Part shown: positions 1-64,000 of the stretch, one piece after another
How positions within the stretch are numbered: the first letter of the stretch is position 1
How the letters are laid out: each line of letters begins with the position of its first letter
NCBI RefSeq assembly: GCF_000332315.1
Contig: NZ_KB235936.1
Location: 48,196-112,195, forward strand
Source of the DNA: Prochlorothrix hollandica PCC 9006 = CALU 1027
GTDB taxonomy: Bacteria; Cyanobacteriota; Cyanobacteriia; Prochlorotrichales; Prochlorotrichaceae
Length of the DNA: 64,000 nt
Reading direction: 5' to 3'
Position numbers and translations under genes: made by a program
The notes under the pieces: generated by a model
What the model saw: the letters and a program-made list of their open reading frames with translations, nothing else
Database searches by the model: none
Told to the model about the DNA's origin: nothing

Positions 1-124
1 CAAACTGGAGGGTATTTTCAGCCATGGGTTGACCATCACTGTCGGGATATTCAACGGCGATCGGGGGAGCCGTGGGAGCCGTGGGAGTCGTGGGAGTCGG
101 GAGGGAGACAGTCACTGGGGTCAT
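1..124 (-). CDS. Uma2 family endonuclease-like protein, N-terminal part only (cut by window edge)
   Basis: Only the first 41 codons are inside the window; the gene runs leftwards off the edge. The visible protein starts MTPVTV, continues through a Pro/Thr/Ala-rich linker and reaches the conserved YPDSDGQPMAENTLQF stretch that opens the Uma2 (DUF820) domain in its paralogues here. The linker is the longer version (99 nt between the first ATG and the MAEN ATG), as in the copy ending at 6845. It lies 86 bp downstream of the 211-975 copy, the same spacing as in the second cluster. The family has a PD-(D/E)XK-type fold of largely unknown role; its catalytic part is not visible here. Confidence 0.8.
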   Translation of the reverse strand, partial: MTPVTVSLPTPTTPTAPTAPPIAVEYPDSDGQPMAENTLQF

Positions 125-210
125 GGGGTTAAGCTCTCACCAATATCAGCTATCAGCTATAAGCGCAATATACGCTCTAGTCTATCGTCAGTCCCATGGT
201 CTGGCAGACC
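125..210 (-). repeat. 86-bp spacer repeated between tandem Uma2 genes
   Basis: This intergenic spacer is nearly identical to 5213-5298, 6010-6095 and 6846-6931, each exactly 86 bp if the ancestral start codon is used at 5212. It carries the motif CAATATCAGCTATCAG and the start of the next coding region. The shared length and sequence show that gene plus spacer was the duplicated unit. I see no terminator in it, so the genes in each cluster are probably co-transcribed. Confidence 0.85.
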
Positions 211-975
211 TCATAGAACCTCTGGATCTAGACCCAATGCCCGGAGCTTGGCCGCAAGGCGATCGGCCCGTTGCTGGGCTGCTGCCGCTTGCTGGTTGGC
301 TTCCGTGGCGCGGCGATCGGCTTCCGCTGCCCGTTGGTTGGCGGCGGCTGCACGGCGATCGGCCTCCCGCACCCTTTGCTCCCGTTCCACCGTTGTTAAA
401 AAGGGCTGACCTTGGGCATTGTAAAGTTTGAGGGGTTGGCCAGCGGGATCAAAGCGAATGCCCAAACGGGGGCTAACCCAGCCCTGGAGACTGTCCAACT
501 CATCCAACACCCCATCCCGGCGTATCCAGCCCCGCCCATCATCCAGTTGGGGATCATAGGTGTAATATTCCTCCACCCCATACTGGTGATAAAACATCAG
601 TTTACGGCTCATTTCAGCGCGGGTATTGCTGGGAGACAGCACCTCAAACACCACTTGGGGGGCAATGTTCGCTTCCCGCCACTGTTGATAGGATTCCCGA
701 TCGCCCTTCGATCGGCCAAACACCACCATGGCATCGGGAGCCTTGGCAATCTCCGGGTGCCCCTCCACGGGATACCACAGCAAATCCCCCGCCACAAACA
801 CTTGGGGATCCTCCGCAAACATCACCTCTAGATTTTCCTTGAGCAGCATAATCCAGCGAAATTGGAGGGTATTGTCTGCCATGGGCTGACCGTCAGAGTC
901 GGGGTAGAGAATGGCGCTGTGGTCGGTGGCAACCGTGTCGTTGGTCGCAACCGTGGGGGGACGGGGTGGGTTCAT
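211..975 (-). CDS. Uma2 family endonuclease-like protein (subtype A)
   Basis: This 254-residue protein has an N-terminal linker, the YPDSDGQPMADNTLQF entry motif, then a DUF820/Uma2 domain with the Asp of PDAMVVFG, the Glu of VVFEVLSPSN and the following Lys of SRKLMFYHQYGVEEYY, the pattern expected for a PD-(D/E)XK-type site. The C-terminal 60 residues form an Ala/Arg/Glu-rich coiled coil (ADRRA, ANQRA, ADRRA type repeats) ending in RLAAKLRALGLDPEVL. It is closer to the gene at 6932-7660 (shared GHPEIAKAPD, STRAEMS-like and LDELDSLQ segments) than to the other copies. Uma2 proteins are abundant in cyanobacteria and their biological role is not settled; nuclease activity is inferred from fold only. 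Confidence 0.85.
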   Translation of the reverse strand: MNPPRPPTVATNDTVATDHSAILYPDSDGQPMADNTLQFRWIMLLKENLEVMFAEDPQVFVAGDLLWYPVEGHPEIAKAPDAMVVFGRSKGDRESYQQWREANIAPQVVFEVLSPSNTRAEMSRKLMFYHQYGVEEYYTYDPQLDDGRGWIRRDGVLDELDSLQGWVSPRLGIRFDPAGQPLKLYNAQGQPFLTTVEREQRVREADRRAAAANQRAAEADRRATEANQQAAAAQQRADRLAAKLRALGLDPEVL

Positions 976-1389
976 GGGGCGATCGACTCCTAGGGATAGC
1001 GGGGAGGTCTGGAGAGCAGTGAACCGGTGCTGGGGGCACCTAGGGTTGGGGTGCTGGCGAAATCCCTGGTTTTAAGGATTACTGGTTTTACTGGTTTTAC
1101 TGGCTTTAAGGATCCCTGGCTTTAAGGATCCCTGGCTTTAAGAATCGACGGATCTAAACCGGGTTGCCTCGCCTTGGGGTTGGCGATCGCTAGACAAGAA
1201 CCGGGGCGATACCCTTAATTATAGGCAACCCAGTCTCAGCCCCTGGAGGCAACCCAGACCTGGTAACTCATGGCCTGGGTTGGCTGACAAAAAAACATTG
1301 CCTTGGGCGCGAAAACCCAGCCCCTAAAGGGTTTTGACCCTTCCCATTGTTTAGACCCTCGTTTTGCAGACCCTTCAGATCCCGTCCCC
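976..1389. other. Intergenic region with short tandem repeats
   Basis: No gene is apparent in this 414-bp gap. At about 1065-1145 it contains back-to-back short repeats: three copies of a TACTGGTTTT-like decamer running into two and a half copies of a 16-bp unit, GGCTTTAAGGATCCCT. The gap separates the leftward Uma2 gene from the rightward sulfotransferase gene, so it should hold two promoters, but I cannot pick out convincing -35/-10 boxes. Confidence 0.6.
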
Positions 1390-2244
1390 ATGGCCCAGTC
1401 CTCCGTTCCCCTGGTTTTTTTGGTGGGGTGTTCCCGCTCCGGCACCACCCTGCTCCAGAGCCTCCTTGCAGCCCACTCCGCCATCTGGTCCGTGCCGGAA
1501 ACCAAGTTCTTTTGGTACGCCAACCCCCGTCATGAACCTAAGCGGCAGCAGTGGGGTCTCGTCTCCCGTCGCCTGCGCCCCAGCCTGGTCAAATTTTTTG
1601 CGGACATCCAGCACCCGGAACTCATGGGCCAATGGATCCCCCTGCCCCTACCCCTGGGCTATGCCACCCGCCATTTTTTTGGCCAACTGCAAGGCTTGAC
1701 CCAGGCCCAAGGCAAAGGTTTGTTTCTGGAGAAAACCCCCGAACATTTCCGCGAAATCCCCCTGATTCAGCGCTATTTACCCCAGGCCAAAATTATCAAC
1801 TTGGTCCGTCCGGGCCAGGATGTGGTGGCTTCCCTCTATGAACTCAGCCAGCGCTATCCGCAGACCTGGGGGGTGAACCTGACCGATCTCGATCGCTGTA
1901 TCGACTATTGGCTAGAGGCGGTGACCGTGGCCCAGGCTTATCACCAGGATCCCCAGCACCGGGTGGTGCGCTACGATCGCCTGGTGGCCGATCCTCCCCA
2001 GGTTCTGACGGATCTCTGTGGCTTTCTCGGTCTGCCCTTTGAACCTTCCATACTGGAGGACTATCGCAGCGTCAGTCCGGGGTTGGTGCGCGATCGGGAG
2101 CGGGATTACAAGGCTCGTGCTGCCCAAGGCATCCACAGCCAAGGTTCCCAGAAGTTCTACCAGGTCTGTAGCCCAGAGCAGCAACGCCAGGTACAAACCC
2201 GGCTCCGGGACCATCAGCTTGATCAGTGCTTCCCTGGGTCTTGA
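1390..2244 (+). CDS. Sulfotransferase family protein
   Basis: This 284-residue protein starts at the ATG giving MAQSSVPLVFLVGCSRSG; an in-frame TTG at 1303 would add 29 low-complexity residues and is less likely. The segment GCSRSGTTLLQSLL is the 5'-phosphosulfate binding loop of PAPS-dependent sulfotransferases, and INLVRPGQDVVASLYELS resembles the 3'-phosphate binding region (R..D..AS). A likely role is sulfation of a secreted polysaccharide or glycan, inferred from the two glycosyltransferases directly downstream. The donor is established for the family; the acceptor is unknown. It converges on the 2265-3518 gene with a 20-bp gap. Confidence 0.85.
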   Translation: MAQSSVPLVFLVGCSRSGTTLLQSLLAAHSAIWSVPETKFFWYANPRHEPKRQQWGLVSRRLRPSLVKFFADIQHPELMGQWIPLPLPLGYATRHFFGQLQGLTQAQGKGLFLEKTPEHFREIPLIQRYLPQAKIINLVRPGQDVVASLYELSQRYPQTWGVNLTDLDRCIDYWLEAVTVAQAYHQDPQHRVVRYDRLVADPPQVLTDLCGFLGLPFEPSILEDYRSVSPGLVRDRERDYKARAAQGIHSQGSQKFYQVCSPEQQRQVQTRLRDHQLDQCFPGS

Positions 2245-2264
2245 GGGACAAAGGCTTGAAGAAC

Positions 2265-3518
2265 TTAGGTTGCAGCCACCTGCTGGAGAAAAGCTGCAAT
2301 GCGCTGCCAGGTGGCGCTGGAACTGAGGCGCTCCTGGGCATAGCGACGGCAGCGATCGCCCAAATCGGGATCCGTGGTGCGCCAGTCCAGCCAGCGATGC
2401 CACTGGGCCACCAGGGCTTCAGCACTGTCCGGTTCACACAGCAGGGGATCCAGCTCAGCGGTGAGGGTCTCTTGGATGCCCCCAGTGCGGCTGGCGATGA
2501 TGGGAACCCCACAGGCTAGGGATTCCAGCACCGATCGGGGGCAGGGATCGGGGTAAATGCTGGGCAACACCGTCAGGTCGCTGGCCTGGTACAGGGAAAC
2601 GGTATCATCCACATGGCCCAAAAACCGCACCCACGGCTCCAGCCCCAGATCGGCCACCTGTTGCCGGAGACTGCTGCCATAGGTCTGGGCTTCGCGGGGG
2701 GTGGCAAACCCCACGGGGTGTCCTGCGATCAGCAAATAAAGGTCTTGTCCCCCTAAAGCCACGCCCCTGGACGCTGCTTCCCCATCCGATCGGCTGTGCC
2801 GCAGTTGGGCAAAGGCCCTCAGCAAGACCCCAAGACCCTTTTGGGGGTGGAGCCGCCCCAGATAGGTGATGATCAAGGGGGGGCGATCGTTGGGGCTGGG
2901 GGATGGCAGGGGTAGCCGCGATCGCAGGGCGGCGATCGTCCCAGGGGAGTCCGCTGGGGTAAATTTAGTGGTATCAACCCCATTGAGAACCGGGGTGATG
3001 GCCTGGGGATCCAGGTTGAATTCCTGCACCCAAGCCTGTTTCACATCCTCCGACACCGCTAGAAATCGATCGATCTGGGCCATGGCCCACCGATCCTGGC
3101 GATGGAACACCAGGCCAGAGCCGATGGCGGTGCGAATGTGGAGGACTTTGGTCGATCGTCGCCACAGCCCCACCAACACCGCAAAAAAACCATGGGTATG
3201 GCTGCTCACATAGACCAGTTCGGCTCCGGGGGGTTTGGCCAACCGCCGCTGTAGGGTCAGCAGCCCCCGCAGGATAGCCAGGGCACTGGGCCAGGGCTTG
3301 GCTCGCTGAAAGCGCCCTTCCTCCAGGGCAATAACCTGGGTGCAAAACTCTTGATACTGGGGCACTAAATCAGCGGTGGCGGCTTCTGTGGCTGTCGGAA
3401 AATAGACTAAACTCAGCCGATGGCCCTGGTGTGCCAGATACCGCGCTACTTCAAACGTGCTGAGGTGCTGCCCCCCCTGTTGGGAGGAGGGCGAGGGTTC
3501 GATCACGATAATGTGCAT
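2265..3518 (-). CDS. Family 4 glycosyltransferase
   Basis: This 417-residue protein has a two-domain GT-B architecture. The N-terminal acceptor domain begins MHIIVIEPSPSSQQGGQH, with the Gly-rich loop typical of GT4 enzymes. The C-terminal nucleotide-sugar domain contains ITYLGRLHPQKGLGVLL and the E-x7-E-like motif region PSIYPDPCPRSVLESLACG. It probably transfers a sugar from a nucleotide-sugar donor to a growing polysaccharide or lipid-linked acceptor at the cytoplasmic face. Its start codon is only 8 bp from the divergent start at 3527, so the two promoters must lie inside each other's coding sequence or be absent. Donor and acceptor cannot be predicted. Confidence 0.88.
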   Translation of the reverse strand: MHIIVIEPSPSSQQGGQHLSTFEVARYLAHQGHRLSLVYFPTATEAATADLVPQYQEFCTQVIALEEGRFQRAKPWPSALAILRGLLTLQRRLAKPPGAELVYVSSHTHGFFAVLVGLWRRSTKVLHIRTAIGSGLVFHRQDRWAMAQIDRFLAVSEDVKQAWVQEFNLDPQAITPVLNGVDTTKFTPADSPGTIAALRSRLPLPSPSPNDRPPLIITYLGRLHPQKGLGVLLRAFAQLRHSRSDGEAASRGVALGGQDLYLLIAGHPVGFATPREAQTYGSSLRQQVADLGLEPWVRFLGHVDDTVSLYQASDLTVLPSIYPDPCPRSVLESLACGVPIIASRTGGIQETLTAELDPLLCEPDSAEALVAQWHRWLDWRTTDPDLGDRCRRYAQERLSSSATWQRIAAFLQQVAAT

Positions 3519-3526
3519 GGGGGGCC

Positions 3527-4519
3527 ATGAAAAACAGAAAAATTGTCATTGTGACTAAGGACAATGCCAGTGGACTCAGTCGAGACACGGCGATTTTAAC
3601 AGCGGTGTTACGGCAGGCGGGATTCCAGGTGACTATTTTTCCGGTTTCTAAGCCCACCTTGGGCCACAAACTGCACCGGATTGGGGAAACGGCCCAGGGT
3701 AAATTTTGGCGAGCCTGGGGACGGTTTTCCTATGATATTGGCATTTTTTTGGAGGCGGTGGTGCCCTACTGGCTGGACTACAGCAAGATTAACTGTTTAA
3801 TGCCGAATCAGGAATGGTTTATCGATCGTTGGCTCCCCTATTTGCCCCATTTTGACTATGTTCTCTGTAAAACCCGCTATGCCCAAGGGATTTTTGCGGG
3901 CCTAGGTTGCCAGACCCAGTTTGTCAGCTTTACCAGCGTCGATCGCCTGCCCACGGCCCACCTTGACCCCACGAAAACCTACGACTCTTTTTTTCATCTG
4001 GTGGGCAATATCTCCCTCCAAAAGGGTACGGCCCAGGTGGTGGATCAGTGGCAGCGCCACCCCCATTGGCCCCCCCTCCACATTCGCCAACCCCCCCAGC
4101 CCTACCACCAGCCCGCCCCCAATCTCCATTACCTGACGGACTTTCTGCCCGATGCCCAACTCCAGGCCTATCAAAATCGCCATGGCTTGCACCTCTGTCC
4201 TTCCGAAGCGGAGGGGTTTGGCCATAATCTGGTGGAGGCCATGGGCTGTGGTGCCCTGGTGCTGACCACCAATGGGCCACCGATGAATGAGATTGTGACC
4301 GCCGATCGGGGGCTGTTAATGGACTATCACGAGACCAAACCCCAAAATTTGGGCACCAATTACTATGTAACGGGGGAGGGTCTGGAGCGGGCGATCGAGG
4401 CGGTCTTGGCCCTGGATGAGGGGGAACGGCGACGCAGGGGGTCAGCGGCGAGAGCCTGGTATCGGGATAACGATCGTTTTTTCCGCCACACCTTGGTGGA
4501 ATTTTTAAGGGGGTTATAG
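3527..4519 (+). CDS. Glycosyltransferase, GT-B fold (GT4-like)
   Basis: This 330-residue protein begins MKNRKIVIVTKDNASGLSRD. The second half has the signature of a GT-B donor domain: LVGNISLQKGTAQVV, then LCPSEAEGFGHNLVEAMGCG, which matches the conserved E-x7-E region, and PMNEIVTADRGLLMDY. It is shorter and more divergent than typical GT4 enzymes. It is divergent from the 2265-3518 glycosyltransferase with 8 bp between start codons and converges on the Uma2 cluster with 25 bp between stops. A role in surface glycan assembly is inferred from context. Confidence 0.82.
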   Translation: MKNRKIVIVTKDNASGLSRDTAILTAVLRQAGFQVTIFPVSKPTLGHKLHRIGETAQGKFWRAWGRFSYDIGIFLEAVVPYWLDYSKINCLMPNQEWFIDRWLPYLPHFDYVLCKTRYAQGIFAGLGCQTQFVSFTSVDRLPTAHLDPTKTYDSFFHLVGNISLQKGTAQVVDQWQRHPHWPPLHIRQPPQPYHQPAPNLHYLTDFLPDAQLQAYQNRHGLHLCPSEAEGFGHNLVEAMGCGALVLTTNGPPMNEIVTADRGLLMDYHETKPQNLGTNYYVTGEGLERAIEAVLALDEGERRRRGSAARAWYRDNDRFFRHTLVEFLRGL

Positions 4520-4544
4520 CTTCAAGGGGTTTTAATTCAAGGGG

Positions 4545-5132
4545 TTATAGAGCGTCTGGATCTAGGCCCAATTCCCGCAGCTTGGCCGCAAGGCGATCGG
4601 CTCGTTGGCGTTCCTGTTCGGCCTGCCGCGATCGCTCCCCATAGGACACAAAGGGTTTCCCGTCGGGCCGATAGATCACCAGAGGATCCGCGCTGGGGTC
4701 AAACCGGATCCCTAAACGGGGACTGACCCAATCCTGTACCGTTTCAATCCAGTCTAGAATTCCCTCCTGGCGGATCCAGCCCTCTAGGCTATTGCTGTCG
4801 GGATCGTAGAGGTAATATTCCTCCACGCCGTACTGCTGATAGAACAGCAGCTTCCGGCTCATTTCCCCCGGTCGGTTGCCCGGGGACAGAATCTCAAAGA
4901 CGACCTGGGGCGGCAGATGGTCTTCTTGCCATTGCCGGTAGGAACCGCGATAGCCCTTGGGTCGCCCAAACACCACCAAGGCATCGGGGGCTTGGCGAAT
5001 CTTGGGGTTACCTTCCACGGGATACCACAGCAAGTCTCCCGCCACGAAGACCTGGGGATCCGCTGCAAACAGCCAATCCAGGTTTTCCTTAATCAGGGTA
5101 ATCCACTCAAACTGGAGGGTATTTTCCGCCAT
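4545..5132 (-). CDS. Uma2 family endonuclease-like protein, N-terminally shortened copy
   Basis: This 195-residue copy is almost identical over the Uma2 domain to the next two copies upstream (PD..VVFGRPKGYRGSYRQW, VVFEILSPGN, SRKLLFYQQYGVEEYY). It starts at the internal MAENTLQF methionine because the Pro/Ala linker before it is out of frame: the ancestral ATG at 5212 lies 80 nt upstream rather than 81 or 99, a net 1-bp loss. In the domain frame no ATG, GTG or TTG occurs before the stop upstream, so the conserved YPDSDGQP segment is lost. It has the shortest C-terminal coiled coil of the set (RQAEQERQRAD without extra heptads). It may still fold, as the catalytic block is whole. Confidence 0.8.
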   Translation of the reverse strand: MAENTLQFEWITLIKENLDWLFAADPQVFVAGDLLWYPVEGNPKIRQAPDALVVFGRPKGYRGSYRQWQEDHLPPQVVFEILSPGNRPGEMSRKLLFYQQYGVEEYYLYDPDSNSLEGWIRQEGILDWIETVQDWVSPRLGIRFDPSADPLVIYRPDGKPFVSYGERSRQAEQERQRADRLAAKLRELGLDPDAL

Positions 5133-5298
5133 GGGTTGACCATCACTGTCGGGATATTCAACGGCGATCGGGGGAGCCGTGGGATCGGGGGGGAGGCAGT
5201 CACTGGGGTCATGGGGTTAAGCTCTCACCAATATCAGCTATCAGCCATACGCGCAATATACTCTCCAGTCTATCGTCAGTCCCATGGTCTGGCAGACC

Positions 5299-6009
5299 TC
5301 ACAGAGCCTCTGGATCTAGACCCAGTTCCCGGAGCTTGGCCGCAAGGCGATCGGCCCGCTGGCGTTCCTGCTCAGCCCGTTGACTTTCCTGCTCAGCCCG
5401 CTGGCGTTCCTGTTCGGCCTGCCGCGATCGCTCCCCATAGGACACAAAGGGTTCCCCGTCGGGCCGATAGATCACCAGAGGATCCGCGCTGGGGTCAAAC
5501 CGGATCCCTAAACGGGGACTAACCCAATCCTGTACCGTTTCAATCCAGTCTAGAATCCCCTCCTGGCGGATCCAGCCCTCTAGTCTATTGCTGTCGGGAT
5601 CGTAGAGGTAATATTCCTCCACGCCGTACTGCTGATAGAACAGCAGCTTCCGGCTCATTTCCCCCGGTCGGTTGCCCGGGGACAGAATCTCAAAGACGAC
5701 CTGGGGCGGCAGATGGTCTTCCTGCCATTGCCTGTAGGAGCCGCGATAGCCCTTGGGTCGCCCAAATACCACCAAGGCATCGGGGGCTTGGCGAATCTTG
5801 GGGTTGCCTTCTACGGGATACCACAGCAGGTCCCCCGCCACGAAGACCTGGGGATCCGCTGCAAACAGCCAATCCAGGTTTTCCTTAATCAGGGTAATCC
5901 ACTCAAACTGGAGGGTATTTTCAGCCATGGGTTGACCATCACTGTCGGGATATTCAACGGCGATCGGGGGAGCCGGGGGAGCCGTGGGGGAGGCAGTCAC
6001 TGGGGTCAT
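5299..6009 (-). CDS. Uma2 family endonuclease-like protein (subtype B, two extra heptads)
   Basis: This 236-residue protein starts at the ATG giving MTPVTASPTAPPAPPIAVEY. The Uma2 domain spans about residues 29-190, with likely metal-site residues Asp77 (APDALVVFG), Glu107 (VVFEILSPGN) and Lys121 (SRKLLFYQQYG). The C-terminal coiled coil is built of 7-residue units (RAEQERQ, RAEQESQ) encoded by a 21-bp repeat, followed by RLAAKLRELGLDPEAL. It sits in a tandem run with 86-bp spacers. Function beyond a nuclease-like fold is unknown. Confidence 0.86.
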   Translation of the reverse strand: MTPVTASPTAPPAPPIAVEYPDSDGQPMAENTLQFEWITLIKENLDWLFAADPQVFVAGDLLWYPVEGNPKIRQAPDALVVFGRPKGYRGSYRQWQEDHLPPQVVFEILSPGNRPGEMSRKLLFYQQYGVEEYYLYDPDSNRLEGWIRQEGILDWIETVQDWVSPRLGIRFDPSADPLVIYRPDGEPFVSYGERSRQAEQERQRAEQESQRAEQERQRADRLAAKLRELGLDPEAL

Positions 6010-6095
6010 GGGGTTAAGCTCTCACCAATATCAGCTATCAGCCATACGCGCAATATACGCTCTAGTCTATCGTCAGTCCCATGGTCTGGCAGACC

Positions 6096-6845
6096 TCATA
6101 GAATCTCTGGATCTAGACCCAATTCCCGCAGCTTGGCCGCAAGGCGATCGGCCCGCTGGCGTTCCTGCTCAGCCCGTTGACTTTCCTGCTCGGCCCGTTG
6201 ACTTTCCTGTTCAGCCCGCTGGCGTTCCTGTTCGGCCTGCCGCGATCGCTCCCCATAGGACACAAAGGGTTCCCCGTCGGGCCGATAGATCACCAGAGGA
6301 TCCGCGCTGGGGTCAAATCGGATCCCTAAACGGGGGCTGACCCAATCCTGTACCGTTTCAATCCAGTCTAGAATTCCCTCCTGGCGGATCCAGCCCTCTA
6401 GTCTATTGCTGTCGGGATCGTAGAGGTAATATTCCTCCACGCCGTACTGCTGATAGAACAGCAGCTTCCGGCTCATTTCCCCCGGTCGGTTGCCCGGGGA
6501 CAGAATCTCAAAGACGACCTGGGGCGGCAGATGGTCTTCCTGCCATTGCCGGTAGGAACCGCGATAGCCCTTGGGTCGCCCAAATACCACCAAGGCATCG
6601 GGGGCTTGGCGAATCTTGGGGTTGCCTTCCACGGGATACCACAGCAAGTCTCCCGCCACGAAGACCTGGGGATCCGCTGCAAACAGCCAATCTAGATTTT
6701 CCTTAATCAGGGTAATCCACTCAAACTGGAGGGTATTTTCCGCCATGGGTTGACCATCACTGTCGGGATATTCAACGGCGATCGGGGGAGCCGTGGGAGC
6801 CGTGGGAGCCGTGGGAGTCGTGGGGGAGGCAGTCACTGGGGTCAT
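6096..6845 (-). CDS. Uma2 family endonuclease-like protein (subtype B, three extra heptads)
   Basis: This 249-residue protein is the same as the neighbouring 5299-6009 copy in the catalytic region but has a longer Thr/Ala/Pro linker and one more heptad in the C-terminal coiled coil. I start it at the ATG at 6845 (MTPVTASPTTP) by analogy with the paralogues; an upstream in-frame TTG would add only MVRANP. The gradient of heptad number across the three B copies (0, 2, 3) shows replication or recombination slippage of a 21-bp unit without loss of frame. Confidence 0.86.
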   Translation of the reverse strand: MTPVTASPTTPTAPTAPTAPPIAVEYPDSDGQPMAENTLQFEWITLIKENLDWLFAADPQVFVAGDLLWYPVEGNPKIRQAPDALVVFGRPKGYRGSYRQWQEDHLPPQVVFEILSPGNRPGEMSRKLLFYQQYGVEEYYLYDPDSNRLEGWIRQEGILDWIETVQDWVSPRLGIRFDPSADPLVIYRPDGEPFVSYGERSRQAEQERQRAEQESQRAEQESQRAEQERQRADRLAAKLRELGLDPEIL

Positions 6846-6931
6846 GGGGTTAGCCCTCACCAAATATCAGCTATCAGCCATACGTGCAATATACTCTCCA
6901 GTCTATCGTCAGTCCAAGGGTCTGGCAGACC

Positions 6932-7660
6932 TCATAGAATTTTTGGATCTAGACCCAATTCCCGCAGCTTGGCCGCAAGGCGATCGGCCCGTTGTCGTTC
7001 CTGCTCAGCCCGTTGGCGTTCCTGTTCGGCCCGTTGCCGTTCCCCTTGCCGCAGTTGCTCTCGTTCTAGGGTGCTGAGAAATGGGGTGTCATCGGCACCA
7101 TAGACCTTAAGGGGGTTCTCAGCAGGGTCAAAGCGAATGCCCAGGCGGGGACTCTGCCAATTCTGGAGGCTATCCAACTCATCCAGGATGCCATCGCGCC
7201 GGATCCAACCCCGCAGATCATTCTTCTGGGGATCATAGATATAGTATTCTTCCACGCCGTATTGGTGATAGAACAGGAGCTTGCGGCTCATTTCAGCGCG
7301 GGTATTGTTGGGGGAGAGGATTTCAAACACGACTTGGGGCGCAATGTCATCTTCTCGCCACTGTTGATAGGAACCCCGGTACCCCTTGGGGCGACCAAAC
7401 ACCACCAGAACATCAGGAGCCTTAGCGATTTCGGGATGGCCTTCCACGGGATACCACAGCAGATCCCCCGCAATAAACACCTGGGGATCTGACCCAAACT
7501 GGACTTCCAGATTTTCCTTGAAGAGAACAATCCATTGGTATTGAAGCGTATTGTCAGACATGGGCTTGCCATCGCTGTCGGGGTAAACGATCGGGGTAGG
7601 TTTCACGGGCGGGGTGATGGCTAGGGAGGGGGAAGTCGTGGGGGAAGAGGGGGGAGTCAT
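6932..7660 (-). CDS. Uma2 family endonuclease-like protein (subtype A, first gene of cluster)
   Basis: This protein of 242 residues from the ATG at 7660 (MTPPSSPTTSP) is the most upstream gene of the tandem cluster. The open frame extends to 7810, but the extra 50 residues are low complexity and paralogues begin with MTP. The domain has the PDVLVVFGRPKG Asp, the VVFEILSPNN Glu and the SRKLLFYHQYG Lys. The C-terminus has a coiled coil with RAEQERQ heptads. It groups with the 211-975 gene by shared GHPEIAKAPD, NTRAEMS and RRDGILDELDSLQ segments, so the two A genes each head a cluster of B genes. Confidence 0.84.
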   Translation of the reverse strand: MTPPSSPTTSPSLAITPPVKPTPIVYPDSDGKPMSDNTLQYQWIVLFKENLEVQFGSDPQVFIAGDLLWYPVEGHPEIAKAPDVLVVFGRPKGYRGSYQQWREDDIAPQVVFEILSPNNTRAEMSRKLLFYHQYGVEEYYIYDPQKNDLRGWIRRDGILDELDSLQNWQSPRLGIRFDPAENPLKVYGADDTPFLSTLEREQLRQGERQRAEQERQRAEQERQRADRLAAKLRELGLDPKIL

Positions 7661-7953
7661 AGGGGGATCTGGTCCTAGACAAACAGATACAGACAGCGGT
7701 GCAGGGGGATGGGCGAGTGGATGAGCAGAGGAACTCGCAGATGGATGCGCCGGTACAGTTATTAACCATCCGGCGTACTGGTTCTTAGTAAGGATTTCAG
7801 TCTTTGCCATCTCACGTTCCCAGGGTAACGCTCCCAGCGGGGCTGCTCAATACATTAAGCCCTACAAACGGGACTGGAATTTTGAATAGTAGGTTAATTT
7901 ACGCCGATCAGGACTTCGAGGTTTAGATCAATAGGTGGTTACACGGTAGCTAC

Positions 7954-8910
7954 TTAGAGGGCATTCTTGGGGCGATCGCGGCGGACAAAAGGGCTACAGA
8001 CACTACCCCAGTAAAAGGCCCAGAGAAACCCCGGTACCAGTTCCTGGCCAATGCGTTGGCGATAGGTGAGACCATGGATCACTAAACGGCGGACATTGCC
8101 TAAAATCGTGCGTACCACCATGATGGGCTGCTGGGCCGGGGGAGTGATGATGCTCCGTAACTGATAGGTGGCCAAACCGCAGCCCTGGGCCAGGGTCAGG
8201 AGGTAGGCCCGATCGAAGCGATCGGCGGTAATGTGGTGGTGGGTGCAGAGGCTGGGGGTGTACCAAATCTCCCAACCGGCTTTGTGTAGATGCAACAGGG
8301 GTTCATAGTCGTCCCCCTGGATAAAGCGGCCCGGTACCTTCCCCGATAGGCGCGGGGTGGGGGGGACTGCGGCTAACCAGGCCGATCGTCGCACCACTAC
8401 ACAGGCCGCCGGGGGCAGTTGCAGATTTTCCGCCCGGAAACGACAGGGTTGGGATCCATGGTCCCGAATCGCTAAAAACCCTTTGATTTGATCGAAACCC
8501 TCTGGCGGCGGGGCAGCATAGGCTCCTTTGATCCGACCACTGAAGGCTCCTAGGCGGGGGGACTGGTGCCGAAAGGCGGCGATCGCCCCCAACCAGTCCA
8601 GGGCCGGCACGTTGTCATCATCCACAAAGGCCACCCAGTCTCCCTGGGCTTCTCCCATGGCCCGCTGTCGTGCAAAGGCGGCTCCCTGGCGATCTTCCCG
8701 GCAGTAGCGCAGCGGTGGGGTAAATCCCTGGTTAGCCCACTGCTGTTGCCAGTGTTGGATGACTGCGGCGGTGTGATCCGGGCTGTTGTTGTCCACCACT
8801 AGGATTTCCCACTGGATCCCCTGGGTTCCGGTCTGGTGCTGGAGGGCGGTGAACAGGGCGGGCAGGCGGTGGGACCCCTTATAGGTGGGAATGGCGACGG
8901 TAATATCCAT
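7954..8910 (-). CDS. Family 2 glycosyltransferase, HpsE-like
   Basis: This 318-residue protein has a GT-A fold. The N-terminus MDITVAIPTYKGSHRLPAL and EILVVDNNSPD form the nucleotide-binding part; DWVAFVDDDNVPALDWL carries the DxD-like metal site. It resembles cyanobacterial HpsE, the hormogonium polysaccharide glycosyltransferase, over its whole length and is a paralogue of the next gene upstream (8993-10072). The C-terminal region (YLLTLAQGCGLATYQLRS, IHGLTYRQRIGQ) is amphipathic rather than clearly membrane-spanning. The sugar transferred is not predictable. It probably shares a transcript with the 8993-10072 gene, 82 bp upstream. Confidence 0.82.
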   Translation of the reverse strand: MDITVAIPTYKGSHRLPALFTALQHQTGTQGIQWEILVVDNNSPDHTAAVIQHWQQQWANQGFTPPLRYCREDRQGAAFARQRAMGEAQGDWVAFVDDDNVPALDWLGAIAAFRHQSPRLGAFSGRIKGAYAAPPPEGFDQIKGFLAIRDHGSQPCRFRAENLQLPPAACVVVRRSAWLAAVPPTPRLSGKVPGRFIQGDDYEPLLHLHKAGWEIWYTPSLCTHHHITADRFDRAYLLTLAQGCGLATYQLRSIITPPAQQPIMVVRTILGNVRRLVIHGLTYRQRIGQELVPGFLWAFYWGSVCSPFVRRDRPKNAL

Positions 8911-8992
8911 GGCTACAGGCTCAACGGGGGATGGGCATCAGGGGCTATGGGGCAGTGGGGTTATGGGGCTATGGGGTTCTAGGTCATGGCCT

Positions 8993-10072
8993 TCACGGGG
9001 ACGATCGTCGCCGCCCCCCGGATCGGATCCCCTGCCACCCCAGATAAAACGGACTGAGCAAACTGTAGCCATAGAGGGTGAGGTAGCACCGTGCTACTAA
9101 ATTCGATCGCCGGGGTAGGCCATGGGACAGCAGTAACCGCAGGATGCGCCGCAGATCATTGGCGATATATAACCCAAACCAGAGGGGACGCTGCCAGGGG
9201 GGGACGCTGAGTATTCGGGTGACATGGCGACTGAGACCAATGCCCTGGAAAAAAGGCAACAGATAGGAGGCTTGGAGCCGCCAGGGAGGGATTTGGTGGT
9301 GGATGACCATGGCTGGGTTGTACCACACTTGCCAACCGTGGCGGAGGATATGGGCCAAGGCTTCCAGATCCTCGGCGGTGAGCATACTGGTGGCGGTGCG
9401 TCCCGTTAGGCGGAGGCGATGGGGCAGACAGGTTAACCACACCGATCGCCGCACCACCAACCCCGCTGAGGGGGGCAGGAGTTTTTTCTGGGGCAGATAT
9501 TCCAGGGGTCGATCGCCCCGTTCGACAATGGCCAAATAGGGCAGCAGGGGGTCCAGTTCGGGGGGAGGGGGGGTGGCAAAGGCTCCGTGGATCTGACTGC
9601 CAATGGCTCCGGTGCGGGGATGGGCCTGGGCAAAGGCTAGGGCGGCTCCAATCCAATCCGGTTCTGGCCAGTTGTCATCATCCAAAAACCCGATCCATTC
9701 GGCTTGGGCTAAGGTCACCCCCCGCTGACGGGCATGGGCCGCTCCGGGTTGGGGTTCAAAGGCATACCGCACCAGGGGCAGGGGTTCCCCTGGGTGGATG
9801 GGGGCGGATGGTCCCGACTCCCAGGGCTGAGGTGGATTGGTGCGATCGCGGCCCCGATCGGCCCACTGATTCTGATACTGCTCCACCACCTGCCGGGTCT
9901 CGTCTTGGCTACCATTGTCCACCACGATCACCTCCCAGGTCATCACCGGATCCTGGTTTTGGCACCAGTGCCAGCAGCGATCGAGGCAGGCGAATAAACC
10001 GGGCAAGCGTTGGGCACCGTTATAGGTGGGAATGACAATACTAAAGTTTAGGGGTAGGGCAGAAGGCACCAT
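8993..10072 (-). CDS. hpsE: Family 2 glycosyltransferase, HpsE-like
   Basis: This 359-residue protein begins MVPSALPLNFSIVIPTYNGA. It has EVIVVDNGSQDETRQVVEQY, IGFLDDDNWPEPDWIGAALA with the metal-binding Asp cluster, and the run from LLPPSAGLVVRRSVW through LTAEDLEALAHILRHGW to WYNPAMVIHHQIPPWRL, features I recall as shared by HpsE proteins of filamentous cyanobacteria. HpsE takes part in making the polysaccharide secreted by motile filaments (hormogonia) in Nostoc; that function here is inferred. It has an insert between about residues 75 and 95 (DRGRDRTNPPQPWESG) not seen in the neighbouring paralogue. The symbol is given by similarity only. Confidence 0.7.
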   Translation of the reverse strand: MVPSALPLNFSIVIPTYNGAQRLPGLFACLDRCWHWCQNQDPVMTWEVIVVDNGSQDETRQVVEQYQNQWADRGRDRTNPPQPWESGPSAPIHPGEPLPLVRYAFEPQPGAAHARQRGVTLAQAEWIGFLDDDNWPEPDWIGAALAFAQAHPRTGAIGSQIHGAFATPPPPELDPLLPYLAIVERGDRPLEYLPQKKLLPPSAGLVVRRSVWLTCLPHRLRLTGRTATSMLTAEDLEALAHILRHGWQVWYNPAMVIHHQIPPWRLQASYLLPFFQGIGLSRHVTRILSVPPWQRPLWFGLYIANDLRRILRLLLSHGLPRRSNLVARCYLTLYGYSLLSPFYLGWQGIRSGGRRRSSP

Positions 10073-10633
10073 GGCTGCGGCCAGTTATAAACATCATTAA
10101 GTCAATCTGGTTAAGTCAATCTGGTTAAGTCAATCTGGTTAAGTCAATCCGGGTCATCCAGTGAACGGATCGATCGCAATCGCATCAGTTCGTAGTTCGT
10201 AGTTCGTAGTAACGGCTTCAGCCGTTCTCCATATTCAGCCAATCCGGGGCATGGGAACGGATCGATCGCAGCCCCATCAGTTCGTAGTAATTCGATGGGC
10301 GACTTTCCTGAAGACCCTCACCCTAAATCCCTCTCCCAGAACGGGAGAGGGACTTTGAAGAATTCTTGCTCCCCTTCTCCCCTTTTGGGAGAAGGGGCTG
10401 GGGGATGAGGGTTTCCCATACGTTGCCCATCGCGTTAGCAATGGCTTCAGCCCTTTTCCATAGGGTTATCATCGGAACGGATCGATCTCAGCCCAATCAT
10501 TTCGTAGCACGGGCTTCAGCCCGTCTTAATTCAGCCATGGCTTAATTCAGCCAGGGATGGGGTGGGCATGGGGGCATGAACCTACCATAAAACAAACTGA
10601 AACCCCGGCGTTGAAACAATCCCCCGTCTCCCC
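10073..10633. other. Repeat-rich intergenic region
   Basis: No gene is seen. At 10097-10152 there are four copies of a 14-bp unit, TTAAGTCAATCTGG. From about 10160 to 10540 there are three diverged copies of a unit containing GAACGGATCGATC, CATCAGTTCGTAG and the inverted motif GGCTTCAGCC. Between the second and third lies a separate palindromic element at 10312-10414. The region lies between two divergent transcription units (leftward hpsE, rightward JAMM peptidase). Confidence 0.7.
10312..10414. repeat. Palindromic extragenic element with two hairpins
   Basis: This 103-bp stretch opens ACCCTCACCC and closes GGATGAGGGT, so its ends are inverted. Inside are two strong hairpins, CCCTCTCCC/GGGAGAGGG and CCCCTTCTCCC/GGGAGAAGGGG. 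It matches a repeat type widely scattered in cyanobacterial genomes. It is probably a non-coding mobile or RNA-level element; it has no T-run for termination. Confidence 0.6.
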
Positions 10634-11149
10634 ATGTTGTACCTGACCTCGCCCCATCTGGCCATGCTGCGCCACCATGCCGCCCAAACCTACCCCGAAG
10701 AATGCTGTGGCCTATTGCTGGGAACCCTAGGGGGCGATCGCAAACAGTGCCACGAAATTTTGCCCACCGCCAATGCTTGGGTACCGCCAGAGGAAGGGGA
10801 CCGCACCGCTGCCCTGGGGCTGGATCCAGGCTACCCAGGGCCAACCCCGAATCACCGGAACCCTAGCCGCCGCGATCGCTTTGCCATTGATCCCCGCGAC
10901 CTGCTCCAGGCCCAGCGCGATGGACGACACCGAAAGTTAGTTATCATTGGAATCTACCATTCCCACCCCGATCACCCCGCCCAACCCTCAGAGCGCGATC
11001 GGGTTGCCGCTTGGCCCCACTACTCCTATCTAATTCTTTCAGTCAGCCAAGGGAACACAGTAGACTATCGAAGCTGGAGCCTCAACGATCGGCACCAGTT
11101 CCAGTCCGAGGCCGTGATCGTGACCCCAGATCAGGGCCATGGGTTGTAG
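10634..11149 (+). CDS. JAMM/M67 family metallopeptidase
   Basis: This 171-residue protein has the JAMM zinc motif: Glu23 in PEECCGLLLG and His109-Ser-His111-Pro with Ser119 and Asp122 (GIYHSHPDHPAQPSERD). Bacterial proteins of this group cleave C-terminal extensions from ubiquitin-like sulfur carrier proteins such as CysO, as in Mec. The gene is 81 bp upstream of moeB, whose product adenylates such carriers, and both are on the plus strand, so a joint role in sulfur transfer is likely. An insertion of about 25 residues (50-80, Pro/Gly/Arg-rich) sits between the two halves of the motif. Confidence 0.85.
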   Translation: MLYLTSPHLAMLRHHAAQTYPEECCGLLLGTLGGDRKQCHEILPTANAWVPPEEGDRTAALGLDPGYPGPTPNHRNPSRRDRFAIDPRDLLQAQRDGRHRKLVIIGIYHSHPDHPAQPSERDRVAAWPHYSYLILSVSQGNTVDYRSWSLNDRHQFQSEAVIVTPDQGHGL

Positions 11150-11230
11150 GCTTTTCAGCCCAGCATCAGCCCCTGACGACCATCACCGCTAAACTCCATC
11201 TCCCTACCGCTTAGGGATTGCAAGATCGCC

Positions 11231-12403
11231 ATGCTTAACCTCGACACCAGCCAAATTCAACTGAGCCAAGACGAATATGCCCGCTACTCTCGGCATTTAA
11301 TTTTGCCGGAAGTCAGCCTAGAGGGGCAAAAGCGCCTGAAGGCCGCCAGTGTGCTCTGCATTGGCACCGGGGGCTTGGGTTCGCCCCTGCTCCTCTATCT
11401 CGCCGCCGCAGGCGTTGGCCGCATCGGCATTGTGGACTTTGACGTGGTGGATCACTCCAACCTCCAGCGCCAAGTCATTCACGGCACCTCCTGGGTGGGC
11501 AAACCCAAGATTGAGTCCGCCAAGGATCGGATCCATGAGATCAACCCCCATTGCCAGGTTGATCTGTACGAAACTCGGCTCTCTTCGGAAAATGCCCTAG
11601 ATATTCTGCGGCCCTATGACGTGGTGGTGGATGGCACCGACAATTTCCCCACCCGCTACCTGGTCAACGATGCCTGTGTGCTGCTGGATAAGCCCAACGT
11701 CTACGGATCCATTTTCCGATTTGAAGGCCAAGCCACGGTCTTTAACTATGAAGGGGGACCCAACTACCGGGATCTCTACCCCGAACCCCCCCCGCCCGGT
11801 ATGGTGCCCTCCTGTGCGGAAGGCGGTGTGCTGGGGATTCTGCCCGGTATTATCGGGGTGATTCAAGCCACGGAAACCGTGAAAATTATCCTGGGGAAAG
11901 GTCTCACCCTCAGCGGTCGGCTCTTGCTCTATAACGCCCTGGATATGAAGTTCCGGGAACTGAAACTGCGCCCCAACCCGGAACGGCCTGTGATCGAAAG
12001 CCTGATCGATTACGAAATGTTCTGTGGCATTCCCCAGGCCCAAGCGGCTGAAGCCGCCGCCAGCACTAGCATCCCGGAAATGACGGTGGTGGAACTGAAG
12101 GCGCTGATGGACAGCGGCACCCAGGATTTTGTGTTGCTGGATGTGCGCAATCCCCACGAGTATGACATTGCCCAGATCCCTGGTTCGGTGTTGGTGCCCT
12201 TGTCGGAACTGGAAAATGGTAAGGCGATCGCCCAGGTTCAGGAACTGGTCAACGGCCACAAACTGATTGCCCATTGCAAGCTGGGGGGCCGATCGGCCAA
12301 GGCGTTGGCTATCCTCCAGGACCATGGCATCACCGGCACTAATGTTAAGGGCGGTATCACGGCCTGGAGCCGCGAGGTGGATGCCACCGTCCCGGAATAT
12401 TAG
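11231..12403 (+). CDS. moeB: Molybdopterin-synthase adenylyltransferase MoeB with rhodanese domain
   Basis: This 390-residue protein has a ThiF/MoeB/E1-like domain followed by a rhodanese domain. The N-terminal part shows the ATP-binding loop CIGTGGLGSPLLLYLAAAG, the acidic VDFDVVD and the Arg of NLQRQVIHGT. The C-terminal third has LLDVRNPHEYDIAQIPGS and the active-site loop AHCKLGGRSAKAL with the sulfur-carrying Cys. It adenylates the C-terminal Gly of MoaD/ThiS-like carriers and may load sulfur itself. The MoeB-rhodanese fusion is usual in cyanobacteria. The ATG at 11231 follows a conventional spacing; the JAMM gene lies upstream in the same direction. Confidence 0.92.
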   Translation: MLNLDTSQIQLSQDEYARYSRHLILPEVSLEGQKRLKAASVLCIGTGGLGSPLLLYLAAAGVGRIGIVDFDVVDHSNLQRQVIHGTSWVGKPKIESAKDRIHEINPHCQVDLYETRLSSENALDILRPYDVVVDGTDNFPTRYLVNDACVLLDKPNVYGSIFRFEGQATVFNYEGGPNYRDLYPEPPPPGMVPSCAEGGVLGILPGIIGVIQATETVKIILGKGLTLSGRLLLYNALDMKFRELKLRPNPERPVIESLIDYEMFCGIPQAQAAEAAASTSIPEMTVVELKALMDSGTQDFVLLDVRNPHEYDIAQIPGSVLVPLSELENGKAIAQVQELVNGHKLIAHCKLGGRSAKALAILQDHGITGTNVKGGITAWSREVDATVPEY

Positions 12404-12444
12404 GCCCACTGTCCCCAGCCCCTGGTAATCCTGATCAGCGCTGT

Positions 12445-12518
12445 AGCTGTAGGTTGGGTTGAGCCTGCAACCCTTCACGGTTCCTCGGCACAACCCCCCA
12501 GAGCGAAACCCAACGGGG
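12445..12518. repeat. Extragenic inverted repeat (GTAGGTTGGGTT type)
   Basis: Inverted ends GTTGGGTT and AACCCAAC enclose about 60 bp between the convergent moeB and helicase genes. The wording TGTAGGTTGGGTTGAG...CGAAACCCAACG is a repeat seen between genes in many cyanobacteria and proteobacteria. It may help separate the two convergent transcripts. No T-run is present. Confidence 0.6.
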
Positions 12519-12525
12519 CACTTGT

Positions 12526-14022
12526 TTATGGATCGCCGTGCCATGGGGTAGGGGTTTCAGCGGCCTGGGGCAAGGGAGCCGAACCCTGACCATAAAGCCG
12601 GGGGGGTAACAACTGCAACTGACCCTTAGACTGTCGGTCACCTTGATCAGACGCGGGCGATCGCCGTCGGCGTTGGGAAGTGCTTTCCTCCACCGTATCC
12701 TCCGCCACCACCTCATAGAGAATGGCCTGCTTCGTGCCCTGGCTGCCCCGGCGCAGCACCCGGCCCAACCGTTGCACAAACTGCCGCGTGGAACCACTGC
12801 CCGCCAGAAAAATGGCAAGGCGCACATCGGGCACATCTACCCCCTCATCCAAGACATTGGCCACCACCAGGGTTTTATAGAGTCCCGCCCGGAACTGGGT
12901 CAAAATCAAATGGCGTTCCTTCACGGGGGTTTGGTGGGTGATGGCCGGAATCAGGAAATCCTGGGAAATGCGGTAGACCGTAGCATTGTCATGGGTGAAA
13001 ATCAGCACCTGCTCCGGGTCGTGCTCCGCCAGTAGCTCCCCCAGCACCCGGAGCTTGCCCACGTTGCCGAGGGCGATGGCCTTGGCTCCATGGTGGGCCA
13101 ACATGGCCTGCCGTCCCTCCGGCGATCGGGCGCTGACCTGGATAAACCGTTGCCACCCCGCCAGCCCCCCCAGGGACAGATTGGCCTGCCGCAAAAAACG
13201 GTTGCGAATCTCCAGCAACTCCCCATAGCGATCGCGCTCCTCAGGGGACAGTTGCACCTTAATTTGCCGCACCTCATACTCCGCCAAAGCAATACCCGAC
13301 AGATCCACCGCCGTTTTATGGTAGACCTCTGGTCCCACGAGGGCCGTCAAGTCTGTATGGCGGCCATCGCTGCGATCGGGGGTCGCCGTCAGCCCCAGGC
13401 GATAGGGGGCTAGGCTATATTCCGCAATCACCCGGTTAAAGTCACTGGGCAAGTGGTGACACTCATCAAACACCACCAAACCATAGCGATTGCCCAAGGT
13501 TTCCGCCTGGATCGCCGCACTGTCATAGGTGGCCACCAGAATCGGGGATCGATCGCGGGATCCGCCCCCCAGCAGCCCCACCTCAATGCCGGGAAACGCC
13601 CCTTGCAGTCCCCCATACCACTGGTGCATTAAATCCAGGGTCGGCACCACCACCAACGTCGTCCGGGGTGTCGCCGCCAGGGCCATCTGGGCCACATAGG
13701 ATTTCCCCGCCCCCGTGGGCAACACCACCACGCCTCGCCGCCCCGCCGCTTTCCAGGCTTCCAGGGCTTCCCGCTGGTGGGCATAGGGTTCCTGGGACAA
13801 CTGGGGCTGCAACTCCAGGCTACTAAAGCCCCGTGCCTCATCCGTAAACTCGGTGGTATCGGCCTGCAAGGTTTCCACCAGGCTCCGGTAATGCAAGGCG
13901 GGAATGCGAAATTTTTCGATGCGATCGTCCCAGGTGGCATGGGTGATCCATCCCTGACCCTGGGGGGGCGGATGCAAAATCAGGGTGCCCCGATCGAAGG
14001 TGAGGAGAGGGATACGGGCCAT
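12526..14022 (-). CDS. DEAD/DEAH-box helicase, XPB/RAD25-like
   Basis: This 498-residue protein is read from the ATG at 14022 (MARIPLLTFDRGTL); an in-frame TTG at 14070 would add 16 residues. It is a superfamily 2 helicase: the Q-like region PYAHQREALEAW, Walker A LPTGAGKSYVAQM, DEAH-type box FDECHHL, motif III LGLTATPDRSDG and motif VI FVQRLGRVLRRGS. The layout (short N-terminal DNA-recognition region, two RecA-like lobes) is that of bacterial XPB-like helicases thought to act in DNA repair. The last 55 residues after VVAEDTVEE are Arg/Gln/Pro-rich and unlike the family, so the C-terminus may have been altered by a frameshift or repeat. Confidence 0.88.
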   Translation of the reverse strand: MARIPLLTFDRGTLILHPPPQGQGWITHATWDDRIEKFRIPALHYRSLVETLQADTTEFTDEARGFSSLELQPQLSQEPYAHQREALEAWKAAGRRGVVVLPTGAGKSYVAQMALAATPRTTLVVVPTLDLMHQWYGGLQGAFPGIEVGLLGGGSRDRSPILVATYDSAAIQAETLGNRYGLVVFDECHHLPSDFNRVIAEYSLAPYRLGLTATPDRSDGRHTDLTALVGPEVYHKTAVDLSGIALAEYEVRQIKVQLSPEERDRYGELLEIRNRFLRQANLSLGGLAGWQRFIQVSARSPEGRQAMLAHHGAKAIALGNVGKLRVLGELLAEHDPEQVLIFTHDNATVYRISQDFLIPAITHQTPVKERHLILTQFRAGLYKTLVVANVLDEGVDVPDVRLAIFLAGSGSTRQFVQRLGRVLRRGSQGTKQAILYEVVAEDTVEESTSQRRRRSPASDQGDRQSKGQLQLLPPRLYGQGSAPLPQAAETPTPWHGDP

Positions 14023-14287
14023 AGGGCAATGGGGGGGAATGGGATCGATCGTAGGGACAGGAACCAGCAAGAAGCGGGCGATGACACCGTAGCCACCGAG
14101 GGGGGTAGATTCAAAATCACCGAGAGGGAGGGGGGCAACCGTGGGAGCCAGACCTTAATAAGTATAAATACATAGAATTGACCCTAAAAACCCATTCTTT
14201 CGTTGCCCTCTCATGGGATACTTGGGAAAAGGAAATTTTTATTAAATTCGCCCTTCACCGCTGCCTTACCGTTTTAACGCTGCGCCT

Positions 14288-15589
14288 GTGATAGATCCTA
14301 ACCCTGCCCTAGATCCGGAACAACTGCTAGAACTCGCCCTCCAGGCAGGTGCTGATGCAGCAGAAATTTTTCAGTCCCGTTCCCTCTCCCGCCCCGTCTT
14401 TTTTGAGGCCAACCGCCTCAAGCAACTGGAGTCGGCGCAGGTGGAAGGCACGGCTCTGCGGCTGTGGGTGAATGGCTGTCCCGGCTTAGCGGTGGCCCAT
14501 GGCCCTGTGGATGCCCACACCTTAGTCCATCGAGCCTTCGCCCTCAGCCAACTCAATCCCCCCGAAGACACCAATCTGGCCCATCAGCCCCACCACCCCT
14601 ACCCGGATCTGGGGGAAGCCGTCAGCGTTAACCAACTGGTGGAGTGGGGGCAAGAGGCGATCGATCTGGTGCGGCAACAGTACCCCGACACCCTCTGTTT
14701 GGCCGAGTGGGAATGTGAAGCCGAAACCACCCGCCTGATCAATTCCCGTGGCCTAGACTGTAGCTACACCGACACCACCCTCAGCGCCTACCTGGCCGCC
14801 GACTGGGTGCGGGGCGATGACTTTCTCAATGTGGCCGATGGCCAAGTGCAGCGGGGCAGCCTCAATCCCCAGCTTTTAGTGGATCAAGTTATACAACGGT
14901 TGACCTGGGCTAAGGAGCGGGCACCCTCCCGCAGTGGTCGGGTGGTGGTGCTGTTCACCGCCAAAGCCGCCGATATGCTCTGGGCCACCTTGCAGAGTGC
15001 CCTCAGTGGCAAGCAGGTGATGGAAAAAGCCTCTCCCTGGAGCGATCGCCTGGGGGATTTAGTCACCCACCCCAGCATCACCCTCTACCAACAGCCCGAC
15101 GTGGGACCCTTTAGCTGCCCCTTTGATGACGAGGGACAACCGACTCGCCCCATCACCTTCATCGAAGGGGGACGGCTCAAACTGTTTTACACCGACTACC
15201 ACACGGGCAAACTCCTGGGCAATGGCAGTACGGGCAATGGGTTCCGCCCCAGCCTCAGCAGCTACCCCAGCCCCGGTCTTTTTAACCTGCTGGTGAACCC
15301 CGGCCAAAAATCCCTGTTGGATTTGGTGGCAGACTTAGACGAGGGACTGATTGTCGATCAAATCCTGGGGGGTGGGGCGGGCATTTCCGGGGACTTTTCC
15401 ATCAATGTAGACCTAGGATTTTGGGTCAAAAACGGCCAAATCCTAGGCCGCGTTAAGGACACGATGGTGGCTGGTAATGTTTACACAGCCCTGAACCATT
15501 TAGTTGCCCTAGGGGGTGACGCAGCCTGGAATGGTTCCTGCTATACCCCGTCCCTTGTGGTGGACACCCTGTCTACGGTCAGCCGTTAA
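14288..15589 (+). CDS. TldD/PmbA family protein (TldE-like)
   Basis: This 433-residue protein starts at GTG. It begins with the typical ALQAGADAAEIFQSRSLS region and ends with GISGDFSINVDLGFWVKNGQI, the signature of the TldD/TldE(PmbA) family. No HExxxH zinc motif is visible, which points to the non-catalytic TldE/PmbA partner rather than TldD. The TldD-TldE heterodimer degrades unfolded peptides and matures some modified peptides. No TldD partner lies in the window. The upstream gap (14071-14287) is AT-rich near 14235 and likely holds the promoter, but I cannot define it. Confidence 0.86.
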   Translation: MIDPNPALDPEQLLELALQAGADAAEIFQSRSLSRPVFFEANRLKQLESAQVEGTALRLWVNGCPGLAVAHGPVDAHTLVHRAFALSQLNPPEDTNLAHQPHHPYPDLGEAVSVNQLVEWGQEAIDLVRQQYPDTLCLAEWECEAETTRLINSRGLDCSYTDTTLSAYLAADWVRGDDFLNVADGQVQRGSLNPQLLVDQVIQRLTWAKERAPSRSGRVVVLFTAKAADMLWATLQSALSGKQVMEKASPWSDRLGDLVTHPSITLYQQPDVGPFSCPFDDEGQPTRPITFIEGGRLKLFYTDYHTGKLLGNGSTGNGFRPSLSSYPSPGLFNLLVNPGQKSLLDLVADLDEGLIVDQILGGGAGISGDFSINVDLGFWVKNGQILGRVKDTMVAGNVYTALNHLVALGGDAAWNGSCYTPSLVVDTLSTVSR

Positions 15590-15641
15590 CCCTGGGCGAT
15601 CCCCTGATGGGTATACGGTAGCCTGTCGCCCAGGGACGGGA

Positions 15642-16238
15642 TTACGCCGCCCAATTGACATAGGGAAGGCGGGCCGCTGTGGCTCGCACGGCATCCGCTT
15701 GGGCCACCAACTGGCCGCAGGCATCCCAGGTTCCCGACACCAGCATTTGGTGGGGACCCGCCGCTAAGGTCAGGGGGGCAGACCAATCGCCACAGGTCAC
15801 CTGTTGGGCGGCGACATCGAGGCTGACGGGGCAGGTGGGGTCGTCGGTGATGCGTTGTTGGAGGGTGGTGATGGTGGCTGTATCCGCCGTTAAACAGGGG
15901 ATACCCATGGCTAAACAGTTACCAAAGAAGATTTCAGCAAAACTTTCTCCTAAAACCGCTTTAATGCCCCATTTGGCGATGGACTGGGGCGCGTGTTCCC
16001 GGCTGGAACCACAGCCAAAATTGCGGTTGACCACCAGAATTTCCGCCCCCTGGTATTGGGGCTGATCAAAGGGGTGTTGACCGTGGGATTGCTGGCGATC
16101 GTCCTCAAAGGCGTGTGCCCCCAAGCCATCAAAGGTGACACAGCGTAAGAATCGGGCAGGAATAATGCGATCGGTATCAATATCATTGCCCACCAAGGGG
16201 ATCCCACGTCCCACCACCTGTTGTACTTCACTACCCAT
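15642..16238 (-). CDS. leuD: 3-isopropylmalate dehydratase small subunit
   Basis: This 198-residue protein is read from the ATG at 16238, with the Shine-Dalgarno-like AGGAGA 7 nt upstream (AGGAGACCAGACATG). It shows the LeuD motifs [13 protein letters not shown] near the N-terminus and [17 protein letters not shown]. LeuD pairs with LeuC to isomerise 2-isopropylmalate to 3-isopropylmalate in leucine synthesis; LeuC is not in the window. The open frame continues to 16400, but the extra 54 residues do not resemble the family. Length is normal. Confidence 0.93.
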
Positions 16239-16405
16239 GTCTGGTCTCCTGCGATTGCTATGGCTGAAACGATGGCCAAAAAAACGGTCAAAAAAACGGT
16301 CAATAACACCCCCTAGCGATGGGGGGAACCCAGAAATTCTATCACGATGTCCCAATCCTCTCCCCCTAGGCAAGCTGTCCCAGCCGCCAGCCGTTGGCAC
16401 GACTC

Positions 16406-16597
16406 CAAATCTTAGCCACCCAAATCTTAGCCACCCAAATCTTAGCCACCCAAATCTTAGCCACTCAAATCTTAGCCACCCAAATCTTAGCCACCCAAAT
16501 CTTAGCCACTCAAATCTTAGCCACCCAAATCTTAGCCACCCAAATCTTAGCCACTCAAATCTTAGCCACCCAAATCTTAGTCACCATCTTAGCCACC
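16406..16597. repeat. 15-bp minisatellite, 12 full units, with 45-bp higher-order period
   Basis: The unit CAAATCTTAGCCACC repeats twelve times, plus a shortened last unit. Units 4, 7 and 10 end in CCACT instead of CCACC, so most of the array is built of 45-bp trimers. Since 15 is a multiple of three, long frames stay open across it (QILAT or NLSHP pentapeptides), but none has gene-like flanks. It lies upstream of leuD and downstream of the 16869-17663 methyltransferase. There is no spacer diversity, so it is not CRISPR. Confidence 0.93.
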
Positions 16598-16724
16598 CAA
16601 TGATGGAGAACCAAAACTGCTGTAGTTACCCTGTTCAGTCCATGGAGCAAGACCACCAGAAGGGCACTACTTCGGGGGGGCAGGATCGGATTGAAATCGG
16701 GGGAGGTCAATGCCCCCATTTTGG

Positions 16725-16798
16725 GTACGGGCGAAGCATGGACGCAGGTATTCTCTGGGTGATCGCCCCAAGTTTTGCCGCCCATGCTTCGCCCCTAC
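16725..16798. repeat. Inverted-repeat element (GGGCGAAGCATG type)
   Basis: The arms GTACGGGCGAAGCATG and CATGCTTCGCCCCTAC are inverted copies of 16 bp with one mismatch, separated by about 42 bp. The whole is a 74-bp MITE-like palindrome between genes. The rest of the 16598-16868 gap shows nothing recognisable. Confidence 0.75.
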
Positions 16799-16868
16799 GA
16801 TGCACCCCCCCAACCCTGACATGCGCCCCGGAGCATAGGCACGATCGATGGACTTCTGCCTTGGACGA

Positions 16869-17663
16869 CTAGGCGGAGGGATCAGAGACGTGATCTTGGC
16901 GTTGACCTTCGTAGAGTAAAACCGCTGCCGCGATCGCCACATTCAACGACTCCACCCCAGGAGCCAACGGAATCCGCACCTGATGGTCCGCCACAGCCAA
17001 CAACGTCGGAGACAGCCCCGCCCCTTCATTGCCCAACACCACCAGGCTGGGCCGTCGCCAGTCGATTTGCCAATGGGTTTGGGGGGCCGTGGGAGCCGTC
17101 GCGATCGCCTGCATCCCCTGGGCCTGGGCCGTTTGCACCACCGTTGCCAGATCGGGAACCAGGGCCATGGGCAGGCGAAACCATTGGCCCGCCGAAGCCC
17201 GCAGCACCTTGGGATGGTAGAGATCAACGCTATCCTGGCTCAGCCACAGCCCCTCCACCCCCGCCGCAACAGCCGTGCGGATCAGGGTGCCCAAATTGCC
17301 GGGATCCTGGATAGTTTCGAGAATGATAGCCCGACGGAGGGGGAATTGGGGGATCGATCGCTGCCCCAGGGGAGCCACCGCCAGCACCCCATCGGGGTTC
17401 ACCGTAGTGGCCATGGTGGCCAAAACCTCCGGGCTAACCAGTTCCAGGCGAGGGGTCTGGGCCTCTAGCATCTGCCAGAGATCGGGGTGGCGCGATCGCC
17501 AGTCTTCCGTCCCACAGACCACGGCCAGGGGATGATTCACCGCCAGCGCCTCTTCCAGCAAGTGGGTTCCCTCCAGGAGGAACTGCTGCTGAGCCTGTCG
17601 TCCCTTAGCGCCCTGGAGTTGGCGCACCTGCTTTACTAATGGATTCTGGCGACTCGTGAGCAT
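16869..17663 (-). CDS. TrmH/SpoU family RNA 2'-O-methyltransferase
   Basis: This 264-residue protein has an N-terminal substrate-binding domain (SRQNPLVKQVRQL, QFLLEGTHLLEEAL) and a C-terminal SPOUT domain. The three family motifs are visible: ILETIQDPGNLGTLIRTA, VVLGNEGAGLSP and VRIPLAPGVESLNVAIAA. It should transfer a methyl group from SAM to a ribose 2'-OH in rRNA or tRNA; the exact site is not predictable. Its ATG overlaps the TAA of the thioredoxin-like gene (TAATG), implying translational coupling. Confidence 0.9.
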   Translation of the reverse strand: MLTSRQNPLVKQVRQLQGAKGRQAQQQFLLEGTHLLEEALAVNHPLAVVCGTEDWRSRHPDLWQMLEAQTPRLELVSPEVLATMATTVNPDGVLAVAPLGQRSIPQFPLRRAIILETIQDPGNLGTLIRTAVAAGVEGLWLSQDSVDLYHPKVLRASAGQWFRLPMALVPDLATVVQTAQAQGMQAIATAPTAPQTHWQIDWRRPSLVVLGNEGAGLSPTLLAVADHQVRIPLAPGVESLNVAIAAAVLLYEGQRQDHVSDPSA

Positions 17664-17980
17664 TACTCCGCCACAGCATCCAAAACAGCCTGGAGGCGGC
17701 TGCGAAATTCCCCTTTTTGGTGACCGCCCTTCACTTCCCCCAAAATCGTAAATTCCCCATCGGGCTGATCACAGATCAAATAGGTGGGCCAGCCCATGCC
17801 TTCTTTAGTGGGGTATTGGCTCAAAAGAATTTTGCGGTATTTGCCATAGGTGGCCCGATCCTGGATTTTGACATCCACAAAGTCTAGCCCCAGTTCCTGG
17901 CTCACTTTGGCATCATAAAAGGCCATGCGATGGCAGGTACCACAGTCTTCAGAGGAAAATTTGATAACAGCGCGGTTCAT
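17663..17980 (-). CDS. Thioredoxin-like protein
   Basis: This 105-residue protein has a thioredoxin fold: N-terminal beta strand AVIKFSS, then Cys13-Gly-Thr-Cys16 at the helix start and the cis-proline loop GWPTYLI (Pro65). The active site lacks the usual Trp before the first Cys and has GT instead of GP, so redox potential and partners may differ from classic thioredoxins. It overlaps the downstream methyltransferase gene by one base. Its ATG is formed by the last base of a 103-bp MITE, whose terminal repeat also supplies the AGGA seven bases before the start. hisS lies about 200 bp upstream in the same direction. Confidence 0.86.
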   Translation of the reverse strand: MNRAVIKFSSEDCGTCHRMAFYDAKVSQELGLDFVDVKIQDRATYGKYRKILLSQYPTKEGMGWPTYLICDQPDGEFTILGEVKGGHQKGEFRSRLQAVLDAVAE

Positions 17981-18082
17981 ACAGCAGTCCTAAATGGGTC
18001 GTGTGGTGTGCCCCCGGAGGGGGCACACCACACCAAGGGTTTCAGCCTTCGAGATCCTTACAACTGATTTAGGGTTGCTGTA
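17980..18082. repeat. 103-bp MITE, TACAGCA family (copy 1)
   Basis: Ends are inverted: TACAGCAGTCCTAAAT on the left and the complement of TACAGCAACCCTAAAT on the right (14 of 16 match). The centre is a perfect hairpin GTGTGCCCCC/GGGGGCACAC. Full copies of identical 103-bp length lie at 43087-43189, 59952-60054 and 60987-61089. All are flanked by TA, which may be a TA target duplication. There is no coding capacity. This copy touches the start codon of the thioredoxin-like gene. Confidence 0.88.
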
Positions 18083-18133
18083 GGCTCTTCAAGACCTTTA
18101 ATCGAGAATTCTAGTTAACAACGGTCAGTTAGG

Positions 18134-18175
18134 TACAGCAGTCCGAGATGGGTTGTGGGGTGTGCGCCCTGAGGG
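18134..18175. repeat. Truncated TACAGCA-family MITE
   Basis: The left 40 bp of the 103-bp element (TACAGCAGTCCGAGATGGGT, then a GTGTGCGCCCTGAGGG remnant of the hairpin) ends next to the hisS stop codon at 18179. The right half is missing. It shows a second, older insertion in the same intergenic region. Confidence 0.65.
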
Positions 18176-18178
18176 ACC

Positions 18179-19462
18179 CTAAGCCGGGGGGGTCTGGGTG
18201 GGGGGTTCCTGGCGCAGGATCTCTGGATGGGCCAACAGATCCGCCTGGGGACGGGTTTCTTGGGTACCGGATTGGAGCCACTTCACGGTCACTGCTCCCG
18301 CTTCTGCTTCCCCATCCCCCAGGATCAGACAGGTGACAGCCCCGCTGCGATCGGCCCGCTTAAACTGCTTGCCAAAGGCACTGCCGCTGAGGTCCAACTC
18401 CACCGCGATCCCCAAGTGTCGCAGCCCCTGGGCCAGCCGTAGGGACTGGGCTTCCGCCTTCTCCCCCCGGGACACCAAGTAGCAATCTACCCTCGGCTGG
18501 GGCACGGTTTGCAATTGTTGCAGCAACATCACCAGCCGCTCCATGCCCAAGGCCCACCCCACCGCCGGGGTCACCGATCCCCCCAGTTCCGCCACCAAGC
18601 CATCGTAGCGACCGCCGCCACAGACCGTGGCTTGGGTGCCCAGGTTGTCCGATTGGATTTCAAAGGCAGTGTGGGTGTAGTAGTCCAGCCCCCGCACCAG
18701 GCAAGGATTGAGGCGGTAGGTGATGCCCAAATCGGCGAGGGATTGTTGCACCCGATCGAAAAACTGCCGGGACTCAGGGCTGAGGTGATCCAAAATGCTG
18801 GGGGCGTTTTGGACGATGGTTTGGGTTTTTTCGTTTTTGCTGTCCAGGATCCGCAGGGGATTGCGGCTGAGGCGATCTTGGGAGTCGGGATCCAAGTCTC
18901 CGTGATAGGGGGTCAAATAGTCCACGAGGGCAGTCCGGTAGCGATCGCGATCGTCCCCATCCCCCACGGAGTTGAGATCCATGCGCAAGTCCCCCAAACC
19001 CAAACCTTTGAGCAAATCCCAGGCCAGGGCAATAACTTCGGCATCGGCACGGGGATCCTTACTGCCCAACACCTCCACCCCAATTTGGTGGAACTGGCGC
19101 TGTCGTCCCTTTTGGGGATTTTCGTAGCGGAACATGGGACCGGTATACCACAGACGTTGTAAGCCCTGGGCATGGAGTCCATTTTCCAAGTAGGCCCGCA
19201 CCACCCCCGCTGTCCCTTCCGGGCGCAAGGTCATGGAGCGATCGCCGCGATCGAGAAAGGTATACATTTCCTTGCCCACCACATCGGTGGCTTCCCCAAT
19301 GCCCCGCTCAAATAATTGGGTTTGCTCAAAAATCGGGGTGCGAATTTCCCGATAGGCCGCTTGACTGAACAACTGGCGAGCAGTGGATTCCACCCACTGC
19401 CAACAACTAACGCTGTCGGCGAGGATATCTTTGGTTCCTTTGGGGGCTTGGATGTCGGCCAT
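18179..19462 (-). CDS. hisS: Histidyl-tRNA synthetase
   Basis: This 427-residue class II synthetase starts [16 protein letters not shown]. Motif 2 is [17 protein letters not shown], the histidine-binding segment is [16 protein letters not shown], and motif 3 is [13 protein letters not shown]. The C-terminal anticodon-binding domain spans about residues 325-410. It charges tRNA-His with histidine. Length is usual for bacteria. It is upstream of the thioredoxin-like and methyltransferase genes on the same strand. Confidence 0.95.
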
Positions 19463-19550
19463 GGTGAGAAGGTGGGGGAGTGGGGCGTTATCTAAACGGT
19501 GCAGGGATACAGCCCTGGGACTGGTCTAGGGTTCCTGGGGTCTGGAATGC

Positions 19551-19874
19551 CTAGGGTGCCGCTGGATCGGTCTCTCTGCCCTGGGCTGGGTTCAGGGCTT
19601 GGGCAGTCTGCTGGATCTGCTGTAAACAGCTCGGATCCCGCAGGGGATAGCGATCGCCATAATAGGCCAAAATCTGTCCCAAACGCTGGCAGATGTCGGG
19701 GCTAGGATCACTGTGGCCCAGGGTCAAGCCACCCACTTGGCTTTGGGTATAGTCAAAGGTGGTCGCCCTCTGGGGCAATAACTGGGCCGTAACTCCCTCC
19801 ACCTGGCGCACATGGGCCACCACTTCCCGGTACACCGCCAGGGGCATGTTCATAAATTCAAGGTCATAGTTCAC
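19551..19874 (-). CDS. Conserved hypothetical cyanobacterial protein
   Basis: This 107-residue protein starts at GTG (NYDLEFMNMPLAVYREVV). It is soluble, mixed alpha/beta, with YTQSQVGGL in the middle and a disordered Pro/Gln tail. I recognise the pattern as a small cyanobacteria-restricted family, but no function is known to me. It is 88 bp upstream of hisS on the same strand. No catalytic motif is visible. Confidence 0.7.
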   Translation of the reverse strand: MNYDLEFMNMPLAVYREVVAHVRQVEGVTAQLLPQRATTFDYTQSQVGGLTLGHSDPSPDICQRLGQILAYYGDRYPLRDPSCLQQIQQTAQALNPAQGRETDPAAP

Positions 19875-20114
19875 GCGCGTAACCTAACCTCAGCGATGGG
19901 GCAACTCAGCAAGGGACTGGGGGACTAGTTTTCAGAAACCCAGATTTCAGCAATCCAGATTGCAGGATTCCGATTGCGAGGGACTCAGATTTCGAGGGAC
20001 TGATAGCATCACACAGACTGATACCAGGTAAGCCCCGCTATGTAAGCCTCGTTACGAAACCTCTAATCTCTCTGCTTACAGGGAGAGGGATCGGGGGTTG
20101 GGGGCTTCTTCCCG

Positions 20115-20492
20115 TTAGGAGCCAGAATCCAAGGTCAACGCTTCCGGATCCTGGGCCAAGGTCTTGGGCGCATCGGCATTCAGAATGCTGGCGGAATTCG
20201 GCAAAATACAGCAATTAATTTGATCTAAACAAACTTTACCCCACTGCAATGCCCAGCGCACCAGTTCCACCCGGTTATGGGTAGAGGTTTTATTCAAAAT
20301 ATTGCTGATGTGGTTGTCTACCGTGCGTTTGCTGATGTCCAACTGGTCTGCAATTTTCTCATTGGTCAACCCTACGGCCACCAATTCAACAATGTCTAGT
20401 TCCCGATCGGACAACAGACTATAGCCTTGAGAAGAGTAGCCTTGGGAGGGTGGAGGTGAAGTTGAAGGTGAAGTTGAAGGTTGCTGCCCCAT
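20115..20492 (-). CDS. Small LuxR-family regulator, PedR-like
   Basis: This 125-residue protein is read from the ATG at 20492, with AGGA about 11 nt upstream. Residues 25-90 are a LuxR-type helix-turn-helix (LLSDRELDIVELVAVGLTNE, then ISKRTVDNHISNIL as recognition helix) with no receiver domain. After it comes VRWALQWGKVCLDQINCC with Cys88, Cys94 and Cys95. This layout matches cyanobacterial PedR, a regulator of light-responsive genes controlled by thioredoxin through cysteine oxidation; assignment is by recall. The N-terminal 25 residues are a Ser/Thr/Pro repeat (STSPSTSPPPS) unlike the rest. Confidence 0.75.
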   Translation of the reverse strand: MGQQPSTSPSTSPPPSQGYSSQGYSLLSDRELDIVELVAVGLTNEKIADQLDISKRTVDNHISNILNKTSTHNRVELVRWALQWGKVCLDQINCCILPNSASILNADAPKTLAQDPEALTLDSGS

Positions 20493-20972
20493 CGTCAATC
20501 TGTCCTAGGTATTGCTACGGCGTGTATGTCTACGTGGTGTACTTGTACGTGTATTTCTACTCACTGAGTTTATCTATATCTAGGTAGGTTTGCTGTCAAT
20601 CGTCTTAAATTTTTATAGAACCCCCCCGGCCCTGTCCCCCTGGGGTTTCCAAGAGATCACTTGGGTCGATCGCTTCCAGGGTGAGGGTTTCAGAACAATA
20701 GTCTTGGCAATCTACCTTAGGATGACCCTAGGAGAACTGCAGCGATTCAGTCCTAATCGTTGCCGCCCCTGCCTCAGTCATGGGCTACAGTTGCCTCAGC
20801 TCGCCTCCGTTAATGATGACCTTGAGCGAGACCCGTCGTCATGGTGGATCCCCAGCAGTGCCCATGACCCTGCCCCGACTCCGAGACTCCACGGGGACGC
20901 AATTGACCCCCCTAAGGCTTGGGGACTCCGTGGTATTGTAAAGAAAAGTAACAACTATTAAAAAAATCAACC
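20493..20972. other. Intergenic region between divergent genes
   Basis: No convincing gene in this 480-bp gap. The stretch 20510-20590 is T-rich with repeated TACGTG/GTGTA wording and is likely the promoter region of the LuxR-type gene. An open frame at 20590-20961 has an irregular composition and no family resemblance and I do not call it. Confidence 0.5.
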
Positions 20973-21824
20973 TTGATATTTTACGCCTTCTCATCTGCCC
21001 TCAAGGAGTCCTTCCCTAGGGACTGGCAATCGCGATTCCTCCAGGATCTGCTGCGACCTCGATCGCCCCGCATGGCCATTGCCATCAGCATTTTCTTCGT
21101 CTCAGTGCCCGTATTTTTCGAGGCTCCCCTCGTGCGCACCTTGCCCCTTGTCAGCTTACTGTTGACGGGCCTATGGTTCTGGGCCGGGTATCGTCTCCAA
21201 CAGCATCCCACTTGGACGTTTTGGGGGGATTTGCTCCAGGGGTTTAGCTGGAGTTGGTTAGCCGGTTCCATCTATTGGGGTTGGTTTCGCTGGGAACCCC
21301 TCTTGCACCTGCCGATGGAAGCCATCGGCTTGCCCATCGCCCTTTGGGCCTTGGTGCGTGCCCGCAACGGTGCCACACCCTCCCTGGATACTGCCGTTAA
21401 TGGTGCCGTCGATGCTGCCGTTAGTGGTGCCGTCGGTGCCGTCGGTGCCGTTAAGATGGCCGTCGATACTGCCGTTGTTGCCCCCTCCCACCCCCCCAGT
21501 CGCCATGTGGGCTATACGTTTTATCTGGGTTCCCTGCTGGGCACCGCCATTACCGACTTCTACTGTTATTGCATTGATGTCATTCCCCATTGGCGGCGCA
21601 TCATGGCAGCACCTCCAGCCCAGGTGCCCCTCATTTTCCGGGAAGCCGTCGCCCAGGTCGAAACCCCTGCTGGTGTCACGATCGCCGTCATCTGTGGGGT
21701 TATCTTGCTCACGTTGGGCTGGATTTCAGCGCGATCGACCACAATTCAGGGCTGGATCTTTAGTGGCACCCTCTTGGGCACCCTCTTAGTAGACTGCCTC
21801 TTTATAGCGGTTGCACGACTCTAG
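20973..21824 (+). CDS. DUF3120-like integral membrane protein
   Basis: This protein of up to 283 residues is read from TTG at 20973; an ATG at 21072 would remove 33 residues. Conserved-looking segments are FFVSVPVFFEAPLVRTLP, FSWSWLAGSIYWGWFRWEPL and FYLGSLLGTAITDFYCY, which I recall from a cyanobacterial family, DUF3120. Four to six membrane helices are likely. Between about residues 133 and 170 there is an Ala/Val/Gly insert with eight-residue periodicity (DTAVNGAV, DAAVSGAV), which looks like repeat expansion inside a loop. Function unknown. Confidence 0.75.
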   Translation: MIFYAFSSALKESFPRDWQSRFLQDLLRPRSPRMAIAISIFFVSVPVFFEAPLVRTLPLVSLLLTGLWFWAGYRLQQHPTWTFWGDLLQGFSWSWLAGSIYWGWFRWEPLLHLPMEAIGLPIALWALVRARNGATPSLDTAVNGAVDAAVSGAVGAVGAVKMAVDTAVVAPSHPPSRHVGYTFYLGSLLGTAITDFYCYCIDVIPHWRRIMAAPPAQVPLIFREAVAQVETPAGVTIAVICGVILLTLGWISARSTTIQGWIFSGTLLGTLLVDCLFIAVARL

Positions 21825-22484
21825 ATAGGCGTTAGATAGGCGTTAGATAGGCGTTGCCCGACTCTAGCGGTGAACTATCCTGACCCATCACCTCTAGATA
21901 GGCGTTAGATCAGCATTGCATGAGTCTAGTGGTGAACTATCCTGAAGCAGTAACTATTCAGGGGGGGGACGAAGTGAGTAGGGTTTCAGCCCCACGATCG
22001 CCGGTCAGAGCCGGATCAACGGGGTGTATTTCACCTTGGAAGCACCGACCTCGGGTAGGGTTCTCGCCCCCGTGCCGACCCTCTTGGCGACCCCCAACCG
22101 GGGCAACCACGGGGGGATTGCCCCTACCAAAATCGGTGAACCCCCCCAAGTGAAATGGATCCTCTCAAATCGCCTAAGGTCTGTTGACTAGAGCCTGAAA
22201 CCCTCATTCTCCTGTGGCCCCCTGAATAATTACCCTGAAGTATCACCCCACCGGCAGGATCAAGAACCTAGGGGATTAGGGCACGCTCAGCCCCGCCGCC
22301 ACCCTCGATCACCCCGCTTCTAAAGTATCCAGAGCAAGTCAACCTGGAAAATTCCCCTGTTACCTCCCCATTCTTTCCAGGATTAGGCTAAGCTTCTAGC
22401 GAGTCCTGCCAGTGGGGATTGTATCCCCCCCTAGCCCACCAGTGTCTCCCTTGGTTTCCGCACCCCCCTGCGGGGTTCTGGGCT
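21825..22484. other. Intergenic region with tandem and palindromic repeats
   Basis: At about 21824-21860 an 11-bp unit TTAGATAGGCG repeats three times, and the sequence from there through GGTGAACTATCCTGA occurs again 80 bp later. Around 22100-22130 GGGGCAACCACGGGGGGATTGCCCC forms a short palindrome of a type common between cyanobacterial genes. An in-frame TTG at 22419 could extend the cyclase gene but lacks family-like sequence. Confidence 0.6.
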
Positions 22485-23516
22485 ATGCCACACACGCCGT
22501 TACTGAACCCCGAAGTGCCTGTGCAATCCGTTCCTCATCTCATTCTGCGAACAGAGTACGGTGAGCGATATCTCCCGTTAGTTGACGGTCATTGCTGGAC
22601 TGTTGGACGCAATGATGACAATAACTTTGTCTTGACCGATCGCTGGATTTCCCGTAACCATGCCATGGTGCAAATTATGGAAACGGGGGAGTATTACTTA
22701 ATTGATTTGGGCAGCCGGAACGGTTCCTTTGTCAATGGGCGACGGGTCAGTATTCCCGTGGTGTTGCGCCACCAGGACAACATTATGTTTGGCCAAACGG
22801 AGATGGAGTTCTTTTGTCCGTCCCGTTCCAGTGCTAGCGGTCGATCGGTGGCGGACGATGACTCCCAGGAAGTCAGTGCGACGGTGGCTCTCCATGTGCG
22901 CCGTCTCATTTCAGTGTTGGTGCTGGATATTCGGAACTTCACCCGCTTAACCCGACAGATGGACGAAAAGATGCTGTCGGAAATGATCGGCAGTTGGTTT
23001 CGCCAAGCCGGTAAGATCATTAACCAGCACGGCAGCTATGTGGATAAATATATCGGCGATGCGGTGATGGCGGTGTGGATCCATGGTGCTGATACCATCC
23101 ATAGCGATGAAATGTTGATGGTTTTCCGTGCCCTCGATGCCTTGCACGAAATGACCGATAAGTTGCAAAGTAATTATATTTTGCCTTTCCCCCTCCGGGT
23201 GGGGGCGGGGATTAATACGGGTTATGCCATGGTCGGTAATACGGGCAGTGGCGATCGTCCCGACTATACTGCCTTGGGTGATACCGTGAATGCGGCGTTC
23301 CGCCTGGAAACCGCTACCAAGCAGGTGCAACAGGACTTAGCCCTGGGCCAAGAAACCTATGCCTACGCCGAACCGTTATTGCAAAACTTAGCCAACCCTC
23401 TGCGTCCCTATCAGGTGGATTTGAAGGGCTATGAGTCCCCCACCTTGGCCTATGCCTGTTCCTTTGCTGAGCTACATCAGTTGATTAATCACCCCAGCCT
23501 GCGATCGAAAGAGTAG
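22485..23516 (+). CDS. Adenylate cyclase with N-terminal FHA domain
   Basis: This 343-residue protein is read from the ATG at 22485 (MPHTPLLNPEVPV). Residues about 20-110 are a forkhead-associated domain (WTVGRNDDNNFVL, ISRNHAM, IDLGSRNGSFVNG), a phosphothreonine reader. Residues about 140-325 are a class III cyclase domain with LVLDIRNFTRL (metal Asp), YVDKYIGDAVMAVW (second metal Asp) and DYTALGDTVNAAFRLE, where Asp in the purine-selecting position and the Arg fit ATP rather than GTP. It likely makes cAMP in response to a phosphorylated partner. No membrane segment is visible. Confidence 0.9.
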   Translation: MPHTPLLNPEVPVQSVPHLILRTEYGERYLPLVDGHCWTVGRNDDNNFVLTDRWISRNHAMVQIMETGEYYLIDLGSRNGSFVNGRRVSIPVVLRHQDNIMFGQTEMEFFCPSRSSASGRSVADDDSQEVSATVALHVRRLISVLVLDIRNFTRLTRQMDEKMLSEMIGSWFRQAGKIINQHGSYVDKYIGDAVMAVWIHGADTIHSDEMLMVFRALDALHEMTDKLQSNYILPFPLRVGAGINTGYAMVGNTGSGDRPDYTALGDTVNAAFRLETATKQVQQDLALGQETYAYAEPLLQNLANPLRPYQVDLKGYESPTLAYACSFAELHQLINHPSLRSKE

Positions 23517-23844
23517 GGCACTTTTTCTGGGGACTTTACCATGGCCCGTCCCCCTCTACGGTACTCTATAGGATTAAGTAGTCTTAGGTTAAGGTTCTGG
23601 CCTAGGGTGGTTTCCAGGGGTTTTGGGCTGAAATCAATCCAGGAATTGGGGCAATTGTGCCAGGGTTTCCACCCCCTCCCCCTCCCCCCCAAGGCTGACC
23701 CCCTAAGAGCCTCAGCGATTGAAAGTTTCGTTAGTCTCAACGATCGCCCCTTTGGAGTGCTTGTCTTTGGCTACGATTCTTAATACAGTTCTAGCAATAG
23801 AAAGATTCACCGAAACACAGGGGTTGAACACCTCGCCCCGTTGT

Positions 23845-23986
23845 CTGGGTCATACCTTCGGGTGGGCTATCTGCCAACGGTGGTCATCAGCGGTCGGGCC
23901 GATCGTGGAGAAGCTTGGGAAGGACAATGCCATGGGGCACCCTGCGATCCAAGAATTCCCCCACTTTTAAGTGGGGGGAGGGTCAA
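23845..23986 (+). ncRNA. Orphan TnpB-type right end, possible omegaRNA relic
   Basis: The stretch resembles the 3' non-coding end of IS200/IS605 tnpB elements of cyanobacteria: a hairpin-like CATACCTTCGGGTGG segment, then CCAAGAATTCCCCCAC, a terminal hairpin CCCCCAC/GTGGGGG and the end signal GGTCAA at 23986. The intact element at 45876-47340 ends in an analogous hairpin and TCAA. No tnpB frame precedes it. If transcribed, the following 20 bases would be its guide. It lies 92 bp before psbU. Assignment is by pattern only. The rest of the 23517-24078 gap shows nothing recognisable. Confidence 0.4.
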
Positions 23987-24078
23987 CGCTATCCTGATAT
24001 CGGGGTGGTTGTAGCTTCGGCTACGCCGCTTCCCCTGTCTTCGGACAAATTCAATGCCAGGGAGGTAAAACAAAACCT

Positions 24079-24492
24079 ATGAAATTTCTAATTCGTCTAT
24101 CTGCTGCCCTCGTCTTTGGTATGAGTTTAGTGCTCGGTTTGGGATCTGCCCAGGCCCAAGCCCTAAGCCTGCCCACTTTGACCCAAGCTCCCATGGTGCT
24201 GGCGGAGTTTACTAACGCAGCCGATGCCAAGTTGGGTGAAATTGGCGATAAGTTGGACTTAAATAACTCTGCGGTTCGTCTGTTCCGCCGTTTCCCCGGC
24301 ATGTTCCCCACCTTGGCCGGTAAAGTGATCCAAAATGCCCCTTACCAGTCCGTGGATGATGTTTTCAACATCCCTGATCTGAGCGACAACCAGAAGGCAA
24401 CTTTAGCCAAGTACAAGGATCAGTTCACCACAACTGCTCCCAGCAATGCCTTCACCAGTGGTTTCGATCGCTTTAACAACGGAGTTTATTAA
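24079..24492 (+). CDS. psbU: Photosystem II extrinsic protein U (12 kDa)
   Basis: This 137-residue precursor has a signal peptide of about 28 residues (MKFLIRLSAALVFGMSLVLG, then AQAQA), so the mature protein is lumenal. The mature part has KLDLNNSAVRLFRRFPGMFP, then the helix-hairpin-helix-like APYQSVDDVFNIPDLSDNQK and the C-terminal GFDRFNNGVY typical of PsbU. It stabilises the oxygen-evolving complex with PsbO and PsbV. GGGAGGT at about 24059 is a plausible but distant ribosome binding site. It is monocistronic here. Confidence 0.95.
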   Translation: MKFLIRLSAALVFGMSLVLGLGSAQAQALSLPTLTQAPMVLAEFTNAADAKLGEIGDKLDLNNSAVRLFRRFPGMFPTLAGKVIQNAPYQSVDDVFNIPDLSDNQKATLAKYKDQFTTTAPSNAFTSGFDRFNNGVY

Positions 24493-24881
24493 CGAAGCGT
24501 TATCAACCCTTAATCCGTCAGCCATGCCCTGGGTTCTGACCGTCTAGCTCGCCTAGACTGGCTCAATATAGGCTTAAGCCTAAACCGCTAGCCTTAGAGT
24601 CAACGGGTCTTGGATCTGGGCTTTGGGATAAAGTTAATAGATTTCTTCCACAAACTAGGGTGGCTCCTCCTACTGCGGGGGGTCACCATTAATTTAGATA
24701 GAAGTCTACTGTTTGGTCGTCTGTCTGGTTAGTGTCTCCGGTGCCTGTTGGGGGTGTAACTTACTCCGGTTTTTGTACCGTTTTGGGTCATTGGCTCGAC
24801 GATGAAATGGGTTTATGGGGTGGGCAAATGTCCACCCTCCTTTATTTGCAGCATTATCTGAATTTGCAGCATTATCTGCTC

Positions 24882-24977
24882 GGACACCTCGAAAAATCCA
24901 AATTCTCGCCCCTGTAGCAACGCAAGAATAGGAGGTGTGGCGGGCGGCTCCGCCCAACCCAATTAATCGAGGTGCCC
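24882..24977. repeat. MITE, GGGCACCTCGA family (copy 1)
   Basis: The ends GGACACCTCGAAAAAT and ATTAATCGAGGTGCCC are inverted. The interior reads CCAAATTCTCGCCCCTG, then a central GGCGGGCGGCTCCGCCC hairpin and CAACCCAATT. Two more copies lie at 44146-44244 and 55058-55156, both 99 bp. No coding capacity. Copies share ends and hairpin while interiors differ slightly, as expected for a small non-autonomous element. Confidence 0.85.
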
Positions 24978-25260
24978 GCTCTATGGTTGGTTCTTAAACT
25001 CCAGTGAGTGCAACCTTTTCGCTCGATCTGGGCTAGCGGACTTGTAGTCGGCTTCGGGTCGAGGGCAACTCGACAATCCCAGGCGATGGATGGTTGGGAG
25101 GTGTGGCATTGCCAGATCTGAACAACGATCGCCATGGGCTAGCCATGGACTTGCTCCATCAGTACGTGAGCGGGGTGGGGCATCACGACTTCGGCCAACA
25201 GATGATAGCGATCGCCATCTCCCAACAGCATTATTTGAGTGAAACTCTCCCTTGTGCCCC

Positions 25261-25372
25261 GCTGACCTTGTGTCCTGCTGACCTTGTGCCTTGCTGACCT
25301 TGCGCTTTGCTGACCTTGCGCCTTGCTGACCTTGCGCCCCGCTGACCTTGCGCCTTGCTGACCTTGCGCCCC
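25261..25372. repeat. 16-bp minisatellite upstream of nadB
   Basis: Seven units of GCTGACCTTGCGCCTT-type sequence begin at 25261, 25277, 25293, 25309, 25325, 25341 and 25357. Variants alternate CTT, CCC and TCC at the unit end. The period is not a multiple of three, consistent with non-coding DNA. The array ends 48 bp before the nadB start and so lies in the likely promoter region. Confidence 0.9.
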
Positions 25373-25420
25373 AGAGTCCTAGGATGGTTGATCCTAACCG
25401 CACCTTAAGTACCCAATGCA

Positions 25421-27139
25421 GTGACTGACTTTTCCCAGCCTTTGTCCCAAGATTTTCCTCAGCCCTTTGATGTGGCGATCGTCGGCGCAGGGGCAGCCGG
25501 TCTCTATACCGCTTTGTGTTTGCCGTCCCATTGGCGAGTGGCCTTGATGACCAAGGATGATCTCACCCTCTCCGCCAGTGATTGGGCACAGGGGGGGATT
25601 GCTGCCGTCATGGCCCCCGATGATTCCCCTGCCTTCCATGTGGTGGATACGCTGCGGGCAGGAGCAGGGCTGTGTGAAGTGGAATCGGTGGAGTTTTTGG
25701 TGAACCAAGCCCGGGCTTGTGTGCAGTCCCTGGTGGAACTGGGGGTGGCCTTCGATCGCCGCAACACTGAGTTGGCCCTGACTCGCGAAGCAGCCCATTC
25801 CCGATCGCGGGTGCTCCACGCAGCGGACACCACCGGGCGAGCCGTGGTCACCACCCTGATGGCACAGGTGCTGCGGCGGGACAATATTACGGTGTTGGCC
25901 GAAAGTTTTGTGCTGGATCTCTGGTTGGTGGGGGATCCCGTCCGGTGTCGTGGGGTCAAGGTGCTAGTCCGTCAACAGGTGCAGTGGTTGCAGGCAGGGG
26001 CGGTGGTGTTGGCGACGGGGGGAGGGGGCCAGGTCTTCGCCCACACCACCAATCCCCCCCTGAGTACCGGAGATGGGGTGGCCATTGCCCACCGCGCCGG
26101 GGCACAGTTGCGAGATTTGGAATTTTTCCAGTTTCATCCCACGGCCTTGATGCACCCGGAGGCTCCCTGTTTTCTGATTAGCGAAGCGGTGCGGGGGGAA
26201 GGTGCCCAGGTTCTGGATGCGGCGGGCGATCGCTTTCTCTTTCGCTACCATCCCGATGGTGAGTTAGCTCCCCGCGATGTGGTCAGTCGGGCCATCTTTC
26301 AGCATTTACAAGATCTGGGTACCCCCCAAGGCCAAGTTTTTCTGGATTTACGATCGATCCCCGGCGATCGCATCCGCTACCGCTTCCCCAACATTATTCA
26401 GGTCTGCCAACACTGGGGCATTGACTTGTTCCAGGAACCCATTCCCGTGGCCCCCGCCGCCCACTACTGGATGGGGGGGGTGGTCACCGATCTCCAGGGA
26501 CAGACCTCCATCGCTGGGTTGTATGCTGTGGGGGAAACGGCCAGCACGGGAGTCCATGGGGCCAACCGTCTCGCCAGTAACTCTCTGCTGGAATGCTTAG
26601 TCTTTGGCCAGCAACTCAAACAGTTGCAACTGCCCCTCTCCTTGCCCCTGTTACGCCCCGATCCCCAGGTTAAATCCCTGACACTGCCTCCCTGGCAGGC
26701 GGATCAGCCGTGGATTGATCAGGTGCGTCACCAATTACCCGCTTTAGTCTGGCAGAGTGCGGGCATCTGTCGTCACCAGGAAGGGCTGGAGCAAGCCGTT
26801 GCCCAGGTGGATACTTGGCGGCAGCAGTTTGCCCAGTTGGCCCTCACCCAAGCGTTCCAGGCTATTGCCCCCGGCCAAGGGGTGACGTTGGTGGCCGCGC
26901 CCCCTAGCTCGGTGCTGCGGCAATGGGGGGAGTTGGGGAGTTTGTTGGAGATTGCTGCCTTGATTCTCAAGGGTGCTGCCTTCCGCCAGGAAAGCCGGGG
27001 TGGGCATTATCGCCTGGACTATCCCCATTCCCAGGAACAATGGCAGGTGCATACCCTGGTGGAGGGCGATCGCTGGTTTAAATCTGAGCCGGTCACCCCT
27101 CCCCCCATGGCCATTCCCCTGGATCTGGCAACATCCTAG
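25421..27139 (+). CDS. nadB: L-aspartate oxidase
   Basis: This 572-residue flavoprotein is read from GTG at 25421. It has the FAD-binding DVAIVGAGAAGLYTALCL at residues 17-34, SASDWAQGGIAAVM, the active region REAAHSRSRVLHAADTTGRA and the HYWMGGVVTDLQGQTS, GLYAVGETASTGVHGANRLA and SNSLLECLVFG motifs of the succinate dehydrogenase/aspartate oxidase family. It oxidises L-aspartate to iminoaspartate, the first step of de novo NAD synthesis, in the cytoplasm. Length is normal. nadA and nadC are not in the window. A 16-bp minisatellite precedes it. Confidence 0.94.
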   Translation: MTDFSQPLSQDFPQPFDVAIVGAGAAGLYTALCLPSHWRVALMTKDDLTLSASDWAQGGIAAVMAPDDSPAFHVVDTLRAGAGLCEVESVEFLVNQARACVQSLVELGVAFDRRNTELALTREAAHSRSRVLHAADTTGRAVVTTLMAQVLRRDNITVLAESFVLDLWLVGDPVRCRGVKVLVRQQVQWLQAGAVVLATGGGGQVFAHTTNPPLSTGDGVAIAHRAGAQLRDLEFFQFHPTALMHPEAPCFLISEAVRGEGAQVLDAAGDRFLFRYHPDGELAPRDVVSRAIFQHLQDLGTPQGQVFLDLRSIPGDRIRYRFPNIIQVCQHWGIDLFQEPIPVAPAAHYWMGGVVTDLQGQTSIAGLYAVGETASTGVHGANRLASNSLLECLVFGQQLKQLQLPLSLPLLRPDPQVKSLTLPPWQADQPWIDQVRHQLPALVWQSAGICRHQEGLEQAVAQVDTWRQQFAQLALTQAFQAIAPGQGVTLVAAPPSSVLRQWGELGSLLEIAALILKGAAFRQESRGGHYRLDYPHSQEQWQVHTLVEGDRWFKSEPVTPPPMAIPLDLATS

Positions 27140-27603
27140 AATCGGGGCTACTGTGACAGGCGATCGTGACAGGCGATCGTGACAGGCGATCGTGAACTAA
27201 CCCTAACCCCGACAACCCTGCTGATGGGGGATGGCAGCAGGATCAGCTAGACTGGGGACTGCTCCACCACAGCCCGCTCTCCTGTCCTGACCTTGGATCC
27301 CTGCCCATCGCTGAATACAGGTAGCCAGGAAGTACAGGTAGCCAGAAAGTACAGGTAGCTAGGGGAAGGTTTAGTGACAACCCTGGTTGACTGACAACAG
27401 ATTCTGCATGGGGCGCGGAAACCACGCTGCTACCGGGTTTGGGTCGGTGTAGGGTTCAGGTGTCCTGACCTTGCCGGTGGTGCGGGGTTTTGGCCAGTTT
27501 TGTCAGTCACTCAGGCTACTGCCTGTAGCCCCTTGATCAGGTTTAGATTTATCAGGTTTAGATTTTTTCTGAATTTTTTCTGAATTTTTTTTTCTAATCT
27601 TTT
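27140..27603. other. Intergenic region with short tandem repeats
   Basis: Three copies of the 13-bp GACAGGCGATCGT, which carries a HIP1 core, lie at 27155-27193. At about 27317-27358 the 17-bp unit ACAGGTAGCCAGGAAGT repeats two and a half times. From 27538 to 27603 the sequence is strongly T-rich with repeated ATCAGGTTTAGATT and TTTTTTCTGAA and likely contains the hisA promoter. No gene is seen. Confidence 0.65.
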
Positions 27604-28377
27604 ATGGATGTCATTCCCGCGATCGATCTGTTAGACGGCAAATGTGTGCGCCTGTACCAAGGCGACTATGGGCAAGCCCAAACCTTTAGCGAAGATCCCG
27701 TTACCGTTGCCCGCCAGTGGCAGGCCCAGGGGGCACCTCGGCTCCATGTGGTTGATCTGGATGGAGCCAAAGCAGGGCATCCCGTCAACCAAGCCATCAT
27801 CGGATCCATTGTCCGAGCCTTAGATATTCCCGTGCAAGTGGGGGGAGGTCTGCGGGATCAGGCCAGCGTGGCCGATATTTTAGCCCAGGGTGTGGATCAA
27901 GCCATTTTAGGCACCGTCGCCGTAGAACAGCCGGATCTCGTAGCCCAACTTTGCCAAGACTTTCCCGGACGGATCACCGTGGGCATTGATGCCCGCCATG
28001 GCCAAGTGGCCACCAAAGGTTGGTTGGAAACCTCCAGCGTCACTGCCACAGACTTGGCCCAGCGCATGGCAGTCCTAGGGGTCACTGCCATTATTTACAC
28101 CGACATTCAGCGGGACGGCACCCTTCAGGGTCCCAATCTCTCAGCCCTCCGGGACTTGGCCGCAACCCTAACCATACCGGTCATTGCCTCCGGTGGGGTT
28201 AGCAGCATCACCGACCTCCTCAGTCTCTCGGCCTTGGAGAGTTTGGGGGTGACGGGAGCGATTGTCGGTCGTGCCCTCTATACTGGCGATGTGCAATTGG
28301 TGGAAGCGGTGCGGGCTGTTGGCTCAGGTCGCTGGCAGGATGTTCCCCCCCAGGCTGGTTCCACAACCCTTGCCTAG
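27604..28377 (+). CDS. hisA: ProFAR isomerase (HisA)
   Basis: This 257-residue TIM-barrel enzyme starts [20 protein letters not shown], with catalytic Asp8. The barrel's first half ends in [10 protein letters not shown] and the second half has [20 protein letters not shown] with the second catalytic Asp, and [13 protein letters not shown]. It isomerises the aminoimidazole carboxamide ribotide intermediate (ProFAR) in histidine synthesis. Length and motifs are normal. The start is fixed by strong N-terminal conservation. No obvious ribosome binding site precedes the ATG, only a T-run. Confidence 0.95.
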
Positions 28378-28427
28378 ACTCTTCCCTCAATCCCTAGAGG
28401 TAATCCCTAGAGGCAATCCCAGGAACT

Positions 28428-28805
28428 ATGACCCAGACCCCTCAACCCCTTGTCCAGACTCCACCCCAGCCCCTCACGTCAGAGTTGGCTGCCATTGATC
28501 AAACGGTACGATCCTTGGCCCAGCAATCGTCCCAGGAACTGGATACCACCTTAGCCCTGTTGAGGCTCTTGGAAACGCTGCATCGGGATATCAGTGCCAC
28601 CTATTTCCAGCCCCTCCTGCCCAATAACCGTCAAGCCCTCTATGCGCTGCTGCGGGAAATTGAAGGCCAGGGGGGTTGGCCCTATATTCCCCGCATGACG
28701 CTGCGATCGTTGCTAAGCGCTATGGAACAAACCCCTGACCCCAGCCCTGACCCCAGCCCTAACCCCAGCCCTGACCCCAGCCCTAACCTCAGCCCTAACC
28801 CATAG
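28428..28805 (+). CDS. Conserved hypothetical protein with DPSP repeat tail
   Basis: This 125-residue protein has a predicted helical core (LAAIDQTVRSLAQQSSQE, LALLRLLETLHRDI, LREIEGQGGWPYIPRMTLRS) like a small cyanobacterial family located after hisA, from memory. The last 25 residues are a repeat of DPSP/NPSP tetrapeptides encoded by a 12-bp DNA repeat (28736-28798). The tail is presumably disordered and recently expanded. It is 50 bp after hisA in the same direction, so likely co-transcribed. Function unknown. Confidence 0.75.
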   Translation: MTQTPQPLVQTPPQPLTSELAAIDQTVRSLAQQSSQELDTTLALLRLLETLHRDISATYFQPLLPNNRQALYALLREIEGQGGWPYIPRMTLRSLLSAMEQTPDPSPDPSPNPSPDPSPNLSPNP

Positions 28806-29114
28806 AACCTGATCTGCCGCGATGGCTCTATCGTTCCCACCCTCTGTGGGGGAATACCGCCTGTGGCGATCCTTTACTGCGTAGCGCTTATGGCACGCTG
28901 GAGCGTCCAGCAAACCGTACCCACGCTGGAGCATGGGTACGATCAGGGGCAGAAGTCCCCATAAGGGCGCTGTTTCTAGTCCGCCTTCTGGTCAGGGGCG
29001 GGGCAAAACCATGGGGAGATTGTCCCCGTTCTCCCAAGGGCCGGGGTAGTAGGGGAAATAATTCCACCGTTTGATCGCGATCGTCAGTGGATTTTCAGCC
29101 TGTTTTTAGTTAGC
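28806..29114. repeat. Intergenic region with palindromic REP-like sequences
   Basis: Between the convergent 28805 and 29115 genes there is CGTTCCCACCCTCTGTGGGG, then TGGCACGCTGGAGCGTCCAG and ACCCACGCTGGAGCATGGGT, a set of palindromes of a kind often found between genes in cyanobacteria. The rest shows nothing recognisable. Confidence 0.5.
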
Positions 29115-29690
29115 CTACAGACCGCCACCGCCACCGCCACCGCCACCGCCACCCATTAGGCCATCCAACAGTTGGGTCACATCCCCAAACTGCTCCGAAG
29201 CAGCCATTAGCTCACCTACATTAATGCGGGCATCCGTGGGGTACTTTTCCAGGATTTCCAGCACCGTAAATTGATTATCCCCAGATAACGACATCAAGAG
29301 GGCACCACTGAGGGCTTGGGCACCGGCGGTATTGGCATTACGGGGGGCGATGATTTGACCCAGTTGCTCCAAGACGGCCATACCCGGTCTGCTGCTGATG
29401 AGGCGATAGGCCGTCACCAAATCAAAGTCAACGGTATCGGTCAAAATTTTGGCGACATCTTCCGGTGACTGACCGGCCAGTTTGAGAATGAGCTTAAGGT
29501 CACCACTGGGCTTACCTGTTTCTGCCAATTCCTGGAGTTGGGCTAAGGTGACCGATCGATTAATGGGACCAATAATAAACGTCCAATTATCTGCCGATCG
29601 GGCCGGGGAAGCCCCCAGAACCGTACCCAAACCGATACCAACGCACAGAGACAGCTTCAGGGCTGCACGGGTCAAAGAATTCATAGTCAT
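29115..29690 (-). CDS. Secreted DUF1400-domain protein with poly-glycine tail
   Basis: This 191-residue protein has a signal peptide (RAALKLSLCVGIGLGTVLG, cleavage after ARSA near residue 33). The rest matches DUF1400, found at the N-terminus of cyanobacterial secreted alpha/beta hydrolases: IIGPINRSVTLAQLQELAET and VDFDLVTAYRLISSRPGM. No hydrolase domain follows, so it is a stand-alone DUF1400 protein. The C-terminus is MGG then a run of Gly encoded by a CCACCG hexanucleotide repeat (about 29121-29155), likely prone to length change. Probably periplasmic. Confidence 0.82.
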   Translation of the reverse strand: MTMNSLTRAALKLSLCVGIGLGTVLGASPARSADNWTFIIGPINRSVTLAQLQELAETGKPSGDLKLILKLAGQSPEDVAKILTDTVDFDLVTAYRLISSRPGMAVLEQLGQIIAPRNANTAGAQALSGALLMSLSGDNQFTVLEILEKYPTDARINVGELMAASEQFGDVTQLLDGLMGGGGGGGGGGGL

Positions 29691-29996
29691 AGGATCTCAA
29701 AAAGGTTGCTGGTCTGAACGATAACGGTTTACAGCAGTGTATGGCAGTCCAGTCCCTAATCCAATAGCCCATAATCACCCTACAACCAGGGTGATCAGCG
29801 CGATGCTGCACCGGTTTCGTTCCCTATTCTGGCGCTATGCTGCGGCTAATGGCCAGGATTCGTGATCCACGCGGGATCGAGGATTGAATGGTCTCTGCCA
29901 CTGGATGGGCTGATCAGCCCAGGTGAGGCGTTTTTGCGTCTGGTCAGTTCAAGCTAGTGCCAGTTCAAGCTAGCCTAGGAGCCTCCCCCTAAGCTG
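29691..29996. other. Intergenic region, nothing identified
   Basis: This 306-bp gap lies upstream of the DUF1400 gene and downstream of hisD, both on the minus strand. It contains the duplicated phrase CAGTTCAAGCTAG near 29946 and a GGGTGAT/ATCACCC inverted pair near 29774. I see no gene. Confidence 0.45.
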
Positions 29997-31385
29997 CTAT
30001 GAAGATAGGTCACCGTCCTCTGTTCCCAGGCTTGGGTAGGTTCCACCGTCACTGCCCCCTTCTCCGAGACCCCCTCGATCGCGATCGCCAGAACCCTGGA
30101 GCCGCACCCGCACCGATTCGCCATGGGAGAACAACCCTTCCGCTGTCGCCAGGATTTGAATGGCCTTGCCCGTCTTTTGCAACGCCTGGGGGGAATATTG
30201 AATGACGCTGGAATGCTTCAGGAAAGTCTCCACCCCCAAGGCTGAGGCATAGCGAGCAGACCCGGAGGTGGGGAGGGTGTGGTTGGGACCGGCCAAATAG
30301 TCTCCCACCGCCTCTGGGGTTGAACTCCCCAGAAAAATAGCCCCCGCATGGCGAATATGGGCCATCAAGTCCCAGGGTTCTTCCACTTCCAACTCCAGGT
30401 GTTCAGGGGCGAAGAGATTCGATAACTCAGCCGCTGCGGCCAGGGATTCCACAATGACGACTAAGCCATAGTGGGCGATCGCCTTCTCCGTCAAGGTGCG
30501 TCGGGGGTGGTTTTCCAACTGTCGCTCCACTTCCGCCACCACCTGTCGCCCTAGGGTGGCATCCGTCGTCAGCAAAATCGCCGCCGCCAAGGTGTCATGT
30601 TCCGCCTGGGCCAATAAATCTGCGGCAATGGGGACAGCTTGGCCACTGCCATCGGCAATGATTAGCACCTCCGATGGTCCTGCCAAGGAATCAATGCCCA
30701 CGGTGCCATACACCTGTTTTTTGGCCAGGGTCACATATAAATTACCGGGACCCGTAATCACATCCACCTTGGGAATGGTGGCAGTGCCATAGGCCAGGGC
30801 TGCAATGGCCTGGGCACCCCCCACCCGGTAAATTTCCTCAATGCCCGCTTCCTGGGCTGCCACTAAGACGGCGGGATTCAGGGTTTTGCCTTCCCCAGGG
30901 GGGGTCACCATCACGATGCGGGGCACCCCCGCCACCTGGGCCGGGACGGCATTCATCAACACCGTACTGGGGTATGCTGCCGTTCCCCCCGGCACATAGA
31001 GACCCGCAATATCGATCGGGGTGTACCGTTTTCCCAACACCACACCATTGTCCCGAAAATCCACCCAACTTTTCGGAACCCGTTGGCGGTGAAACTCCAC
31101 AATATTACGGTGGGCTAAACGAATCGCATCCAACAACTCCTTGGGCACCTGCTGATAGGCCGCATCCATTTCCGCTCCGCTCACCCGCAGCTCCGCCGCC
31201 GTGAGGGTTACTCGATCAAATTCCTCCGTATACCCCAGCAGTGCCCCGTCTCCCTGGCGCTTTACGGTTTGTAAAATCTCTCGCACTGTGGCCTCTTTGT
31301 GCACGATCGAGTCATCAAAGGTGCGATCGCAGATTCGTTTAAGCTCTGCCTGGGCTTCAGACCATTCAGTAACAATTCGCAGCAT
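29997..31385 (-). CDS. hisD: Histidinol dehydrogenase
   Basis: This 462-residue protein starts MLRIVTEWSEAQAELKRICD. Conserved blocks include YVPGGTAAYPSTVLMNAVPA, RVGGAQAIAALAYGT, the AEHDTLAAAILLT zinc-ligand region and GPNHTLPTSGSARYASALG with the zinc-ligand and catalytic histidines. It oxidises histidinol to histidine in two NAD-dependent steps. The last 30 residues are Gly/Ser/Asp-rich and extend past the usual end, probably unstructured. It diverges from rpsT with a 247-bp gap. Confidence 0.94.
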   Translation of the reverse strand: MLRIVTEWSEAQAELKRICDRTFDDSIVHKEATVREILQTVKRQGDGALLGYTEEFDRVTLTAAELRVSGAEMDAAYQQVPKELLDAIRLAHRNIVEFHRQRVPKSWVDFRDNGVVLGKRYTPIDIAGLYVPGGTAAYPSTVLMNAVPAQVAGVPRIVMVTPPGEGKTLNPAVLVAAQEAGIEEIYRVGGAQAIAALAYGTATIPKVDVITGPGNLYVTLAKKQVYGTVGIDSLAGPSEVLIIADGSGQAVPIAADLLAQAEHDTLAAAILLTTDATLGRQVVAEVERQLENHPRRTLTEKAIAHYGLVVIVESLAAAAELSNLFAPEHLELEVEEPWDLMAHIRHAGAIFLGSSTPEAVGDYLAGPNHTLPTSGSARYASALGVETFLKHSSVIQYSPQALQKTGKAIQILATAEGLFSHGESVRVRLQGSGDRDRGGLGEGGSDGGTYPSLGTEDGDLSS

Positions 31386-31632
31386 GGAGGTTTACGTGCC
31401 TTTACGTGCCAATGTGTAACAGCGTGGGGATGAGGATGTAAGATTAAGCTTAGCTCGAATTTTCCCCACCTCGCTATAGTCATTTCCACCAGAAGCCTTT
31501 GGCCACCGGTTTTGGTTCCACAGTTTCCCGCCCTAGGGTGCGGGTTATAGTCGTTTCGCTAAAAATGGCCCAAACTATTGTAAGATAGCTGGATGTGGAA
31601 TTTTAGTCTTCAGCGAGCTGGATCTGACTACC

Positions 31633-31950
31633 GTGGCCAATATTAAATCTGCCATTAAGCGCATTGACATTGCAGAGCGTAACCGCCTTCGTAATAAGTC
31701 TTACAAGTCTGCCATCAAGACCTTGACCAAAACCTATCTTGCGGCTGTGGAGCAATACACCGCCAGCCCCGGCGATGAGTCCAAACAGGCCGTCAACAGA
31801 ACCATGTCCGCAGCCTACAGCAAAATTGACAAAGCTGTGAAGCGCGGCGTGCTCCACCCCAGCACCGGAGCCAATCGTAAGGCACGCATTGCACGGCTCT
31901 TTCGGAAGCAAGTCGAACCCTATACCCCTGCCGCCGCCAGCGACTCCTAG
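31633..31950 (+). CDS. rpsT: 30S ribosomal protein S20
   Basis: This 105-residue protein is read from GTG at 31633 ([20 protein letters not shown]). It is basic and all-helical, with [15 protein letters not shown] and [19 protein letters not shown] typical of S20. It binds 16S rRNA near the base of the small subunit. GTG starts for S20 are known in other bacteria, where translation is autoregulated; whether that holds here is not shown. It heads the rpsT-tatD-rpoB-rpoC1-rpoC2 order conserved in cyanobacteria. Confidence 0.95.
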
Positions 31951-32048
31951 TCCGTTGCCTAAGCTCTGTTGCCTAAGCTCTGTGGACTAGACGCTTTGCA
32001 CACTGTCGCCCCTTCAGCGTTGCAACCGAATCTGTAGCGAAGCCCTTA

Positions 32049-32846
32049 ATGCGCTTAATTGACACCCATGTTCATATCAACTTTCCCGTCTTCCAGGATG
32101 ATCTGGCGGAGGTGGCGCAGCGTTGGCGTGACGCAGGCATTGCCTACCTGATTCATTCCTGTGTCGAACCGGGAGAGTTTCATACCCTTCAAGCCCTCAG
32201 TGATCAGTTCCCTGAACTGTTTTTTGCTGTGGGCTTACACCCGCTAGATGTTCATCTCTGGACCCCAGACTTAGCCACGACGATCCAGCAATTGGCCCAG
32301 TCTGACCGACGGGTGGTTGCCCTGGGGGAAATGGGGTTAGATTTTTTTAAGTCTGACCAAGTGGAGCAACAGTACGCAGCCTTTGGGGCACAGCTCCGGA
32401 TTGCCCGTGCCTTAGATCTGCCCGTGATTATTCACTGCCGGGATGCAGCCGTTCCCATGGCGGAGTTTTTGCAGCAATTTTGGCAGGAGCAGGGACCGGT
32501 GCGGGGGGTGATGCACTGTTGGGGCGGATCCCCTGAGGAAACCCAGTGGTTTCTGGATTTGGGCTTCTACATCAGTTTCAGCGGCACAGTCACCTTTAAA
32601 AAAGCCGAACAGATTCAAGCCTCGGCAGCCATGGTACCGGAGCATCGCCTGCTGGTGGAAACGGATTGTCCGTTTTTGGCCCCCGTACCCCAACGAGGCA
32701 AGCGCAATGAGCCTGCTTTTGTACGTCATGTGGCAGAACAGGTGGCAACCCTGCGCCAGGTGCCCCTAGAAAGTCTGGCAGCACAAACCTTCCACAATAG
32801 CTGTCAGTTATTTCGGCTCCCAGGGGCTGAGATCGTGGTGGCTTAG
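32049..32846 (+). CDS. tatD: TatD family metal-dependent hydrolase
   Basis: This 265-residue TIM-barrel hydrolase shows the metal ligands in [34 protein letters not shown] and ETDCPFLAP. The family acts as Mg-dependent DNase or phosphoesterase, with quality-control roles. It sits between rpsT and rpoB, the conserved cyanobacterial location. Spacing to rpsT is 98 bp. Physiological substrate unknown. Confidence 0.92.
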
Positions 32847-33062
32847 GGGCGGAGGTGAAGGGGGGTAACGTGTTTTTGGGGGTGTTTTTGGGGGTGATGG
32901 TCACCGTCCTTGTGGGGTAGGAGCCAACGCCAATCCTGCTAGCACCCTAGGGATATCAACAACCTGGGGGTCTTCAACCCCTGGGAATTTTCCCTGTTAG
33001 GGGGTTAGACTTCCCGCTGACTGCCCTGGAAATTCTCCCCTTCGTCTCCCGATGCTTCTGGC

Positions 33063-33143
33063 GGGTTGCCCCTTAAAGCGGGACAAGATTAAGGGGACAG
33101 TGGGGCGCTTTAAACCCCACTGTCCCGGCTTAAGTTGATACCC
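33063..33143 (+). repeat. 81-bp hairpin element, copy 1
   Basis: It opens with GGGTTGCCCC and AAGCGGGACAAGATTAA, has a strong central hairpin GGGACAGTGGGG/CCCCACTGTCCC and closes with GGCTTAAGTTGATACCC. Other copies lie at 33360-33440, 56976-57056 and, inverted and shortened, 53464-53520. The hairpin loop differs between copies (CGCTTTAAA, CGCTCCGCG, CGCGGAGTA), so stems are kept while loops drift. Confidence 0.85.
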
Positions 33144-33169
33144 CTTCTGACTGTCCCTGGGGCTAACCG

Positions 33170-33250
33170 GGTAGTGATCCAAACGGAGTGAAGTCGTAAC
33201 GGTACGACAAGGCTTACAGCCTGTCTTTTCACGACCTAAACAGCACTACC
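33170..33250 (-). repeat. GGTAGTG-family inverted-repeat element, copy 1
   Basis: The ends are GGTAGTGATCC and the inverse GCACTACC. The interior reads GTCGTAACGGTACGACAAGG and AGCCTGTCTTTTCACGACC. Related copies, in the other orientation, are near 55163-55270 and 60713-60785. The internal GTCGTAACGGTACGAC can fold on itself. No coding capacity. Confidence 0.7.
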
Positions 33251-33359
33251 CTAACCGTCCCTGGGGCTAATGGTCTCGGCCCAGGGCATCTTGACTCCCG
33301 TTTTACCCTTGCCGCTTCCCAGACTGTCCTTTTCCATCCCTTTGGTTCAGCATCCCAAC

Positions 33360-33440
33360 GGGTTCCCGCTTTAAGCGGGACAAGATTAACGGGACAGTGG
33401 GGCGCTCCGCGCCCCACTGTCCCGGCTTAAGTTGATACCC
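33360..33440 (+). repeat. 81-bp hairpin element, copy 2
   Basis: It opens GGGTTCCCGCTTTAAGCGGG, itself a small hairpin, followed by the central GGGACAGTGGGG/CCCCACTGTCCC hairpin and the closing GGCTTAAGTTGATACCC. It is 117 bp upstream of the rpoB start, so it would be within the operon leader if the promoter lies upstream. Confidence 0.85.
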
Positions 33441-33556
33441 CTCCCAACTTCCCTAATGTCAAAGGGCGCTAGCTTTGTCTGCCGTCTTTGACTTGACCGG
33501 GTCTATTACAGCAGTACACCCGACTTACGCTGAGCTTGGCTCATCTGAGGAAACCC

Positions 33557-36500
33557 ATGACTACGCAACCGACGATCGCCCCCGCCTCTTTTACATTGCC
33601 TGATTTAGTGGAAATCCAGCGGTCTAGCTTCCGTTGGTTTCTGGAAGAAGGCTTAGTGGAAGAGCTGGAAAGCTTCTCTCCCATTTCCGATTATACAGGC
33701 AAGTTAGAACTCCATTTTTTGGGCAAAAGCTACAGACTGAAAAGCCCGAGATATGATTTGGCGGAGGCTAAGCGCCGCGATGGTACCTATGCCGTACAGA
33801 TGTATGTGCCAACCCGCCTTATTAATAAGGAAACCGGGGAAATTAAGGAGCAGGAGGTTTTCATTGGGGATTTGCCCCTGATGACCGATCGCGGCACCTT
33901 CATTATCAACGGGGCGGAGCGGGTCATTGTCAACCAGATTGTCCGCAGTCCAGGGGTGTATTACAAGTCGGAAACCGACAAGAATGGCCGTCGCACCTAT
34001 AATGCTAGCCTGATTCCCAACCGGGGGGCTTGGCTGAAGTTTGAGACCGACAAAAATAGTTTGGTCTGGGTTCGCATCGACAAAACCCGCAAATTATCGG
34101 CTCAGGTGTTGCTGAAGGCCTTGGGCCTGACGGACAACGAGATTTTTGATGCCCTACGGCACCCGGAATATTTCCAAAAGACTATCGAAAAAGAAGGGCA
34201 ATACAGCGAAGATGAAGCCCTGATGGAGCTGTACCGTAAACTGCGGCCCGGTGAGCCTCCCACCGTCGGCGGCGGACACCAGTTGCTAGAGTCCCGCTTT
34301 TTTGATCCCAAACGCTACGACTTGGGACGGGTGGGGCGCTATAAGCTCAACAAAAAACTGCATCTGACCGTACCCGACTCGACACGGGTTCTCACTCCCC
34401 AGGATATTCTGGCGGCGATCGACTACCTGATCAACCTGGAATTCGACATTGGTAACATTGACGACATCGATCACCTGGGCAATCGTCGGGTGCGATCGGT
34501 GGGGGAATTGCTGCAAAACCAAGTGCGGGTGGGGCTGAACCGCCTAGAACGCATTATTCGGGAGCGGATGACCGTATCCGATGCCGACTCCCTCACCCCC
34601 GCTTCCTTGGTCAACCCCAAACCCCTGGTGGCCGCCATTAAGGAGTTCTTTGGCTCCTCCCAGTTGTCCCAGTTCATGGACCAAACCAATCCCCTGGCGG
34701 AGTTAACCCACAAGCGCCGCCTCAGCGCCCTCGGACCGGGGGGTTTAACCCGGGAGCGGGCGGGCTTTGCCGTGCGGGATATTCACCCCTCCCACTATGG
34801 CCGCATTTGCCCCATTGAAACCCCTGAAGGTCCCAACGCCGGCTTGATTGGATCCCTGGCCACCCATGCCCGGGTCAACTCCTATGGCTTCATTGAGACC
34901 CCTTTCCGCAAGGTGGACAATGGCCGGATTCGTTGGGATCTGGCAGCCCAATACATGACCGCCGACGAAGAAGATGATCTGCGGGTGGCTCCTGGGGATC
35001 TGTCCACCGATGAAGATGGCTACATTTTGGGGGAAACGGTGCCGGTGCGCTATCGCCAGGATTTCACCACCACCACCCCGGATCAGGTGGACTATGTGGC
35101 GGTGTCCCCGGTGCAAATTATTTCCGTGGCCACCTCCCTGATTCCCTTCATTGAACATGATGATGCCAACCGCGCCCTGATGGGATCCAACATGCAACGG
35201 CAGGCGGTGCCCCTGTTGCGTCCGGAGCGGCCCCTGGTGGGCACCGGTCTGGAAGCCCAGGCGGCTCGGGACTCTGGCATGGTCATTGTCAGCCGCACCG
35301 ATGGGGAAGTGGTCTATGTGGATGCTAACCAAATTGTGGTGGCGGATGCCGAGGGCCAACACTCGGAATACACCATTCAGAAGTACCACCGATCGAACCA
35401 AGACACCTGCCTCAACCAGCGTCCCCTGGTTTTTGAAGGGGATGAAGTGGTGGCCGGTCAAGTTTTGGCCGATGGTTCCGCCACAGAAGGGGGAGAGCTA
35501 GCCCTGGGGCAGAATGTGCTGGTGGCCTATATGCCCTGGGAGGGCTACAACTACGAGGATGCCATCCTCATCAGTGAGCGCCTGGTGCAGGAGGATGTCT
35601 ACACCTCCATTCACATCGAAAAATATGAAATTGAAGCCCGTCAAACCAAACTGGGTCCGGAGGAAATCACCCGGGAAATTCCCAATGTGGGGGAAGATGC
35701 CCTGCGTCATTTAGACGAAAACGGCATTATCCGCATCGGGGCTTGGGTAGATGCCGGGGATATTTTGGTCGGCAAGGTGACCCCCAAGGGGGAATCAGAC
35801 CAGCCCCCCGAAGAGAAACTGCTGCGGGCCATTTTCGGGGAAAAGGCGCGGGATGTGCGGGATAACTCCCTGCGGGTTCCCAATGGTGAAAAGGGCCGGG
35901 TGGTGGATGTGCGCATCTTTACCCGGGAGCAGGGGGATGAGTTGCCCCCTGGAGCCAACATGCTGGTGCGGGTCTATGTGGCCCAAAAGCGCAAGATCCA
36001 GGTGGGGGACAAAATGGCCGGTCGCCACGGCAATAAGGGGATTATTTCCCGCATTCTGCCCATTGAAGATATGCCCTATCTGCCCGATGGTACGCCCCTG
36101 GATATTGTCCTCAATCCCTTGGGGGTGCCGTCCCGCATGAATGTGGGTCAAATCTTTGAGTGTCTGTTGGGCTGGGCCGGGGAAAACCTAGCCACCCGCT
36201 TTAAGATCACCCCCTTCGATGAAATGTATGGGGCGGAAATCTCGCGGGAAACCGTCAACGGCAAGTTGGAAGCAGCCCGTCGCCGCAAGGGGAAATGGGT
36301 CTTTAACCCCGAAGAACCGGGAAAAATCCAGGTGTACGATGGTCGCACGGGGGAACCCTTCGATCGCCCGGTGACCGTGGGCAAAGCCTACATGCTCAAG
36401 TTGGTGCACCTGGTGGATGACAAGATCCACGCCCGATCGACGGGTCCCTACTCCCTGGTTACCCAACAGCCCTTGGGGGGTAAAGCCCAGCAAGGGGGAC

Positions 36501-36856
36501 AGCGGTTTGGGGAAATGGAAGTGTGGGCCTTGGAAGCCTTTGGAGCTGCCTACACCCTCCAGGAACTGCTCACGGTCAAGTCCGACGATATGCAGGGCCG
36601 CAATGAAGCCCTTAATGCCATTGTCAAGGGCAAGTCTATTCCCCGCCCCGGTACGCCGGAATCCTTCAAGGTGCTGATGCGGGAGTTGCAGTCCCTCTGT
36701 CTGGATATTTCCGTCCACAAGCTGGATAGCCAGGATGGCAGCCTCAATGAAGATACGGAGGTGGATTTAATGTTGGATCCCAGCCACCGCCGCCCCCCCT
36801 CCCGTCCCACCTATGAGTCCATTAGCCGTGACGACAGCGGTGACGATGATTTGTAA
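33557..36856 (+). CDS. rpoB: DNA-directed RNA polymerase subunit beta
   Basis: This 1099-residue protein is read from the ATG at 33557 ([20 protein letters not shown]), with GAGGAA upstream; a TTG at 33536 would add seven residues. Landmarks: [15 protein letters not shown], the fork region [62 protein letters not shown], and the active-site region [17 protein letters not shown]. It forms the catalytic cleft with the split beta-prime subunits RpoC1 and RpoC2. Length is typical for cyanobacteria. The stop codon lies within a 12-bp tandem repeat. Confidence 0.97.
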
Positions 36857-36883
36857 GGCGATTTGTAAGGCGATTTGTAAGGC
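36848..36883. repeat. 12-bp tandem repeat spanning the rpoB stop codon
   Basis: Three copies of GATTTGTAAGGC lie head to tail. The first carries the rpoB stop TAA, and the copies after it repeat that stop in frame. Contraction or expansion would therefore leave the protein end unchanged. Confidence 0.85.
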
Positions 36884-37026
36884 GATCGCCCCCTAACCGG
36901 GGAAAGTCCTGGGAGGGGATGCTATCCCAGCTTCAACGGCCTCCCAGGGTCACTGCCACCCTCGGTATTTCCATACTGGGGGAGTCCACTGGATTCTTTT
37001 TCTTTGCCAAGAGGAACTCGTTAGCA

Positions 37027-38928
<1,902 letters not shown>

Positions 38929-39085
38929 GGCTGATCGCTGAACGCGGGAACCGCAGGCCGTCTGTGGTCCTAGACCCAGGGACAGTTTTAGGATCGGGGG
39001 AGGGAGGGGGAGTCCTCCCCATGAACCCGACCGGGAACCTGCTCCCAGATTTTTTTTGGTACTGTTTGAGGGGACGTGGACATCC

Positions 39086-42000
39086 ATGACTGAGCAACAC
39101 ACTGAGCAACGCAAGCATCGCCCAACAGCGGATCAGCCCCTGACTTTTTACAATTGCGTGATTGATAAAAAGCAGCTTAAGCGACTCATTGCCCAAGCCT
39201 TTACCCACTATGGCACGGCCCGCACCGCAGAGATGGCCGATGATCTCAAGGCGCTGGGCTTTGAATATGCCACCCGTGCCGGGGTCTCCATTAGTGTGGA
39301 TGACCTGAAGGTGCCCCCCGAAAAGAAGGCATTACTCCAGGCGGCTGAGGAAGAAATTCGCACCACAGAAGCCCGGTATACCCGGGGGGAAATTACGGAA
39401 GTGGAACGGTTCCAAAAGGTCATTGACACCTGGCACGGGACCAATGAGGAACTGAAGGATGAAGTGGTGCGCAACTTTAAGCGCAACGACCCCCTCAACT
39501 CCGTTTATATGATGGCCTTTTCCGGGGCACGGGGAAATATTTCCCAGGTGCGGCAGTTGGTGGGAATGCGGGGTCTGATGGCGAACCCCCAGGGGGAAAT
39601 CATTGACTTGCCCATTAAAACCAACTTCCGGGAAGGGCTGACGGTGACGGAGTATATTATTTCCTCCTATGGTGCCCGCAAAGGTCTGGTGGACACGGCC
39701 CTCCGCACCGCTGACTCTGGTTATCTGACCCGCCGTTTGGTGGATGTGTCCCAGGATGTGATTGTGCGGGAGTACGACTGTGGGACTCAGCGCAGTTTGC
39801 CGGTGCGCAATGTCCGGGATGGCGATCGGGTGCGGGTTGCCCTCAGCGATCGCCTCCTAGGTCGGGTCTTGGCGGAAGATGCCATCCATCCCGAAACCGG
39901 GGAAGTTCTGATCCCTAAGTACACCTCCCTCTCCCCGGAACTGTGCACCAAAATCAAGACAGCCGCATTAGAAGAGGTGATTGTGCGATCGCCCCTCACC
40001 TGTGACTCAGCGCGATCGGTGTGCCAACTCTGCTATGGCTGGAGTCTGGCCCACCAACATCTGGTGGACATGGGAGAAGCGGTGGGTATCATTGCGGCCC
40101 AATCCATTGGGGAACCGGGTACCCAGCTCACCATGCGCACCTTCCACACCGGCGGGGTGTTTACGGGGGAAGTGGCCGGATCCGTCAAAGCGAAATTTGA
40201 AGGGGTCGTGCGTTATCCCGACAACGGACGAACCCGCGCTTTCCGCACTCGCCATGGGGATGATGCCTGGGTTGTGGAAGGGACCACCGACGACAAACCC
40301 TTTAAGTTGGTGCTGCAAGGGGCAACCCAAACCCTAGAAGAAGTGCTGCCCCAGGGCACTACCCTCTACATTAGCGACGGCAAAACCGTGCTTCCCGAGA
40401 CTATCATTGCGGAGACTCCCCTCGGTGGTCGCACCAGCAAGTCCACGGAGAAGGCCACCAAGGACGTAACCTCGGATCTGTCGGGAGAGGTCTTCTTTAA
40501 AGACATCATGCCGGAGGAAAAGAAGGATCGCCAAGGCAACATTACCCGCATTGCCCAACGGGGCGGCTTGATGTGGGTGCTGTCTGGGGAAGTCTACAAC
40601 CTGCCTCCCTTGGCGGAACCCGTGGTCAAAAACGGCGATCGCGTGACCGTTGGCGATGTCCTGGCCGAAACCAAACTCTGCACGGAGCATGGCGGGGTGG
40701 TGCGCCTACCCGAAGCGGGGGAAGGCAACCAAGAAGTGGAGATCATCACCGCGTCTGTCGTGCTGGATCAAGCCCTGGTGCGGGCCGAGTCTTCCCATGG
40801 CCAAAAGCACTATGTCATTGAAACTGGCAATGGCCAACGCTTTAATCTAACCGCAGCACCGGGAACCAAAGTGGTTCATAACCAGGTGGTGGCGGATCTG
40901 ATCAGCGATCAGTATTGCACCCAAACCGGCGGCATCCTCAAATATGCCGGGGTGGAAGTCAGCAAAAATAAGCGGGCCAAAACGGGCTACGAGGTGATCA
41001 AGGGGGGCAGCTTGCTCTGGATCCCCGAAGAAACCCATGAAGTCAATAAGGATATTTCCCTGCTGCTGGTGGAAGATGGCCAGTATGTGGAAGCTGGCAC
41101 CGAGGTGGTTAAGGATATCTACTGCCAAAGCAGTGGTGTGGTGGAAGTTACCCAAAAGAATGACATTTTACGGGAAATTGTCATTAAACCGGGCGATCTT
41201 CATTTGCTGGATGATCCCGATGCCGGTCTGCAACATCACGAACAACTGATCTACCCCGGTCAAGAGGTGTTGCCCGGACTGACGGTGGAAGTCCTGCGCT
41301 ATGGGGAATATGTGGAGACCCCTGAGGGAGGTGCCTTAATTCTCCGGCCCGTGGTGGAATATACGGTGTCTGATGAACCGGCGGTTCCCAGCCAAAGCTC
41401 CAATAGCGAAGCCGGTCGCTCCATTTGTCTGCGGGCTACCCAACGGCTGCTCTATAAGGACGACGAGCGGGTGAAGGCGGTGCAGGGGTTGAATCTTCTG
41501 CAAACCCAGTTGATGTTGGAAATTAACCAGGAAGCCTCCCAACTGGTGGCGGATATTGAATTGGTCCCCGATGAAGAAGGCCAAGACGATATTCTGCGCT
41601 TGCAGTTGGTGATTCTGGAGTCTCTGATGATTCGCCGGGATGTGTCGGCGGATAGTGTCCAGGGCCAAACGAAAACCGATCTTTTGGTGCAGGATCAAGA
41701 CAAAATCGACCCCGGCGCAGTGGTGGCTCGCACCGCTACCCTCTGTAAGGAAACGGGGATTGTCCAAGGTATCCGCGAAGGCTCGGAGGTGGTGCGCCGC
41801 CTCTTGATTGTGCGGGAGGCGGATCAGTTCCAGGTGGAGGTGCCCGATGCCCCCAGTCTGGGCTGGAAGCCGGAGGATCTCGTGGTGGCCGGTAGTCCCC
41901 TAGCCCCGGATCTAGAAGCACCGGAATCCGGTCAAATCATTGAGTGTGATGGCAATACCCTCACCTTCCGCATTGCCCGTCCCTACCGGGTGTCTGGGGG

Positions 42001-43069
42001 TGCGGTGCTCCATGTGGAAGATAAGAGCCTGGTGCAACGGGGGGATAACCTGGTGTTGCTGGTGTTTGAGCGGGCAAAAACGGGGGATATTATCCAGGGT
42101 CTACCCCGCATTGAGGAATTGCTGGAGGCCCGGAAGCCTAAGGAAGCCTGTATCCTAGCCCGCGAACCGGGGGTGGCTCAGGTGATTTATGATGGCGATG
42201 ATGTCGTCGAGATTAAGGTGATCGAAGATGATGGGACGGTGCGGGAGTATGAAATTACCCCCGGCCACAACGTTATCGTCTCCGATGGCCAACGGGTTAA
42301 CCCAGCGGATGCCCTCACCGATGGACCCTCTAATCCCCACGAGATTCTGGACATTTTCTTCAACTTCTACCGCAATTCCCGGGGGGATGAGCAGTTGTAT
42401 GAGGCGGCGATCGATAGTTTTGGCAAAGTCCAAAAGTTCCTCGTCGATGCGGTCCAGGCGGTCTACCGTTCCCAGGGCATTGATATTTCCGACAAGCACA
42501 TCGAGGTGATTGTGCGCCAAATGACGGCCAAGGCTCGCATTGAGGATGGTGGCGATACCACGATGCTACCGGGGGAACTGGTGGAAATGCGCCAGATTTA
42601 CCAGGTTAACCAGGCCATGGCCATCACTGGGGGTGCCCCTGCTAAGTATGAGCCGGTGCTGCTGGGGATTACCAAGGCATCCCTCAACACCGATAGCTTT
42701 ATTTCGGCGGCCAGCTTCCAGGAAACCACACGGGTGCTGACGGAGGCGGCGATCGAAGGGAAGTCTGACTGGTTGCGGGGTCTCAAGGAAAATGTGATCA
42801 TTGGTCGTCTGATTCCGGCGGGCACCGGTTTCAATGCCTACGAAGAATCCCTAGGTACCTATACTGATGGGGATCCTGCCTATGATGGCCCTGGGACCAT
42901 GGGTTCAGATCGCTTGGATGGGGTGGTCATTGATGACAGCCACGCTCACATCCACGACATTGAAGGAGATGGTCGCTCCTTTGGTCTGGAACCCCGTCGC
43001 GGCAACGAGTCTACTTCCATGATCCTGGATGATGAGGAGTTGATTGACGACAACACCCTGAGCAACTAG
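39086..43069 (+). CDS. rpoC2: DNA-directed RNA polymerase subunit beta-prime (C-terminal part)
   Basis: This 1327-residue protein is read from the ATG at 39086 ([20 protein letters not shown]). It has the bridge/trigger region [18 protein letters not shown], the zinc-binding Cys residues around [19 protein letters not shown], and the long cyanobacteria-specific insertion of repeated sandwich-barrel modules between about residues 350 and 990. The C-terminal part ends [20 protein letters not shown] and [16 protein letters not shown]. It completes the catalytic core with RpoC1. Last gene of the operon; terminator at 43231-43256. Confidence 0.97.
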
Positions 43070-43086
43070 GACGATGGCGATCGCTG

Positions 43087-43189
43087 TACAGCAGTCCTAA
43101 ATGGGTCGTGTGGTCTGTCCCCGGAGGGGGCACACCACACCAAGGGTTTCAGCCATCGAGATGCCTACAACTGATTTAGGGTTGCTGTA
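43087..43189. repeat. 103-bp MITE, TACAGCA family (copy 2)
   Basis: Same length and ends as the element at 17980-18082. The left arm of the central hairpin is mutated (GTCTGTCCCC against GGGGGCACAC). It lies between the rpoC2 stop and the operon terminator, so it is likely within the rpo transcript's 3' end. Confidence 0.88.
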
Positions 43190-43230
43190 GCAATGTCTCT
43201 ATATTGCTCAGTCATCGCCAAAACCCAGTA

Positions 43231-43256
43231 AAAAAGCCTCCCTAGGGAGGCTTTTT
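43231..43256. terminator. Bidirectional rho-independent terminator
   Basis: AAAAAGCCTCCC/GGGAGGCTTTTT is a perfect palindrome with an A-run on one side and a T-run on the other. It ends the rpoBC1C2 transcript on the plus strand and the convergent PEP-CTERM gene on the minus strand. Confidence 0.93.
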
Positions 43257-43295
43257 CTGTCATTGAGGGCATCGGGGTGACGCTGCAAGACGGCT

Positions 43296-44039
43296 CTAAG
43301 CCTGGGCAATGCGCTTGCGAGTGGCCAATCCCAAGGCACCCAGAGCCAGCAGCCCCACCACACCCGTTGGTTCGGGCACATCTTTTGCGGCTACTTCAAA
43401 GGCAATCTCGGTCTCCTTAAGCGTTTGGCCATTGGGCAATTGGGTACCGCTGGGCAACTGAGCTTTGTTGAGTAGCTTCACGCTATCAAAGGTACCGCTG
43501 AAGGATGCAAATAAATCTTTACCGTAGTTTCCAGCAGAATTGTACCCATTTTGGGCTATACCGGTGATATTAGCCCAATCCGTTGTGCCTGCTAAGGTAT
43601 AGCCACTAATGGTACCCACGGAAGTCGCACCGTCAAAAAATTCCATTACGTTGTAGGTATCGATCGACCCCCAATACATCTCAAACAGACCGGTTAGCCC
43701 TGACACAATAATGGGGTTGCTAGCTCCAGTGGGGTCATCTTTTTTACTGGTGACGCTATAGGAATGAACGTTGCTTTTGTCGCCAAAGTTGGTGCCGGGA
43801 ATCTCGTAACGATTTTTTTTGGCTTTAGCAGGATCCAAAACAGCGCCGCCAGCCACGGTGTAACCTGCGTTCTGGAGGGAGACACAAGAGGCTGTCGGGC
43901 AGCCTGCACTGAGGCTGAAATCAATGGCACCCAAGGTACCGGCTTGGGCTGACGGTGCGAGGGCCAAGGTTGCAACAGCAGTGGCGGCAACTCCCATTAA
44001 ACGGCTGAGGGAAAACGAGGTGGGGGCAGAGAAATGCAT
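43296..44039 (-). CDS. PEP-CTERM sorting domain protein
   Basis: This 247-residue protein has a signal peptide ending ALAPSAQA near residue 33 and a C-terminal PEP-CTERM tripartite signal: VPEPTGVVG, a hydrophobic helix and a basic end RKRIAQA. The middle is a beta-rich secreted domain with two Cys (GCPTASCVS) and no catalytic motif that I recognise. AGGAGT about 9 nt before the ATG is a good ribosome binding site. PEP-CTERM proteins are sorted by exosortase, usually to the surface or extracellular matrix. Role unknown, perhaps matrix-associated. Confidence 0.88.
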   Translation of the reverse strand: MHFSAPTSFSLSRLMGVAATAVATLALAPSAQAGTLGAIDFSLSAGCPTASCVSLQNAGYTVAGGAVLDPAKAKKNRYEIPGTNFGDKSNVHSYSVTSKKDDPTGASNPIIVSGLTGLFEMYWGSIDTYNVMEFFDGATSVGTISGYTLAGTTDWANITGIAQNGYNSAGNYGKDLFASFSGTFDSVKLLNKAQLPSGTQLPNGQTLKETEIAFEVAAKDVPEPTGVVGLLALGALGLATRKRIAQA

Positions 44040-44145
44040 GATTGATTACTCCTGTGTTATCGGGGCTATGGTGCTGCTAGACGAGTGTTATGTCCGTACA
44101 ATCCGCGTAATTTCTTAATTGACCAACAATGGATCAATAACTGAT

Positions 44146-44244
44146 GGGTACCTCAAAAAATCCAAATTCTCGCCCCTGGACCAACGCAAGAATAGGGGTT
44201 GTGGCGGGCGGCGAAGCCGCCCAACCCAATTAATTGAGGTGCCC
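44146..44244. repeat. MITE, GGGCACCTCGA family (copy 2)
   Basis: Ends GGGTACCTCAAAAAAT and ATTAATTGAGGTGCCC are inverted; the central hairpin is GGCGGGCGGCGAAGCCGCCC. It lies about 107 bp upstream of the PEP-CTERM start, possibly in its promoter region. An 11-bp tandem repeat starts right at its right end. Confidence 0.85.
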
Positions 44245-44288
44245 TGATCAACAACTGATCAACAACTGATCAACAACTGATCAACAAC
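44245..44288. repeat. 11-bp tandem repeat, four units
   Basis: TGATCAACAAC is repeated four times starting at 44245, 44256, 44267 and 44278. Each unit has the TGATCA palindrome. The remaining gap up to 44560 is AT-rich with no gene. Confidence 0.9.
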
Positions 44289-44560
44289 TAATGGACCTGA
44301 TGGCTAAAATCATAATTATCAATACTTGCGGCACAAACCTTAATGGTCTTTTGAACCTCAGACCCTGGCTTCTATCCGGGTAAATACAGATGTAAAGGAT
44401 TTTGGATCGGGTACTCACTCTAGCCCTGACCGTATTATCACTGAGAAAGTGGCCGGTGGCTAGGGTAATCATGCCTCTTCATCAACTCTTTAAAAAAGTC
44501 TCCCCAAAAGCCCCCGTTCCAGTCGCTCCAGGAGCTTAGTCTGGTCTTGACCCGATCGAT

Positions 44561-45688
44561 CTATGGCCAGAGTTGTGCCAGGGATCGGGCAACCCGTTCC
44601 ACATCTGCATCTGCGAGACCTGGGTACAGGGGCAGCGAGAGAATGCGATCGCTCAAATATTCCGCTTGGGGGAAATCGCCCCGCCCATAGCCCAGAGTCT
44701 GGAACGCCAGTTGTAGATGACAGGGCAGGGGATAGTGAATTCCCGTTTGAATGCCCTGGGCCGCTAGGGCCGCTTGGATCTGATCCCGCGTTAAGTGGGG
44801 ATGGTTGAGACAAATGACATAAAGGTGATACACATGACCGGCTCCGCTATCGTTGCGCAGGGGCTGTAGACCCTGGCTGGCCAAGGGATTTAGCAGGCGA
44901 TCGTAGATTTGGGCTAAACGGCGACGTTCCCGGTTCCAGCGATCGAGGTGGGCCAATTTCACCAGCAGAACCGCCCCTTGCAGACTATCCAGACGGGAAT
45001 TTACGCCCTGTTCCGTGTGGAAATATTTCTCCGGTGCCCCATAGTTGCGGAGGGTGCTCACCCCTTGGGCAATGGCAGCCACGTCTGTTACCACCATGCC
45101 CCCATTACCGGCTGCCCCCAGATTTTTGCTGGGATAGAAACTAAAGGCCGCTGCCTGACCGAGGGACCCGGCTCGTTTCCCCTCCCGATCGGCTCCATGG
45201 GCCTGGGCTGCATCTTCCAGCAGGATCACCTCTCGGCCTTGGGTCAGGGTTTGGAGGGCTTGGGGGGATACCATTTGGCCATAGAGATGGACGGGCACCA
45301 GGGCGCGGGTACGATCGCCCATCCGGGTTGCTGCCTGATCACAGTCCATCAGACCCGTGGCGCGATCGCAGTCCACAAACACCGGTTTGCCCCCCGCCTG
45401 TTGGATGGCCAACACCGTCGCCACAAAGGTATTCACCGGCACTAAGACCTCATCGCCCGGTTGTAACCCGCAGGCCCGCAACCCCAAGGCAATGGCATCG
45501 GTGCCGCAGGCCACCCCGCGCCCCAGGGTCACCCCGCAATAGTGGGCAAATGCTTGTTCAAACTCCTGTACCGCTGCCCCTAAAATAAAGTCCCCCTGGT
45601 GCAGAACCTGGTGCAACGCCTCATGCAGTTCAGCGGTCAAAGGTGCGTGTTGGGGACTGAGATCCACAAAGGGAATGGGGGGGTGCAT
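44561..45688 (-). CDS. DegT/DnrJ/EryC1/StrS family PLP-dependent aminotransferase
   Basis: This 375-residue protein is read from the ATG at 45688 (MHPPIPFVDLSPQHAPLTAE); the open frame upstream to 45805 is a repeat and not family-like. It shows GVACGTDAIALGLRACG, VPVNTFVATVLAI, ILLEDAAQAHGA and the PLP-binding Lys188 in FSFYPSKNLGAAGNGG. Such enzymes aminate keto-sugars for nucleotide-amino-sugar synthesis, used in surface glycans. Before the TnpB element at 45876 inserted, it was probably downstream of the 47337-47978 gene on the same strand. The substrate is unknown. Confidence 0.9.
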   Translation of the reverse strand: MHPPIPFVDLSPQHAPLTAELHEALHQVLHQGDFILGAAVQEFEQAFAHYCGVTLGRGVACGTDAIALGLRACGLQPGDEVLVPVNTFVATVLAIQQAGGKPVFVDCDRATGLMDCDQAATRMGDRTRALVPVHLYGQMVSPQALQTLTQGREVILLEDAAQAHGADREGKRAGSLGQAAAFSFYPSKNLGAAGNGGMVVTDVAAIAQGVSTLRNYGAPEKYFHTEQGVNSRLDSLQGAVLLVKLAHLDRWNRERRRLAQIYDRLLNPLASQGLQPLRNDSGAGHVYHLYVICLNHPHLTRDQIQAALAAQGIQTGIHYPLPCHLQLAFQTLGYGRGDFPQAEYLSDRILSLPLYPGLADADVERVARSLAQLWP

Positions 45689-45723
45689 AGGATCAACCGG
45701 AGTATCAGTGATGGAACCGGACG

Positions 45724-45797
45724 GATCGGACAACCGGAGCGATCGGACAACCAGAGCGATCGGACAACCAGAGCGATCGGACAACCAGAGCGATCGG
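45724..45797. repeat. 17-bp tandem repeat before the aminotransferase gene
   Basis: Units of GATCGGACAACCAGAGC begin at 45724, 45741, 45758 and 45775, followed by a partial unit. It lies 36 bp upstream of the start codon, within the expected promoter or leader. Confidence 0.88.
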
Positions 45798-45904
45798 CAA
45801 GACAAAGGCGGTGTGAGGATAGAAACTCCATCGGTGCGGTGGTCTCGCTCTACTCTCCTGACCGATCGCCGTTACCGAAAATCTGGGTCTAAAGCCCCGT
45901 CCTT

Positions 45905-46045
45905 CTAGGACGGCTTTTCTTCCTGCAACCGATCTATCCAGTCTTCCACAAGCTGGGTCATCGTCTTCTCTCTCTGTTCCGCAATCCGCCTAAGCTTTGC
46001 CAACCTAGCGCCGGACACCCTTAAACTGAGACTGTCTTTCGCCAT
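45905..46045 (-). CDS. Small ribbon-helix-helix-like protein divergent from tnpB
   Basis: This 46-residue protein (MAKDSLSLRVSGARLAKLRR, then IAEQREKTMTQLVEDWIDRL) has the beta-strand plus two-helix pattern of MetJ/Arc/CopG-type DNA-binding proteins: alternating polar/nonpolar SLSLRVS followed by helices. It is divergent from tnpB with 34 bp between start codons, and its stop lies inside the left-end hairpin of the element. The spacer carries repeated CTACCCATC words and an inverted repeat, possible operators. It probably represses tnpB and itself; that is inference. Confidence 0.72.
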   Translation of the reverse strand: MAKDSLSLRVSGARLAKLRRIAEQREKTMTQLVEDWIDRLQEEKPS

Positions 46046-46050
46046 TGCGC

Positions 46051-46090
46051 CTACCCATCGTCTACCCATCTATGCTATCATGGTTAGCAT
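46051..46090. promoter_or_regulatory. Putative operator between RHH gene and tnpB
   Basis: Direct repeats CTACCCATC at 46051-46059 and 46062-46070 are 11 bp apart, one helical turn, as often seen for RHH dimers. Next to them ATGCTA (46072-46077) and TAGCAT (46085-46090) form an inverted repeat around the tnpB ATG at 46080. Both lie within the short gap and start region of the divergent pair. Confidence 0.45.
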
Positions 46091-47300
46091 GAAAGTACGA
46101 TACCAGTACCGAATTTATCCAACACCGCAACAGGTCAAAGGGCTGAATCAGCTTTTTGGGTGTTGCCGAGTTGTGTACAACGATGCCCTGGCGATTGTGC
46201 GGTCAGTGCCGCAGGGCGAGAAATGGCCCAGCAATGCTGAACTGCAAAAGCTGGTGATCACTCAGGCCAAAAAGACGGCTGAACGGAAATGGTTGGCCGA
46301 TGTGTCAGTCGTGCCCTTGCAGCAGTCGGTTCAGGATTTAAGTGTCGCCTTCAAGAACTTTTTTGAGAGCCGTAGCGGCAAACGAAAAGGGTCAAAGGTG
46401 GGCTTCCCTCGGTTCAAAAAGAAGCTGAACCAACAGTCGGCACGGTTTGTTCGGACGGGATTCTCCCTCAAGGGCAATAAGCTTGAACTGGCCAAATTAG
46501 GCCGCTTCAAGGTGAAGTGGTCAAGGCCACTGCCCTCTGAACCTAGCTCTGTGACCATTATCCGTAACACGGCTGGGCAATACCATGCCAGCTTTGTCGT
46601 GGAGATTGGCTCCATCAACATTGAGCCACTACGGCCCTCAATTGGGGTAGATCTAGGCATCAAAACCTTTGCCTTTCTCAGCACAGGTGATCGGGTAGAA
46701 TCCCCTGGATATAATCGGTTAGACCGAAAGACACGACGGTTTCAGCGTAAGCTGGCCCGCCAAGTTAAAGGGTCTAAGCGTCGCGAAAAGACTAGGCTAC
46801 GCCTTGCAAAGCTGAAGCTAAAAACGGCCAATATCCGAAAAGACTTTCTGCACAAGACCACGACCCAGCTCATCCACGAAAATCAAGTGGTGGTGTTGGA
46901 GGATCTGGCGGTGAAGAATATGCTTGGTAATCGGAAGTTGGCACGGGCCATCAGTCAGCAGGGTTGGGGCACCGCACGAACCTTGTGCGAGGCCAAGGCC
47001 AACAGGGTTAATGATCGAGAGGTCAGGATCATCAGTCGGTGGGAGCCAACCAGTCAGATCTGTTCTGATTGTGGCTTTCGTTGGGGCAAGGTTGCTCTAT
47101 CGGTTCGTTCCATCCTCTGTGTGAGTTGCGGAACCGAACATGATAGAGATGGTAATGCCGCCAAAAATATCGAAAAGTCTGGGTTGGGGCTAACCCAAGA
47201 CTCTAAATGGGCAAAGAACGGGCGTAAGACCAGGATGTCTGGCAATCCGACTGCTTTGTCTAGCCAGCCGTACAGCGAACAGCTTGGACTATTCGCCTAG
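46080..47300 (+). CDS. tnpB: TnpB, RNA-guided nuclease of IS200/IS605-type element
   Basis: This 406-residue protein has an intact RuvC active site: Asp191 (GVDLGIKTF), Glu274 (VVLEDLAVKN) and Asp357 (DRDGNAAKNI). The zinc finger has Cys328, Cys331, Cys347 and Cys350 (QICSDCG, LCVSCG). The N-terminal helix-turn-helix/WED-like region (YRIYPTPQQVKGLNQLFGCC) is complete. TnpB uses an omegaRNA from the element's right end to cut DNA next to a TAM and preserve the element. The start may be this ATG or the one at 46089. No partner TnpA is adjacent. Confidence 0.93.
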   Translation: MVSMKVRYQYRIYPTPQQVKGLNQLFGCCRVVYNDALAIVRSVPQGEKWPSNAELQKLVITQAKKTAERKWLADVSVVPLQQSVQDLSVAFKNFFESRSGKRKGSKVGFPRFKKKLNQQSARFVRTGFSLKGNKLELAKLGRFKVKWSRPLPSEPSSVTIIRNTAGQYHASFVVEIGSINIEPLRPSIGVDLGIKTFAFLSTGDRVESPGYNRLDRKTRRFQRKLARQVKGSKRREKTRLRLAKLKLKTANIRKDFLHKTTTQLIHENQVVVLEDLAVKNMLGNRKLARAISQQGWGTARTLCEAKANRVNDREVRIISRWEPTSQICSDCGFRWGKVALSVRSILCVSCGTEHDRDGNAAKNIEKSGLGLTQDSKWAKNGRKTRMSGNPTALSSQPYSEQLGLFA

Positions 47301-47340
47301 CCGGAGAATCCCCGCACCTTTAGGTCGGGGAGCATGTCAA
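47300..47340 (+). ncRNA. Right-end hairpin, predicted omegaRNA scaffold end
   Basis: After the tnpB stop the right end folds as CCCCGCACC-TTT-AGGTCGGGG and ends GAGCATGTCAA. In this family the omegaRNA covers the 3' part of tnpB and this end, and the guide is the flanking DNA, here beginning AGAGTCGCAACGGTAG at 47341, inside the neighbouring gene. The 5' limit is not defined by sequence alone. Confidence 0.55.
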
Positions 47341-47978
47341 AGAGTCGCAACGGTAGGACTCAACACCTGGTAGAGAAACTGGGCAGCGGAGAGGTACTGG
47401 GGAGAAGAGTTGGGGGACGATCGGCGATCGCAGGCCCATCCCCCCACCCCCTGGGGCTGTTGCCACAGATCAGCGTGGGACACCGGGGGATCGGCATAGA
47501 AATTGAGGGATCCCGTCCCCAACAGGGCCGAACTCCAGTGGGTAAAAAAATCATGGCTGAGGCGGTGGATCGGGAACCCTCCCCCCACCGGCACTCCCCA
47601 GCCATCCAGGGCACAGAAAGCTTGCACCCCTCCCCCCTGGCGGTGCCAAATCTGGGCCGCCGCCATAGCGCCCACCACCCCCGCACTGAAGGCGATAAAA
47701 GCCAAGGCTGGAGCAGTGGTGGGTTGAAGACCCTGGGTTTTGAGCCAGTGGAGGAGATGGCAGGGGGAAAAAGGCAAGGCTGGAGGGACAGGCACAACCC
47801 AAAGGCGGGGAGAGGGATGGGTTAACGTCCAAGGGGTCAGGAGACCTTGGCAAAAATCAGTGGTCCACTGGGAATCGTGGTAACCGGGACAGATCACCAG
47901 ATTGATGGGTTTTTCCAGTCCAGATTTTTCCAGTCCAGATTTTTCCAGTCCAGATTTCTCCAGTTCAGATCTTGCCAC
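47337..47978 (-). CDS. Conserved hypothetical protein, alpha/beta-hydrolase-like; stop provided by TnpB element
   Basis: This protein of up to 213 residues is read from GTG at 47978. After an N-terminal SGLEK pentapeptide repeat (15-bp DNA repeat, 47911-47970) it continues INLVICPGYHDSQWT, a start I associate with a cyanobacterial family, and AFIAFSAGVVGAMA, which resembles a nucleophile elbow. Another GTG lies at the Val of NLVICPG. The TGA stop is made by the TCAA end of the TnpB element. The gene starts 4 bp after the amidase stop, so the two are probably coupled. No function known. Confidence 0.72.
   Translation of the reverse strand: MARSELEKSGLEKSGLEKSGLEKPINLVICPGYHDSQWTTDFCQGLLTPWTLTHPSPRLWVVPVPPALPFSPCHLLHWLKTQGLQPTTAPALAFIAFSAGVVGAMAAAQIWHRQGGGVQAFCALDGWGVPVGGGFPIHRLSHDFFTHWSSALLGTGSLNFYADPPVSHADLWQQPQGVGGWACDRRSSPNSSPQYLSAAQFLYQVLSPTVATL
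47911..47970. repeat. 15-bp in-frame minisatellite, four units
   Basis: TTTTCCAGTCCAGAT is repeated at 47911, 47926, 47941 and, with two changes, 47956. In the minus-strand gene it encodes repeated SGLEK. It may lie before the true start if the later GTG is used. Confidence 0.9.
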
Positions 47979-47982
47979 CGCC

Positions 47983-48993
47983 CTACCTTACCCCCCGCAG
48001 TTGATGCAGCAGGGTGAAAAATTTGGTTTGGTCAAAGCTGCGGGGATCAATGCGAGATTGGGAGCGATCGACGGCTCGATGGGTGGTGATGCGGTCATCG
48101 GGCACTGAACTTTGGGCCACCAACCAGGCCAGGGAACGGTACTGAGCCTCCGTGTAACCACTGTGGGTTTCTCCCTCATCCTGGCCATCATAGGGAGTTT
48201 CTAGGGAAATATGATAGGCAAAATTATTAACGGAAGGGGGATAGCTTTTATGGGTTTTGACGGTTTCTGCGCCATTAGCTCCCATGAACACGGAATTACC
48301 GGCCCCAAAGGCCCGTTTTTCTGGGGGCACCACATAAACCACCGTGCCATTGAGGCGGATCAATGTATGGTAGCTGGCTTGTTGACTTTCATCGGTGTGG
48401 TGGGTGCGGAACAGATTAATGGCAGAATCCGCCGAGTACACCGTTTCATGGAGAACAATAATCGGCTGGTTATACACCGGAGTGCCATTGATGTCATAGC
48501 TGTAGCGCTCGCCATAGTTACTGGTATCAGCCCAAAGCAGTTCATAGGGTGGCGTGGGCAGACCTTGGGCGAGAGGGGAAGCGTTTTGGGCCAGCGGTGG
48601 GTTCACCCTAGGGGCTTGGGCCACCGTCGCCTGGACCCTGGGAGTCTGGGCCGCAGCACTTTGGGCCGTAGCACTTTGGGCCGCAGCACTTTGGGCCGCA
48701 GCAGCCTGAATCGCCTGGGCCGAAGCATCCAGGGGCGGTTTTTCAAACTGTTCCACGACTGCCGGAGAGGGTACGGCCAAGGTTTCCAGTTGTTCGCCAA
48801 GGGGTGGGGCTTCCGAGAGGGTGGACGGTGGGGTTCCACAACTCCCTATCAACACCCCCAAGACAAAGGACGCAACCCATATCACCATAAAACTGGGGCG
48901 ACCCTTTTTCTGTTGCCCCCGCTGTATCGGGGCTGGTTTGGGGGTACGGGATCGGTCGAGTGCAAGTTTTGGATCAGAGCGCTTGTGACCCAT
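47983..48993 (-). CDS. N-acetylmuramoyl-L-alanine amidase, membrane-anchored
   Basis: This 336-residue protein has a membrane segment at about residues 36-51 ending in LIGSC (Cys52), which could be a lipobox. A linker rich in Ala/Gln/Ser (AAAQSA repeats from a 15-bp DNA unit at 48651-48695) leads to an amidase_2 domain from about residue 150: IIVLHETVYSADSA, NNFAYHISLETP and ITTHRAVDRSQSRID hold the likely zinc ligands. It cleaves the bond between muramic acid and the stem peptide in peptidoglycan. It is upstream of the 47337-47978 gene. Confidence 0.87.
   Translation of the reverse strand: MGHKRSDPKLALDRSRTPKPAPIQRGQQKKGRPSFMVIWVASFVLGVLIGSCGTPPSTLSEAPPLGEQLETLAVPSPAVVEQFEKPPLDASAQAIQAAAAQSAAAQSATAQSAAAQTPRVQATVAQAPRVNPPLAQNASPLAQGLPTPPYELLWADTSNYGERYSYDINGTPVYNQPIIVLHETVYSADSAINLFRTHHTDESQQASYHTLIRLNGTVVYVVPPEKRAFGAGNSVFMGANGAETVKTHKSYPPSVNNFAYHISLETPYDGQDEGETHSGYTEAQYRSLAWLVAQSSVPDDRITTHRAVDRSQSRIDPRSFDQTKFFTLLHQLRGVR
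48651..48695. repeat. 15-bp in-frame minisatellite in the amidase linker
   Basis: CCGCAGCACTTTGGG is repeated three times with one change (48651, 48666, 48681). It encodes Ala/Gln/Ser pentapeptides in the linker between membrane anchor and enzyme domain, so length change would alter tether reach. Confidence 0.88.
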
Positions 48994-49441
48994 AAGTCTG
49001 AGTTCTCCCCCACCGGTTAACGGTTGCGATCGTGTTTATGAATAAATTAATCAAGTGTGCCCTAAATTTGCCTAGCCCCCATGGACACTAGCCCCCATGG
49101 ACACTAGACCCCATGGACAGTTTAGCCCCATGGACAGTGTAGCCCCATGGCAGCAGGGCATCCCCTGTCTTGGAGGAGATGTTTAGGTAAACGTTTTAGG
49201 GATCGATCTAACGAAACTCCCCAGGGCAACCTCCCCGATGGCAGGATTGCAGATCATTGCCAGATGGGTCTCTCGGGAGGAACAACGGAGACCGATCTGG
49301 CAATTGGGGTAGATGTTAGTCTGTACCACACTCTCTATCTTAATTTCCGAGCTGATGCTGTGGGGGTAATGGGGTCGTATTGCTGTACCTGAGCCTCTTC
49401 TAGCGAGATCCTGACAACTGCTTTAGGATTGCTGTCTGGGG
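48994..49441. other. Intergenic region with tandem repeats and a MITE remnant
   Basis: At about 49072-49150 a unit of 16-17 bp built on TAGCCCCCATGGACA occurs five times. At 49404-49435 CGAGATCCTGACAACTG, then CTTTAGGATTGCTGT, matches the right third of the TACAGCA MITE. An open frame at 49147-49392 has no family resemblance. Confidence 0.6.
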
Positions 49442-49834
49442 TTATTCGTCATTGGGAACAGGGGTGACGATCGTCGGCAAGACAGATCCCGTCAATTCCA
49501 GTTCCATCGCCCCCGTTAACACCGCGTGGGTTATCGGTTCCCGTAGCCCCCCCCACAGGCTGCAATCCGTCGGGGTCACCGTTAGCAGCAGCATATAACC
49601 CTGTTGACCCAGGCGACACCCCAATTGATAGGCTGGGCCGCGATCGCTGAGATCGTAGGTGACTAATCGACAAAATAACTCATTGTTATGGTGGGTACCA
49701 TCCTGGACAGCATCGGCAAACCAGAACTTGAAGGTTTTGAGATGGGATTCGTAAAGAACAGTCGGTAACACGGCAGCAATGGGGGTAAAGAGGAAGGGAG
49801 TGCAGGGGAGGTACCGGCATTGTCGTAGGATCAC
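49442..49834 (-). CDS. Hypothetical protein, possibly cyanobacteria-specific
   Basis: This 130-residue protein begins MILRQCRYLPCTPFLFTPIA, has FKFWFADAVQDGTHHNNELF and YQLGCRLGQQGYMLLLTV, and a less conserved-looking tail. Composition is gene-like and it carries a proper start, but I do not recognise the family. No signal peptide or membrane helix stands out. It lies 132 bp from an insertion sequence on its upstream side, so its promoter region may have been altered. Confidence 0.65.
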   Translation of the reverse strand: MILRQCRYLPCTPFLFTPIAAVLPTVLYESHLKTFKFWFADAVQDGTHHNNELFCRLVTYDLSDRGPAYQLGCRLGQQGYMLLLTVTPTDCSLWGGLREPITHAVLTGAMELELTGSVLPTIVTPVPNDE

Positions 49835-49966
49835 GTCACCTTAAAATTGCCACTAATTGTGGACGTGAACCCCTGAATGTCTAATTCTTGTAATAGTTGC
49901 CCTGATTGCTGGTGTTTAATCTGTCGTCTGAGGTACCCCATGGGCGGGACTGGAAAATTCAGGGTA

Positions 49967-51481
49967 CAGCAGTTTTAATTTTAGAATGTATCAGGGGATA
50001 CAAATAGAGATTGGGGGCACATTAGGGAGACCCCTGGTCAAAGGCTCAAGAGGAGTTAGCGGGCCAGGGAGTCTGTAGAGGGGGGGAGCCGTCCAAGATA
50101 AAGTCCAGCAAATGCTGCCAGGACTCAAATAGAAAGTAGGTCGTGAGACTAACTAGGTCTTGAAAGAAACCTTGCCGTTTGCCCCGCTGTTGCCGTGCCC
50201 GGTGGTAGGACTGATCAGACCACTCCAAAACCGTGTGAAACAAGAACGCTAAGAGATTAAGGGTGAGCAAAAACATAGACAGATGCTGGTGGCCATGGCC
50301 AAAGTTATGCTCCAGGTGATAGCCCTTGGTTTTGAGGACGTTGTGATTTTCATTTTCCGTTTTCCAACGAGAGCGTCCAGCGGCTCCAATCTGGGGCAGA
50401 AGGTCTGGAGTCAGCTCATGGTTGGTGATCCAACTGTTGTGATAGAGCTGTTTTCCGTCCCGTTCGCGAGTCACCCGCAACTCACACCAATTGACCATCA
50501 GTGCGGGGGGTTCTTGCCGTAAGGGAACGCCATTGACATACCGATAGGACCAACGTTCTGCCTGCCCCTGGCGATAGAGTCGGTGTTCCCAGGTGCCAAC
50601 CTCCCCAGAAGAATCCAAGAACTCAACCCATTCCATCACGGTGCTGTGAGTTTGGGGTAAACAAACAAACAGGAAGTTGAACTGATGGCTTAAAGCTTGC
50701 TCCACCAGGGGTTGGCGGCTGTACAGGTCATCCCCAAGGAGGGTAATCGCTTGGTTCTCAAACAGAGCTGAAGCCTTGGTAATCCAGCGTTTCGCCGCTG
50801 CAATCTCGCAATCTTGTTTGTCATGACCATCTTGAGGGTAGATAAACTCAGGAGCCAAGGAAATGACCCGGCTTTGGTCGGGATGGACAATAGTAGGCAA
50901 TAGAGCACTATGGAAATAGGTCACCTTCCCTGGCTTGTGGGTGCGATGAGAGCAGCAAGGACAGTGAACCCGCGTAGAACTGTGATACTCACTGCCGTCT
51001 AAGGCAACCAGCAATTGTCCCCCTAAGGTCTCATACGGTCTGAAGAACCCTCTCCTCTGAAGAGCGTGATAGACCCACTCAAACACCCCAAACAAATGGG
51101 AGGCGGCTAGTTGATCCAAAATCTTCCGGATTTGAGCGCTGGTGGGAATCTGAACAGCCCCAAAGAGGGTTTGGAGGTTATGTCGTCCACATCGACTGTT
51201 GAGGAGGCGCTGATGTTCGAGGAAGGAGGAGTTCTGCATGAAAAACACGCTAAAAGCTCCCAGCATCACATCTACCAAAGGATAACGGGTGTTATTACTG
51301 GGTTTACGGGGGTCTGGGCAACCTCGAAAGGTCTCTCTCAAAACAGTCAGTAAGGTGTCGAGGCTAAGAGGGAGAGGCTCCATGGCACTAGAGTAGAGGG
51401 GGGAACTTCACTTTTCATCTTCGCCTTGACCTTCTCTGTGATTTCTGTATCTCCCGCTACATTCTAAAATTGAAATTGCTG
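49967..51481 (-). mobile_element. Complete insertion sequence, 1515 bp, with 9-bp target duplication
   Basis: The terminal inverted repeats start CAGCAGTTTTAATTTTAGAA on the left and CAGCAATTTCAATTTTAGAA (complement) on the right, about 31 of 36 positions matching. TTCAGGGTA occurs directly outside both ends (49958-49966 and 51482-51490), a 9-bp target-site duplication. One transposase gene fills it on the minus strand. The intact duplication points to a fairly recent insertion. The element ends 93 bp before tRNA-Leu. Confidence 0.93.
50046..51383 (-). CDS. DDE transposase (ISNCY/IS4-related)
   Basis: This 445-residue transposase has candidate catalytic residues Asp129 (VALDGSEYHSS), Asp218 (ITLLGDDLYS) and Glu343 or Glu345 (RWKTENENHNVLKTKGY). 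A CPCC-HRTH segment (CPCCSHRTHKPGK) may bind zinc. The end region HNFGHGHQHLSMFLLTLNLL is familiar from transposases classed as ISNCY. The frame is full length without interruption, so it may be active. Family assignment is from memory. Confidence 0.85.
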   Translation of the reverse strand: MEPLPLSLDTLLTVLRETFRGCPDPRKPSNNTRYPLVDVMLGAFSVFFMQNSSFLEHQRLLNSRCGRHNLQTLFGAVQIPTSAQIRKILDQLAASHLFGVFEWVYHALQRRGFFRPYETLGGQLLVALDGSEYHSSTRVHCPCCSHRTHKPGKVTYFHSALLPTIVHPDQSRVISLAPEFIYPQDGHDKQDCEIAAAKRWITKASALFENQAITLLGDDLYSRQPLVEQALSHQFNFLFVCLPQTHSTVMEWVEFLDSSGEVGTWEHRLYRQGQAERWSYRYVNGVPLRQEPPALMVNWCELRVTRERDGKQLYHNSWITNHELTPDLLPQIGAAGRSRWKTENENHNVLKTKGYHLEHNFGHGHQHLSMFLLTLNLLAFLFHTVLEWSDQSYHRARQQRGKRQGFFQDLVSLTTYFLFESWQHLLDFILDGSPPLQTPWPANSS

Positions 51482-51574
51482 TTCAGGGTACCAAAAGGTT
51501 GACGAATCACCAAAACTATAGGATGATTGTAAATCGCTGAAGCAATTGATAAATTCTTCAGTTACACCAGTTAG

Positions 51575-51659
51575 CGGAACTGGCGGAATTGGTAGACGCG
51601 CTAGATTCAGGTTCTAGTGGGGGATAACTCTGTCCGGGTTCAAGTCCCGGGTTCCGCAT
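51575..51659 (+). tRNA. tRNA-Leu, anticodon CAG
   Basis: The acceptor stem is GCGGAAC/GTTCCGC with discriminator A at 51659. The anticodon arm is CTAGA-TTCAGGT-TCTAG, giving anticodon CAG (reads CUG). The T arm is CCGGG-TTCAAGT-CCCGG. A long variable arm marks class II. CCA is not encoded. The 85-nt length is normal for tRNA-Leu. Confidence 0.96.
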
Positions 51660-51885
51660 CTACTTTAGAAACTTATACACGTTTTGCACAGGCCCAACTA
51701 GGTATAACGCCGAAAATTGAGTCAACGATTCGTGAGAACCAAGGGGGAGTTTGGCAATGCCAGACTCCCTTTTATCATAGACTAGTGTCAAAAACAGGGT
51801 GAATTCCCCTATTACAGCGGAATATCACTTATGGCGGGATATCACAGGTTGACAGCGGTCTAGGGCGGGCAGAGAGGGGGTGATC

Positions 51886-53454
51886 ATGGCTCACGGAGAA
51901 GAGGAGGGGCAAGGGAGCCAGGGGGGGGAGATCAGCCTTGGGGCATTGCCCTTGGTGCAACAGTTACAGCGATCGCAGGCGCGACGGGTCGCCCGGTTCC
52001 ATACCCCCGGTCACCAGGGAGGACAGGGCAGCGGTCTGCCGTTAAAAACCGCCTGGGGAGAGGCCGTGTGGCAATGGGATCTGCCGGAATTGCCGGAACT
52101 GGGGAGTTTATTGGACCCAGATGGGGTGATGGCAGAGGCCCAAGCCCTAGCCGCTCAAACCTTTGGGGCCGATCGCACCTGGTTTTTAGCCAATGGTTCA
52201 ACCCTGGGGGTCATGGCGGCGATCGTGGCCACCTGCGCTCCCGGATCCAAACTGGTGCTGCCGCGATCGGTGCATCGATCGGCCATTGCGGGCCTGATTG
52301 TCAGCGGCGCTGTCCCGATCTTTGTCAATCCTCCCTATGATGCAGACTGGGATTTACCCGGAACCCTGACCCCCCAGGCGGTGGCCGCTGCCTTGGCTGA
52401 GCATCCCGATGTGGCGGCGGTGCTTCTGGTGTCCCCCACCTATCAGGGGGTTGTGGCAGAGGTGGCGGCGATCGCCGCCCTGACCCAGGCGAGGGGCATT
52501 CCGTTGTTGGTGGATGAGGCCCATGGTGCCCATTTTGGCTTTCATCCCCAGTTACCCCCCCGCGCCCTCAGTCAAGGGGCCGATCTGGCGGTGCAGTCCA
52601 CCCATAAAACTCTGTCTGCCCTGACCCAAGCCGCCATGGTGCACATGCGGGGAACGCGGGTCGATCCCCAGAGTCTGACGCGGGCGGTGGCCCTAGTCCA
52701 GTCCACCAGTCCCAGCTATTTACTCCTCGCGTCCCTAGATGCTGCACGGCACCAGTTGGCCACCCAGGGTCAGGATCTCATGGCCCAAACCCTGGCCCTC
52801 GCCCAGATCGCCTGCGATCGCATCGGTCAGATTCCAGGGTTACGGGTCTGGGCACCCTCCCCCCCACGATCGGGTTTTCGCCAGGGGGATCCCACCCGTC
52901 TCACGGTGGATGTCAGTGGCCTGGGTTGGTCGGGCTTTGCCGCCGATGAATGGCTTGATCGCTCCCAGGGGGTGATCTGTGAGTTGCCCAGTTTGCGGCA
53001 CCTGACCTTTATGGTGACCCTGGGCCATACTGCCGACGACATTGCCAGCCTGGTCAGGGGTTTGGAACATCTCAGTCGTCAGCACCCTTCCCCTAGCCAA
53101 GGCGGATCATTCGCTTTAGAGAATCTGGCCTTAGAGAATCTGGCTTTAGAAAATCTGGCCTTAGAAAATCTGGCCTTAGGCTCCCCCAGTCCTTTAGCCC
53201 CCCTGACTCCTCGCCAAGCCTTTTTTGCCCCTGGGGAAACGGTACCGTGGCAGCAGGGTCTCCATCGTCTCAGCGCCGAATTGATTTGCCCCTACCCTCC
53301 CGGTATTCCCCTGGTGTTGCCGGGGGAACCGATTACGGCCATGGCCTGGGAGCAGTTGCAACGGGTACAGGCGGCGGGGGGGGTGATCACGGGGTGCGCC
53401 GATCCCAGTTTGATGACGGTGCGGGTGGTGCGGGACTCTGGGGTGCAGTCTTAG
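51886..53454 (+). CDS. Orn/Lys/Arg decarboxylase family PLP enzyme
   Basis: This 522-residue protein is read from the ATG at 51886, with AGAGGGGG close upstream; a GTG at 51880 is an alternative. It has RVARFHTPGHQGG near the N-terminus, WFLANGSTLGVMAAI, LLVDEAHGAHFGFHP and the PLP-lysine region VQSTHKTLSALTQA. Family members decarboxylate lysine, arginine or ornithine to polyamine precursors; the substrate here is not predictable. At residues about 412-431 there is a LENLA x4 insert encoded by a 15-bp repeat (53116-53175) between the main and C-terminal domains. Confidence 0.88.
   Translation: MAHGEEEGQGSQGGEISLGALPLVQQLQRSQARRVARFHTPGHQGGQGSGLPLKTAWGEAVWQWDLPELPELGSLLDPDGVMAEAQALAAQTFGADRTWFLANGSTLGVMAAIVATCAPGSKLVLPRSVHRSAIAGLIVSGAVPIFVNPPYDADWDLPGTLTPQAVAAALAEHPDVAAVLLVSPTYQGVVAEVAAIAALTQARGIPLLVDEAHGAHFGFHPQLPPRALSQGADLAVQSTHKTLSALTQAAMVHMRGTRVDPQSLTRAVALVQSTSPSYLLLASLDAARHQLATQGQDLMAQTLALAQIACDRIGQIPGLRVWAPSPPRSGFRQGDPTRLTVDVSGLGWSGFAADEWLDRSQGVICELPSLRHLTFMVTLGHTADDIASLVRGLEHLSRQHPSPSQGGSFALENLALENLALENLALENLALGSPSPLAPLTPRQAFFAPGETVPWQQGLHRLSAELICPYPPGIPLVLPGEPITAMAWEQLQRVQAAGGVITGCADPSLMTVRVVRDSGVQS
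53116..53175. repeat. 15-bp in-frame minisatellite in the decarboxylase gene
   Basis: TTAGAGAATCTGGCC and variants repeat four times. It encodes LENLA pentapeptides, predicted helical, in the linker between the PLP domain and the C-terminal domain. Confidence 0.92.
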
Positions 53455-53463
53455 GGAGCTAGG

Positions 53464-53520
53464 GGGTATCAACTTAAGGCGGGACAGTGGCCCACTGTCC
53501 TGGTAATCTTGTCCCGCTGG
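53464..53520 (-). repeat. 81-bp hairpin element, inverted and shortened copy
   Basis: GGGTATCAACTTAAGGCGGG, then ACAGTGGCCCACTGTCC and AATCTTGTCCCGC, is the reverse complement of the element at 33063-33143 with a shortened central part. It lies between the convergent decarboxylase and glycosyltransferase genes. Confidence 0.75.
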
Positions 53521-53534
53521 CAGCGGTCAGCCAG

Positions 53535-54830
53535 CTAGGGCACCGAAGACAGGGAAGAAGTGGTGGTGGCTTCTTGACCCATGAGGGACTGGGCCAGGAG
53601 ACGGCGATAGAGATCGCTGAACTGGGCAGCTACACAACCCCAGCTAAACAGTTGTTCTGCCCGATCGGTGGAGGACTGGCCCAAACTCGCGGCCCAGGTG
53701 GGATCCGCCAATACCCGTTGAATTCCTTTGGCCAAGGCTTCTGCATCCTGGGGGGGCACCAGTAGTCCCGTGTCCTCGTGGGCAATGGTGAGGGCTAGCC
53801 CCCCCACACGGGACGCAACGACGGGGGTTCCACAGGCCATGGCTTCGATCGCCACCCAGCCAAACGGCTCATAGTAACTGGGAATAACACAGACATCCGC
53901 CGCCGCATAGTACAGGGGCAATTGATCATGGGGGATATACCCGGCAAACTCGGTGCGGGCGACTAGATGGCGATCGCGAATCAGTTGTTGGACGCGATCG
54001 CGTTCCTGTAACCCTTGGCGCACCTCTTCCCCTGCCAAGATCAGCCGAAAATCGACATGATCCGCCTGGAGCAGGGCTGCTGCCTCCGCCAGGGTTGCCA
54101 AGCCCTTATGGGGCGCAAACTGACCCACATAGAGCACCACCGCCTGGTGGGGGGGTAACCCCAGGGTTTCGCGGGCCTTTGCCTGGGGAATGCCATGGAA
54201 ATGCTGGGTATTGGTGCCACAGGGAATGACTTCCACGGCGGCAGTGGACGGGAAAGGCCAAAGCTGGGTTTGGCTTTCGGGGGGGACGGTGACGATGATG
54301 CGATCGGCAGTGGTCCACACCTGTTCCTCCACCGTCTGCCGCATCTGGGGAGCGTGGCTCGATTCTGCTACGGTCACCCCATCCACCACGGTGGCATAGG
54401 CCGTATGAACCCACTGCACATGACTGGTTTGCTTCAGTTGCAGACCCCACTGCGCCGAAATCCAATCGCTGGTGTGGATGACCGGATAATTGGATCCTGC
54501 TTTGGCTTGGAACGTTTGATAGGCCGCCGAAAACTCGCCCCAGATGGGGGGGTTGACTGTGGTGGAGAGAGAGGCCAACGCTTCAGCGCTTAGTCCCGGT
54601 AATCGCACGGTACGGCAATGTTCAGAATGCTGAACTTGGGTCTCTTGGCTGGGCGATCGCTGGGCCGTAAAAATATCCACCTGCCAGCCCACCTTGGCCA
54701 ACGACTCCCCCAACTGCCGCAGGTAATAGACTTCAGGAGGGGTTTTTCCCGCATCCAGGGCACCTGCCGGATCGGCGGCGAGGGAGAAAAATGCGATCGG
54801 TTGTCTGGACATTTTGGACATACACACCAT
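53535..54830 (-). CDS. Family 4 glycosyltransferase
   Basis: This 431-residue protein is read from the ATG at 54830; other in-frame ATGs follow at 54821 and 54812. It has the GT-B layout: an N-terminal domain with AFFSLAADPAGALDAGKTPP, VIHTSDWISAQWG and VQWVHTAYAT, and a donor domain with VVLYVGQFAPHKGLATL and the E-x7-E motif in SYYEPFGWVAIEAMACGTPV. The layout resembles sucrose-synthesis and sucrose-phosphate-synthase-like GT4 enzymes, but the substrate is uncertain. Full length. Confidence 0.87.
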   Translation of the reverse strand: MVCMSKMSRQPIAFFSLAADPAGALDAGKTPPEVYYLRQLGESLAKVGWQVDIFTAQRSPSQETQVQHSEHCRTVRLPGLSAEALASLSTTVNPPIWGEFSAAYQTFQAKAGSNYPVIHTSDWISAQWGLQLKQTSHVQWVHTAYATVVDGVTVAESSHAPQMRQTVEEQVWTTADRIIVTVPPESQTQLWPFPSTAAVEVIPCGTNTQHFHGIPQAKARETLGLPPHQAVVLYVGQFAPHKGLATLAEAAALLQADHVDFRLILAGEEVRQGLQERDRVQQLIRDRHLVARTEFAGYIPHDQLPLYYAAADVCVIPSYYEPFGWVAIEAMACGTPVVASRVGGLALTIAHEDTGLLVPPQDAEALAKGIQRVLADPTWAASLGQSSTDRAEQLFSWGCVAAQFSDLYRRLLAQSLMGQEATTTSSLSSVP

Positions 54831-55057
54831 CGATTCGTTGACTTAATACCACTGAACCAGCCACCGGCCCACCCCATCTTGACCAGACCCTATGGGACTA
54901 TCTGGCAGTAGCCTGCACCGCAGCAAGGCATGGCCTGCGCTAGTGCTGTTGGCTCTCCTAAGTTTATGGTGGGGGCGCTCCGCGCCCTCACTATAAATCT
55001 ACCGTTTCGGCTCTTTGTTTGGTATCTGACTATACGGTTTATACCCAAATATGGGGA

Positions 55058-55156
55058 GGGCACCTCGAAAAATCCAAATTTCCGCCCAGCCACCCACGTA
55101 AGAATCAGGGTTGTGGTGGGCGGCGAAGCCGCCCAACCCAATTAATCGAGATGCCC
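55058..55156. repeat. MITE, GGGCACCTCGA family (copy 3)
   Basis: Ends GGGCACCTCGAAAAAT and ATTAATCGAGATGCCC; central hairpin GGGCGGCGAAGCCGCCC. It has the same 99-bp length as the copy at 44146-44244. Confidence 0.85.
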
Positions 55157-55162
55157 AGGAGA

Positions 55163-55270
55163 GCCGTGCTGTTGAGGTAGTGAAAAGGTTGAGGTAGTGA
55201 AAAGACAGGCCGTCAGCCTTGTTGTACCGTTATGGCTTCACTACGTTTAGATCACTACTAGATCACTACC
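55163..55270 (+). repeat. GGTAGTG-family element, copy 2, with internal duplications
   Basis: It carries GTGCTGTTGAGGTAGTGAAA, AAGACAGGCCGTCAGCCTTG and TTGTACCGTTATGGCTTCAC, then ends GATCACTACC. GTTGAGGTAGTGAAAAG and CTAGATCACTAC are each present twice in tandem, so both ends have been duplicated relative to the copy at 33170-33250. Confidence 0.65.
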
Positions 55271-55389
55271 TGGCCTGCTACCCCGACTCCTCACCCAAAG
55301 CACCCGTTACGGGTGTTTCTGCCTTGGCGACGGTAGCCTCTGACCAGCTCTGGATTGGATCCATTGTCCAAGGAAATCTTAAGATTCAT

Positions 55390-55395
55390 TATAAT
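55390..55395 (+). promoter_or_regulatory. Candidate -10 box for the small gene at 55442
   Basis: A perfect TATAAT lies 47 bp before the ATG in a very AT-rich stretch (TTCATTATAATAATTATATA). The closest -35-like word is TTGTCC at 55364, 20 bp away, longer than ideal. Confidence 0.5.
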
Positions 55396-55441
55396 AATTA
55401 TATATTCTCGTGTACAAGTGCCTTACCCAGGCTAAAACTCC

Positions 55442-55648
55442 ATGAAACGATTTCTACCGTTCATTCTCATTGGTGCCATTCTCTTCATCGCAGGAGGTGA
55501 TAAGGTGCTGCCGGACCCCTTGGGAGCGGCCAGTGCCCAAACTCGCGCCACCATTAACAATGCCCTAGTGGGGGTTTTCCCCTCCTGGAAACCTCGCACC
55601 AATCCCAACGAGCGCACCGAAAAGGCCATTGAAGAAGCCCAGCCCTAA
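55442..55648 (+). CDS. Small conserved membrane-anchored protein
   Basis: This 68-residue protein starts MKRFLPFILIGAILFIAGGD, an N-terminal membrane helix or signal anchor, followed by KVLPDPLGAASAQTRATINN and a conserved-looking end FPSWKPRTNPNERTEKAIEE. I recall similar short proteins across cyanobacteria; function is not known. An AT-rich promoter with TATAAT precedes it. It is probably monocistronic. Confidence 0.78.
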   Translation: MKRFLPFILIGAILFIAGGDKVLPDPLGAASAQTRATINNALVGVFPSWKPRTNPNERTEKAIEEAQP

Positions 55649-55702
55649 GGCTCTGCTGCCAGTCTCCTTCGGTTCCCGCTCACCTGGCTGTATCAGTAAC
55701 CC

Positions 55703-55770
55703 CGTTCGTGCCAGTACCTCGCTCGTACCAGTACCCCGTTCGTGCCAGTACCCCGTTTGTGCCAGTACCT
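55703..55770. repeat. 17-bp minisatellite, four units
   Basis: CGTTCGTGCCAGTACCC repeats at 55703, 55720, 55737 and 55754 with small changes. It lies between the convergent small membrane protein and oxygenase genes, ending just before the oxygenase stop codon. Confidence 0.88.
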
Positions 55771-55772
55771 CG

Positions 55773-56723
55773 TTATCCCAAGCCGATTTGATTCAGGCGT
55801 TCCTTAAGGTACGATCGCGCCGTAATCGGTGGAAATCTGACTTGACCTCCCGTCTTCGCCACACAACTGGCCAGAGGTGCCAAATCCATTCCTGGACGGG
55901 GATGGACAAAATAAGGTAACGCAAACCGAGGGGAGTCTTCCATGCCCGTATTAACTACCTGATGGGTCGTGCTGCGCAACAAGCCGTTGGTAAACCATTG
56001 CAACATATCCCCCACATTGCACAACAACTGGCCTGGTTCTAACTGCACTGCCAGCCAAGACCCATCCCGCTGTTGCACCTCCAGCCCTGGCTGGGTTGCA
56101 TCACACAGAAGCGTAATCAAGTTAATGTCCTCATGGGGAGCAGCCCGCAATGCTCCAGGATGCGTAACTTCTGCCATTTGGGGATAGTGCAACACCCGCA
56201 AGACCGTGTTGCCATCTTCTGTCATGTGACAGAGCAGGTGGCGCGATGTGCCGATATAGAGGGAACAGGCTTGCAGCAGCGCATGGCTACAAATTTCTAG
56301 TTGCTGGTGCAGTTGGGTTAAGAGGGGCTGAAACTGGGGAATTTCCTTGGGCCAGACATTGGCAGGATAGGCCGTGGCTAGGGGATGATCCGGGGCAAAC
56401 TCCGGACCCATGTGCCAAAATTCCTTTAGATCAGGGATACTGCGATTCTTGGCGTGTTCCTGTCCCAGGCCCGTGAAGCCCCGTTGTCCCTGTAACTCTG
56501 GATCTTGGTATTGCTGTTTTGTGGCCGTAGGCAGGGCAAAAAACTCCTGGGCTACACCATAGACCTGTTGCAATAATTGAGGATCAATACCGGGGTTTTC
56601 AATGGCTACAAACCCAATGTTTTCCAGGGCACGTCCGAAGTGACCCACAAAACCGGCAATCTGTACCGGATTTCCGGACGTAAAGTGCCCAAGATCGACC
56701 AAGGGAAGCGGGGACTGAGACAT
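55773..56723 (-). CDS. 2OG-Fe(II) oxygenase, isopenicillin N synthase family
   Basis: This 316-residue protein has an N-terminal DIOX_N part (PLVDLGHF, FGRALENIGFVAIENPG) and a C-terminal double-stranded beta-helix. Iron ligands are His197 and Asp199 (AAPHEDINLITLL) and His254 (LRSTTHQVVNTG); Arg266 (SPRFALPYF) should bind 2-oxoglutarate. The cofactor set is established for the family; the substrate is not predictable and no biosynthetic neighbours give a clue. Full length; the start is the ATG at 56723. Confidence 0.9.
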   Translation of the reverse strand: MSQSPLPLVDLGHFTSGNPVQIAGFVGHFGRALENIGFVAIENPGIDPQLLQQVYGVAQEFFALPTATKQQYQDPELQGQRGFTGLGQEHAKNRSIPDLKEFWHMGPEFAPDHPLATAYPANVWPKEIPQFQPLLTQLHQQLEICSHALLQACSLYIGTSRHLLCHMTEDGNTVLRVLHYPQMAEVTHPGALRAAPHEDINLITLLCDATQPGLEVQQRDGSWLAVQLEPGQLLCNVGDMLQWFTNGLLRSTTHQVVNTGMEDSPRFALPYFVHPRPGMDLAPLASCVAKTGGQVRFPPITARSYLKERLNQIGLG

Positions 56724-57410
56724 AGGGTCCTGGCAAGGTTATCTGGCGTTGGGCGGTAATGCCCAATTCAAACGTTTCAAAGGCTAAGACCCTTGATTTC
56801 CCGTTTTAACCCAGCTCCATTGAGGGGAACTGATGGGGGAAACTGATGGGGTGATTTCGAGGGGGGTGGATCTTTATGCCATCACGGCCCTGTGCAATCA
56901 TGACTCTGGGGTTTGGTAAAGGCAGACCCTTCTTTCAACTTTACACCGCAGATGAACCTCCGCTCTGACAATCAAGGGTTCCCGCTTGAAGCGGGACAAG
57001 ATTAACGGGACAGTGGGGCGCGGAGTACCCCACTGTCCCGGCTTAAGTTGATACCCACAATCAACTCTGATGCTCCCGTGGGGGGAGTCGGCGCAGCCGC
57101 CCGCGATAACTCCGATGTTCCCGTTGGCTAGACAATGCGGTGGTGCGTCTTTAGGTGCGTCTTTAGGTGCGTCTTTAGGTGCGTTTTCAGAATGGCGGGG
57201 CACGATCGCCAGCAACAGATCGGGCGATCGGCGGTAAAATCGGGATGGGTGAATGATGGGGGGGGAAAATTGGTTCTCTCCGGCTGATGCTTCGATCGGC
57301 TGTAACCCCAATCTCTAACCCTAGGGGGGGATGCTAGACCCCTGGAACCTGAGGCGGGGTCAGTACCCCACACCCTTAAATTCTGCCCTTCATGTCACCT
57401 GGGATTAACC
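56724..57410. other. Intergenic region with repeats, no gene called
   Basis: Contains the 81-bp hairpin element at 56976-57056 and, at about 57144-57183, a 12-bp GGTGCGTCTTTA unit repeated three times and followed by a partial. An open frame across this on the minus strand is made largely of the two repeats, so I do not accept it. The remaining sequence shows nothing familiar. Confidence 0.6.
56976..57056 (+). repeat. 81-bp hairpin element, copy 3
   Basis: It opens GGGTTCCCGCTTGAAGCGGG, has GGGACAGTGGGG/CCCCACTGTCCC with loop CGCGGAGTA, and closes GGCTTAAGTTGATACCC. It is identical in length to copies 1 and 2. Confidence 0.88.
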
Positions 57411-59285
57411 GTGAAACTGTCTCCCCTGTCCCCCTCTGCCGCCGCCAGCGATCGCCCCGTATCCCCCACCCCTGCCCTTCAGCCTCCCAATATTTTATTG
57501 CTGGTTTTGGATACCCAACGGGCCGATCGCCTCTCCTGCTATGGCTATGGCAAAGCCACATCGCCCCACTTAGATGCCTTTGCCCAGGACTCCACCCGCT
57601 TTAACCATGCCATTGCTCCGGCCCAGTGGACTATTCCCTCCCACGCTTCCATGTTCACCGGCTCCTATCCCTCAGAGCATCAGGTCTTACAGTCCTATTC
57701 GGTGTTACCGGAGTCTCTGCCCACCTTGGCGGAACGGCTCCAGGCGGGGGGCTATTTCACGGCTGGATTTTGCAATAATCCCCTGGTGGGCATCATTAAC
57801 AATGGTCTGCGGCGGGGCTTTTATAGTTTTTTGAATTACAGCGGACTGCTGACCGATCGCCCCAACCAGGCCGGCAGTCATCCCGGATGGGTGGGTCGCT
57901 ACCGCCAGTTTTTCAAGCGTTGTTTGGCCACCGTGCTGAGCCAAGTCCAGGATGCCTTTGCCCGATCGGAGTGGCTGCTATCCCTGTCGTTGACACCGTT
58001 AATGGTGCCCCTGTGGCAAACGGCCCTCAGCTTTAAAGGCAATACAGCCAAGTCCCTGGGGGATGCAGCGCGGTTGTTGGTGAATCGGCAGATCGATCGC
58101 CAAACCTTGGATCCCCAGCAACCCATCTTTGCCTTCATCAATCTGATGGGAACCCACATGCCCTATCATCCCCCCCGCCGCTACGTGGCTCAGTTTGCGC
58201 CCCACGTCCTCCAGGACAAAACCGCTCAGCACTATCTGCGTCATTTCAACAGCGATGTTTATGGTTGGTTGGCACCCCTGGCGGGGGCACTGAACCCCCA
58301 GCAAAAGGCCACCTTGGATGGTATGTATGATGCTGAAGTAGCCCATCAAGATGAGCAATTGGGGCAATTTTTCCAGACCCTCAAGGCCGGGGGAGTTCTG
58401 GACAATACCGTTGTGATGATCTGTTCCGATCATGGGGAACACCTGGGGGAAAAGCAGTTTATTGGCCATTCCCTGTCGATTTATAACGAACTGGTCCAGG
58501 TGCCCTTGATTATTCGCGATCCCCAGGGTCAGCTACCCCCTGGATCGGTGGTGGAGGAGACGGTTTCAACCCGGCGACTTTTCCACACGGCCCTAGCAGC
58601 GGCGGGTTTGGCCACGGCGGCAGAGCAGGCTTTGAGTTTAGTTCCCGTTGGCCGGGGGACGGCTTCGACGGGGGCGATCGATCTTGAGGCGATCGGTCTT
58701 GAGGCGATCGGTCTTGAGGCGACCAGTATCGGGACAAACGGTGTCGGGATAAACGGTGTCGAGCTGGAGGCGGCAAACCCTGAAGCCCAGGTTGCCAGCC
58801 GTGATGGTGCAGCCGCAGAAGGGGCTGTGGCCGTGGGTGCTGGGTCCCGATCGCCCGCTACTGAGATCCCCGCCCCCCTCTTTGATCCCGTTTTTTCAGA
58901 AGCGATACCGCCCCAAAATGTGGTGAATCTGCTGCGGAAGCGCCAACCCCAACTGATCCACGATCGCGCCTGTGACCAACCCCGCCGCGCCGTGTGGGCC
59001 GGTTCCCATAAGCTGATTGAAACGGGTAACGCTGCCACAGGAATTAAAACCCTAGAACTCTACGATATCCACAGTGATCCCACCGAAAGCTTGAACCTTC
59101 GGGATATTTTGCCGGAAAATGTTGAGGTTTTGCAAGACTGTCTCCTCGGCTTCAGTTCCCCCTATCCAGAATCGTCCCCGGACGGTAGCGCTGGGACCCT
59201 GGGCGATCGCCCCAGCCGCGCACCGGGCTTTGATGATCCAGAAGTTCAGCAGCGTTTGCGGGATTTGGGTTATCTGGAGGAATAG
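57411..59285 (+). CDS. Sulfatase-like protein, alkaline phosphatase superfamily, with Thr at the nucleophile position
   Basis: This 624-residue protein is read from GTG at 57411. It has NILLLVLDTQRADRLSCYGY with the metal-site Asp34, AQWTIPSHASMFTGSYPSEH and VMICSDHGEHLGE for the second metal site. In true sulfatases the nucleophile motif is C/S-x-P-S/A-R; here it is Thr74-Ile-Pro-Ser-His, so the formylglycine Cys and the Arg are missing. A phosphotransferase or phosphodiesterase role is therefore more likely. At about residues 422-444 there is an AIGLE repeat insert from a 15-bp unit (58674-58718). No membrane segment is evident. Confidence 0.82.
   Translation: MKLSPLSPSAAASDRPVSPTPALQPPNILLLVLDTQRADRLSCYGYGKATSPHLDAFAQDSTRFNHAIAPAQWTIPSHASMFTGSYPSEHQVLQSYSVLPESLPTLAERLQAGGYFTAGFCNNPLVGIINNGLRRGFYSFLNYSGLLTDRPNQAGSHPGWVGRYRQFFKRCLATVLSQVQDAFARSEWLLSLSLTPLMVPLWQTALSFKGNTAKSLGDAARLLVNRQIDRQTLDPQQPIFAFINLMGTHMPYHPPRRYVAQFAPHVLQDKTAQHYLRHFNSDVYGWLAPLAGALNPQQKATLDGMYDAEVAHQDEQLGQFFQTLKAGGVLDNTVVMICSDHGEHLGEKQFIGHSLSIYNELVQVPLIIRDPQGQLPPGSVVEETVSTRRLFHTALAAAGLATAAEQALSLVPVGRGTASTGAIDLEAIGLEAIGLEATSIGTNGVGINGVELEAANPEAQVASRDGAAAEGAVAVGAGSRSPATEIPAPLFDPVFSEAIPPQNVVNLLRKRQPQLIHDRACDQPRRAVWAGSHKLIETGNAATGIKTLELYDIHSDPTESLNLRDILPENVEVLQDCLLGFSSPYPESSPDGSAGTLGDRPSRAPGFDDPEVQQRLRDLGYLEE
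58674..58718. repeat. 15-bp in-frame minisatellite in the sulfatase-like gene
   Basis: GCGATCGGTCTTGAG repeats three times (58674, 58689, 58704) with one change in the first. Each unit contains the HIP1 core CGATCG. It encodes AIGLE pentapeptides in a low-complexity insert. Confidence 0.85.
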
Positions 59286-59479
59286 GCTGGGTTGGTCCCT
59301 GCTGCCACCCATGGCACTGGCTCAGGAGCAGCGAACGGAACCCAACGGTCCTGTTGCGATATTGCGATGATGGCGATTGTTGCGGTTCCTTGCACCCCGG
59401 CTATGGGGGGTAACCTCCCTGCCTAAAATAGAAAACAACCAAGCCCACACCATCTGATCAAGAGAGGTCTGTGATTCCT

Positions 59480-59938
59480 ATGTCTGGAACTGTTGCCGAT
59501 TTCATGAGTCGCGACGTGATCACCGTCAGTCCCGACACGTCCATCAAAGACGTGCTTCAACTGTTGGCTGACAAGCACATCGGGGGGCTACCCGTGGTGG
59601 ATGCTACCCAGACCTTGGTGGGGGTGATCTCGGAAACCGATCTGCTGTGGCAGGAAAGTGGTGTGACACCACCGCCCTACATCACCCTGTTGGACAGCAT
59701 TATTTACCTCAAAAACCCCGCCACCTATGAGCGGGATCTCCATAAAGCCCTGGGGCAAACTGCCGCTGAGGTGATGACCAAAAAGCCCATTACGATCGCC
59801 CCCCATCAGCCTTTGTCGGAAGCGGCCCGTATAATGCACGATCGCCACATCCATCGTCTGTTTGTGCGGGATGATCAAGGCCAGGTCATTGGTGTGCTGA
59901 CAGTCGGTGATATCATCCGCGCCATGGCTCAGCCCTAG
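59480..59938 (+). CDS. CBS-domain pair protein
   Basis: This 152-residue protein is read from the ATG at 59480 (MSGTVADFMSRDVITVSPDT); a GTG at 59471 would add three residues, and the AGAGAGG at 59461-59467 suits neither perfectly. Two CBS motifs are present: DFMSRDVITVSPDTSIKDVL to GVISETDLLW, and EVMTKKPITIAPHQPLSEAA to GVLTVGDIIRAM. A Bateman module of this type binds adenosyl ligands and acts as a sensor. No effector domain is attached; the regulated partner is unknown. Confidence 0.9.
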   Translation: MSGTVADFMSRDVITVSPDTSIKDVLQLLADKHIGGLPVVDATQTLVGVISETDLLWQESGVTPPPYITLLDSIIYLKNPATYERDLHKALGQTAAEVMTKKPITIAPHQPLSEAARIMHDRHIHRLFVRDDQGQVIGVLTVGDIIRAMAQP

Positions 59939-60489
59939 CCCGTAACCTGGGTAACGGAGTCCGCAATGGGTCGTGTCTTGTGCGTCCTCCGGGCGCACAC
60001 CACACCAAGGGTTTCAGCCGTCGAGATCCTTACAACTGATTTAGGATTGCTGTAGTCTCGGTTTGACTTTATGAAGTTTAGATAAAGCCAGTGGCGGATT
60101 TGTGGTTTAGATCACCATATTTTTTAAAGATTCTGTGAAGTTTTCCCAATTCATCGTCGCTTCTGGAGGGGAGTGCTAGGGTATTGTCTAGGGGTTACTA
60201 CGGATGACAGATCGAAATTCTCATCAATCAGAAGGTTCAATTCATCCTTACTCTAATGCTGAGATAGTCCCCGATATCACATTTGACGGAACTGCACGTC
60301 GATCGCCCATCCACCCGCATACAGCACCTTAAGAAATCCTGTTTTACCCTAACAGCCCCATGCCCCTGTCCTGTCTAACTGGCTCCACAGCTCTGTCATA
60401 GTTCCGATAGGTTAGGAGATTTAGGGTATGGCCGGATTGCCTGATTTAGCCTGTGTTGCACTCTCTACCTTCAGGAGCCATCAAAGCCC
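59939..60489. other. Intergenic region
   Basis: Contains the TACAGCA-family MITE copy 3 at 59952-60054. From 60060 to 60489 it is of mixed composition with no gene; the sequence TTAGGAGATTTAGGGTATGG near 60413 may include the promoter of the 54-residue gene, but boxes are unclear. Confidence 0.5.
59952..60054. repeat. 103-bp MITE, TACAGCA family (copy 3, degenerate left end)
   Basis: The left end is decayed (TAACGGAGTCCGCAAT) but the right end ATTTAGGATTGCTGTA and the length of 103 bp are kept. The central hairpin has changed (GTGCGTCCTCCGGGCGCAC) yet still pairs at its base. It begins 14 bp after the CBS gene stop. Confidence 0.82.
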
Positions 60490-60654
60490 ATGCAGTCTCT
60501 ATCTTCACTCCCCGATCGCCTTAAGAAACTCTCTGTCGCTGACATCTGGAGCCTGACCTCCCAGGAGCGTTATCAACTCAGTCTCTGGCTCAAAGGTGAA
60601 AACTGGACAGATCTCCACAGCTTTGCCCATATCCTCGACCAAAAGGCCCACTAG
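60490..60654 (+). CDS. Small orphan protein of 54 residues
   Basis: The frame reads MQSLSSLPDRLKKLSVADIW, then SLTSQERYQLSLWLKGENWT and ends DQKAH. It looks like a small amphipathic helical protein with no membrane helix. A perfect terminator follows 18 bp after the stop, which supports a real transcription unit. I do not recognise the family. It may be a short cyanobacterial regulatory or stress protein, but nothing in sight shows that. Confidence 0.65.
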   Translation: MQSLSSLPDRLKKLSVADIWSLTSQERYQLSLWLKGENWTDLHSFAHILDQKAH

Positions 60655-60672
60655 CTCCCTGCCCATAGCAAC

Positions 60673-60711
60673 GGTGACCTCCTCGCGACTCAGGGAGGTC
60701 ACCTTTTTTTT
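60673..60711 (+). terminator. Rho-independent terminator of the 54-residue gene
   Basis: GGTGACCTCC and GGAGGTCACC form a perfect 10-bp stem with an 11-nt loop, followed by eight T. Confidence 0.93.
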
Positions 60712-60712
60712 G

Positions 60713-60785
60713 GGTAGTGCTGTTTAGGTAGTCAAAAGACAGGCCATAAGCTTTGTTGTACCGTTACAACTTCACGTTGATCCCC
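60713..60785 (+). repeat. GGTAGTG-family element, copy 3 (right end decayed)
   Basis: It opens GGTAGTGCTGTTTAGGTAGT and has AAAAGACAGGCCATAAGC, TTTGTTGTACCGTTACAA and CTTCACGTTGATCC. The closing CACTACC end is lost. It starts immediately after the terminator T-run. Confidence 0.65.
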
Positions 60786-60986
60786 TGGTTTGGTAGGCTT
60801 GAACCCTGGTTAAACTCAGCAACCCCAGGGTTAGTTGCTCAGCGCGATGGTGCGTGATGGTGAATGAAGGTGCGTGAGGGTGTGCGATGGTGAGGGATAG
60901 AAGTTGGGGTGTAGGTTGTGCAGGACGTAAGGGTTTTCGGGACAAGTCTCTTGAACGCCACAGACCTCCAGCAGATACATTGGTTA

Positions 60987-61089
60987 TACAGCAGTCCTAA
61001 ATGGGTCGTGTGGTGTGCCCCCGGAGGGGGCACACCACACCAAGGGTTTCAGCCGTCGAGATCCTTACAACTGATTTAGGGTTGCTGTA
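60987..61089. repeat. 103-bp MITE, TACAGCA family (copy 4)
   Basis: It has intact ends and the perfect GTGTGCCCCC/GGGGGCACAC hairpin, nearly identical to copy 1. It lies 120 bp upstream of the 61210 gene. Just before it, at about 60845-60897, is a short GGTGCGTGA-type tandem repeat. Confidence 0.9.
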
Positions 61090-61209
61090 GCTGTGGATCA
61101 GTGGAAGGGGATTAGATGCAAAGAGGGTCTAGCCCCTGGTGGGGGCTAATCTTGCCTTGAATCCTCACCCCCCGATCCGCTGCCAGAGAATGTAGAGATT
61201 GGATAAGAC

Positions 61210-62802
61210 ATGGTATCTAGCAATAATCTGGGACAGCGGCTGCGATCGCCGGGGTTCACCATTAGTAGTTTCACCATTAGTAGTTTCACCCTCATCGGTT
61301 TAGTGGTGTTGAGTCGCCATGCCCTCTGGCGTGATGAGGTCAATCCTTGGTTAATTGCGCGAGATAGCGAGTCCTGGTGGGAATTTTGGCAGAATATTCG
61401 CTATGAAGGCCACCCCGTCCTCTGGTATCTCTGCCTTTCAGGGTTAAACGCCTTGACCCATTCCTTGGTCAGTATGCAGATTTTCCACCTGGCCCTGGGT
61501 GTTGTTTCCATTAGTTTACTGTGGCGCTACAGTCCCTTTCGGACCCTGGAGAAAATCCTCTTTACCTTTGGCTATTTTCCATTCTTTGAATATTTAATCA
61601 TTAGTCGTAACTACTCCTTTGGCCTCTTATTTGCCTTCGTTTTTTGTAGCCTTTTTCCCCGCCGTCACCACAGCTATATTCCCCTGGCCATTACCTTAGT
61701 TTTTATGGCCAATTCCCATGCCTATGCTTTATTTATTGCCCTCTTTTTAACCCTAATGCTGGCATTGGAGTTGCTGCTCGATCGTTCCCACCGTCAAAGG
61801 TATTTTAAGCAAGCAGGTATTCGGGATTTAATAGTGAGCTTACTGCTCATCGCCGTCGGCTATGGCCTTGCCATCTCGGTCATCAGCCCCCCCAGTGCTA
61901 GTTCTCTCCATGGGGGATCGTCTCTGTTTTTGGCCTTTGATCTCCATCGCCTGCTGTGGGCGATCGGTCGCCTTGCTGGCAGCTACTTTATGATCGTTCC
62001 TAACTCCGATCGATGGCTTGATCTGATCGTCATGGATACCTTGGCCTTGGGATTAATGGCCCTAGTCGGTCTCCGGCTTTGTAAAAAACCTTGGATTTTG
62101 GTTTTTTATGGTTTTTCTACTATTTTTATCATGCTCCTATTCTTTTACTTAAAACAACTGGGAGGGTACCGTCATTTCGGCAGTTTATATATCATTCTCA
62201 TCACCAGTCTCTGGCTTGCTGCCGACTCTCCCGACTCCACCAGTCTAGGGTTTAAGCTCCCGTTTAAACTTCCTCTAAAACCTCACCTCATGGCCACGGC
62301 TACAGGGCTATTAAAACCGATTTTTACCGGACTGCTGGCCATCCATTGCGCCGTTGGCGTGGTGATGGTGGGCCATGATATGGCGGTGCCCTATTCTGGC
62401 AGTCGGGCCACTGCCCAGTATTTGAAACAAGAAGGGCTAACGGATGAATTGATGATTGCCAGTGTGGATTCAACTATGGCTCCGTTGTCTGGCTATTTAA
62501 ACCGAAAATTTTATTACCCAGAATTGCAAGATTGGGGTAGTTTTACCCTCTTCCGCTCAGGACGAACGGAAACCCCATTACCCCAGGTCTTGGATCAGGC
62601 GATCGCCCTACTGCGGGGGGAGAAACCTACCATTACTCCGGCCCGCGATCGTGCCCTATTGGTGTTGAACTATGAACTCGATCCCAGTTTGGCCAGCCCC
62701 CAGGTTGCTGCCCTCACCATTACTCCCCTCCAGCAATTTCGGCGGTCCTACATCATCAATGAACAGTACTATCTCTACTGGATCAGCCTGCGATCGTCCT
62801 AG
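61210..62802 (+). CDS. Multi-pass membrane protein, GT-C (GT39-like)
   Basis: This 530-residue protein is very hydrophobic with about nine to eleven membrane segments. After the first helix it has HALWRDEVNPWLIARDSES and NIRYEGHPVLWYLCLSG, which match the first periplasmic loop of GT-C enzymes where an Asp-Glu pair (Asp42, Glu43) acts in catalysis. The long C-terminal soluble part starts near residue 390. At residues 17-27 FTISS is repeated (15-bp DNA unit at 61256-61285). It likely transfers a sugar from a polyprenyl-phosphate donor. The next gene is of the same general type. Confidence 0.75.
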   Translation: MVSSNNLGQRLRSPGFTISSFTISSFTLIGLVVLSRHALWRDEVNPWLIARDSESWWEFWQNIRYEGHPVLWYLCLSGLNALTHSLVSMQIFHLALGVVSISLLWRYSPFRTLEKILFTFGYFPFFEYLIISRNYSFGLLFAFVFCSLFPRRHHSYIPLAITLVFMANSHAYALFIALFLTLMLALELLLDRSHRQRYFKQAGIRDLIVSLLLIAVGYGLAISVISPPSASSLHGGSSLFLAFDLHRLLWAIGRLAGSYFMIVPNSDRWLDLIVMDTLALGLMALVGLRLCKKPWILVFYGFSTIFIMLLFFYLKQLGGYRHFGSLYIILITSLWLAADSPDSTSLGFKLPFKLPLKPHLMATATGLLKPIFTGLLAIHCAVGVVMVGHDMAVPYSGSRATAQYLKQEGLTDELMIASVDSTMAPLSGYLNRKFYYPELQDWGSFTLFRSGRTETPLPQVLDQAIALLRGEKPTITPARDRALLVLNYELDPSLASPQVAALTITPLQQFRRSYIINEQYYLYWISLRSS

Positions 62803-62922
62803 GGGTTCATTGGCCTCCAAGATAGCCATAACAATAGCAGCCCTTCATTAAATTGTTGTACTGTCGGTGTCTTAGACTCTGCTTGTTCCTGAACTCAGGT
62901 TGTTTTATGGGGTTGGTGTGAT

Positions 62923-64000
62923 ATGTTGCGCAGTTCCCACGATCGGTCCTGGATCCTGGGCCTAACCTTAGCGGCCCTCCTGCTGTACTGCCTGAATCTG
63001 GGGAATCTGCCCCTACGGGACTGGGACGAGGGCACCTATGCCCAGGTCGCGCGGGAAATTTACCGGGCTGGCCGATGGGGCTGGGTCCATCCCACCCTTT
63101 GGGGCGAACCCGACTTTACTAAACCACCCCTCGTCCACAGCCTCATGGCCTTGGCCTACCACTGGGGCGGCATCCACGCCTGGACCAGTCGCTTGCCGGG
63201 AGCCTTGTTTGGCGCGGCGGCGGTGCCCCTGCTCTATGGGGTGGGGGCGGCCCTGTTTCCCACCCGGTTACCCGTGCGTTTTGGCTGCTTGGTCTACCTG
63301 ACCCTGATGCCCGTGGTGCGCCATGGTCGCCTTGCCATGTTGGATGGGGCGGTGGTGTTTTTCTGGTTGCTGTTGCTGCTGTGTTTGCTGCGATCGCGCC
63401 GCCATCCCCCCTGGGCCTTGGGGGTGGGTCTGGGGTTTGGTCTGATAGTTCTAACCAAAGGGATCTTGGGGATCCTGCTCCTGGGGTTGGCCCTCGTCTT
63501 TGTGCTGTGGGATAGCCCCTATGGACTGCGATCGCCCTATCTCTGGGGTGGTATCGCGTTGGGGTTTCTCCCCGCCGCCACCTGGTATGGTCTCCAATGG
63601 CAACACTATGGCCAGACCTTTGTGGAGGTGGCCCTGTTCAACCAAAACGTCGATCGCATTTGGGAGACCGTCGAAAACAACGATGGTCCCCCCTGGTATT
63701 ACGTCGTGGAGTTGCTCAAATATAGTTGGCCCTGGCTGCTGTTTTTGCCCTGGGGCTTGGGGCGAACCTGGGGCGATCGCCACCTCAGTTGGGCTAAATT
63801 GCTCCTGGTGTGGGCCGGGGGCTACCTGGCGACCATCTCCGTTATGGGTACCAAACTGCCCTGGTACATCTTTCCCCTCTACCCCGCCCTGGCCCTAATC
63901 ATCGGGGTTAGCCTCGCCCACACCTGGCAATCCCTAGGCGGCTCCGGGGGCCAACCCTACACCCCCCAACCCGTGCCCCAACCTTGGCTCTGGGGACTGG
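62923..64000 (+). CDS. ArnT-like family 39 glycosyltransferase (3' end beyond the window)
   Basis: At least 359 codons are read from the ATG at 62923; no stop occurs before the edge. The N-terminus has a membrane helix and LRDWDEGTYAQVAREIYRAG, the conserved acidic loop of GT39/ArnT enzymes (Asp33, Asp35, Glu36). TKPPLVHSLMALAYHWGG, HGRLAMLDGAVVFF and GTKLPWYIFPLYPALAL are further ArnT-like landmarks. It should transfer a lipid-linked sugar to a glycan or protein on the periplasmic side. It follows the 61210 gene after 120 bp, probably as one unit. Confidence 0.87.
   Translation, partial: MLRSSHDRSWILGLTLAALLLYCLNLGNLPLRDWDEGTYAQVAREIYRAGRWGWVHPTLWGEPDFTKPPLVHSLMALAYHWGGIHAWTSRLPGALFGAAAVPLLYGVGAALFPTRLPVRFGCLVYLTLMPVVRHGRLAMLDGAVVFFWLLLLLCLLRSRRHPPWALGVGLGFGLIVLTKGILGILLLGLALVFVLWDSPYGLRSPYLWGGIALGFLPAATWYGLQWQHYGQTFVEVALFNQNVDRIWETVENNDGPPWYYVVELLKYSWPWLLFLPWGLGRTWGDRHLSWAKLLLVWAGGYLATISVMGTKLPWYIFPLYPALALIIGVSLAHTWQSLGGSGGQPYTPQPVPQPWLWGL

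Follow-up and report, generated by a model that had tools for sequence, protein, structure and literature searches.

The window analysed here is a stretch of 64,000 nucleotides from Prochlorothrix hollandica PCC 9006 = CALU 1027 in which neighbouring genes of Uma2, a family of predicted nucleases, are nearly identical over most of their length but carry C-terminal tails that differ by whole heptads. The locus raises the question of whether these steps reflect only the period of the DNA repeat that encodes them, or whether the register of the encoded tail is itself under selection and, if so, what kind of structure the tail would form.

A tandem array of Uma2 genes with stepwise heptad numbers

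Four Uma2 (PF05685) genes, c1 to c4, lie on the minus strand between positions 4545 and 7660 of the window, and glycosyltransferase-like genes stand between c1 and a fifth gene of the array, A. All five score 54–63 bits against the Pfam Uma2 model (cut-off 27). Tail lengths throughout are residue counts between two landmarks, the F at the end of the nuclease domain and the L of the C-terminal cap LRxLG (LRxLGxDP). The genes, their repeats and the spacers between them are:

1..124, minus strand: N-terminal end of a further array copy, truncated by the window edge, with its body across a 100-N assembly gap
211..975, minus strand: A, fifth Uma2 gene of the array, tail 52, diverged heptads
4545..5212, minus strand: c1, Uma2 gene, 0 extra heptads; ATG at 5212 out of frame, open from ATG 5132 (195 aa)
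4605..4625, minus strand: c1 repeat unit, 1 x 21 bp (QAEQERQ)
5213..5298, minus strand: c2–c1 spacer, 86 bp; palindrome GGTCTGCCAGACC at 5286–5298
5299..6009, minus strand: c2, Uma2 gene, 236 aa, 2 extra heptads, tail of 38 residues between the landmarks
5359..5421, minus strand: c2 repeat, 3 x 21 bp (QAEQERQ, RAEQESQ, RAEQERQ)
6010..6095, minus strand: c3–c2 spacer, 86 bp; palindrome GGTCTGCCAGACC at 6083–6095
6096..6845, minus strand: c3, Uma2 gene, 249 aa, 3 extra heptads, tail 45
6156..6239, minus strand: c3 repeat, 4 x 21 bp (QAEQERQ, RAEQESQ, RAEQESQ, RAEQERQ)
6786..6824, minus strand: c3 N-terminal 9-bp repeat (Thr-Ala-Pro)
6846..6931, minus strand: c4–c3 spacer, 86 bp; palindrome GGTCTGCCAGACC at 6919–6931
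6932..7660, minus strand: c4, diverged Uma2 neighbour, 68% identity to c2, tail 38 as in c2
6987..7043, minus strand: c4 21-bp repeat

A first-pass annotation had described three near-identical Uma2 genes here with 0, 2 or 3 extra 21-bp heptads, and this series was recovered exactly, c1, c2 and c3 containing 1, 3 and 4 heptad units and hence 0, 2 and 3 additional RAEQE[R/S]Q repeats of 21 bp or seven residues each (Tandem Repeats Finder scores of 97 and 104). The count of three genes, accurate for the near-identical members, left out c4 and the rest of a longer array and took no account of the out-of-frame N-terminus of c1. Likewise, heptad number does vary at the C-terminus, where the copies were said mainly to differ, but a second variable element, the N-terminal 9-bp repeat, had been overlooked; its copy number differs among the array genes, so that their N-terminal linkers step by three residues and not by seven.

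Nucleotide alignment over 162 core codons revealed 12 synonymous and no replacement changes between c2 and c3, and two amino-acid changes in c1. The c2/c3 core is thus constrained, and the scattered synonymous differences among c1, c2 and c3 mark them as diverged copies rather than assembly duplicates, a possibility that the annotation had itself raised. The ATG at 5212 in c1 is out of frame with the c1 coding frame at a C7 run preceding the YPxxDG motif, the N-terminal segment measuring 65 nt as against 66 or 84 nt in its sisters in the window. The first in-frame start, at 5132, would drop YPxxDG, which is invariant in 74 relatives. Given this frame problem and the loss of the motif, c1 may be a broken gene (pseudogene) or may contain a homopolymer sequencing error.

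The conservation of spacer length noted earlier holds for the entire array, since the distance from stop codon to next ATG is 86 bp in every spacer, including those of copies outside the window. Directly after the stop codon of the upstream array gene lies the perfect palindrome GGTCTGCCAGACC, with a further copy in the window at 198–210. It was considered as a dispersed genomic repeat and discarded as such, as the genome has five exact copies, all within this array. Promoter and terminator scans gave no excess over shuffled sequence. Uma2 has been treated as a solo toxin of the type II toxin-antitoxin kind (PMC2701414), and the 86-bp spacers leave no room for an antitoxin gene between array members. 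The PADLOC model PDC-S03, a defence candidate from a family without function, was matched over part of its length only (E = 2e-8 and 5e-10). Elsewhere in the window there are two other tandem repeats: a 15-bp unit, CCAAATCTTAGCCAC, in 13 copies at 16405–16600, apparently intergenic, and a 16-bp unit, CCTTGCGCCCTGCTGA, in 7.6 copies at 25250–25371, whose period does not keep the reading frame.

Upstream of the window, at C4:45131-48300, the array continues with three copies of the same type, whose extra heptads number 4, 6 and 7; the series over the whole array is therefore 0, 2, 3, 4, 6 and 7 (tails of 24, 38, 45, 52, 66 and 73). The assembly of this adjoining segment has three gaps of exactly 100 N each inside array genes, whereas the window contains no N. 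In one gene there (locus L032, C4:44000-48300), a gap separates a head and a tail of different subtypes, which may be a mis-join. In the whole genome, assembled in 13 contigs, we counted about 108 Uma2 loci.

Tail lengths of B-type Uma2 proteins fall almost entirely in one heptad class

Relatives were gathered from named species genomes and by whole-genome searches, with sister species drawn from other genera, and yielded B-type tails from cyanobacteria, planctomycetes, Bacteroidota and others (n = 179). Tail length was 3 mod 7 in 79/82 tails of the first set and, with the rules unchanged, in all 31 scorable tails of a held-out set fetched later. When the data were pooled with wider patterns, lengths ranged from 17 to 108 and obeyed 17+7n in 178/179 tails after correction (165/179 raw), the landmarks of eight loci (L102, L178, L238, L240, L274, L279, L200 and L136) having been reset by eye. 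Before correction, 53 of the 59 clusters that the pooled tails form at 70% core identity fall in a single mod-7 class. Moreover, on a tree of 173 cores from which the tail was excluded, at least 100 length changes are set against a single change of length mod 7. The suggestion of the first-pass annotation that the repeat period preserves both reading frame and heptad register is thereby borne out far beyond this locus.

Array genes fetched later have tails of up to 143 residues. Known exceptions to 17+7n are L135, with 53 residues, and one array gene in genome G269, with 95, owing to one extra Lys at a Lys run. A second Uma2 subfamily also occupies 7n classes, with 10/16 tails in one and three in another. 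At three loci in two genomes (L202, L203 and L187; G012 and G032), a longer C-terminal segment (ALSLVLRLL...LLDF) replaces the cap after the heptads and is possibly an alternative tail end of B-type Uma2.

The rule does not depend on a visible repeat. Tails without a detectable 21-bp repeat, defined as having no window at 70% identity or more at lags of 21 or 42 bp, conform to 17+7n in 45/45 cases with lengths of 17 to 45, so the mutational period of the repeat is by itself an insufficient explanation. Nor do these genes generally vary by sevens, since their N-terminal linkers change in three-residue steps. Taken together, the repeat-less tails and the different step of this other repeat favour selection on register. 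Part of the constancy of length class may nonetheless be mutational, since many tails are recent heptad repeats.

Stepwise arrays with other heptad sequences

Similar stepwise arrays, built from other heptad sequences, were found in genomes G015, G021, G326, G343, G142 and G269. Tails measure 24, 31 and 45 in G021; 24, 31, 38, 45 and 52 in the five genes of G015; 24, 31, 38, 45, 52 and 59 in the six of G326; and 24, 31, 52, 59, 66, 73, 80 and 87 in the eight intact B-type genes of G343. Sister species differ in their lengths, with 17, 31 and 45 in G142, 17, 31 and 52 in G331, and 17, 38, 52 and 66 in G327, so that heptad number, for which the first-pass annotation had proposed a comparison among close strains, indeed varies among relatives, here in other genera. 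G269 has a 14-gene array with tails of 59 to 143; the near-identical Uma2 copies of this genome, about 36 in all, are spread over several arrays (L337, L338, L339 and L342) and have mosaic heptads of up to 143 residues.

Equal lengths are scarce in some of these arrays. Three of 80 pairs in small arrays were equal in length, compared with 9.7 expected from random draws (P = 0.008), and among the intact genes of new arrays there were none, compared with 3.65 expected (P = 0.007, or 0.03 when a broken gene is counted). In the G269 arrays, the largest set and one with many ties, there was no deficit of equal lengths against a stricter array-length null (P = 0.46). A rule that no two neighbours share a length was discarded, ties occurring in G269, L128, G148 and G326.

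Predicted structure of core and tail

An AlphaFold2 single-chain model of c3, built with 74 sequences, has a mean pLDDT of 93 and predicts an unbroken helix over residues 197–241, with a pLDDT of about 97–98 per block and 92 at the very end. Foldseek matched the solved DUF820 structures 9y1l, 3ot2, 6okh, 1wdj and 3ijm (E = 3e-8 to 8e-4), but these matches span the nuclease core only, the tail being absent from every solved Uma2/DUF820 structure matched. D83 and E113 are invariant, and K127 is conserved in at least 90%, among the 74 sequences. These are the acidic and Lys positions expected of a PD-(D/E)XK site, and the three are putative catalytic residues.

The first-pass annotation had called the tail a coiled coil. 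The continuous predicted helix and the lengths in steps of seven agree with this, whereas the hydrophobic a and d positions that a canonical coiled coil would have throughout are missing from the repeats. Arg, Glu and Gln abound in the heptads, where the small residue is mostly Ala: position a is Ala in 64% and a large hydrophobic residue in 17%, position d is Glu in 60% and Ala in 28%, Arg is found at g, and Leu at a and d is limited to the last heptad and the cap. Such residues at a and d give no clear sign of a classical coiled coil, and the repeat sequence would suit a lone, solvent-exposed helix as well. A COILS-type score, although high, was excluded from the evidence because scores of this kind cannot tell charged single helices from coiled coils. 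It is the 7n rule that best indicates the need for a continuous helix face.

A probable register-locked stalk and its alternatives

We consider it likely that the tail is a register-locked helical stalk, probably oligomeric, which gains and loses whole heptads by recombination and in which register is selected and length largely free. In this view, a B-type Uma2 protein has a PD-(D/E)XK nuclease-fold domain from which a single uninterrupted C-terminal helix leads to the conserved cap (L..LR.LG.DP), and selection would hold the helix in phase from the end of the nuclease to the cap while leaving stalk length nearly free. Whole heptads could be gained or lost by slippage or unequal recombination between the 21-bp repeats, either inside single genes or from one tandem paralogue to another, the cores of these paralogues remaining nearly identical. 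Phase would matter if the helix packs along a fixed face on a partner helix, most simply in a homo- or hetero-oligomer of Uma2.

Were 21-bp slippage the whole cause, register would be unselected and length variation would be neutral minisatellite noise. Recent tails are indeed near-perfect 21-bp repeats whose copy number varies between near-identical genes and between sister species, and such a repeat alters length by 21 bp with or without selection. Yet mutation alone would let other in-frame indels build up over such divergence, whereas residue class was kept in 99 of at least 100 length changes, repeat-less tails of several lengths still follow the rule (45/45), and the other in-frame repeat of the same genes moves in three-residue steps; we therefore regard this explanation as unlikely. 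The composition of the heptads, rich in Arg, Glu and Gln with Ala, and the confident prediction of a continuous helix would also fit a monomeric charged helix that serves as a ruler and packs on no partner. A free helix, however, has no need of heptad register, and the strict 7n rule together with the Leu a/d positions of the cap suggests that the face must be continuous, which makes a lone spacer helix improbable. An error of assembly, in both repeat number and copy number, might be suspected from the three 100-N gaps in the adjoining part of the array and from the possible homopolymer frame error in c1, but the window is free of N, scattered synonymous changes separate c1, c2 and c3, and arrays of the same kind occur in the single-contig genomes G326, G343 and G269, so that such an origin is highly improbable.

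The first-pass annotation had proposed that the repeat could tune oligomer or partner choice. Such a role for length itself would amount to a code, in which tail length sets either which Uma2 proteins co-assemble or the distance between nuclease and partner, and neighbours are selected to differ. All lengths differ in many arrays with near-identical cores (this one and those of G326, G015 and the eight intact genes of G343), and equal pairs are fewer than random draws would give in both the small and the new arrays, which offers a lead towards a code. Against this, the idea was formed after part of the same data had been seen, the arrays of sister species are not independent of each other, ties are many, with no deficit in G269, and distinct lengths are expected from high turnover alone. 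A code of this kind is thus doubtful, and quite unlikely is its specific form, in which near-identical paralogues of one array would be kept at different whole-heptad lengths to let each assemble with itself or a partner of its own, as a length-encoded orthogonal set. The almost free variation of length (17 to 143) between near-identical neighbours and sister species fits a stalk of unconstrained length at least as well as a code.

For the register-locked stalk, the strict length rule marks the C-terminal helix as a working part whose phase matters and points to tail-mediated assembly. Uma2 is among the most amplified cyanobacterial families and we found no reported function for it; near-identical genes that differ only in helix length provide natural ladders for tests of the tail.

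Comparison with known systems

Cyanobacterial paralogue cassettes of Uma2 (DUF820, COG4636) are known (PMC2701414), and these cassettes together with the nuclease prediction have already been published (PMC2701414, PMC1913061). The genes described here resemble that family in their Pfam match, their fold match (3ot2, 1wdj, 6okh, 9y1l) and their arrangement in paralogue cassettes, and differ from its solved relatives, which consist of the nuclease core only, in bearing a heptad-quantised tail. In the literature searched, which covered few subscription papers, we found no description of a heptad-quantised or coiled-coil Uma2 tail. Uma2 cassettes, 21-nt heptad variation and 7n linkers are each known separately, and their combination in Uma2 is apparently new within that literature.

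The closest parallel at the DNA level is DUF16/RepMP1 of Mycoplasma pneumoniae, in which 21-nt tandem repeats in a coiled-coil region produce whole-heptad differences in copy number (PMC3472980). Both systems have 21-nt repeats, whole-heptad differences and several paralogues, but DUF16/RepMP1 is an unrelated family without a nuclease domain, and its variation is among strains of one species rather than a rule that holds across phyla. Linkers of Rec-GGDEF diguanylate cyclases likewise have discrete lengths in steps of seven (PMC8041772). There the helix is a signal-transmitting connection between two domains, whereas in Uma2 it forms a C-terminal tail that bears only a short cap, has weak core residues and comes in more length classes. 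In GCN4, by the account in PMC5344682, insertions of seven residues are tolerated and those of 2, 4 or 6 are not, heptad register being needed for function. The GCN4 spacing data and the SMC arms treated in the same source are experimental and concern other proteins, and what they share with the Uma2 tail is the principle of heptad register.
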